Origin: Lachnospiraceae bacterium
GTDB lineage: Bacteria > Bacillota > Clostridia > Lachnospirales > Lachnospiraceae
Assembly (NCBI GenBank): GCA_017442585.1
Contig: JAFRZM010000037.1
Location: forward strand, 1-32,949
Length of the DNA: 32,949 bases
Reading direction: 5' to 3'
Notes under the pieces: model-generated
The model's input: the letters and a program-made list of their open reading frames with translations, nothing else
The model's database searches: none
Told to the model about the DNA's origin: nothing
Part shown: piece by piece, positions 1 through 32,949 of the stretch
How the letters are laid out: every line of letters begins with the position of its first letter
Numbering within the stretch: the first letter of the stretch is position 1
Program-made: the position numbers and the translations under genes

Positions 1-1
1 A

Positions 2-2395
2 AAAGGTAGGGAAGATAATTATGTCACAGAATTTCAGTGGTTTTCTATGCTGGCAGATTCTTTTGGTGATGCCGAACTGTTAAATAAGAGTTTTGACCCG
101 AATAAAAAGGTTAAGGGTAAGGATGCTGTAGTATCTGCAATGGATGAACTTGATGCGGAATGGTTAGTATCATTTATTGGGAAAGAAGATTTTTGTGATG
201 AAGACTGTATCGCACTAGCAGTTAAGAATTATATTATTGCGCCAAATAGTCTTGCGAAATATCTTACAGTAGAAGAAGCTAAGGAAATAATACATGGTAC
301 AATGAGGGTATACTTTGATCCTAAGAATTATCCTCAGTATTTTGAAATGAAGACAACGGTACCTTATTGTGATGTAGATGATTGGAATGTACAGGAGATT
401 GATGAAGAGAACAGAATTATAACAGCTTATATTGAGAAAATCCCGGAAATCGGGGATGTTGTGATATATCATAACGAGCAAGGTCTAGCAATACCGAATT
501 ATATTAATACGATAGAGCCTAAGGGACCGGGATTATATGATATATGTTTTCAACCGGTTGAAAATCCAGAGGAATTTGTAGAGGATGCTTCATTTTCGGG
601 CGTAGCAGATTTTGGTTTCTTGACAGGTGCCAAGTGTATAAGTCAGACAGGGGATTCGGTTAATAAAAGGGAGCAGTCCGTAAAATCGCCGTTTGCAAAA
701 GTAGCTTATGCAGCTGAAATAAACAAAAGTACGATGGTTACTCTAGGAGATGCTTCGATAGATACTGATAGCTGTGATATAGAAATTAATCTTTCTTATA
801 CAAATAAGAAGACAAATACGGACGGAGAAAAGGCGAAAAAAAAGAAAGCAGAGTCTTATGTCAAGATATCCACGGGGGATTATTCACAAAAATATAAGTT
901 TTCAGTAGATGATAAGGGTAAAGTCGAATGGAAACAAACAACTGAATGGAAGAAAGCAAAGGTAGTTGTAGGGAATAAAGATTCTTTTATTCCTGATGAT
1001 TCAATGAAACATTTCAAAGACGAGGTTAAAACTGGATTTAGCGCAAATGTCAAAATTAAAGGGTTATCTGTTTTTGCAAGTGGCGAGTACCATAAGTTTA
1101 TGAATAAAGACCGTAACTATGCGCAAGTATTTGCAAGTGCGGATAAAATAGAGGTAACGACAAGTGTCAAATTAACAGGGGAGGAAAAGATACAAATTGC
1201 AAGAATACCATTTTCGGTCGTGACAGCAGAGACATATGGAATCCTTGATATGTATTTGAATGTTTATTTAATTTTTTCGGCAAGTGGCGAAGCAACGCTT
1301 TGGTGGGAAATGGATAGTCCTGTAATAGGAATAGGCGCGTACGGCGCCGAATACGAGCAGGAGGGAGTAAGGTATTGGCACGATTATAATACTGAGGATG
1401 CGGGAATTGGCGGAGAAATCTCTGCTAGTGCCGGGACAATTGCAGAATTGGATTTGCGGTTGTTTGGATTCGGTGGTTTTCTTGATATTATTGATTGGAG
1501 TGGAATAAAGTTGGCTGATCCGGGTGTTGATATTAGGGCATATATATCAGCAAAGGCATTACGCCCGGGGGAAGATTATGAGTATAAACCGGAGTATAAT
1601 AGAATACGTCCTTGCCTCGAGTTAAGAGCGCAATGCCCAGTAGTAGTTTTTAAGGCAAGCACAGGCGCAGGTGGCGATTCAGTATTAGGTGAACTATTGG
1701 AATGGTTTGAAGAGGAAGGGACATGGGAATTTATTAAAAAAGATTCAATAGATGTACCGTATAAGGCAGTATATCATTTGGAGTATGATGCTGATGGAAC
1801 AATCAGAGTTCTGGAGGTAAATGAAAATGAATATTTTCAAAATGATTCTGCGCATGATCGAGTTTGTACACATATCGTAAGAAAAGAACCTTTAGATGAG
1901 CTAGAAGAGAATCCGGATGCAACTGATGAAGAGGAAGGAGCAGACCCGATTCATTTTGGCGGAATAGTTTTGGAACCGGAAGATATCGTTCTAAAAATGT
2001 ATGATGCGTTACATGAAGGTGATTATGAGACGGCTGCAAGTTGCTTGGAACCTGAATGGGAAATGGGGATTAATATTTTGGGAAACTTGGCATCTGCATT
2101 GGTAGAATTAATAACCGGTGAAGATTATTCGTGGGGACAGATTCTTCTTGAGACTGCCGGCGCAACGGATGTAGAGGTAATAGATATCTATGCGGATAAT
2201 TATGTTATGGAATCAAGTGTAAGTTTTTTGAATGAATGGATACCGAACATTCCGGGGATTAATAAGCTTGTATGCACTGAGGCGGACGTACATATTAAGT
2301 ATCGATATAGATATAATGGACATTGCAAAATAGAGACAGATGAGTGTCATGTGAGACGTTATGGATTCTTAGGCTGGCGAATTGATGTTGATTAA
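2..2395 (+). CDS. Large unrecognised, probably exported protein (5' end outside window)
   Basis: The reading frame is open to the left edge, so the true start and any signal peptide lie outside the window; the first internal ATG is at 47 and need not be the start. About 798 residues are visible. I do not recognise the family. An N-terminal part with many aromatic and acidic residues is followed by a Lys-rich stretch near 840 (GEKAKKKKAESY) and a long beta-rich middle with Gly/Ala-rich segments (about 1030-1500). An acidic linker (EENPDATDEEEGAD) precedes a last ~140 residues beginning DIVLKMYDALHEGDYETAASCL, which has the look of an NTF2-like or DUF4878-type small domain (inference). No cell-wall sorting motif or C-terminal membrane anchor is seen. 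The gene ends 15 bases before a strong hairpin terminator. Composition suggests an extracytoplasmic protein, but function is unknown. Confidence 0.75.
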   Translation, partial: KGREDNYVTEFQWFSMLADSFGDAELLNKSFDPNKKVKGKDAVVSAMDELDAEWLVSFIGKEDFCDEDCIALAVKNYIIAPNSLAKYLTVEEAKEIIHGTMRVYFDPKNYPQYFEMKTTVPYCDVDDWNVQEIDEENRIITAYIEKIPEIGDVVIYHNEQGLAIPNYINTIEPKGPGLYDICFQPVENPEEFVEDASFSGVADFGFLTGAKCISQTGDSVNKREQSVKSPFAKVAYAAEINKSTMVTLGDASIDTDSCDIEINLSYTNKKTNTDGEKAKKKKAESYVKISTGDYSQKYKFSVDDKGKVEWKQTTEWKKAKVVVGNKDSFIPDDSMKHFKDEVKTGFSANVKIKGLSVFASGEYHKFMNKDRNYAQVFASADKIEVTTSVKLTGEEKIQIARIPFSVVTAETYGILDMYLNVYLIFSASGEATLWWEMDSPVIGIGAYGAEYEQEGVRYWHDYNTEDAGIGGEISASAGTIAELDLRLFGFGGFLDIIDWSGIKLADPGVDIRAYISAKALRPGEDYEYKPEYNRIRPCLELRAQCPVVVFKASTGAGGDSVLGELLEWFEEEGTWEFIKKDSIDVPYKAVYHLEYDADGTIRVLEVNENEYFQNDSAHDRVCTHIVRKEPLDELEENPDATDEEEGADPIHFGGIVLEPEDIVLKMYDALHEGDYETAASCLEPEWEMGINILGNLASALVELITGEDYSWGQILLETAGATDVEVIDIYADNYVMESSVSFLNEWIPNIPGINKLVCTEADVHIKYRYRYNGHCKIETDECHVRRYGFLGWRIDVD

Positions 2396-2410
2396 ATAGT
2401 AATATTAACG

Positions 2411-2447
2411 AAAACTTGTTTGTTCAACTTGAACAAACAAGTTTTTT
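2411..2447 (+). terminator. Perfect palindrome acting as terminator (copy 1)
   Basis: Two perfectly complementary 17-base arms (2411-2427 and 2429-2445) are separated by a single C at 2428 and run into TTTTTT at 2442-2447, which is the form of an intrinsic terminator for the gene ending at 2395. The central 33 bases recur exactly at 3808-3840. The right arm contains TTGAAC, which also serves as the -35 box of the next promoter, so the site may double as an operator. Confidence 0.85.
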
Positions 2448-2457
2448 GCGTTATAAT
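2429..2457 (+). promoter_or_regulatory. Sigma-A type promoter of the HTH-DUF3990 cassette
   Basis: TTGAAC (2429-2434), a 17-base spacer and a perfect TATAAT (2452-2457). The -35 box lies inside the right arm of the 33-bp palindrome, so a protein bound to the palindrome would block RNA polymerase. The HTH domain of the next gene is the obvious candidate repressor (inference). Confidence 0.7.
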
Positions 2458-2481
2458 AACCTAAAAGATTAAGGGGTGTTT

Positions 2482-3333
2482 ATGATGAAAGTTGATTGCG
2501 GATATAGAATAAAAGAAGATATAGGCTTTATACTAGAGACGGAAGGATTAAATCAGGCAGAGCTTTCTGAGAAAACAAAGATTTCCAGAACCACGCTTGA
2601 GGAGATTAAAAAGAAGGGAAAAACCACAGATGGTGTCTGCGAGAAGTTTTACTCTTTTATATACGAGAATAAATATAGAATTAATGCGGTTAAGGAAGAA
2701 TTGATAAAGGAAAAGTATCAAAACGTATTGTTCCATGGCTCTAAGAAAGGATTATCAGAGATTAACGTAAACGGGGCCAGAAATAATTGTGACTTTGGTA
2801 ATGGATTCTATTTGGGTGAGACTTATAGCCAGGCGTTATCGTTTGTTTGTGAATATGAGAAATCATCGGTATATTCGTTTAAATATATGACTAAAGATTT
2901 GAAGATAAAACAATTTGACTGTTCGTTGGAATGGATGCTTGCAATCTGCTATTATCGTGGAACATTGGGAGCTTTTTCCTCAAATGCGCAGATTAAAAAA
3001 GTAGTAAATGAGATTGAAAAAGCTGATCTTATAATTGCGCCGATAGCCGATAACAAGATGTTTTATATAATGACACAGTTTGCGGAAGGTGAGATTAATG
3101 CGGATGTTGCAATCCATTCATTGTCGGCGTCAAAGCTCGGATTGCAATATGTGTTTAAGACAGAAAAAGCAGTTAAGTGCTTAACGCCGATTGAACAGTA
3201 TTATATATGCACTCCGGAAAGAATTGATTCAAGAACACTGATTAATCAGCGAAGCCTGGAAATTGATACAAAGCTAAAGCTTGCAAAGAGAGAATTTAAA
3301 GATGGATTGTTTATAGAGGAGTTATTAAAATGA
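2482..3333 (+). CDS. HTH-DUF3990-like protein, putative ADP-ribosyltransferase-fold toxin
   Basis: Start chosen at ATG 2482 (or 2485), behind AAGGGG at 2471-2476; the GTG at 2476 lies in the ribosome-binding site. Residues ~8-45 (LNQAELSEKTKISRTTLEEI) form an XRE-like helix-turn-helix. From about residue 83 the protein matches the DUF3990 pattern: LFHGS, then CDFGNGFYLGETYSQAL, a layout shared with ADP-ribosyltransferase folds (His in the first strand, Tyr in the GFYLGETY strand). A later ADLIIAPIADNKMF segment also fits. DUF3990 genes often occur beside small antitoxin-like genes. The stop overlaps the next ATG (ATGA), so the pair is translationally coupled. It is bracketed by identical palindromes. 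Family placement is from motif memory; enzymatic activity and the catalytic Glu are not established. Confidence 0.7.
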   Translation: MMKVDCGYRIKEDIGFILETEGLNQAELSEKTKISRTTLEEIKKKGKTTDGVCEKFYSFIYENKYRINAVKEELIKEKYQNVLFHGSKKGLSEINVNGARNNCDFGNGFYLGETYSQALSFVCEYEKSSVYSFKYMTKDLKIKQFDCSLEWMLAICYYRGTLGAFSSNAQIKKVVNEIEKADLIIAPIADNKMFYIMTQFAEGEINADVAIHSLSASKLGLQYVFKTEKAVKCLTPIEQYYICTPERIDSRTLINQRSLEIDTKLKLAKREFKDGLFIEELLK

Positions 3334-3809
3334 GAAGATTTGATCATGGCGGATTATTGCTTGCCGAATATCAGGGTAAATTGTTTGAAAAGTCAGTTGA
3401 ACTTAATTGCTCAACAGGTATTTTTGTGCGTAGATTTATCCATTCGGAGCTGTTAAAGAAGCTTGATGTGAATAATCCGGTAATGGTATCTTTAGATGTT
3501 AATGAAGGACTGGATAGTATAACAGAGCAGTTTGGCGAAACTGATTATGGCAAGGATAAGTATTCCGCGGACGTGATGTTTTGGATGGGATACATGTATC
3601 GATATATTTCGTATACAAGGGAAGCGTCGACGAAGTTCGTTATGGACCTTTGGGATTATAAAAAGATGAGTGATCTTTATTATTCTTTTCATACGCAAGA
3701 TCCTGAGTGGTGCGTTAGAAGCATGTTGGAAATGCTGAATCTTACAGAGAATGTTTTTGATAATAATTATAGATTAAAAGAGCAGATAGCGAAAAGCGGA
3801 AGCTACTAA
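3330..3809 (+). CDS. Partner of the HTH-DUF3990 gene, putative antitoxin
   Basis: 159 residues; ATG overlaps the upstream TGA. No named domain is certain. The N-terminal half has LLLAEYQGKLFEKSVEL and CSTGIFVRRFIHSEL. The C-terminal half has FWMGYMYRYISYTREASTKFV and SLYY-like YSFHTQDPEWCVRSML, a helical pattern I associate with small partner proteins of Firmicute toxin-antitoxin loci. The HTQ motif is reminiscent of DUF3791, which commonly pairs with DUF3990 (memory, not searched). No signal peptide or membrane segment, so cytoplasmic. Its stop codon is the first element of the second palindrome (3808). Likely role: neutralising the upstream protein (inference from order and coupling). Confidence 0.6.
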   Translation: MRRFDHGGLLLAEYQGKLFEKSVELNCSTGIFVRRFIHSELLKKLDVNNPVMVSLDVNEGLDSITEQFGETDYGKDKYSADVMFWMGYMYRYISYTREASTKFVMDLWDYKKMSDLYYSFHTQDPEWCVRSMLEMLNLTENVFDNNYRLKEQIAKSGSY

Positions 3810-3841
3810 ACTTGTTTGTTCAACTTGAACAAACAAGTTTT
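3808..3841 (+). repeat. Perfect palindrome copy 2, terminator or operator of the cassette
   Basis: Same 33 bases as 2412-2444: arms AAACTTGTTTGTTCAA and its complement around C3824. The left arm begins inside the TAA of the preceding gene. Only four T follow (3838-3841), so it is a weaker terminator than copy 1. The right arm again holds TTGAAC (3825-3830), with poorer -10 candidates (CATATT at 17 bases, TATTAT at 19). Confidence 0.85.
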
Positions 3842-3886
3842 GCACTACATATTATTCAAATAAAATTTCATATGTCAAATTACATA

Positions 3887-3916
3887 AAGCAGGCCGCGTG
3901 TAGGCCTGCTTTTTTG
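3887..3916 (+). terminator. Intrinsic terminator upstream of the signalling/purine operon
   Basis: Stem AAGCAGGCC (3887-3895) / GGCCTGCTT (3903-3911), loop GCGTGTA, T-run 3910-3915. Second terminator after the cassette. It rules out translation of the following gene from ATG 3812. Confidence 0.85.
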
Positions 3917-3942
3917 TGTAGAAAAAATGAAAACTATATGAT
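3914..3942 (+). promoter_or_regulatory. Promoter of the response regulator / kinase / purCAB operon
   Basis: TTGTGT (3914-3919), 17-base spacer, TATGAT (3937-3942). The -35 begins in the T-run of the preceding terminator. A leader of roughly 70 bases follows, with a small hairpin AGGCAT/ATGCCT near 3968-3983. Confidence 0.5.
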
Positions 3943-4018
3943 ACAATTACCTTGTATTTGTGTGAGTAGGCATTTTTATGCCTGTATGGGCGAAATTTCA
4001 GAAAGTTTGGGTATTTAC

Positions 4019-5062
4019 GTGGCAGATTGGGTTATAGTAGTAGATGACGACAAAACAAATCTACAGATGGCAGGAACGATATTAAGCAAGAATAACATGC
4101 GTGTAACGGCATTGCAGTCGGGACAGGCGTTGCTTGACTATGTTCGCGAAAAGGGCGAGCCGGATCTTATCCTTTTGGATATTAATATGCCTGAAATGGA
4201 CGGATTTGAGGCACTTGTTAAGTACCGCGAGCAGGAAAAGGAAATCTTAACACAGCGTGGAGTAACAGGGGATCTTACAAACGAGCAGGTGCCTGTAATA
4301 TTCCTTACGGCAGCAGAAGACGAGCAGGCAGAAACAAAAGGATTATCACTCGGTGCGGTGGATTTCATTAAGAAACCGTTCGTTCCGGAAGTATTACTTA
4401 TCCGCGTACGCCACATGATAGACCTTATGAGATTGCAGCGAGACCTTGCAAGAGAAGTTGCGAAGAAGACTGAAGAAATGGAGAAGTTATTTATACATTT
4501 AATCCAGTCTTTGGCAGACGCAATCGATGCGAAGGATACATATACGAACGGTCACTCGGGCCGTGTTGCAAAATATGCACGTGAGATTTCAAAGCGCTTC
4601 GGATATACTGACGCACAGCAAAATGAAATTTATATGATAGGCTTACTTCACGATATCGGTAAGATCGGCGTGCCGGATGCCGTTATCAATAAGCCTGATA
4701 AATTAAATGACGACGAGTTCGCAATGATTAAAAACCATCCTGTACTCGGAGCCAAGATATTACAGAATATCAGAGAGAACCCGCGTCTTATGATTGGTGC
4801 GAAGTACCATCATGAGAAATACGGCGGCGGTGGTTACCCGGATTCATTAAAAGGTGACGAGATACCGGAAGAAGCAAGAATTATTGCTGTTGCTGATGCG
4901 TATGACGCTATGTCAAGTAGAAGGAGTTACAGAGATTCACTTCCGCAGGAAGTTGTACGTTGTGAAATAGAAAAGGGCAAAGGCAATCAGTTTGATCCGG
5001 TATTCGCTGATATAATGCTTACCATGATTGCAGAAGATACAGATTACACCATGCGTGATTAA
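4019..5062 (+). CDS. Response regulator with HD-GYP cyclic-di-GMP phosphodiesterase output
   Basis: Start is uncertain: GTG 4019 (MADWVIVVDDD) best fits the usual N-terminus of REC proteins; ATG 3986 is an alternative; neither has a clear Shine-Dalgarno site. Counting from 4019, residues 1-130 are a REC domain (VVDDD acidic pocket, phospho-acceptor Asp54 in LLDINMPEMDG, FLTA, Lys in FIKKPF). Residues ~155-340 are an HD-GYP domain (NGHSGRVAKYA, HD at 211-212 in LLHDIGKIGVPD, HHEKYGGGGYP, VADAYDAM), which in this family hydrolyses c-di-GMP. No membrane segment, so cytoplasmic. Thirty-seven bases separate it from two hybrid kinases, its probable phosphate donors (inference). Confidence 0.9.
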   Translation: MADWVIVVDDDKTNLQMAGTILSKNNMRVTALQSGQALLDYVREKGEPDLILLDINMPEMDGFEALVKYREQEKEILTQRGVTGDLTNEQVPVIFLTAAEDEQAETKGLSLGAVDFIKKPFVPEVLLIRVRHMIDLMRLQRDLAREVAKKTEEMEKLFIHLIQSLADAIDAKDTYTNGHSGRVAKYAREISKRFGYTDAQQNEIYMIGLLHDIGKIGVPDAVINKPDKLNDDEFAMIKNHPVLGAKILQNIRENPRLMIGAKYHHEKYGGGGYPDSLKGDEIPEEARIIAVADAYDAMSSRRSYRDSLPQEVVRCEIEKGKGNQFDPVFADIMLTMIAEDTDYTMRD

Positions 5063-5099
5063 CGAGATTTACCATAAATTTTGAAAGAGGACTTATGCA

Positions 5100-7799
5100 A
5101 TGGGCGAGGGCAAAGGTAAAAACGAATTCTTCAGAAGTACACACATGATCATTTTGATCTGCTATACTATTTTTTCGATTGTTTTGATTGCAGAATCCAT
5201 ACTTCTTCATTGGGAGACATGGGCGCTTTTTCTGGTTGGAATAGCGGTAGTTGTAAGCTGGGTTATTCATATCCAGCAGGTTATACCGCCTAACAACAGA
5301 CTATGGATATACTCCATATTTATGATGGGCTGTGCGTTCTTTTACGGAACGCATCTTACGAGTACGTATGACTTCGCGCTTGTAATGGCGGGCGTCATGA
5401 TAGCCTTTACTATGACAGGTGAGAAGGCTCTTATAACTTTATGCCAGGGTACATATTATGCGACCATGGTATATGATCTTGTAATGATGTACAAAACGGG
5501 CGGGAATTTCGACAGTCTCGTTGTTACGCGTACATTACTTCATTTGGCAATAATAGCTTTCATAGGATATATTTCAAGAACTATCATTGATAAATGGAAT
5601 TATGTTTTGACAGGTTCCGACGAAAAGATTTCAATACTGACCGATGCGACAAGACGCATGAACGACTTTTTAGCGAATATGTCGCACGAGATAAGAACAC
5701 CTATTAACGCGGTAATAGGTCTTACAGGCGTGTGCATCGAAAAGGAAACAAATCCTGAGATAAAGACAGATTTAAGATCGATAGAGGCAGCTGGTAAAAG
5801 AGTTGCGGAGCAGATTGGTGATATCCTCGACCATTCCGAGATTGATATGCAAAAGCTCGCAGTTAACAGCGAAGACTACATGCTTTCTTCTCTTTTAAAT
5901 GACCTTGTAAATCAGGTAAAACCGCTTAAGACACCGGAGCTTGAGCTTGTAATAGACGTAGATCCGGCTCTTCCGTCGGTTATGCATACCGATGTTTCAA
6001 AGTTAAAGAAGATAATGTGGCACTTAATTGCCAATGGCCTTAAGTATACAAAAGAAGGTGGCGTATACGTTCATATATCAAGAGTTAACGAATCATACGG
6101 TATCAATATGCTTATCGAAGTAACTGATACAGGTATAGGTATGAGCCCGCTTGAGCTTGAGCGTATTACCGAGAATTATTATCAGGGAAATTCGGGTCGT
6201 ACAAGATCTACAAGCGGTCTCGGACTTGGTATGACAATTGTATCCGGATTCGTTGCGGCGTTAAACGGCTTTATGACTATAGAATCTGAAGTCGGAGTGG
6301 GTACCACGGTAAGAGTAAGTATTCCGCAAAAGATTGTTGATGATACGGAATGCATGATGATTGCCAATCCAAACGACGTTTCAATCGGCGCATTCTTACA
6401 TTTCGAAAAATACAAAAACGCAAGCGTCAGAGAGTTTTACGGCTCAATGCTTGTTAATATCGTTGTGGGGCTTAAGACAACGATGCATAAGGTTGAGACG
6501 GTAGACAATTTACGTAAGCTTCTCGCCAATATGAATCTGACTCATTTATTTATCGGTCAGGAAGAATACTTAACTGCACCTGATTATATTAATTCTCTTT
6601 CAAATAAGATGCTTGTAATAGTCGTTGCTGAGGAAGATTTCGTTCCGCCGAGAAAGAGCAATATCCGTATAATGCGTAAGCCGTTTTACTGTTTCCCTGT
6701 TGTAGGATTCCTTAATATGACGTTGGAATCCAAGGAGCAGGAAGAAGGAAAGCTTTACTGCGAAGGTGTACGTGCACTTGTAGTAGACGACGAGCCTATG
6801 AACCTTACTGTTGCTTTAGGAATCTTCAGACGTTACGGCATGATAGTAACTACTGCGGCGTCGGGACGTGAGTCAATAGAGCTTTGCAGAAAGAATGATT
6901 ACGATATCGTCTTCATGGATCATATGATGCCGGAAATGGACGGTGTCGAGGCCATGAAGCTTATTAAGGCACAGGCTGACAAGATGAGAAAAGATCTTCC
7001 GGTAGTAGCGCTGACGGCGAACGCCGTAAGTACAGCCAGGGAAATGTTCATGCAGGAAGGCTTTGACGGATTTGTAAGTAAGCCTATAGACCTCGTAGAC
7101 CTTGAGCGAGTATTAAAGCGAGTTTTACCGAAGTCTTTATACAGTATTATTGTAGAAGAAGAAAAAGAAGAAAGCAGAATCATAGAAAAGCACGTTACGG
7201 AAGCTATAGTTGATAACACAGTGAATATACCGGGAATCAAAGAAGAACCTGAAACGCAAACTAACAGTTCTTCAAAGAAAGATAAGTTCCTTCTTCTTAA
7301 AGCCTTAGGATTTGACGTAGATGCGGGCCTTATGTATTCACAGAATGATGAAGAGCTTTACATTATGATAGTAAAGCAATTTGCAAGCGAATCTAAAGAA
7401 AAGAAAGAAAAGCTTGAGCGATTCTTAAAAGCAGAGGATATGCCAAACTATGCGATAATCGTACATGCATTAAAGAGTACATCGAAACTTATCGGTAATA
7501 TGGCACTTTCCGACAAGGCCAAAGCACTTGAATTTGCAGCAAAGGCCGGCGATACCGAATTCGTCAAAGCAAACCACGATGAATTCATGAAAGAGTACAG
7601 TGAGATAACCGCAGCGCTCTATAAAGAGTATTGTGGTGGTGAGAGCGCTTCGAGCACCGGAACTGACGAGATTATGGAATTTGAAGCTTCCGGAGACGAC
7701 GGAGTTATGGAATTCGGTCCTTCCGAAACAGAACCTCAAGTAATGGAATTTGATGCTAAAAACGACGATGAGATAATGGAATTTGACCCGAAGGAGTAG
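5100..7799 (+). CDS. Hybrid sensor histidine kinase (6 TM-HisKA-HATPase-pseudoREC-REC-HPt)
   Basis: About six hydrophobic segments in residues 15-156 form a membrane sensor with little extracellular loop. HisKA carries His196 in MSHEIRTPINAVIGL. The ATPase domain has VTDTGIGM and GLGLGM, but the N-box reads WHLIANGLKYT, with His where the first Asn normally sits. A pseudo-receiver-like segment (about residues 420-550) lacks acidic pocket and phospho-Asp. The receiver has VVDDEP, Asp607 in FMDHMMPEMDG, ALTAN and SKP. HPt has His789 in VHALKSTSKLIG. The last ~45 residues hold four tandem (I/V)MEF motifs in acidic linkers. This is a full phosphorelay in one chain. AGAGG at 5086-5090 precedes the ATG; the downstream kinase starts 2 bases after the stop. 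Confidence 0.92.
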   Translation: MGEGKGKNEFFRSTHMIILICYTIFSIVLIAESILLHWETWALFLVGIAVVVSWVIHIQQVIPPNNRLWIYSIFMMGCAFFYGTHLTSTYDFALVMAGVMIAFTMTGEKALITLCQGTYYATMVYDLVMMYKTGGNFDSLVVTRTLLHLAIIAFIGYISRTIIDKWNYVLTGSDEKISILTDATRRMNDFLANMSHEIRTPINAVIGLTGVCIEKETNPEIKTDLRSIEAAGKRVAEQIGDILDHSEIDMQKLAVNSEDYMLSSLLNDLVNQVKPLKTPELELVIDVDPALPSVMHTDVSKLKKIMWHLIANGLKYTKEGGVYVHISRVNESYGINMLIEVTDTGIGMSPLELERITENYYQGNSGRTRSTSGLGLGMTIVSGFVAALNGFMTIESEVGVGTTVRVSIPQKIVDDTECMMIANPNDVSIGAFLHFEKYKNASVREFYGSMLVNIVVGLKTTMHKVETVDNLRKLLANMNLTHLFIGQEEYLTAPDYINSLSNKMLVIVVAEEDFVPPRKSNIRIMRKPFYCFPVVGFLNMTLESKEQEEGKLYCEGVRALVVDDEPMNLTVALGIFRRYGMIVTTAASGRESIELCRKNDYDIVFMDHMMPEMDGVEAMKLIKAQADKMRKDLPVVALTANAVSTAREMFMQEGFDGFVSKPIDLVDLERVLKRVLPKSLYSIIVEEEKEESRIIEKHVTEAIVDNTVNIPGIKEEPETQTNSSSKKDKFLLLKALGFDVDAGLMYSQNDEELYIMIVKQFASESKEKKEKLERFLKAEDMPNYAIIVHALKSTSKLIGNMALSDKAKALEFAAKAGDTEFVKANHDEFMKEYSEITAALYKEYCGGESASSTGTDEIMEFEASGDDGVMEFGPSETEPQVMEFDAKNDDEIMEFDPKE

Positions 7800-7801
7800 C
7801 C

Positions 7802-10471
7802 ATGATCAATAGAATTCGAAGATATATCAGTGATGAAAACATAAAACTTCAAAACCGTATGTTTGTTTTGACTTCGATAATAGTATCAATATGTTTATTC
7901 CTTACCGTAGTCATAACACTTATTTGCCAGAAGCCTTGGATAGCGCTTTCAGTCGGAATCGGTAATATTGCGCTTTTGCTTGCGGTATTTATAGGATACA
8001 AGTTCGACAGGATAGAAAATGCGAGTAAGGTAGTATCTGCTGTTATTGTATTAGTGGTACTTCCGCTTGTGTATTACACCGTCGGCGGAGCAAAGAGCGG
8101 TGCACCGATGATATTTATCATGGTTGCCTTCTATATAAGCCTTCTTATAACAGGATGGTACAAGGTAATCTTGCTTATCATAGAGGCAATAATTCTTGGT
8201 GCGGGAATATGGATAGAAACCAGGTATCCGGGATTCATAAAGCCGCCTACAGAGTTTATGCAGTATTTATGCCTTTTCCTTATAGCGGCATTTATGAGCG
8301 CTCTTATATCGATTATCGTAAGTTACGAGAATAAACTTTTAAACCTCGAGCTTTTCCGTTCAAAGGAGCAGCGTGAAGAGATTGAAAGACTTAACCGTGC
8401 GCAGAATCAGTTCTTCTCAAGCATGAGCCATGAGATAAGAACCCCGATTAATACGATAATCGGACTTAATGAAATGATCCTTCGTGAGAATGCGTCGGAT
8501 GAAATCAATGAGAATGCGGCATCTATCCAGTCGGCAGGTAAGATGCTTTTACACCTTATAAACGATATTCTCGATATGTCTAAGTTTGAGAGCGGACAGA
8601 TGGAGCTTACTCCGGTAAATTATCATATCGGTGATATGCTTTCCGAGATTGTCGGAATGCTTTGGCTTCGCGCCAAGGAAAAGGGCCTGGAGTTTCATGT
8701 AAATGTCTCGCCTGATGTTCCTGATGAACTTATCGGTGATGAAGTACGTATCAAACAGATACTTATAAACGTGCTTAATAATGCAATTAAGTACACAAGC
8801 AAGGGAGAAGTTAAGCTTACAATAGAGGCTACTGATATCAAGAGCACCAAAGCCAATATCGTATTTTATGTAGAAGATACCGGTATGGGTATCAAGAAAG
8901 AGAGTATGCCTTATCTTTTCACGGCATTTAAGCGTGTCGATGAAGAAAAGAACCGTCATATAGAAGGTACGGGACTTGGTCTTTCAATCGTTAAGCAGTT
9001 CGTAGACTTAATGGATGGAAAGATTACGGTTAACAGTGTCTATACAAAGGGTTCGACATTTATCATCGAGATTCCTCAGCAGGTAGCAAGTGAGCGCAAG
9101 GTTGGTAATCTTGATATCGAGAAGCGCCACAGCTTAAACAAGATTAGCAATTACCATCAGTCATTCGAAGCACCGAATGCCAAGGTACTTGTTGTTGATG
9201 ATACTGCGGCAAACCTTCTCGTTGTACAAAAGCTTTTACGAGATACCAAGGTCAAAGTTACCACATCTACAAGCGGTGAGGATGCTTTAAGAAAGACTCA
9301 GGAAGAAAAGTATGACATAATCCTTATGGATCATCTTATGCCTAATATGGACGGTATCGAGTGTCTCCATAAGATAAGAGATCAGATCGGCGGATTCAAT
9401 AAGGAAACAAAGATTATAGCTTTAACCGCAAATGCGGGAAGCGAGATGAAGGCACTCTATGCACGCGAAGGTTTTGACGGATATATTGTAAAGCCTGTAA
9501 CGGGTGATATCTTAGAGGCTGAACTTCGTCGCCAGCTTCCAAGTGATTTGGTAACACTTACAGGTTCTTCGGAAGAAATTATTGAAGAAAGTCTCCTTTG
9601 GAATTCGGATCACTCGAAGAAGACGGTAGTTGCGATAACTACGGAAAGTGTTGCCGATCTTCCAAAGGCATTTACAAGAAAGAATCATATTGCGGTTATT
9701 CCGCATATGGTTGAGACAGAGGAAGGACTCTTCCGTGACGGTATAGAAATCGAACAGGGCGGACTTTTAAGTTATATGGAGGATCCGAACAAGAAGGTTT
9801 CTACCAAAGCGCCGGATGTTGCAACACACGAGCTCTTCTTTGCAAAAGCACTTGAAAGAGCAAATAACGTAATTCATATATCAATCTCCAGTAAGGTTGC
9901 GCAGTCCGGATGTCCTGCTGCGATAGAAGCCTCAAAGACATTTGATAATGTATTTGTAGTTGATACCGGACATCTTTCCAGCGGCGAGGGTCTTATGGCC
10001 ATGTATGCAGCACGTCTTGCAGAAAGCGGCAAGAATGCACGTGAGATTGTCCGTGAGCTTGAGGATGCGAAAAAACGCGTCCATACAAGCTTTGTAGTTG
10101 ATAATCTTGATTATCTTGCGAGAAACGGCCAGTTAAGTGGCAAGGCTGCAAACCTTATAAAGTCTCTTATGATAAGACCTGTCATAACTCTTAAAAAAGG
10201 CAAGATGAAGGTCGGAGGCATATACTTCGGTTCGCGTGACAGAGCATGGAACAAGTACATTAATTCATGCCTTGATATAGTAAAGACCATTGATACAAGA
10301 GTGTTGTTTATAACATACGTAGGTCTTTCGCAGGCGGAACTTGATGACATAGCAATGCAGGTTTCACGTAAGGTAACATTTGACAAGATATACTTCCAAA
10401 AGGCTTCGCCGGCGATTGCGGTTAACTGCGGTCCGGGAACCTTTGGACTACTTTATATGACTACAAACTAG
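7802..10471 (+). CDS. Hybrid sensor histidine kinase fused to a C-terminal DegV (fatty-acid-binding) domain
   Basis: Residues ~20-175: about six membrane segments. HisKA has His210 (SMSHEIRTPINTIIGL). The ATPase domain is intact (NVLNNAIKYTSKG, VEDTGMGI, GTGLGLSI). REC has VVDDTAAN, Asp510 in LMDHLMPNMDG, ALTAN and IVKP. From about residue 606 to the end (889) lies a complete DegV/FakB domain: AITTESVADLPK, ISISSKVAQSG, VVDTGHLSSGEG, LDYLARNGQLSG, IRPVITLKKGKM, and NCGPGTFGLLYM. In DegV/FakB proteins these motifs bind a fatty-acid carboxylate for the FakA kinase; the usual His before GPG is Asn here. The reading frame runs without a break, so the fusion is real in this sequence. The ribosome-binding site AAGGAG overlaps the upstream stop, and purC starts 13 bases later. 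Confidence 0.93.
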   Translation: MINRIRRYISDENIKLQNRMFVLTSIIVSICLFLTVVITLICQKPWIALSVGIGNIALLLAVFIGYKFDRIENASKVVSAVIVLVVLPLVYYTVGGAKSGAPMIFIMVAFYISLLITGWYKVILLIIEAIILGAGIWIETRYPGFIKPPTEFMQYLCLFLIAAFMSALISIIVSYENKLLNLELFRSKEQREEIERLNRAQNQFFSSMSHEIRTPINTIIGLNEMILRENASDEINENAASIQSAGKMLLHLINDILDMSKFESGQMELTPVNYHIGDMLSEIVGMLWLRAKEKGLEFHVNVSPDVPDELIGDEVRIKQILINVLNNAIKYTSKGEVKLTIEATDIKSTKANIVFYVEDTGMGIKKESMPYLFTAFKRVDEEKNRHIEGTGLGLSIVKQFVDLMDGKITVNSVYTKGSTFIIEIPQQVASERKVGNLDIEKRHSLNKISNYHQSFEAPNAKVLVVDDTAANLLVVQKLLRDTKVKVTTSTSGEDALRKTQEEKYDIILMDHLMPNMDGIECLHKIRDQIGGFNKETKIIALTANAGSEMKALYAREGFDGYIVKPVTGDILEAELRRQLPSDLVTLTGSSEEIIEESLLWNSDHSKKTVVAITTESVADLPKAFTRKNHIAVIPHMVETEEGLFRDGIEIEQGGLLSYMEDPNKKVSTKAPDVATHELFFAKALERANNVIHISISSKVAQSGCPAAIEASKTFDNVFVVDTGHLSSGEGLMAMYAARLAESGKNAREIVRELEDAKKRVHTSFVVDNLDYLARNGQLSGKAANLIKSLMIRPVITLKKGKMKVGGIYFGSRDRAWNKYINSCLDIVKTIDTRVLFITYVGLSQAELDDIAMQVSRKVTFDKIYFQKASPAIAVNCGPGTFGLLYMTTN

Positions 10472-10484
10472 GAGGAATTAACAA

Positions 10485-11198
10485 ATGGACAAGAAAGAAC
10501 TTTTATACGAGGGAAAAGCTAAAAAAGTCTGGACTACGGAGAACCCTGAAGTCTTAATAGTAGACTACAAGGATGATGCTACGGCATTCAACGGACTTAA
10601 GAAGGGCAGCATCGCAGGTAAGGGTGTAATCAACAACCAGATGAGCAATATCCTTATGCAGGGGCTTGAAAAGAAAGGTGTTCCGACACATTTTGTTGAG
10701 GAATTATCCGAGAGAGAGACTGCAGTTAAGAAGGTTAAGATTTTGCCTCTTGAAGTTATTATAAGAAATATTGCAGCAGGTTCATTCTCAAAGAGATATG
10801 GCGTTGAAGAAGGCGTTGTATTTGATTCTCCGACAATCGAGTTCTCTTATAAGAACGACGATCTCGGTGATCCGCTTTTAAATGATTACCATGCATATGC
10901 ATTAAAGCTTTGTACTCCTGAAGAACTTGACCTTGTAAAGAAGTATGCTTTTCAGGTTAATGACTTCTTAAAGGAAGTATGGAAGAAGTGCGGAGTTACA
11001 CTTGTTGATTTCAAGATTGAATTTGGTAAGCTTAGTGACGGTACAATCGTTCTTGCTGACGAAATAAGCCCTGACACATGCAGACTTTGGGACAGCGAGA
11101 CAGGTAAGAAGCTTGATAAGGACAGATTCCGTCGCGACCTTGGCGGTACTGAAGAGGCTTACACGGAAGTAATGAAGAGACTTACAGAGTCTATATAG
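10485..11198 (+). CDS. purC: Phosphoribosylaminoimidazole-succinocarboxamide synthase
   Basis: 237 residues, the normal length for bacterial SAICAR synthetase. It joins CAIR and aspartate with ATP in de novo purine synthesis. Diagnostic segments: LLYEGKAKKVW at the N-terminus (nucleotide loop), DDATAFNG, GSIAGKGVINN, VIIRNIAAGS, DEISPDTCRLWD and DFKIEFG. AGGAGG lies eight bases before the ATG (10472-10477). It sits 13 bases downstream of the kinase-DegV gene with no terminator or visible promoter between, so it is likely co-transcribed with the signalling genes. purA follows after 14 bases. Confidence 0.97.
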   Translation: MDKKELLYEGKAKKVWTTENPEVLIVDYKDDATAFNGLKKGSIAGKGVINNQMSNILMQGLEKKGVPTHFVEELSERETAVKKVKILPLEVIIRNIAAGSFSKRYGVEEGVVFDSPTIEFSYKNDDLGDPLLNDYHAYALKLCTPEELDLVKKYAFQVNDFLKEVWKKCGVTLVDFKIEFGKLSDGTIVLADEISPDTCRLWDSETGKKLDKDRFRRDLGGTEEAYTEVMKRLTESI

Positions 11199-11212
11199 AT
11201 TGGAGTAATTAA

Positions 11213-12490
11213 ATGTCAAATTGTGCAGTTGTAGGAATTAACTGGGGAGATGAAGGTAAGGGCCGTATGGTCGACCTTTTAACCGAGGAATATGATATCG
11301 TTGTCCGTTTCCAGGGTGGTGGAAATGCCGGACATACGGTAATGAATGATAAGGGAACGTTCGCTCTTCATCTTTTACCTTCGGGTATTTTAAGAGACGG
11401 CGTTGTAAATATATTGGGCAACGGCGTTGCGCTTGACCCTGAGAATCTTTTAAAGGAGATTGAGGAAGTGCGCGCAAAGGGTGTTGAGATCACACCTGAA
11501 AACCTTAAGATAAGTGATCGCGCATCACTTCTTATGCCATGGCACAGAGACTTGGACGAACTTGAAGAGATGCGTTTAAAGGATAAAAAGTACGGTTCAA
11601 CAAAGCAGGGTATCGCACCTTTCTATTCTGACAAGTATCAGAAAAAGACGGTTCTTTGCGGAGAATTAAACTATCCTGATGAGATGAAGGAGCATGTTGC
11701 CAATATCTTAGAGTGGAAGAATTTAACACTTACCAAGGTATACGGTGCAAAGCCGTATACAATGGAAATGGTAAATGCATGGATAAATAATTACTGCGAG
11801 AAGATTAAGCCTTTTATCTGTGATGTCGGAGAGTATTTAAAGAATGCTCAGGATTCGGGCAAAAAGATCATGTTCGAGGCACAGCTTGGCTCATTAAAGG
11901 ATCTTGATTATGGTATTTATCCTTATACTACATCGTCAAATACTACAGCACTTTACGCACCGATAGGATCCGGATTCCCGGGTGCAAAGATTGATTCGAC
12001 AATCGGTGTTGTTAAGGCATATTCTACGGCAGTAGGTGAAGGTGCTTTCGTATCCGAAATTTTCGGTGAAGAAGCAGATGCGCTTCGTGAAGCAGGCCAT
12101 GAATATGGTGCAAAGACAGGACGTCCTCGTCGTGTCGGCGCTTTTGACGTAGTTGCTACACGTTACGGTGTAGAGGTGCAGAATGCTACGGAGATTGCTC
12201 TTACAAAGCTTGATGTATTAAGCTACATGGATAAGATTCCGGTATGTACGAAGTACATCGTTAACGGCGGAGAAACAGAAAGATTCCCATTCCCTTCGGC
12301 ACTTGATTCATCAAAACCGGTTATAGAGTATTTTGACGGATGGAATTGTGATATTTCCAGGATTACAAAGTGGGAAGATCTCCCGGAAAATGCGAAAAAG
12401 TACGTTTTATACATCGAAAAGGCCATCAAGTGCCCGATAACATATGTTTCGGTAGGCCCTGAAAGAGAAAGTATCATTGTTAGAAAGTAA
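11213..12490 (+). CDS. purA: Adenylosuccinate synthetase
   Basis: 425 residues, full length. It makes adenylosuccinate from IMP, aspartate and GTP, the first step of the AMP branch. Motifs: GINWGDEGKGRMVD (GTP loop with catalytic Asp), GGGNAGHTV (catalytic His), LPSGIL, SDRASLLMPWHRDLD, YGSTKQGIAPFYSDK, and TKTGRPRRVGAFDVVATRY-like AKTGRPRRVGAFD. Cytoplasmic. TGGAG precedes the start. It lies between purC and purB, so the operon end encodes SAICAR synthesis plus the IMP-to-AMP steps. Confidence 0.97.
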   Translation: MSNCAVVGINWGDEGKGRMVDLLTEEYDIVVRFQGGGNAGHTVMNDKGTFALHLLPSGILRDGVVNILGNGVALDPENLLKEIEEVRAKGVEITPENLKISDRASLLMPWHRDLDELEEMRLKDKKYGSTKQGIAPFYSDKYQKKTVLCGELNYPDEMKEHVANILEWKNLTLTKVYGAKPYTMEMVNAWINNYCEKIKPFICDVGEYLKNAQDSGKKIMFEAQLGSLKDLDYGIYPYTTSSNTTALYAPIGSGFPGAKIDSTIGVVKAYSTAVGEGAFVSEIFGEEADALREAGHEYGAKTGRPRRVGAFDVVATRYGVEVQNATEIALTKLDVLSYMDKIPVCTKYIVNGGETERFPFPSALDSSKPVIEYFDGWNCDISRITKWEDLPENAKKYVLYIEKAIKCPITYVSVGPERESIIVRK

Positions 12491-12501
12491 AGGTAATTAA
12501 G

Positions 12502-13917
12502 ATGACTAATATATACGAATCACCGTTATCGACAAGATATGCGTCTGATTATATGTTAAAGTTATTCTCTCAGGATACAAAGTTTACAACCTGGAGAAAA
12601 TTATGGATATCGCTTGCAAAGGCTGAAAAGGAACTCGGACTTCCGATAACCGATGAGCAGATTAAAGAACTTGAAGCTCACATTACTGATATTGATTATG
12701 ATGTCGTAAAGGCACGTGAGAAGGAAGTTCGTCACGACGTTATGGCACATGTTTATGCATATGGTCAGGTAGCACCAAAGGCTGCTGGAATTATCCATCT
12801 TGGAGCTACAAGCTGCTATGTAACCGATAATGCCGATGTTGTAATTTATCGTGATGCGTTAAAGTATATCAGAGGTGAAGTTTGTAAGGTTATGTCTCTT
12901 TTATGTGATTTCGCGTTAAAGTATAAGGACCTTCCGACTTTGGGATACACACATTTCCAGCCGGCACAGCTTGTTACGGTAGGTAAAAGAGCATCTCTTT
13001 GGATTCAGGATTTCATGACAGATCTTGAAGAAATTGACTTTGCGTTAGAAAACATTAAGTTCCTTGGTTGTCGTGGTACAACAGGCACAGAGGCAAGTTT
13101 CATGGATCTTTATAACGGAGACGAAGAGAAGATCGACAAGATGAATGAGCTTATAGCGGCAGATTTCGGCTTTGAAGAGTGCTTTGCGGTAAGTGGTCAG
13201 ACATATCCTCGTAAGCTTGATTCAAGAATATTAAATGCGTTATCTTCTGTAGCTCAAAGCGCATACAGAATGGCTAACGATATAAGACTTTTACAGCACG
13301 ATAAGCAGCTCGAAGAGCCTTTTGAGGAAAATCAAATTGGATCTTCCGCAATGGCATATAAGAGAAATCCTATGAGATCTGAGCGAATCTGTTCTCTCGC
13401 AAGATATGTCATGGTTGATGCGTTAAATGCTCCTATGACAGCATCTGTACAGTGGTTCGAAAGAACATTGGATGACTCTGCAAATAGACGTATTTCTATG
13501 CCTGAAGGATTTTTGGCAGTAGATGCGGTTTTACGTCTTGCACAGAATGTTTCAAACGGCCTTCGTGTAAATGAAAAGGTAGTAGAGAAGGTTACAATGG
13601 AATACCTTCCGTTTATTGCTACAGAGAACATCATGATGGAAGCTGTTAAGAAGGGTGCAAACCGTCAGGAAGCACATGAAATCATAAGACAGTGCTCAAT
13701 GGCAGCAGTAGATAAGATGAAAAAGGGTGAAAGCTTTGATCTTTTATCAGATCTTGCTGGACATCCTGAAATGAAGTTATCGAAAGATGATATTAAGGGA
13801 ATCCTGGATCCTGCACTTTATACAGGTCGCTGCGGTCATCAGGTTGAAAACCTTGTAGCAAAGGTTCGCCCGATGCTTGGTGAAGTAAATAAAGAAATAG
13901 CTGATATAAACTTATAA
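12502..13917 (+). CDS. purB: Adenylosuccinate lyase
   Basis: 471 residues, of the longer Clostridia type. It cleaves both SAICAR (product of PurC) and adenylosuccinate (product of PurA), releasing fumarate, so this gene completes the reactions of its two neighbours. Fumarase/aspartase superfamily marks: HLGATSCYVTDN, TLGYTHFQPAQ (catalytic His region), GTTGTEASF, and the signature loop SSAMAYKRNPMRSE, with Ala where many homologues have Pro. AAGG precedes the ATG; 11 bases separate it from purA. A strong terminator follows 4 bases after the stop, ending the operon. Confidence 0.97.
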   Translation: MTNIYESPLSTRYASDYMLKLFSQDTKFTTWRKLWISLAKAEKELGLPITDEQIKELEAHITDIDYDVVKAREKEVRHDVMAHVYAYGQVAPKAAGIIHLGATSCYVTDNADVVIYRDALKYIRGEVCKVMSLLCDFALKYKDLPTLGYTHFQPAQLVTVGKRASLWIQDFMTDLEEIDFALENIKFLGCRGTTGTEASFMDLYNGDEEKIDKMNELIAADFGFEECFAVSGQTYPRKLDSRILNALSSVAQSAYRMANDIRLLQHDKQLEEPFEENQIGSSAMAYKRNPMRSERICSLARYVMVDALNAPMTASVQWFERTLDDSANRRISMPEGFLAVDAVLRLAQNVSNGLRVNEKVVEKVTMEYLPFIATENIMMEAVKKGANRQEAHEIIRQCSMAAVDKMKKGESFDLLSDLAGHPEMKLSKDDIKGILDPALYTGRCGHQVENLVAKVRPMLGEVNKEIADINL

Positions 13918-13921
13918 TGAT

Positions 13922-13960
13922 AAAAATGGCAGATGCGATTGCATCTGCCATTTTTATTTG
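13922..13960 (+). terminator. Terminator of the purCAB operon
   Basis: A 15-base perfect stem (13922-13936 / 13941-13955) with core ATGGCAGATGC, loop GATT, and a T-rich tail. A-run before and T-run after allow function in both directions, but the minus-strand gene ends before it. Confidence 0.9.
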
Positions 13961-14008
13961 AACTTAATAATGATTTTTGCGTCACTCTTTTAAGAGCGAT
14001 GCACCTTA

Positions 14009-14040
14009 GAAATCAAATAACCTTCGGGTTATTTGATTTC
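14009..14040. terminator. 14-bp UUCG hairpin at the convergent gene end
   Basis: Stem GAAATCAAATAACC (14009-14022) / its complement (14027-14040) with loop TTCG on the plus strand, giving a C(UUCG)G tetraloop in plus-strand RNA. It overlaps the last three codons and the stop of the minus-strand gene. There is no clear T-run on either side, so it may stabilise RNA 3' ends as much as terminate. Confidence 0.5.
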
Positions 14041-15453
14041 TACCGGATCCCATCCGTAATCTTTGTAGTACCGGATGTCGGCCGTTGTTTCGTCAAGATA
14101 CATTTTGAGGAAATACATTCTTGCTTCGTTCTCTTTTTCTTTGTACTCGTCTCCCCATGCGATAAGTGCTTCATACATTCCGTCAAATCCTTCGGTAAAC
14201 GCTTTGATACTTTCCGTATATCCGTTTCCGTCTTCCGCACGTAATACTTCTTCTACGGTGTAACCTTCATCTGTAATATTAAGTGTATATCTTGCAGGGC
14301 AGGCACCACCACTTATACACTCGAAGATATTGCCGTTAAGAACATACGTGAAGTCAACGAAATTACCAAATACGTAAAGCTTTCCATCGCGTTCGAAACG
14401 CCCGAAAATGACGTAAGCAGGAACCCATATACCGTCTTCGTCAGGGTAGAAAGCGTCAACATAATTTTCCTTCTGGTAGGTGAGTATAGCTGCTAACGCG
14501 GCATCGTTGCCGGTGTAAGCAAACTCAGGAAGAATTACATCTTCACCTTCTTCGCCTTCGATGGCAGGTATAACGATGGCAATCTCTTCTACATTGTTGT
14601 TCTTAGGATAGTAAGTTGAAAGTCTGAAACCTGCTTCGCCTTCATCTTTGACAATGTAAAGTGTGCTTATGCAGTCGCGACCATCTTTATCTACCCACTT
14701 TAAAGAAACTTCGCTGTATTTGATTCTGTCATCATTAGGATCTAATTTTATAGCTCCGAGTCCGATCTCGCAGAAAGTATCAAATGTATCTACGTAGTTT
14801 TGTACGAAGTTTTGATACATGGAGTCGTACTTTGCTAACTTTTCCGGATCCCCGCCTTCTGTATGAGGCCAGTCTTTAACATCGGCATCCGCAAGCTCGT
14901 ATACGTAATACTTACCGTAAGGAACTTCGTTCTCGGTATTATATATTACGATTCTTGTGCCGTCACAAAGAACATGAGTCGCCTTGGTTTCAGCAGTAAA
15001 GTAAAAGCTTCCTATTGCCTGTAAATCGATGATTCCAAGAAGTGTATTGTCGTCCTTATTCATAACGATAAGTCCGCGGCTTGTACCGAATACAACTACT
15101 TCGTCATCGATGTACATAATGTCAGGTGCGTAAACTTCAGTTCCAAGTGAAGCATTTCTTGAAACGATGCTTATTACGTCCTGCTTGCCCTGGTTTATAC
15201 CAAGGATTGTTTTAATGGTTTCTACAGCGGCAGAGGCAGCTTGTGTTACCATACCACCGCTTATCTTATCACAGATAACTGTGGAAAGAAGTAGACATAC
15301 GGCAACAGATGCCGCAACCAGCCATTTATGCATGTGACCGGATTTAACTTTTTTCTCCCCGGCTGAGGCCTCAATCTTCTCCCATATGGCGTCTTTACGC
15401 GTCGGGTCTAATCGTATTTCCTCGAAGGCTTTTTTGATATCTTTATCTTGCAT
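14029..15453 (-). CDS. Probable membrane anti-sigma factor with large extracytoplasmic domain
   Basis: 474 residues from the ATG at 15453, which has GGAGGAAG just upstream and overlaps the stop of the ECF sigma gene by 11 bases; the longer frame to 15525 lies inside the sigma gene and is rejected. Residues 1-43 form a short acidic/basic cytoplasmic region (DKDIKKAFEEIRLDPTRKDA), as expected for sigma binding. Residues ~44-63 (WLVAASVAVCLLLSTVIC) form one membrane segment. The remaining ~400 residues are outside, beta-rich with repeated VVVFGTSRGLIVMN- and VFGNFVDFTYVL-like strands, possibly propeller-like (inference). No named ectodomain recognised. Coupling to the sigma gene is the main support for the anti-sigma role. 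Confidence 0.7.
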   Translation of the reverse strand: MQDKDIKKAFEEIRLDPTRKDAIWEKIEASAGEKKVKSGHMHKWLVAASVAVCLLLSTVICDKISGGMVTQAASAAVETIKTILGINQGKQDVISIVSRNASLGTEVYAPDIMYIDDEVVVFGTSRGLIVMNKDDNTLLGIIDLQAIGSFYFTAETKATHVLCDGTRIVIYNTENEVPYGKYYVYELADADVKDWPHTEGGDPEKLAKYDSMYQNFVQNYVDTFDTFCEIGLGAIKLDPNDDRIKYSEVSLKWVDKDGRDCISTLYIVKDEGEAGFRLSTYYPKNNNVEEIAIVIPAIEGEEGEDVILPEFAYTGNDAALAAILTYQKENYVDAFYPDEDGIWVPAYVIFGRFERDGKLYVFGNFVDFTYVLNGNIFECISGGACPARYTLNITDEGYTVEEVLRAEDGNGYTESIKAFTEGFDGMYEALIAWGDEYKEKENEARMYFLKMYLDETTADIRYYKDYGWDPVEIK

Positions 15454-15940
15454 TTTGGTCTTCCTCCATTTTGACTTTAAGTCGGTCTCTTGCAGCAACA
15501 AGTTTTGAACCGACGGTACTCTCACGATAGTTTAAGATCTTTGCTATTTCCTTTATCTTGTAGCCTTCGTAATAGTATAAATAGAGAATCTCCCGGTCGA
15601 CAGGAGGCAACGCGTTTAATGCATTTGCCACATCGGTTTTAAGATCGTTATCTTCTTCTTTTGCAGGTGGCTCTTCTTCCATTTCATAAAGTGAAGAGTG
15701 CTTGCTCCAGCTGCTCTTAAGAACATCCTTGCAGTAGTTTTTGGTAACTGTTATGTACCATGCTTTTTCTTGTTCCGGGTCGTCGAATCGTTTGTCTTTT
15801 TCGATTTGTTTGACGAATATACTCTGTAAAGCGTCCTCGGCATCGGATTCATTCTTAAGATAGATCATGGAAATCCTGTATATGCGGTCTGCCTGCCTGT
15901 CATATACGCCGCGAAAATATTCCGCTTGTTCTTTTGTCAT
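15443..15940 (-). CDS. ECF-type RNA polymerase sigma factor
   Basis: 165 residues. Region 2 (YFRGVYDRQADRIYRISMIYLKN, DAEDALQSIFVKQI, EKAWYITVTKNYCKDVL) and region 4 (ALNALPPVDREILYLYYYEG, KIKEIAKILNYRESTVGSKLVAARDRLK, a helix-turn-helix) are both complete; the region between is acidic. No extra C-terminal domain. Ribosome-binding site AAGGAGGCG precedes the ATG. The gene is translationally coupled to the membrane protein downstream, the classical arrangement in which an outside signal releases the sigma. The target promoter cannot be read here with confidence; the AT-rich upstream region (15941-16070) probably contains the promoter. Confidence 0.93.
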   Translation of the reverse strand: MTKEQAEYFRGVYDRQADRIYRISMIYLKNESDAEDALQSIFVKQIEKDKRFDDPEQEKAWYITVTKNYCKDVLKSSWSKHSSLYEMEEEPPAKEEDNDLKTDVANALNALPPVDREILYLYYYEGYKIKEIAKILNYRESTVGSKLVAARDRLKVKMEEDQNAR

Positions 15941-16220
15941 TTTGGCGCCTCCTTTTGACTCTCTGATTAATAAACGATTGATCTACATTTTTTTTCGGCA
16001 AAAAATAAAAAAAGTTGAAAAAAATATTTGTGAATCTAAATTTTTTTTACGAATAATTTGTGTTAATTGTAACTAAAGTGTTTTTTTATGGTGAATTTTA
16101 TGAGATAATGTATAGTGTTGTTTTGTTATTTAAACGACGCTTTGCGGATGTTTTGCTTTGACCTGTCAGGGTAAGAATTATCTGCATATATTCTCGAAAA
16201 GAAAGAAGGCTTGGAAGTTT
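15941..16220. other. AT-rich divergent intergenic region
   Basis: Separates the sigma gene (minus) from phosphofructokinase (plus). It has long A and T runs (15987-16060). I see no gene, tRNA or convincing terminator. Only a weak plus-strand promoter is proposed within it. Confidence 0.6.
16081..16109 (+). promoter_or_regulatory. Possible extended -10 promoter of phosphofructokinase
   Basis: TGAGATAAT (16101-16109) resembles an extended -10 element (TGnTATAAT). The matching -35 position holds only T-run sequence. The leader would be about 105 bases long. Confidence 0.3.
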
Positions 16221-17477
16221 ATGCAGAATAAGAAGAGAAATGTCATAGTAGGCCAGTCCGGCGGACCAACCGCAGCTATTAACTCATCTTTGGCGGGGGT
16301 TTACAAGACCGCAATCGACAGAGGATATAAGAAAGTATATGGAATGATCCACGGAATACAGGGATTTATCGAAGGAAGATACATAGATCTTGCAGAGCAT
16401 ATCGAAAGTTCCCTTGATATCGAGCTTTTAAAGAGAACACCTGCAGCATATCTTGGATCTTGCAGATACAAATTACCTGAGATACACGAGGACAAAGCTC
16501 TGTACGAGAAAATCTTCGAAATGCTGGATAAACTTCAGATTGATTGCTTTATTTATATCGGTGGTAATGATTCCATGGATACGATAAAGAAGCTTTCTGA
16601 TTACGCAATAATTACGGGCAGCAAGATTCGATTTGTCGGATGCCCTAAGACTATAGACAATGACCTTGCTTTAACCGACCACACACCGGGATTCGGTTCT
16701 GCAGCTAAGTTTATCGCAACTTCAGTTAAGGAAGTTATTCGTGACGGATGGTCACTTGAGACGAAGAACGGCCAGGTTGTAATCATTGAAGTTATGGGAC
16801 GTAACGCAGGGTGGCTTACGGGAGCCACAGTTCTTGCAAAGGGTGAGGATTGTGACGGACCGGATGCAATATATCTTCCTGAAGTTACATTCGATGTAGA
16901 AAAGTTTGTTAAACATACGAAGGACCTTCTTAAGAAGAAGGCATCGGTTGTTATCGCGATATCCGAAGGTATAAAGGGTAAGGATGGACGTTACATAAGC
17001 GAGCTTTCGGATGTTACGGATTACGTAGATGCATTCGGACATAAGCAGTTGACCGGTGCGGCAGTATATCTTGCAAAGGTTGTGGCAGAGCGTCTTGAGT
17101 GTAAGACACGTGCGGTAGAATTATCGACATTACAGCGTGCCGCAAGTCATATGGCATCGCTTGTTGATATTACTGAAGCATACGAAGTCGGCGGTGCAGC
17201 CATGAAGGCAGCAGACGAAGGCGATTCCGGCAAGATGATAGTTATCGTTCGTTTATCCGACGATCCTTATCAGGCAGGTACGGAAGTGAAAGACGTTCAC
17301 CGCATCGCAAATGATGAGCGAAGAGTTCCGCGTGAGTGGATTTCCAAAGACGGCACATATGTAACGGATGAATTTGTAACATATGTAGAACCGTTAATTC
17401 AGGGTGAAGTTGGTCCGATAATGGTTGACGGTTTGCCGAGACACCTCTACAGACCGGGCTTACACGACTTGTTTTAG
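16221..17477 (+). CDS. pfp: 6-phosphofructokinase, pyrophosphate-dependent type
   Basis: 418 residues from ATG 16221; the longer frame from 16158 lacks a ribosome-binding site and adds 21 unrelated residues, whereas AGAAGG and GGAAG precede 16221. The N-terminus NVIVGQSGGPTAAINSSLAG is the phosphate-donor loop. GGNDSMD (residues 114-120) and PKTIDNDL (142-149) carry the Asp and Lys that distinguish pyrophosphate-using from ATP-using enzymes (ATP enzymes have Gly at both sites). MGRNAGWLTG is the fructose-6-phosphate loop. It phosphorylates fructose-6-phosphate in glycolysis, reversibly. Monocistronic by layout, with no strong terminator seen after it. Confidence 0.92.
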   Translation: MQNKKRNVIVGQSGGPTAAINSSLAGVYKTAIDRGYKKVYGMIHGIQGFIEGRYIDLAEHIESSLDIELLKRTPAAYLGSCRYKLPEIHEDKALYEKIFEMLDKLQIDCFIYIGGNDSMDTIKKLSDYAIITGSKIRFVGCPKTIDNDLALTDHTPGFGSAAKFIATSVKEVIRDGWSLETKNGQVVIIEVMGRNAGWLTGATVLAKGEDCDGPDAIYLPEVTFDVEKFVKHTKDLLKKKASVVIAISEGIKGKDGRYISELSDVTDYVDAFGHKQLTGAAVYLAKVVAERLECKTRAVELSTLQRAASHMASLVDITEAYEVGGAAMKAADEGDSGKMIVIVRLSDDPYQAGTEVKDVHRIANDERRVPREWISKDGTYVTDEFVTYVEPLIQGEVGPIMVDGLPRHLYRPGLHDLF

Positions 17478-17510
17478 TGGTTTAACAGCCTGTAATCCGC
17501 TGTATTAAGT

Positions 17511-17539
17511 GATTACAAGATTAATTATTACAGTATAAT
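17511..17539 (+). promoter_or_regulatory. Promoter of the SPFH / zinc-ribbon / TPM operon
   Basis: Perfect TATAAT at 17534-17539. The -35 is poorer: GATTAC (17511-17516) at 17 bases or TTACAA (17513-17518) at 15. TGTAATC (17491-17497) and GATTACA (17511-17517) form a small inverted repeat over the -35. Confidence 0.5.
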
Positions 17540-17608
17540 AAATATTGTGGCTGGGGTAAGTGGCCGGATATTATTAGAAACATAATATTAAGAAGGAGAT
17601 TTAAAAGA

Positions 17609-18802
17609 ATGGGACTTATTAAAGCAGCTTTAGGCGCAGCAGGCGGAGCACTTGCTGATCAGTGGAAAGAGTTTTTTATCTGTGAATCTATCGACAAAGA
17701 GATCCTTATGGTTAAGGGTCAGAAGATGGTAGGCAAAAGATCATCCAACACAAAGGGTAATGACAATATCATCACTAACGGTTCAGGTATCGTTGTAGCT
17801 GACGGACAGTGTATGATCATCGTCGATCAGGGTAAGGTAGTTGAGGTTTGTGCGGAACCTGGCGAATTTACTTACGATACTTCAACAGAACCGAGTGTAT
17901 TTACAGGATCTTTCGGCGAAGCCTTAAAGAATACTTTTAAGACAATGGGTAAGAGGATTACCTATGGTGGAGATACAGGACACGATCAGAGAGTTTACTA
18001 TATCAACACCAAGGAATTAATCGACAATAAATTCGGTACACCGAACCCGATTATGTTTAGAGTAGTTGATTCTAAGGTAGGTATGGACCTTGATGTATCT
18101 TTAAGATGTTCAGGTGTTTATTCATACAGAATCGACGATCCGATTAAGTTCTATACAAATATCGCAGGTAACGTAACAAGCGAGTACAGAAGAGAAGAAC
18201 TTGATACACAGCTTAAGCAGGAATTTATCGGCGCATTACAGCCGGCACTTGCTAAGCTTTCCGATATGGAATTAAGACCAAACCAGATCGTTGCTCATAA
18301 TGATGAAGTAGCTAATGCTCTTAACGAGACACTTTCACAGAAGTGGGGCGAGCTTAGAGGTCTTAAGGTAGTAAGTATCGCATTAGGTTCTGTAACATTA
18401 ACAGATGAAGATGCTGCTCTTCTTAAGAATGCTCAGGCAGATATCGCATACGGCAATGCAAGAATGGGCGCAGGTGCTATGGCAAGAGCTACAGCAGGTG
18501 CTATGGGTCAGGCAGCAGGTAATGCTAACGGCGCTATGGCAGGATTCATGGGCATGGGTATGGCTATGAATGCGTCAGGTATGACACCGGGTAACCTTTA
18601 TCAGCAGGCAGCACAGCAGGATATGCAGGCTCAGCAGATGCAGGGTCAGGCTATGATGGGTGCAGGTATGGTTCAGGGACAGGCACAGCCACAGCAGGCA
18701 GCACCAAGCGGTGCTCCTACATGGACATGTGCTTGCGGAACGGCTAATACAGGTAACTTCTGTACTAACTGCGGAGCAAAGAATCCGTTCCTCCCACAGT
18801 AG
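17609..18802 (+). CDS. SPFH (Band 7) protein with C-terminal zinc ribbon, YdjI-like
   Basis: 397 residues; AAGGAG lies 8-10 bases before the ATG. Residues ~25-285 match the YdjI-type SPFH domain (ILMVKGQKMVGKRSSN, FTYDTSTEPSVFTGSFGEALK, YYINTKELIDNKFGTPNPI, CSGVYSYRIDDPIKFYTNIAG). A Gly/Ala/Met/Gln-rich linker follows (about 285-375, MQAQQMQGQAMMGAG). The tail is a zinc ribbon, CACG..FCTNCG. No strong membrane helix. In B. subtilis the ydjG-ydjH-ydjI proteins form a membrane-associated complex that has been linked to PspA-type envelope stress (established for that organism). The two partners follow here in the order I-G-H. Confidence 0.88.
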   Translation: MGLIKAALGAAGGALADQWKEFFICESIDKEILMVKGQKMVGKRSSNTKGNDNIITNGSGIVVADGQCMIIVDQGKVVEVCAEPGEFTYDTSTEPSVFTGSFGEALKNTFKTMGKRITYGGDTGHDQRVYYINTKELIDNKFGTPNPIMFRVVDSKVGMDLDVSLRCSGVYSYRIDDPIKFYTNIAGNVTSEYRREELDTQLKQEFIGALQPALAKLSDMELRPNQIVAHNDEVANALNETLSQKWGELRGLKVVSIALGSVTLTDEDAALLKNAQADIAYGNARMGAGAMARATAGAMGQAAGNANGAMAGFMGMGMAMNASGMTPGNLYQQAAQQDMQAQQMQGQAMMGAGMVQGQAQPQQAAPSGAPTWTCACGTANTGNFCTNCGAKNPFLPQ

Positions 18803-18809
18803 AATTAAC

Positions 18810-18838
18810 CGGCGCGCTTTGAAATTAAAAGCGCGCCG
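18810..18838 (+). other. GC-rich stem-loop between the SPFH and zinc-ribbon genes
   Basis: Perfect 11-bp stem CGGCGCGCTTT (18810-18820) / complement (18828-18838), loop GAAATTA. There is no T-run, so it is better read as an RNA-stabilising or partial-attenuation element that would favour the first gene of the operon. Confidence 0.6.
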
Positions 18839-18898
18839 AGTATTATGAAAATAAAGCGATCTTTAAGGATCATGTTTAATTAATTTGTAGGAGATAAA

Positions 18899-19984
18899 AT
18901 GGCTGATTTACGAGCATATAAGTGTCCGAATTGCGGTGGTAACATCGAGTTCGACACTTCTATTCAAAAATGTAAATGTCCTTTCTGCGACACAGAGTTC
19001 GAAATGGAAGCTTTACAGGCTTATGATGAGGACTTAAAGGATGAGCATCCGGATGAGGCAGAATGGGAAAGAGAAGCTCCAAAGGAGTGGACTGAAGATG
19101 AAACAACTGGACTTCGTTCATATGTATGTAAGTCCTGCGGTGGCGAGATAGTTGCGGACGCGGTAACGGGAGCTACAAGCTGTCCTTATTGCGGTAATCC
19201 GGTAGTTATGTCGGAGCAGTTTAAAGGAATGCTTCGCCCTGACTATGTAATTCCGTTTAAACTTGATAAAGCCGCAGCTAAGAATGCATTACTTGAGCAT
19301 TATAAAGGTAAAAAGCTTTTGCCTAAGATGTTTAAAGACCAGAACCATCTCGATGAGATAAAGGGTATCTATGTGCCGTTCTGGCTTTATGATGCAAAGG
19401 TTGACGGAACTGCAAGATATAAAGCTACAAAGGTAAGATCTTATTCTTCGGGAAGCTATGATTATACGGAGACAAAGCATTATTCTGTAGTGCGTGCCGG
19501 TAACATGGAATTTACTCATGTTCCTGTAGACGGATCGAAGAAAATGGCGGATGAACTTATGGAATCCGTCGAACCGTTTGATTTTAGCGAAGCAGTTGAT
19601 TTCCAGACAGCATACCTTTCGGGTTTTTTGGCTGATAAGTATGATGTTACGGAAGAAGAGAATAAAGAGCGTGCAAATACTCGTGTTAAACAGACACTTT
19701 CCGATACTTTAGCAGAGACTGTTGAAGGATATACTTCAGTTATCAATGAGTCTTCAAGCATAAGAGTTACAGACGGTAAGGCTAAGTATGCGCTTTATCC
19801 TGTATGGTTATTGAATACGACTTATGAAGGACAGCAGTACTCGTTTGCCATGAACGGTCAGACCGGTAAGTTTGTCGGTAATCTCCCGGTAGACAAGGGA
19901 CTTAAAACCAGGTACTTTGCAATATCGGGTGCCATTGTTGCGGCTGTTGCGTTTGCGGTTCAATATCTTTTCTGGTATCTGTAG
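18899..19984 (+). CDS. Double zinc-ribbon membrane protein, YdjG-like
   Basis: 361 residues; TAGGAG precedes the ATG. Two zinc ribbons: C9xxC12 with C27xxC30, then CKSCGG with CPYCG near residues 78-100. The middle (YVIPFKLDKAAAKNALLEHYKGK, GIYVPFWLYDAKVDG, AGNMEFTHVPVDGS, YALYPVWLLNTTYEG) is typical of the TFIIB-zinc-ribbon/YdjG group. One C-terminal membrane segment (about residues 338-360, ISGAIVAAVAFAVQYLFWYL) anchors it. Probably holds the SPFH neighbour at the membrane, as its homologue is thought to do (inference). The TPM gene starts 14 bases after the stop. Confidence 0.88.
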   Translation: MADLRAYKCPNCGGNIEFDTSIQKCKCPFCDTEFEMEALQAYDEDLKDEHPDEAEWEREAPKEWTEDETTGLRSYVCKSCGGEIVADAVTGATSCPYCGNPVVMSEQFKGMLRPDYVIPFKLDKAAAKNALLEHYKGKKLLPKMFKDQNHLDEIKGIYVPFWLYDAKVDGTARYKATKVRSYSSGSYDYTETKHYSVVRAGNMEFTHVPVDGSKKMADELMESVEPFDFSEAVDFQTAYLSGFLADKYDVTEEENKERANTRVKQTLSDTLAETVEGYTSVINESSSIRVTDGKAKYALYPVWLLNTTYEGQQYSFAMNGQTGKFVGNLPVDKGLKTRYFAISGAIVAAVAFAVQYLFWYL

Positions 19985-19998
19985 GAGGTAGGCAAGGG

Positions 19999-20844
19999 AT
20001 GAAAAAGAAAATATTGGCGGCTTTGGCGCTGCTTTTAACATTATGCTTTATTGTACCTGCCGTTTCTTTTGCGGGAATAGATGATGTAACTCATAGAGTT
20101 CAGGATTTGGCAGGACTTATGAATGAGTCCGATGTTAATTCCTTAAGAACCAAGATAAATAAGGTTGCCGACGCAAGCGGTATTGAGATAGTAATCCTTA
20201 CTATTTCGGATATTACCGAGTGGCAGTTTTTGGGCGCAGATGACGGTCCATATTACGAATCCGATCAGTTAATGGAATTTGCCGATGACGCATATGATTA
20301 TGTAATAGATGCCGACGGTGAGAGCGGAGACGGACTCATACTTGTAATTAATATGGACGAGGGTAATGACGGTGATAACCGTGGATGGTGGATTTCCACC
20401 AAGGGTAAGGCGATTGAGTTATTTACCGACAAAAACCTCGAGTATATGGAATATCAGTTTAAGCCGTATCTTAGTTCAGGTGATTATTATACAGCTTTTG
20501 CGACGTTTATAGACCTTTGCGATAAGGTTATAAACGGAGAATCGATAGAACCGCCGAAGGAACCGTTTGATTATCTTCCTTCTTTGGTAATTGCTATTGT
20601 AATAGGACTTATCGGTGGACTTATTTATGTAAGTATATTAAAGGGCAAGATGAAGAGTGTGGCTTTCCAGAAGGGCGCATCATCTTATGTGGTTCCGAAT
20701 TCTCTTCATGTTGAGAAGTCACGCGATAACTTCTTATATATGACGGTTACAAGGACAAAGAGACAGTCTTCAAGCTCGAGCGGATCTTCTACACACAGAT
20801 CATCGTCGGGAAGTTCGCATGGTGGACGCGGTGGATCATTCTAA
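19999..20844 (+). CDS. TPM-domain membrane protein, YdjH-like
   Basis: 281 residues; GGAGG precedes the ATG. Signal peptide 1-25 (KKKILAALALLLTLCFIVPAVSFA). TPM domain ~28-180: VQDLAGLMNESDVNSLR, SGIEIVILTI, ADDAYDYVIDADGESGDGLILVINMD and GRGW-like NRGWWISTKGKAIE. One membrane helix near residues 196-216. The cytoplasmic tail ends in a Ser/Gly/His-rich stretch (SSGSSHGGRGGSF), common in this group. Third member of the ydj-like trio; the extracytoplasmic TPM domain could be the sensing part (inference). Confidence 0.88.
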   Translation: MKKKILAALALLLTLCFIVPAVSFAGIDDVTHRVQDLAGLMNESDVNSLRTKINKVADASGIEIVILTISDITEWQFLGADDGPYYESDQLMEFADDAYDYVIDADGESGDGLILVINMDEGNDGDNRGWWISTKGKAIELFTDKNLEYMEYQFKPYLSSGDYYTAFATFIDLCDKVINGESIEPPKEPFDYLPSLVIAIVIGLIGGLIYVSILKGKMKSVAFQKGASSYVVPNSLHVEKSRDNFLYMTVTRTKRQSSSSSGSSTHRSSSGSSHGGRGGSF

Positions 20845-20900
20845 GATATAATCTATATAAATGCTATGTAATAAACTATTCTTTTTAAGGAGGAATGGCC

Positions 20901-21239
20901 ATGAATGAGCAGGATTTTGTTATTGATAAGGCGGCAGGACTCAATTTTTGCGGAGGAATGGAAGAACTTTATAATGAGATAGTTCAGGACTTCGTAGAGG
21001 ACTGCAAGATAAGAATTGCAAATCTTACGACATGCTATAATAATAAAGACTGGGCCAATTATGCAATCGAGTCGCATTCCATTAAGGCTACCGCAAAGAC
21101 GGTGGGTGCCACAGATTTTGCGGAGCATTGCAGACTGCATGAGTTTGCTGCTAAGGAGGGAAACGTCGCATATATCGACGAAGATTTTGCGAACTTTATG
21201 GCTACCATAAAAGAATTAATCTCACGTGTGAGTGCTTGA
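20901..21239 (+). CDS. Stand-alone HPt (histidine phosphotransfer) protein
   Basis: 112 residues from ATG 20901, seven bases after AAGGAGG (20887-20893); ATG 20895 is too close to that site. A single HPt domain: YNEIVQDFVEDCKIRIANL, then SHSIKATAKTVGATDFAEHCRLHE, where the His two residues before Lys is the phospho-acceptor (family pattern HxLKG). It would shuttle phosphate between hybrid kinases and response regulators; candidates are the kinases of this window, but partners cannot be read from sequence. It follows the TPM gene by 56 bases, possibly in the same transcript. Confidence 0.85.
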   Translation: MNEQDFVIDKAAGLNFCGGMEELYNEIVQDFVEDCKIRIANLTTCYNNKDWANYAIESHSIKATAKTVGATDFAEHCRLHEFAAKEGNVAYIDEDFANFMATIKELISRVSA

Positions 21240-21297
21240 TTTTAGGGTGTTCACAGAATGCTCGATAAAAAAATACTGATTTTTGGGTAAAAAGTGC

Positions 21298-21326
21298 TTT
21301 ACATTTACGTAAAAGTTTTGTAAAAT
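21298..21326 (+). promoter_or_regulatory. Promoter of the structured RNA
   Basis: TTTACA (21298-21303), 17-base spacer, TAAAAT (21321-21326). It places transcription start near 21333, well after the HPt stop and far from any start codon. Confidence 0.7.
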
Positions 21327-21332
21327 AAACAC

Positions 21333-21754
21333 GTAGAAAGTTGCTGAGAGAGAGGACAAAGAAAACCCGATTAGCAATAAGATCATAAGCGCAGGCATTC
21401 GCCTGTGAGAAGAAGGGTTTAAAGCGGATTGCTTGCTATTGAACTTGTTCTTCGATGAAGTAAATCAGATTTTGAATAATAGTCGCTTAGGAATGTGTGA
21501 TAAAGACATATTCATCTAAGCCTACCAGAGGCCATTAGGAGAATGAAGAGGAGCGGATTTGAGGGGTGAGTGATATACCCGGCAATCTTCGAAAATTCCC
21601 TGGCCTTCCGGTTTTTACCGGAACACCGGCTTAAGGTCGGAAGGCCTATTACATACAGCCTCCGTGTTAGGACGTCTGTGTGCATCTGCATAGGTGCTTG
21701 TGATGTACAAGCACGGATGAACTGTAAAAGATGAGGATTACCTCATCTTTTTTT
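21333..21754 (+). ncRNA. Structured non-coding RNA of unrecognised class, about 420 nt
   Basis: No reading frame with a ribosome-binding site occupies this stretch, but it has its own promoter, an intrinsic terminator and dense base-pairing. Stems include AAACCC/GGGTTT (21363-21368/21415-21420) enclosing CAGGC/GCCTG (21392-21396/21401-21405); GCTTAG/CTAAGC (21485-21490/21516-21521) continued by a wobble-containing 7-bp stem; GAAGA/TCTTC (21545-21549/21586-21590) around GGGT/ACCC; GGCCTTCCG/CGGAAGGCC (21602-21610/21638-21646); and GTGCTTGT/ACAAGCAC (21694-21701/21707-21714). I checked by eye for RNase P, tmRNA, SRP RNA, 6S, T-box, cobalamin and group II intron hallmarks and found none convincing. 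It may be a free RNA, since larB has its own promoter after the terminator. Confidence 0.7.
21726..21754 (+). terminator. Terminator of the structured RNA
   Basis: AAAAGATGAGG (21726-21736), loop ATTA, complement (21741-21751), T-run 21748-21754. Confidence 0.9.
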
Positions 21755-21756
21755 GT

Positions 21757-21785
21757 TTGTATGTACACAAAAAATACGCTAAAAT
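21757..21785 (+). promoter_or_regulatory. Promoter of larB
   Basis: TTGTAT (21757-21762), 17-base spacer, TAAAAT (21780-21785), only two bases after the preceding terminator. A TTG at 21757 that could open the larB frame is therefore part of the -35 box, not a start codon. Confidence 0.65.
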
Positions 21786-21834
21786 ATGTTTAAATGAAAG
21801 ATATGATATATATAGAATATGGGGGACTATGGCT

Positions 21835-22533
21835 ATGAGTAGTGACGAGAAATTTTTGGACCTCGGTTTTGCGAAACTTGATACTGACAGAAAGCGACGT
21901 ACAGGTTTTGCGGAAGTCGTGTTTTGCCAAAGCAAGGCGGATGACTATCTTGTTGAGATATATAAAAGGCTTTACGAGAAAGAGGGTTCGGTGTTTGGAA
22001 CAAGAGCGTCCGAGCACCAGTATGAACTTATTAAAGAGCTTTTTCCTGAAGTAATATATGATCCGGTATCGAAAATCCTTGTGATAGAGCCTAAGGAGAA
22101 AAAAGAACGAATCGGACAAATTGCGGTATGTACGGCCGGAACGGCAGATCTTTTTGTTGCGGAAGAAGCGGCAAAGACCATTGAGTATTTCGGCGGCAAT
22201 GCACTTAGAGTATACGACGTTGGAGTCAGTGGAATACATAGGCTTTTAGCTCGTATGGATGAGATAAATAAATCAAACGTTATAATAGCCATAGCAGGAA
22301 TGGAAGGGGCATTGGCAAGTGTTATAGGAGGATTGGCAGATAAGCCTGTAATAGCTGTTCCGACTTCTGTCGGATATGGTGCGAATTTGGGCGGTGTGTC
22401 AGCGCTTCTTACGATGATAAATTCGTGTGCCAATGGTATTTCTGTTGTGAATATTGATAACGGATACGGCGCGGCTTATATGGCTACGCAGATAAACAGA
22501 CTTGCGGTTTTTGGAGGGGTAAGGAATGAGTAA
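21835..22533 (+). CDS. larB: LarB, pyridinium-3,5-biscarboxylic acid mononucleotide synthase
   Basis: 232 residues from ATG 21835, nine bases after GGGGG; ATG 21829 is possible. LarB carboxylates nicotinic acid adenine dinucleotide in synthesis of the nickel-pincer nucleotide cofactor of lactate racemase (LarA). N-terminal LarB motifs: FLDLGFAKLDTDRKRRTGFAEVVFCQSK. The C-terminal half is PurE/AIR-carboxylase-like: IAVCTAGTADLFVAEEAA, ALRVYDVGVSGIHRLL, VIIAIAGMEGALASVIGGL, PVIAVPTSVGYG. Overlaps the LarC-type gene by 8 bases. No larA or larE is present in the window, so the racemase or another pincer enzyme must be elsewhere. Confidence 0.92.
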   Translation: MSSDEKFLDLGFAKLDTDRKRRTGFAEVVFCQSKADDYLVEIYKRLYEKEGSVFGTRASEHQYELIKELFPEVIYDPVSKILVIEPKEKKERIGQIAVCTAGTADLFVAEEAAKTIEYFGGNALRVYDVGVSGIHRLLARMDEINKSNVIIAIAGMEGALASVIGGLADKPVIAVPTSVGYGANLGGVSALLTMINSCANGISVVNIDNGYGAAYMATQINRLAVFGGVRNE

Positions 22534-22990
22534 TTACCAGAATATGCTCCATGATGATTGCATAAAACTGGAGACTAATATAGACGATGCAACGCCCGAA
22601 ATGATGGGTATAACACTTGAGCGTCTTATGGATGCCGGAGCACTTGATGCATGTTTTATACCGTGCTTTATGAAGAAGAACCGTCCGGCATATATGCTTC
22701 AGGTTTTATGTCATGAAGATACAATGGCGGCGCTTGAAGAAATAATATTTAAAGAGACAACGACTATCGGAGTACGTTGGGAGTTATACAGACGTGACAT
22801 GTTACAAAGAGAAATAGTAACAGTCAATACTTCGCTTGGAGACGCACTTGTTAAAGTGTGTACGCTTCCTGATGGAACGACGAAGTTTTATCCGGAGTAC
22901 GAAAGCATAAAAGAATTATCTGAAAAACATAATAAGAGCTACCGCGAGATCTTTGACCTGGTCAAACTCTCCTGTGAAATCAAAAGATAG
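22526..22990 (+). CDS. Stand-alone LarC C-terminal domain (LarC2), nickel-pincer cofactor metallation
   Basis: 154 residues; GGGGTAAGG precedes the ATG inside larB. It matches only the last part of LarC: LETNIDDATPEMMGITLERLMDAGALDA, PCFMKKNRPAYMLQVLC, FKETTTIGVRWELYRRDML. Full LarC proteins are about 400 residues and insert nickel into the pincer nucleotide; in Lactobacillus plantarum LarC1 and LarC2 are joined by a programmed frameshift. No LarC1 coding sequence lies upstream here, since larB ends directly at this gene. Either LarC1 is encoded elsewhere or the domain acts alone. It is followed after 9 bases by the REC-EAL gene. Confidence 0.88.
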   Translation: MSNYQNMLHDDCIKLETNIDDATPEMMGITLERLMDAGALDACFIPCFMKKNRPAYMLQVLCHEDTMAALEEIIFKETTTIGVRWELYRRDMLQREIVTVNTSLGDALVKVCTLPDGTTKFYPEYESIKELSEKHNKSYREIFDLVKLSCEIKR

Positions 22991-22999
22991 GAGGCCCCT

Positions 23000-25153
23000 A
23001 TGAACGAAATGCTTACCATGATGATAGTTGATGACCGCTCGATGGACAGATCAATCCTTCGAGGCATCTTTATCAGTGACTATAATATTGTTGAGGCAAG
23101 TGACGGAGATGAAGCATTAAAGCTTCTTCGTGGAGGGATTAATGTTGATATAATCCTTTTGGATATTTTTATGCCTAAAATGAATGGCTTTGACTTTTTA
23201 AGAACAGTCAGAAAGGATCCTGCATTTAAGGATATTGTTATAGTTGTAAATTCGGGTGAGCATGATGAAGATAATGAGGTAGAGGCTTTGGAACTTGGCG
23301 CAGATGATTTTATAAATAAGCCGTACAATCAGCGCCTTGTACGTAAGAGAATTGCAAATGTCGTAAATAAGGTAATAGTTAATCGCGGAAAAGCTGAGGG
23401 CAAAGCTGCAGAGCTTAAATTTATCGCAGAACGTGATGTTTTGACAGGACTATATAATCGCGAGACTTTCTATGAAAAAGCGCGCGAATTTATAGATTCA
23501 CATGAAGAATTATCTGTTATATGTATATGGAATGTCGACAGATTTAAGGTAGTAAATGAACTCTTTGGATCAAGACTCGGCGATCAGGTCTTAAGAAATG
23601 TGGCACATCATCTTATTAAAGTTTTAAAGGATGACGGAACATGCACAAGAGTAGAGGCTGATAAGTTTTATTTTGTTACAACAAAGAAGAAATTATTAGA
23701 GCTTCGTCCTGATATTGAAAACGTTCTTTTTGGAAAAGAACAGTGGAGCCCTATAGATTACACATTACAGCTTCATATGGGTATATATGAAGTTACGGAG
23801 CGAGAGATGCCGGTTTACCTTATGTGTGATCGTGCAACGATGGCTTTAAATACGATAAAAGACAGTTATATTAAGAGATTTGCATATTACAGCGATGATT
23901 TAAAGAAGGCTATTCTTAATGAGCAGGAACTTGTTATAGAGATGGAAGTGGCGCTTAATAAGAGGCAGTTTTTTGTAGTGTTCCAGCCTATAGTCGAAAC
24001 AAGAACGGGACGTACTGTTTCTGCGGAAGCACTCGTACGTTGGAATCATCCGGTTAAGGGACTTATTAATCCGGGTGTATTTGTGCCGGTATTTGAAAAG
24101 AATGGTTTTATATCAATACTGGATCTTTATGTATGCGAGGAAGTCTGCCGTTTTATAAGGCAGCAGCTTGATAAGGGAGTGAAAGTTGTTCCGATATCGA
24201 TAAACGTATCCAGAATTAATTTCTATCGTCCGGAGTTTTTGGAAAGAATAAGTGAGATATTAAAAGAATATAAGCTTGACAGTTCATATATTAAGCTCGA
24301 GATAACCGAAGGCGCATATTCCGATAATCCGAAGTTTATGGCAGAGGCAATAAAGGGATTTAAGAATTCGGCCTTTGAAGTTTTGATGGATGATTTCGGA
24401 TCCGGATATTCGTCACTTAATATGCTTAAGGATTTTAATGTTGATACTTTGAAGATTGATATGAAGTTTATAAGCGATCTTGAGACGTCGGAGCGCGCAG
24501 ATAATATTCTTTATTCGATATTGCAGATGGCAAAAGCGCTTAATATGGGCACTGTTGCGGAGGGCGTTGAGACAAAGGCGCAGTATGAATTATTGGCGAG
24601 CATGGGATGCGATCTTATACAGGGATATTATTTTTCAAAGCCTATGACGGAAGAAGATTTATCAGCAAGACTTACCTTTGAAGAGGGTAAAGAGTTTAGC
24701 CACGACCTTCCTGACGTACGCCGCACTATTCTTGTAGTTGACGATCAAAATGTCGACAGACAGATAATAAAGCATATGATGATGCAGGATTTTAATGTCT
24801 TAGAGGCAGCAGACGGTGAAGAAGCTAAAGAAATATTAAAGAACAGTTTTAATAAGATAAGCCTTGTAATAGCGGATATCCATATGCCTAAGATGAATGG
24901 ACTCGATCTTTTAAAGTACATGAGTGAATATATATACTTAAAGGATATTCCTGTAATTATGGTTACTGCCTACGGTGAAAGGGAAAACGAAGAAGCAGCG
25001 CTTTCAAACGGAGCGTTGGAGATAATTACAAAGCCTTATGATACGAATCTTGTAAGAAAGCGTATAGGTAATGTGCTTAAGCTTTCCGAAGCAGAGATGC
25101 TTAAACGACAGATTAAGCGCATAAGGGATGAACAAATTGTCGAAAAGGCTTAA
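23000..25153 (+). CDS. REC-GGDEF(degenerate)-EAL-REC protein, probable c-di-GMP phosphodiesterase
   Basis: 717 residues; AGGAGG lies eight bases upstream. REC1 (1-125) has IVDDR, Asp55 in LLDIFMPKMNG and NKPY. GGDEF domain ~145-300: begins RDVLTGLYNRETF, but the signature is RVEADKF (217-223) instead of R-GGDEF and the substrate Asp region reads IWNVDRF, so cyclase activity is unlikely. EAL domain ~315-560: EALVRW (Glu343), INVSR, LEITEG, DDFGSGYSS (Asp464-465), LKIDMKF, AEGVET and QGYYFSKPM, with all metal and catalytic residues visible. REC2 (~585-700): VVDDQ, Asp626 in ADIHMPKMNG, VTAYG, TKPYD. Cytoplasmic. The two flanking receivers suggest a dual-input phosphodiesterase. Confidence 0.93.
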   Translation: MNEMLTMMIVDDRSMDRSILRGIFISDYNIVEASDGDEALKLLRGGINVDIILLDIFMPKMNGFDFLRTVRKDPAFKDIVIVVNSGEHDEDNEVEALELGADDFINKPYNQRLVRKRIANVVNKVIVNRGKAEGKAAELKFIAERDVLTGLYNRETFYEKAREFIDSHEELSVICIWNVDRFKVVNELFGSRLGDQVLRNVAHHLIKVLKDDGTCTRVEADKFYFVTTKKKLLELRPDIENVLFGKEQWSPIDYTLQLHMGIYEVTEREMPVYLMCDRATMALNTIKDSYIKRFAYYSDDLKKAILNEQELVIEMEVALNKRQFFVVFQPIVETRTGRTVSAEALVRWNHPVKGLINPGVFVPVFEKNGFISILDLYVCEEVCRFIRQQLDKGVKVVPISINVSRINFYRPEFLERISEILKEYKLDSSYIKLEITEGAYSDNPKFMAEAIKGFKNSAFEVLMDDFGSGYSSLNMLKDFNVDTLKIDMKFISDLETSERADNILYSILQMAKALNMGTVAEGVETKAQYELLASMGCDLIQGYYFSKPMTEEDLSARLTFEEGKEFSHDLPDVRRTILVVDDQNVDRQIIKHMMMQDFNVLEAADGEEAKEILKNSFNKISLVIADIHMPKMNGLDLLKYMSEYIYLKDIPVIMVTAYGERENEEAALSNGALEIITKPYDTNLVRKRIGNVLKLSEAEMLKRQIKRIRDEQIVEKA

Positions 25154-25234
25154 GAATCTTGTTAAGTATGCCGAAATATATTCTATGAGTGTGACTATAG
25201 TTTTTTGATGGTGACATGGAAGGGGACATTGAAG

Positions 25235-27091
25235 ATGAAGGCAACTAAAAGAAAAATCGGCATGATGCTTGTATTGTGCCTGATACTGAATACATTTTTC
25301 TTTACATTGTATTCGGAGGGTGTAGTTTGGCATGTTCATGCTGCACAGGAAAAAAACGGTAAGATAGATGACCTTGAGTGGACACTTGATGCCAAGGGAG
25401 TGCTTACTGTATCAGGTAACGGTAATATCACAAAGCATCAGGGCAAAACAGGTATACCGTGGCTTGCATATGCAAAAGAAATAACTTCTGCTAAATTGCA
25501 GATTACCGGAATGACGGATGCATCGTATTTGTTATACGGACTTACAAGCCTTGAATCGGTTGATACATCAAGATTTAATACGTCTCAATTAACTGATATG
25601 AGTTATATGTTTGCGGGCTGTACGTCTTTAAAGGAAGTTACGACAAACGGATGGAGTACTTCGAGAGTAACCGATATGGAAGGTTTATTTGAGAACTGTT
25701 CCGGTCTTGTCAAACTCAATACCAATTTTAATACGAGCAATGTTACCAACATGAAGAGGATGTTTGCAGACTGCACGTCTCTTTCTACTTTTGATGTCAA
25801 AAACTTCAATGTCACAAATGTTCGCAATATGTCTGAAATGTTCGCAGGATGTAACATGAAAAATATTTACCTTACATCCTGGAAGACCCCTAATTTGAAC
25901 TATATGAACGGTATGTTTAAAAATTGTACGAACCTTACTTCGATATACCTCGCAACATTTGATACGAGCCGTGTTGTATCGATGGAGAGCTTGTTTGAAA
26001 ACTGCCGTGGTCTTACAAGTATCAACCTTGGAAGGATAGATACAAGTAACGTAAACAATATGAAAAATATGTTTTACGGATGCGAGCGACTTACTGAACT
26101 TAGCGTAACAGGTTTCGATACGTCGTCTGTACTTAACATGTCCGGTATGTTTGCGGGTTGTAAAGGCCTTACATCACTTTTATTGACGAATTTTGATACT
26201 CATAACGTAACCGATATGTCGTCAATGTTTGAAAACTGTTTTAACCTTACATCGATTGAAATGGCCAAGGCCAATGTTCGCCGTGTAGAGACTATGACTA
26301 AGATGTTCTATAACTGCGAGAAATTAAGATATATCGATATGTCGAAGTACGATCTTGCGGTTTGTACAAAGATAGATAATATGTTTACCAATTGCTATGC
26401 GTTGTCAACGCAGATTACTTTTGCGGCTAAGGTTTCGTCATCAAAAGAGTGCTTTAAAGATGCAGCAGTTGATACCGGCGCAGAGATAGTAGTCAGGTAT
26501 CGTGATGAGTGTACACTTGAAAATGCACAGGCGATAGTAGATACAAAATCTGCGAATTCAAATATAGTCCTTAAGAAATCTCCTGTTAATGCAACTATCA
26601 TATATGATGGCAACGGTGGAACCGTTACGACAAAGTATAAGTCATATACTATGGGCGAAGAAGTAGGAAAGCTTTCTTCGGATGCAGTGCGTGAAGGATA
26701 TAAATTCGTCGGATGGTATGACGAGAAAAAGGGTGGTAACAGATATTATTCAACTACCATAGGTGAAGGAAATATAACACTTTATGCCCATTGGGTAAAA
26801 GTTACCGTTAAAGCGCCTAAGGGAATGACCTTAACATCAAGATACAGAAGATTTGTTAAGGTTACATGGAAAGCGCCGTCGACAGGAGCGGGCGGATACC
26901 AGATACAGATAGCTACGTCGAGACAGATGGGCGATCAGAATATAACTTCAGCGACGAATTTTGTAAAGAGCTATAACACTTTGATTTCCGGACAGCGCTA
27001 TTATTTCAGAATGCGTGCATGGATTAAAGATTCAACAGGAAAAAGAGTTTATTCCAAGTGGACGGCGATAAAGTCCATTGTAGTAAGATAG
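25235..27091 (+). CDS. BspA-like surface protein with 11 DUF285 repeats, Flg_new and fibronectin-like domains
   Basis: 618 residues from ATG 25235, eight bases after GGAAGGGGA; an upstream ATG at 25205 is less well placed. Signal peptide ~1-36 (KRKIGMMLVLCLILNTFFFTLYSEG). Residues ~115-390 contain eleven ~22-25-residue repeats of the DUF285 type, core VTDMSxMFxxCxxLTS, each with a conserved Cys after MF. A Listeria-Bacteroides (Flg_new) repeat follows (IIYDGNGGTVTTKYKS to FVGWYDEKKGGNRYYSTTIGEG and LYAHW), then a fibronectin-III-like end (VKVTWKAPSTGAGGYQIQIATS, YYFRMRAW). No LPXTG or membrane anchor, so secreted or non-covalently wall-bound. Related proteins mediate adhesion or surface interactions. 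The next gene begins 3 bases after the stop. Confidence 0.9.
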   Translation: MKATKRKIGMMLVLCLILNTFFFTLYSEGVVWHVHAAQEKNGKIDDLEWTLDAKGVLTVSGNGNITKHQGKTGIPWLAYAKEITSAKLQITGMTDASYLLYGLTSLESVDTSRFNTSQLTDMSYMFAGCTSLKEVTTNGWSTSRVTDMEGLFENCSGLVKLNTNFNTSNVTNMKRMFADCTSLSTFDVKNFNVTNVRNMSEMFAGCNMKNIYLTSWKTPNLNYMNGMFKNCTNLTSIYLATFDTSRVVSMESLFENCRGLTSINLGRIDTSNVNNMKNMFYGCERLTELSVTGFDTSSVLNMSGMFAGCKGLTSLLLTNFDTHNVTDMSSMFENCFNLTSIEMAKANVRRVETMTKMFYNCEKLRYIDMSKYDLAVCTKIDNMFTNCYALSTQITFAAKVSSSKECFKDAAVDTGAEIVVRYRDECTLENAQAIVDTKSANSNIVLKKSPVNATIIYDGNGGTVTTKYKSYTMGEEVGKLSSDAVREGYKFVGWYDEKKGGNRYYSTTIGEGNITLYAHWVKVTVKAPKGMTLTSRYRRFVKVTWKAPSTGAGGYQIQIATSRQMGDQNITSATNFVKSYNTLISGQRYYFRMRAWIKDSTGKRVYSKWTAIKSIVVR

Positions 27092-27094
27092 ATT

Positions 27095-27712
27095 ATGAAG
27101 CATATACCAAAAGGTGAAAGCACCAAAGAAGACATTCTCTTATTTGATGAGGCGCTTGAAAGAAGCTTAAAAGCAGAATGCGATTATGATACGGATAAAT
27201 GGTTATATGTTCCAAACTTTTATTCTGAGTATCGATATATTTTAGGAACAAAGGGTGATAAGCCGCTTATAACGATTGGCATTAATCCTTCGACTGCTGC
27301 ACCCGATGCATTGGATAATACATTGAAATCCGTTGAACGTATTGCTTTGGCAAACGGGTTTGATTCGTTTATAATGTTTAACGTCTATGCAGAGCGTGCA
27401 ACGGATCCGGACCATATGGATAGGGTGTTTAATGAAAGGCTCCATTTGGAGAATATGAAGGCCTTTCGTTATACCTTGGGGCTCTCAAAGGAAAGGCCTG
27501 TAATCTGGGCGGCATGGGGCAATATCATAAAGAAACGCGAATACTTAAAGAGGTGCGTTTCTGATATGATTAAAATTGCAGAAGAATTTGATGCGAGGTT
27601 TGTAAAGGCAGGCCCGGTATCGAAAACAGGACATCCGCATCATCCGCTTTATCTTAAAAGCGATACGCCGGTAGAGGATTTTGAGGTAAAAACCTATCTT
27701 AATAATTTGTAA
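27095..27712 (+). CDS. DUF1643 family protein
   Basis: 205 residues. DUF1643 features: YRYILGTKGDKPLITIGINPSTAAPDALDNTLKSVER near residues 50-85, GFDSFIMFNVYAERATDP, RPVIWAAWGNIIKKREYL, and SKTGHPHHPLYLK at the C-terminal end. Function in bacteria is not established. The conserved NPSTA and GHPxHP blocks suggest a nucleic-acid- or nucleotide-related enzyme (inference, weak). No convincing Shine-Dalgarno sequence precedes the ATG; with only three bases after the surface-protein stop, translation probably depends on coupling. Cytoplasmic. Confidence 0.85.
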   Translation: MKHIPKGESTKEDILLFDEALERSLKAECDYDTDKWLYVPNFYSEYRYILGTKGDKPLITIGINPSTAAPDALDNTLKSVERIALANGFDSFIMFNVYAERATDPDHMDRVFNERLHLENMKAFRYTLGLSKERPVIWAAWGNIIKKREYLKRCVSDMIKIAEEFDARFVKAGPVSKTGHPHHPLYLKSDTPVEDFEVKTYLNNL

Positions 27713-27735
27713 TTTGATATCATATTTGATAAAAT
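27707..27735 (+). promoter_or_regulatory. Promoter of the second ECF sigma operon
   Basis: TTGTAA (27707-27712) overlaps the stop of the DUF1643 gene; 17-base spacer; TAAAAT (27730-27735). It places the hairpin at 27757-27789 in the 5' leader. Confidence 0.55.
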
Positions 27736-27756
27736 TTAAAAACAAAGCAACATTTA

Positions 27757-27789
27757 TACCTCCTTATCTGTATGAAAGATAAGGAGGTA
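27757..27789 (+). promoter_or_regulatory. Leader hairpin containing a sequestered Shine-Dalgarno-like sequence
   Basis: Perfect 13-bp stem TACCTCCTTATCT (27757-27769) / AGATAAGGAGGTA (27777-27789), loop GTATGAA. The right arm holds AAGGAGGT, and the left arm copies the anti-Shine-Dalgarno end of 16S rRNA (ACCUCCUU). No T-run follows. The start at 27815 is 26 bases further and has its own GGGG. Confidence 0.75.
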
Positions 27790-27814
27790 AATATTATAAA
27801 ACGGGGAAAATAAA

Positions 27815-28339
27815 ATGAAATTGTTTTCACGACAGGCAGGAAAAGATGACTTAAACCGTGAAAAACGTGAGGCTTATGCAACACATTTAATTGATGCATA
27901 CGGTAATGCTGTTTTAAGACTTGCATATTCATATCTCCACAATATGGAGGATGCGGAAGATATCTTGCAGGAAACTGTAATAAAGATGCTGGATGTGGAT
28001 GTTGATTTTGAGAATGATGCACATGAAAAGTCTTATGTGCTAAAGACGGCATCTAATATGGCCAAGAATCGTATTGTGTACAATAAGTATCGTGAAACGG
28101 ATGAATTAATGGATGATCTTGTGTCGGATGAAAAAGAAGATCTTTCATTTGTGTGGGAAGCGGTAAAGACTTTGCCAGAGAATTTCCGTGAAGTCATTCA
28201 TCTATTTTATGCAGAAGGATATAAGACCGCCGAGATTGCAGAGGTATTAGGACGAAATGAATCTACGGTGCGTTCGGACCTTAAGCGTGGTCGTGAAAAA
28301 TTAAAAGAAATATTAAAGGAGGAGTACGACTTTGAATAA
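27815..28339 (+). CDS. ECF-type RNA polymerase sigma factor
   Basis: 174 residues; GGGGA eight bases before the ATG. Region 2: LIDAYGNAVLRLAYSYLHNMEDAEDILQETVIKML, then YVLKTASNMAKNRI. Region 4: AVKTLPENFREVIHLFYAEGYKTAEIAEVLGRNESTVRSDLKRGREKLK, a clear helix-turn-helix. The protein differs in sequence from the minus-strand ECF factor of this window, so it is a separate regulator. The last codons overlap the next gene by 8 bases. Transcription probably starts near 27742, giving a leader with a stable hairpin that could control synthesis. Confidence 0.93.
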   Translation: MKLFSRQAGKDDLNREKREAYATHLIDAYGNAVLRLAYSYLHNMEDAEDILQETVIKMLDVDVDFENDAHEKSYVLKTASNMAKNRIVYNKYRETDELMDDLVSDEKEDLSFVWEAVKTLPENFREVIHLFYAEGYKTAEIAEVLGRNESTVRSDLKRGREKLKEILKEEYDFE

Positions 28340-28952
28340 ATATAATAAAGTTATGGAAAATATTGAAGTTACGGAAGATATGAAAAGCCGTATTCTTCAG
28401 GAAGTTGAATCGAGAGATAAAAGAAAAGAGTGGTTGCGTAAGCAACAACGAAAGGGGTATATTAAGGTGACTGCCGGTGTTTTAAGTGCCGCAGCAGTGC
28501 TTGTATTATGCATTAACGTCGGTAATGCTTTAAAAAATGCTGCTGGTAAAGGCGCTTCAATGCAAGCCGGAAGTTCTTCGATGCCACCTGAATATGATAA
28601 GAATTACAGCGTAAGTGCCACGAACGGTCCAGAATGCGAAGATAAAGCAAGTGACAAGCAATTGGACAGCATGGTAATCGATGGCGTGGAATCATTCTAT
28701 GGTTATATGGATCCGGAAGATGCAAAAGAAGAACTTGAGAATCTCGAAGACGGTGAAGAAATCGGAGAAAGCGGTGGAATCACCGGTTGCGATGGTGTTG
28801 AGGATGAGATTGATTTAAAGGTTATAAAAAGGGGTTCGCTATATTATCGCGCGTATGTTTTTTGCGGTGAGGATGCATATTGTATTTTTATTAATGATGG
28901 AGTAGAGAATACCGAAATTTTCTTTAAGGCAGCTAAAGAAATAATAAAATAG
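28332..28952 (+). CDS. Small membrane protein, probable anti-sigma factor
   Basis: 206 residues from TTG 28332, six bases after AAGGAGGAG (28317-28325) and overlapping the sigma stop by 8 bases; no ATG nearby fits as well. A short charged cytoplasmic N-terminus (MENIEVTEDMKSRILQEVESRDKRKEWLRKQQRKGY) is followed by one membrane segment (~46-63, VTAGVLSAAAVLVLCINVG) and a ~140-residue external part rich in Asp/Glu (DPEDAKEELENLEDGEEIGE) with Cys residues. No named domain recognised. Position and topology support an anti-sigma role, as with the other pair, although the two membrane proteins share no obvious sequence. Confidence 0.7.
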   Translation: MNKYNKVMENIEVTEDMKSRILQEVESRDKRKEWLRKQQRKGYIKVTAGVLSAAAVLVLCINVGNALKNAAGKGASMQAGSSSMPPEYDKNYSVSATNGPECEDKASDKQLDSMVIDGVESFYGYMDPEDAKEELENLEDGEEIGESGGITGCDGVEDEIDLKVIKRGSLYYRAYVFCGEDAYCIFINDGVENTEIFFKAAKEIIK

Positions 28953-28975
28953 CGAGGTTTAGGCATTTGAGTAAA

Positions 28976-29016
28976 GGAGTCTGGTTGACGTTCACGTTGA
29001 CGAGGCTCCTAGTTTT
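28976..29016 (+). terminator. Probable terminator of the ECF operon
   Basis: AGGAG (28976-28980 region) pairs with CTCCT (29006-29010). The interior pairs almost throughout with G-U wobbles (TTGACG with CGTTGA around a TTCA loop), followed by AGTTTT. It contains two copies of GTTGACG/CGTTGAC. Confidence 0.6.
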
Positions 29017-29026
29017 ATGGTATAAT
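28997..29026 (+). promoter_or_regulatory. Promoter of the pssA-psd operon
   Basis: TTGACG (28997-29002), 18-base spacer, perfect TATAAT (29021-29026). The -35 box lies in the right half of the preceding terminator stem. Confidence 0.75.
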
Positions 29027-29074
29027 TCAATGATGGTATTTATCGTTTGGGATATACGGATGGAGTAGTAGTTA

Positions 29075-29719
29075 ATGAGAGAGAAACGAATTGGGTATTA
29101 TGATTATACAGTAGTGCTTACATATTTTGGTATGATAGCTGCCACAATCGGTATTTTTAGGGTATTAAACGGACAGCACTGGGATGCGTTGGTATGCCTT
29201 ATGATATCGGGATTTTGTGATATGTTTGACGGTACTGTCGCAAGTTTAAAGGTTGGAAGAACAGAGGAAGAGCGTCGCTTCGGAATACAGATAGATTCTT
29301 TAAGCGATCTTATAAGCTTTGGAGCATTACCGGGTATTTTTGTTTACAGCATTACCGGTAAGAGCAAGATATCCGCAGTAGTATGTGTTATGTATATACT
29401 TTGCGCACTTATACGTCTTGCGTTCTATAATGTTTTGGAAGAGAAGAGACAGCAGGAGACAACAGAGCGCCGTGAGAGCATTTTAGGTCTTCCTGTTACA
29501 ACAATTGCAGTCATGCTTCCACTTATGTATCTTATGTTTGACCTTTATGTATTTAAGAATACAAATTGGTTTATGGTACTTTTGACATTGGTTTCGTGCG
29601 GATTCCTTACACCGGTAGAAGTTAAGAAACCGGGTTTTGTAGGAAAGATAGCGCTTATAATTGTAGGTATATTTGAAGCAATCGGAATGTTCGTATTTAT
29701 GGGATGGGAAGTATTATGA
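29075..29719 (+). CDS. pssA: CDP-diacylglycerol--serine O-phosphatidyltransferase
   Basis: 214 residues, an integral membrane enzyme making phosphatidylserine from CDP-diacylglycerol and serine. CDP-alcohol phosphotransferase motif near residues 46-75: CDMFDGTVAS, then FGIQIDSLSDLISFG. The usual DGxxAR has Ser for Arg, and four extra residues separate it from the G-x3-D-x3-D half, which is intact. Membrane segments at ~14-30, 38-50, 85-130, 145-165 and 175-210. Weak ribosome-binding site (ATGGAG, 29060-29065). Its stop overlaps the psd start (ATGA), so the two successive enzymes of phosphatidylethanolamine synthesis are coupled. Confidence 0.92.
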   Translation: MREKRIGYYDYTVVLTYFGMIAATIGIFRVLNGQHWDALVCLMISGFCDMFDGTVASLKVGRTEEERRFGIQIDSLSDLISFGALPGIFVYSITGKSKISAVVCVMYILCALIRLAFYNVLEEKRQQETTERRESILGLPVTTIAVMLPLMYLMFDLYVFKNTNWFMVLLTLVSCGFLTPVEVKKPGFVGKIALIIVGIFEAIGMFVFMGWEVL

Positions 29720-30543
29720 AAGAATCTAAGAGTTTAGAGTTTTTATATAATACGGGCATCGGAAGAAGTATATTAAAGATTTTGGTTGATAGAAAAGTGT
29801 CTTGCGTTGCAGGACACTTTTTGTCATCAGGACTCTCGTGCCCGCTTATACCTTATTATGTAAAGAAATATAATATGGATTTAACTAATGCAATAGACAC
29901 GGAATATTGTTCTTTCAATGAGTTTTTTATGAGAAGGAACAAATTTTTGGTCGACGAAGGTGAGAAGACCATTGTATCTCCTTGCGAGGCATATTTAAGC
30001 GCGTATTCTATAGACAGTGATTCACATTTTCATATAAAGCATGTGGATTATGATCTTTCACGCCTTTTAAGAGACGGAAAGTTATCGGAGAGGTTTAACG
30101 GAGGAACATGTCTTATCTTCAGACTTGAGCCTACGAATTATCATAGATACATATATCCGGTAAAAGGACGTATAAGAGCAACTATGGCGATAGACGGAGT
30201 ATTGCATACGGTGCGTCCTATAGCTACGGATTCTTTGCCGGTATTTATTGAGAATAGTCGTGAATACGCTATAATCGATAGTTCGATTGCAGGAAGATTT
30301 GTTCAGATGGAAGTCGGAGCACTTCTTGTAGGAAAGATTGTAAATGAATATAACGGCCACATTGTTCGTAAGGGTGAGGAAAAAGGCCATTTCGAATTCG
30401 GCGGTTCGACAATTATGTTATTATTTGAAAAAGATGCTGTTTCGCTTTGCGATAAGATAGCCAATGTGAAGAATACAGGGGAAGAGATACCGGTCAACAT
30501 AGGCGAAGCAATAGCGCAGGGTACATATAATAAAGATAAATAA
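29716..30543 (+). CDS. psd: Phosphatidylserine decarboxylase proenzyme
   Basis: 275 residues from ATG 29716, which overlaps the pssA stop; ATG 29704 would add four residues. It decarboxylates phosphatidylserine to phosphatidylethanolamine using a pyruvoyl group formed by self-cleavage. The cleavage site is Gly230-Ser231 in FEFGGSTIMLLFEKD. Other family marks: NTGIGRSILKILV, YCSFNEFFMRR, SPCEAYLSAY, RLEPTNYHRYIYPVKG, and VQMEVGALLVGKI. Length fits the Clostridial short form. Membrane-associated on the inner face. Confidence 0.95.
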   Translation: MKESKSLEFLYNTGIGRSILKILVDRKVSCVAGHFLSSGLSCPLIPYYVKKYNMDLTNAIDTEYCSFNEFFMRRNKFLVDEGEKTIVSPCEAYLSAYSIDSDSHFHIKHVDYDLSRLLRDGKLSERFNGGTCLIFRLEPTNYHRYIYPVKGRIRATMAIDGVLHTVRPIATDSLPVFIENSREYAIIDSSIAGRFVQMEVGALLVGKIVNEYNGHIVRKGEEKGHFEFGGSTIMLLFEKDAVSLCDKIANVKNTGEEIPVNIGEAIAQGTYNKDK

Positions 30544-30570
30544 AAATAAAAACACTTCGGAGGAAGGCAA

Positions 30571-31968
30571 ATGAAAGAGACAAAAAAAGAGCGTGAAGCT
30601 CGCGAACTCGAAAGACTTCAGCACATTGCAAAGATGAAAAAACCGATGTTCTATATGGGAATTACAATGATAGTTCTTACTATAGTTTACGTCGTGGATG
30701 AAATCACATCCAATATGAATTCGGCAATGCAGCCGTATATACTTTTTGATCTTTTTAATGTGGTGTCACGTAATGTTAACGACCCGGCATATAAGCATGC
30801 GATTAATGTAATTGCGCCGCTTTCAATGCTTTCGACATTCTTGCTTATCATTACACCGTTTTATAAGGCGTTATCCGATAGATTCGGACGAAGAATATTC
30901 CTTATGATAAACACAGTCGGCATGGGCGTCGGCATGCTCATTGTTATGACAAGCAGCAGTGTAGTACAGTATATTATCGGAGTATTCGTTATGACATTCT
31001 TTACACCTAACGATGTTCAGGTATTGTACATAATGGAAACAGCTCCGAAGGAAAAGAGAGCAACATACAGCTTCGTTGCAAAGGGCGTTGCGCTTATAAG
31101 TGTTTCACTTATAGGTGTATTTTCTAAGATGTTTTTAACGGAAAGCGATGTATCAAGCTGGAAGCTTGTATATGTAATTCCGGTTATAATGGCGCTTGTT
31201 ATCGGCATATTCTCAGGACTTTTTGTTCGTGAGACACCTGTATTCTTAGAGCAGAGAATCGAGTATTTATCACTTACTGAAGAAGAGCGTAAGGCTCGTA
31301 AGGAAAAGGAAAAAGAGCAGAATATTTCTGAAAACGGCGGTGTTTTTGCAGCTTTAAAGTATATCTTTAAAAATAAACAGCTTCGCTGGATATTGATTGC
31401 GGGATTCATATTTTTTACAACAACGGTTTATACATCATACTATGCAACGGTTTTAGAAGGCGCTATGTCTACCGATATGGTCGCAACAGCACTTTTGATT
31501 TATCCTTTGTGTAACGGTGTAATGACGATATTCTCAGGTTTCTTATCTGACTCATTGGGACGTAAAAAGGTGTGCTTTGTCCTCGGCGCTATAACGATAA
31601 TAGGATTGCTTGTATTTATTATTGCATGCCGTGGCGGACTTGGTCCTATAGTTGCGGGAATTGCATATGGTTTATCAATCGGTGGACTTTGGTCAATGTC
31701 TGACACTATAATTCTTACAATGCCTGCGGAGTCTACACCGTCAAATATGCGTGCATCTGTTATGGGTACGATTTCTGTACTTATCGGCGCCGGTATGTTT
31801 GTGGGACAGGGATTATTCGTTGTGTGCCAGAATTTCATTCCGATGGATATGGTATTCCTTGTAATTTCCGTACCGTTCATGATGTTGTCTCTTATGATAA
31901 TAATGGCAAAGGTTAAAGAGACTAAGAACGTAGATCTTGATAATATAACATTTGATATGTTTGATTAG
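30571..31968 (+). CDS. Major facilitator superfamily transporter
   Basis: 465 residues; GGAGGAAGG precedes the ATG. A charged N-terminal tail (KETKKEREARELERLQH) is followed by about twelve membrane segments. Between helices 2 and 3 lies the MFS motif A, DRFGRRIFL, and its counterpart DSLGRKKVC in the second half. The central cytoplasmic loop is long and charged (LSLTEEERKARKEKEKEQN). The pattern suits the sugar/metabolite or drug transporter branches, but the substrate cannot be read from sequence. It sits 27 bases after psd in an apparent phospholipid operon, which might point to lipid or lipid-precursor traffic (inference). Confidence 0.88.
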   Translation: MKETKKEREARELERLQHIAKMKKPMFYMGITMIVLTIVYVVDEITSNMNSAMQPYILFDLFNVVSRNVNDPAYKHAINVIAPLSMLSTFLLIITPFYKALSDRFGRRIFLMINTVGMGVGMLIVMTSSSVVQYIIGVFVMTFFTPNDVQVLYIMETAPKEKRATYSFVAKGVALISVSLIGVFSKMFLTESDVSSWKLVYVIPVIMALVIGIFSGLFVRETPVFLEQRIEYLSLTEEERKARKEKEKEQNISENGGVFAALKYIFKNKQLRWILIAGFIFFTTTVYTSYYATVLEGAMSTDMVATALLIYPLCNGVMTIFSGFLSDSLGRKKVCFVLGAITIIGLLVFIIACRGGLGPIVAGIAYGLSIGGLWSMSDTIILTMPAESTPSNMRASVMGTISVLIGAGMFVGQGLFVVCQNFIPMDMVFLVISVPFMMLSLMIIMAKVKETKNVDLDNITFDMFD

Positions 31969-31980
31969 TTTTGAGGTAAT

Positions 31981-32667
31981 ATGTTAAAAGATAAAGATAT
32001 TCGTGAGCCTTTGTTTATGTTCCTTGAGGAGCAGTACGGCAAGGTTAGGATATTGGAAGAAAAGATGATGGGGCGCTCGCGTGCCGATGTCATCATGGTT
32101 ATTGAAAATGAGCTTATCGGCATCGAAATAAAAAGCGATGCCGATACTTATGTAAGGCTTTCGCGTCAGGTAAAAGATTATGACTGCTACTTTGATCGTA
32201 ATATCATAGTTGTAGGGACAAGTCACGCAACGCATGTAAAGGAACATGTGCCGGAGCACTGGGGAATAATTACGGTGGAAGAGGCGGAAGATGCCGGTGA
32301 TGGCGATACAGGGAATATGGGTAATCTTGATTTCTATTTTTATCGTAGGCCTGAAGTTAATCCGGATGCTGATATCACAAAACGTTTACCGTTTCTTTGG
32401 CGTTCGGAATTGAATCAGCTTCTTTTAAAGTATGAAATGCCAGCATATGCTTACTTAAGTAAGCCGAAGGTTATAGAGAAGATCCTGCTTAAAAGAGCAG
32501 ATGATTTGGAAGAATTAAAGCATGACATAAGTGAACTTCTATTTGAACGCGATTACGATGCGATGCTTAAAGAGATTGAAGAGTATCGTGCTACGCATTC
32601 AACGAGACGTCGCCGTGGCCGTAAGAAATCAACAAGAGTTAGAGCAATAAGAAGAGCAGCGAAATAA
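31981..32667 (+). CDS. sce7726 family protein, PD-(D/E)XK nuclease-like fold
   Basis: 228 residues; TGAGGT precedes the ATG. The N-terminal ~130 residues carry RADVIMVIENELIGIEIKSDADTYVRLSRQVKDYDCYFD, then IIVVGTSHATHVKEHVPEHWGIITVEE. The Asp of RADV and the ExK of GIEIKSD form a PD-(D/E)XK-type metal site, as in sce7726-family proteins. The C-terminus ends in a basic Arg/Lys tail (TRRRRGRKKSTRVRAIRRAAK) suited to nucleic-acid binding. Members are often found in phage or DNA-repair contexts; here the gene ends a lipid operon, 12 bases after the transporter. Activity is inferred from the fold signature only. Confidence 0.82.
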   Translation: MLKDKDIREPLFMFLEEQYGKVRILEEKMMGRSRADVIMVIENELIGIEIKSDADTYVRLSRQVKDYDCYFDRNIIVVGTSHATHVKEHVPEHWGIITVEEAEDAGDGDTGNMGNLDFYFYRRPEVNPDADITKRLPFLWRSELNQLLLKYEMPAYAYLSKPKVIEKILLKRADDLEELKHDISELLFERDYDAMLKEIEEYRATHSTRRRRGRKKSTRVRAIRRAAK

Positions 32668-32686
32668 TCGCTGCTCATATATTTTT
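32654..32686 (+). terminator. Terminator after the pssA-psd-MFS-sce7726 operon
   Basis: GAGCAGCGA (32654-32662), loop AATAA, TCGCTGCTC (32668-32676), followed by ATATATTTTT. The loop contains the stop codon of the gene. Confidence 0.85.
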
Positions 32687-32717
32687 GAATAAATATTGAG
32701 TTTTGTCAAACTATAGG

Positions 32718-32949
32718 CTATCGAAGTGATGCCCTTGCTTTTTCCTCTTGAGCTTTCTCCCCATATTTCTTAAAGAAGATGTATATGAAGAGTACTGATA
32801 TCGGGAATGAAAGTACAAATGCCAAAGGCTGTGCTTCCTGGATTCCCGCAAGTCCTCTGAAATGCGATAATAAAAGTATCGACGGAATAAAAAGTACTCC
32901 GCTTCGCATTCCGGAAAGGATTGTTGCGCCAACTTTTCTTCCGGTACTT
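32718..32949 (-). CDS. C-terminal end of a probable MATE family efflux transporter (5' part outside window)
   Basis: The frame is open to the right edge; 77 codons including the stop at 32718-32720 are visible. Sequence TGRKVGATILSGMRSGVLFIP, LAGIQEAQPLAFVLSFPISVLF and FFKKYGEKAQEEKARASLR matches the last two membrane helices and basic tail of MATE (NorM/DinF-type) multidrug or metabolite antiporters. It converges on the sce7726 gene with a terminator between. Substrate unknown. Confidence 0.75.
   Translation of the reverse strand, partial: STGRKVGATILSGMRSGVLFIPSILLLSHFRGLAGIQEAQPLAFVLSFPISVLFIYIFFKKYGEKAQEEKARASLR

Follow-up and report, generated by a model that had tools for sequence, protein, structure and literature searches.

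6S RNA is a free-standing bacterial RNA that folds into a long irregular rod, and RNAs of the CsrB/CsrC type carry GGA in their loops. Bacteria have few large noncoding RNAs, according to a report that also presents OLE, a large structured RNA of Bacillota of about 600 nt, with highly conserved stretches and a kink turn that is bound by OapC (PMC9723947). For the raiA motif RNA, or ModT (RF03072), the published account gives more than 2,500 species, between which the orientation of the RNA and its distance to neighbouring genes differ (PMC11706538). ROOL, whose name refers to a rumen origin, is described as a large structured RNA that forms RNA-only nanocages (PMC12286853).

The window analysed here, a stretch of 32,949 nucleotides from a Lachnospiraceae bacterium (contig JAFRZM010000037.1 of assembly GCA_017442585.1), contains a predicted RNA gene that lies between a gene for a histidine phosphotransfer (HPt) protein and larB, on the same strand as both. 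Judged from its sequence, the RNA is so far unclassified, a free-standing structured bacterial RNA and not a new kind of system. A preliminary description had assigned it to no recognised class and suggested an Rfam scan, which bears this out: Rfam 15 gives no match at gathering score over the whole window, the seven matches in the region up to E = 10 (best E 0.28) all fall far below their gathering scores, and the loci of three relatives from the same genus give none up to E = 1. We found no description of the RNA in the open-access articles of PMC, and PMC11109978 and PMC8632094 hold no mention of it under the terms sought.

Like OLE, the RNA is structured, belongs to Bacillota and has highly conserved stretches, but it is 290-420 nt long instead of about 600 nt, has no Rfam match, and, where OLE has its OapC-bound kink turn, inspection of the conserved core fitted no consensus kink turn. 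It resembles raiA/ModT as a structured, probably trans-acting Bacillota RNA of variable orientation among species, but does not match the RF03072 covariance model and was found in four genomes, as against more than 2,500 species for raiA/ModT. ROOL is likewise large and structured; our RNA does not match it in Rfam. The earlier description had likened the RNA in size to OLE, ROOL and raiA-type RNAs, which is a likeness of size and nothing more. A free-standing gene and a long irregular rod are shared with 6S RNA. Identity with 6S was rejected because a distinct 6S gene (RF00013) lies on another contig both in the window's own genome, G000 (contig C19, where it scores 55.6 bits, the cut-off being 46.4), and in the genome of one relative, G003; no 6S was found in the genomes of the other two, G004 (62% complete) and G006 (69% complete). 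ARAGORN finds no tmRNA gene in the window. We also considered a dual-function, coding sRNA and rejected it for want of a conserved short open reading frame: among the three longest frames on the RNA strand of each copy none is common to all four, and one frame of 20-29 codons that is common to the three relatives breaks in the window.

The features of the locus are these:

20901-21239, plus strand: HPt gene, upstream neighbour of the RNA, encoding a stand-alone histidine phosphotransfer protein (PF01627 over cut-off)
21297-21327, plus strand: promoter block CTTTACATTTACGTAAAAGTTTTGTAAAATA, its spacer conserved as well as its hexamers (alignment, and one match per carrier genome)
21333-21754, plus strand: RNA gene, with the predicted 5' end placed from the -10 box and the 3' end at the T tract of the terminator
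21333-21340, plus strand: 5' strand of P1, GUAGAAAG, invariant; in place of the rod, 7 of 8 pairs can form with 21432-21439
21341-21426, plus strand: insert within P1 that is specific to the window and, in the alignment, largely missing from its three relatives
21427-21468, plus strand: rod 5' arm, beginning GAUUGCUU, paired with 21550-21587 in the consensus structure
21469-21485, plus strand: core 5' strand AUUUUGAAUAAUAGUCG, with a single difference among the four aligned copies
21485-21521, plus strand: P3 tip hairpin, 37 nt in the window and 14 nt in the relatives
21521-21549, plus strand: core 3' strand CCUACCAGAGGCCAUUAGGAGAAUGAAGA, 29 nt, with one A/G difference in one of four copies
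21550-21587, plus strand: rod 3' arm, ending GGCAAUC (consensus structure; arm-to-arm duplex)
21602-21646, plus strand: P6 hairpin, with its 11 pairs present in each of the four copies
21651-21682, plus strand: P7 hairpin, from the window fold, with only the relatives aligned by hand
21694-21714, plus strand: P8 hairpin GUGCUUG...CAAGCAC, its 7-pair stem invariant
21726-21754, plus strand: P9 intrinsic terminator, a hairpin at 21726-21751 followed by the T tract
21829-22533, plus strand: larB (PF00731), downstream neighbour of the RNA

Taken alone, the promoter and terminator are within chance expectation for positions 20500-22500, where 10 promoter-like sites were observed against 4.9 expected and one terminator-like site against 1.3 expected. 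They are credible because they are conserved among the relatives. The TTTACA-17-TAAAAT promoter proposed at the outset is present at 21298-21326, and a search with TTTACATTTAYGTAAAANTTTTGTAAAAT, allowing up to three mismatches, gives exactly one match per genome, without mismatch, in four of the seven genomes of the genus and none in the other three (96, 77 and 99% complete). One degenerate pattern fits the promoter block of all carriers, spacer included, without mismatch. The terminator that had been claimed for the RNA is likewise found, its hairpin common to all four copies, whereas a larB promoter said to follow it after two bases is absent from the scan, in which the nearest weak match lies at 21789-21818. 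The predicted transcript measures about 420 nt in the window and about 290-330 nt in the relatives. Genomes from two further genera of the same family have TTGTAAAATAAAAATGTAGAAAGTTGCA beside ATGTAGG motifs near positions 1501-1560 of loci L008 and L010; this may be where a repeat or a mobile element ends, and its likeness to the junction between the RNA's promoter and start perhaps reflects chance or descent.

BLAST places relatives of the RNA in three of the six other genomes of the genus, with best E values of 4.9e-14, 3.5e-8 and 4.8e-8. The carriers are G003, G004 and G006, and G001, G002 and G005 are without it. A covariance model, R1, gives the four copies 111-137 bits, scoring the same sequences from which it was built, and gives anything else in the seven genus genomes at most 19.7 bits. 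Among 397 genomes of the family, R1 matches 29 others at E <= 0.01, the best with 26.9 bits, where the window has 110.6; we rejected these as further members, the eight alignments viewed looking like chance and a fuller model, R2, not confirming them. At E 0.001 and with strict filters, R2 recovers only the window's own genome from these 397 genomes of the family and from a sample of 392 of the order; neither sample evidently contains the three relatives, as these would have matched. BLAST matches of 23-35 nt in six genomes of other genera were also set aside, since in all six the surrounding sequence, when read, holds no copy of the RNA. The exact core 17-mer occurs in 12 stretches of the genome contigs searched, three of them the known relatives; the other nine, and one viral match, have unrelated flanks, and R1 gives these ten loci at most 28.2 bits, as expected for loci chosen by that 17-mer. 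The RNA thus appears to be limited to a small clade of Lachnospiraceae, with four sequences from that one clade.

The transcript is predicted to form a long irregular rod whose closing helix is GAUUGCUU/GGCAAUC. The core that the rod would present consists of the strand AUUUUGAAUAAUAGUCG, an internal loop of purines, with GAA opposite GG or GGA, and a bulge of 8 nt, CUACCAGA. Three hairpins and the terminator hairpin would follow on the 3' side of the rod. The window RNA folds at -144.8 kcal/mol (z = -7.0), with none of 100 dinucleotide shuffles as low, and the relatives fold at z of -6.2, -4.7 and -4.4. RNAalifold applied to the three relatives only gives the long rod and then P6-P9, and the same rod comes from the four-sequence alignment; against 100 column-shuffled alignments, none of which reached the real energy, z is -7.6 for the three relatives and -9.6 for all four. 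In alignment A6, the 57 consensus pairs are formed in 94.7% of cells, compared with 33-45% in slid controls, and seven of them are changed on both sides, compared with 0-2. Among 500 shuffles, 16 reached the real alignment in double changes, 3 in covariation score, 1 in cells paired and 197 in pair types. Covariation among homologues, which had been proposed as a check, is therefore seen as compensatory change, modest because there are only four sequences from one clade.

Individual helices show where these changes fall. In P3, four of five hand-aligned pairs are changed on both sides, with U-A becoming C-G in G003 and the hairpin rebuilt in the window. A 9-bp GC-rich stem singled out earlier, GGCCTTCCG/CGGAAGGCC (21602/21638), proved real: it is P6, present in all four copies with 11 of 11 pairs in each and one double-sided change, and its variable pair is A-U, G-U or C-G among the hand-aligned copies. 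One pair of P7 is U-A, C-G or A-U in the three relatives, and an aligned pair on the loop side of P9 is A-U in the relatives and G-C in the window. The weak A-U pairs predicted for the core are nearly invariant across the four copies. A pairing of TTACA with TGTAA that had been thought to compete with the terminator stem has no counterpart in the relatives, on our reading of the alignment.

The energetics of the rod are less uniform than its conservation. The rod arms form a better duplex than shuffled sequences in three of the four copies (fractions as good 0.0075, 0.003 and, for the window's duplex of -21.5 kcal/mol tested against 2000 shuffles, 0.0195), and the arms of G003, with a fraction of 0.10, are within chance on their own. 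When the window RNA is folded, the rod has competition from the local hairpins P1, P2 and P5; the rod-closing helix has a pair probability of 0.0 in the ensemble, and forcing the rod costs 5.5 kcal/mol of ensemble energy. P1 (GUAGAAAG/CUUUCUAC) uses the same strand as the rod-closing helix. It is preferred over the rod by 4.6 kcal/mol in G004 and by 1.3 in G006, and G003 favours the rod by 0.7; the window's rod has an advantage of 8.5 over P1, yet the ensemble uses neither. Two mismatches in P1, one in G003 and one in the window, occur where the rod compensates or is unpaired, a pattern that points to the rod as the structure under selection, although the RNA may use both forms.

The order TPM gene, HPt, RNA, larB, lone larC2 and REC-GGDEF-EAL gene is kept in all four RNA-bearing genomes within the reach of their contigs; the TPM gene is present in the window, G003 and G006, and the short G004 contig does not show it. 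An HPt orthologue with 58-65% identity stands beside the RNA in all four, and the highest other identity among the matches listed from 60 genomes is 36%. Common descent alone may account for this co-occurrence. After larB, positions 22526-22990 encode the C-terminal half of LarC on its own (PF01969 positions 238-374 of 375), as in the three RNA-bearing relatives; in G001, G002 and G005 a long LarC of 412-436 aa adjoins larB. The protein encoded at 23000-25153 has the arrangement receiver-GGDEF-EAL-receiver, and each of the four genomes with the RNA has a similar protein next to its lar genes. Elsewhere in the window, at 7802-10471, a hybrid histidine kinase (HisKA, HATPase, receiver) is fused to a DegV domain, a seemingly unusual combination. 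By eye, about 150-180 nt of the 5' flank of larB are common to the three relatives (loci L060, L061 and L053) and absent from the window; this common flank contains ATAGGTATAGATA and a TAGACA-type promoter.

Orientation bears directly on what the RNA could do. In the window the RNA is co-directional with its neighbours, and its place between HPt and larB, on their strand, would suit a larB 5' leader or riboswitch, or a 3' untranslated region of HPt. In all three relatives, however, it runs against its neighbours, away from larB and toward HPt, and ends at its own terminator, and therefore cannot be a larB leader there; a cis leader would be co-directional with larB in all carriers, and this RNA is so in one of four. 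We regard a leader or 3' UTR as extremely improbable. The opposite orientation argues instead that the RNA probably acts in trans, and it strengthens the free-standing structured RNA of the preliminary description, for which its own promoter, terminator, conserved structure and covariation are all found in four sequences. That this is a real free-standing RNA gene is very probable. The unit that differs between the window and the relatives is the promoter-RNA-terminator segment, and one past inversion would explain the orientation in all three relatives. Outside this segment, no comparison of the immediate flanks, in either orientation, exceeds the best of 200 shuffles. Such unalignable flanks and the flipped orientation could also mark a mobile or decaying cassette retained by chance, as could weak inverted repeats that bracket the RNA in G004 (12 nt) and G003 (16 nt). 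No bracketing repeat is found in the window or G006, and inversion by way of flanking repeats was rejected because they are confined to the former two. Each genome moreover has a single strong copy at one locus, 50,697 phage and 72,556 plasmid records give no match at E 1e-5, and pairing is retained despite sequence drift, so that a chance cassette is very unlikely.

Our preferred reading, to which we assign a probability of roughly 0.6, is that the gene encodes a free-standing structured RNA, acting in trans, whose rod presents the core and whose core binds a protein or a ligand. The core would be the working site, most likely bound by protein, in an RNP or a protein-titrating RNA, or by a ligand, and the length-variable hairpins would serve as scaffold. 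A near-fixed core, hairpins that drift but are kept, and free orientation would fit a trans-acting RNA that binds its partner at the core. We hold any assignment of function with low confidence, and the odds that the core is a protein or ligand site rather than an antisense seed are about even. A trans-encoded base-pairing sRNA, with the core as antisense seed for mRNA targets, is a doubtful alternative taken as a whole. The core is near-invariant and partly unpaired, and a narrow range would be in keeping with the statement, in PMC11706538, that sRNAs rarely occur outside their own genus or family. Duplexes between the core and the start regions of HPt, larB, larC2 and the REC-GGDEF-EAL gene rank, for all four in the window, within the best 7% when each is set against 40 shuffles, as would suit an antisense RNA, but in the relatives none of 12 tests falls in the best 20%; conserved antisense to these genes was rejected because the signal is confined to the window. 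A 29-nt near-fixed block together with kept long-range structure would, moreover, exceed the needs of a seed.

Two further readings give the core a more specific task. A CsrA-titrating RNA is suggested by an invariant AGGAG in a possible CAUU-AGGAG-AAUG hairpin that resembles a CsrA site, and CsrA is encoded in the window's genome and in five of the seven genus genomes. The core GGA is present in all four copies, 0.88 unpaired in G006 and 0.33-0.56 unpaired in the others. CsrB/CsrC-type RNAs share the GGA in a loop, but our RNA shows no enrichment: its copies contain 5, 5, 5 and 11 GGA, compared with 5.2, 5.6, 4.6 and 9.5 in shuffles, and a CsrA sponge with many GGA sites was rejected because the counts are like those of shuffles in all four. 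G001 and G002, furthermore, encode CsrA without the RNA, and in G004 (62% complete), which has the RNA, CsrA was not found. We consider CsrA titration very unlikely. It is somewhat less unlikely, though still clearly a minority view, that the RNA is a trans-acting switch with the core as receptor, in which binding at the core shifts the fold and toggles the binding of a partner. The two sets of mutually exclusive pairings, retained in evolution, on which such a switch could draw are P1 against the rod-closing helix on the same strand, and the 5' strand of P6, which has an additional, nearer partner (21618-21623 in the window), against its near and far partner copies, these three having changed in concert in the window. 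If true, this would be a new class of trans-acting RNA switch.

Taken together, these observations support a free-standing, probably trans-acting structured RNA with a candidate binding core. The named large bacterial RNAs are mostly defined by wide conservation, whereas this one is narrow in range, being found in four of seven genomes of its genus, and combines that range with a near-fixed core, a kept fold and an orientation that is flipped while the locus stays fixed. As a structured RNA gene that may be young, it makes a compact and testable case, and its importance would be greater if the core proves to be the binding site of a known regulator.
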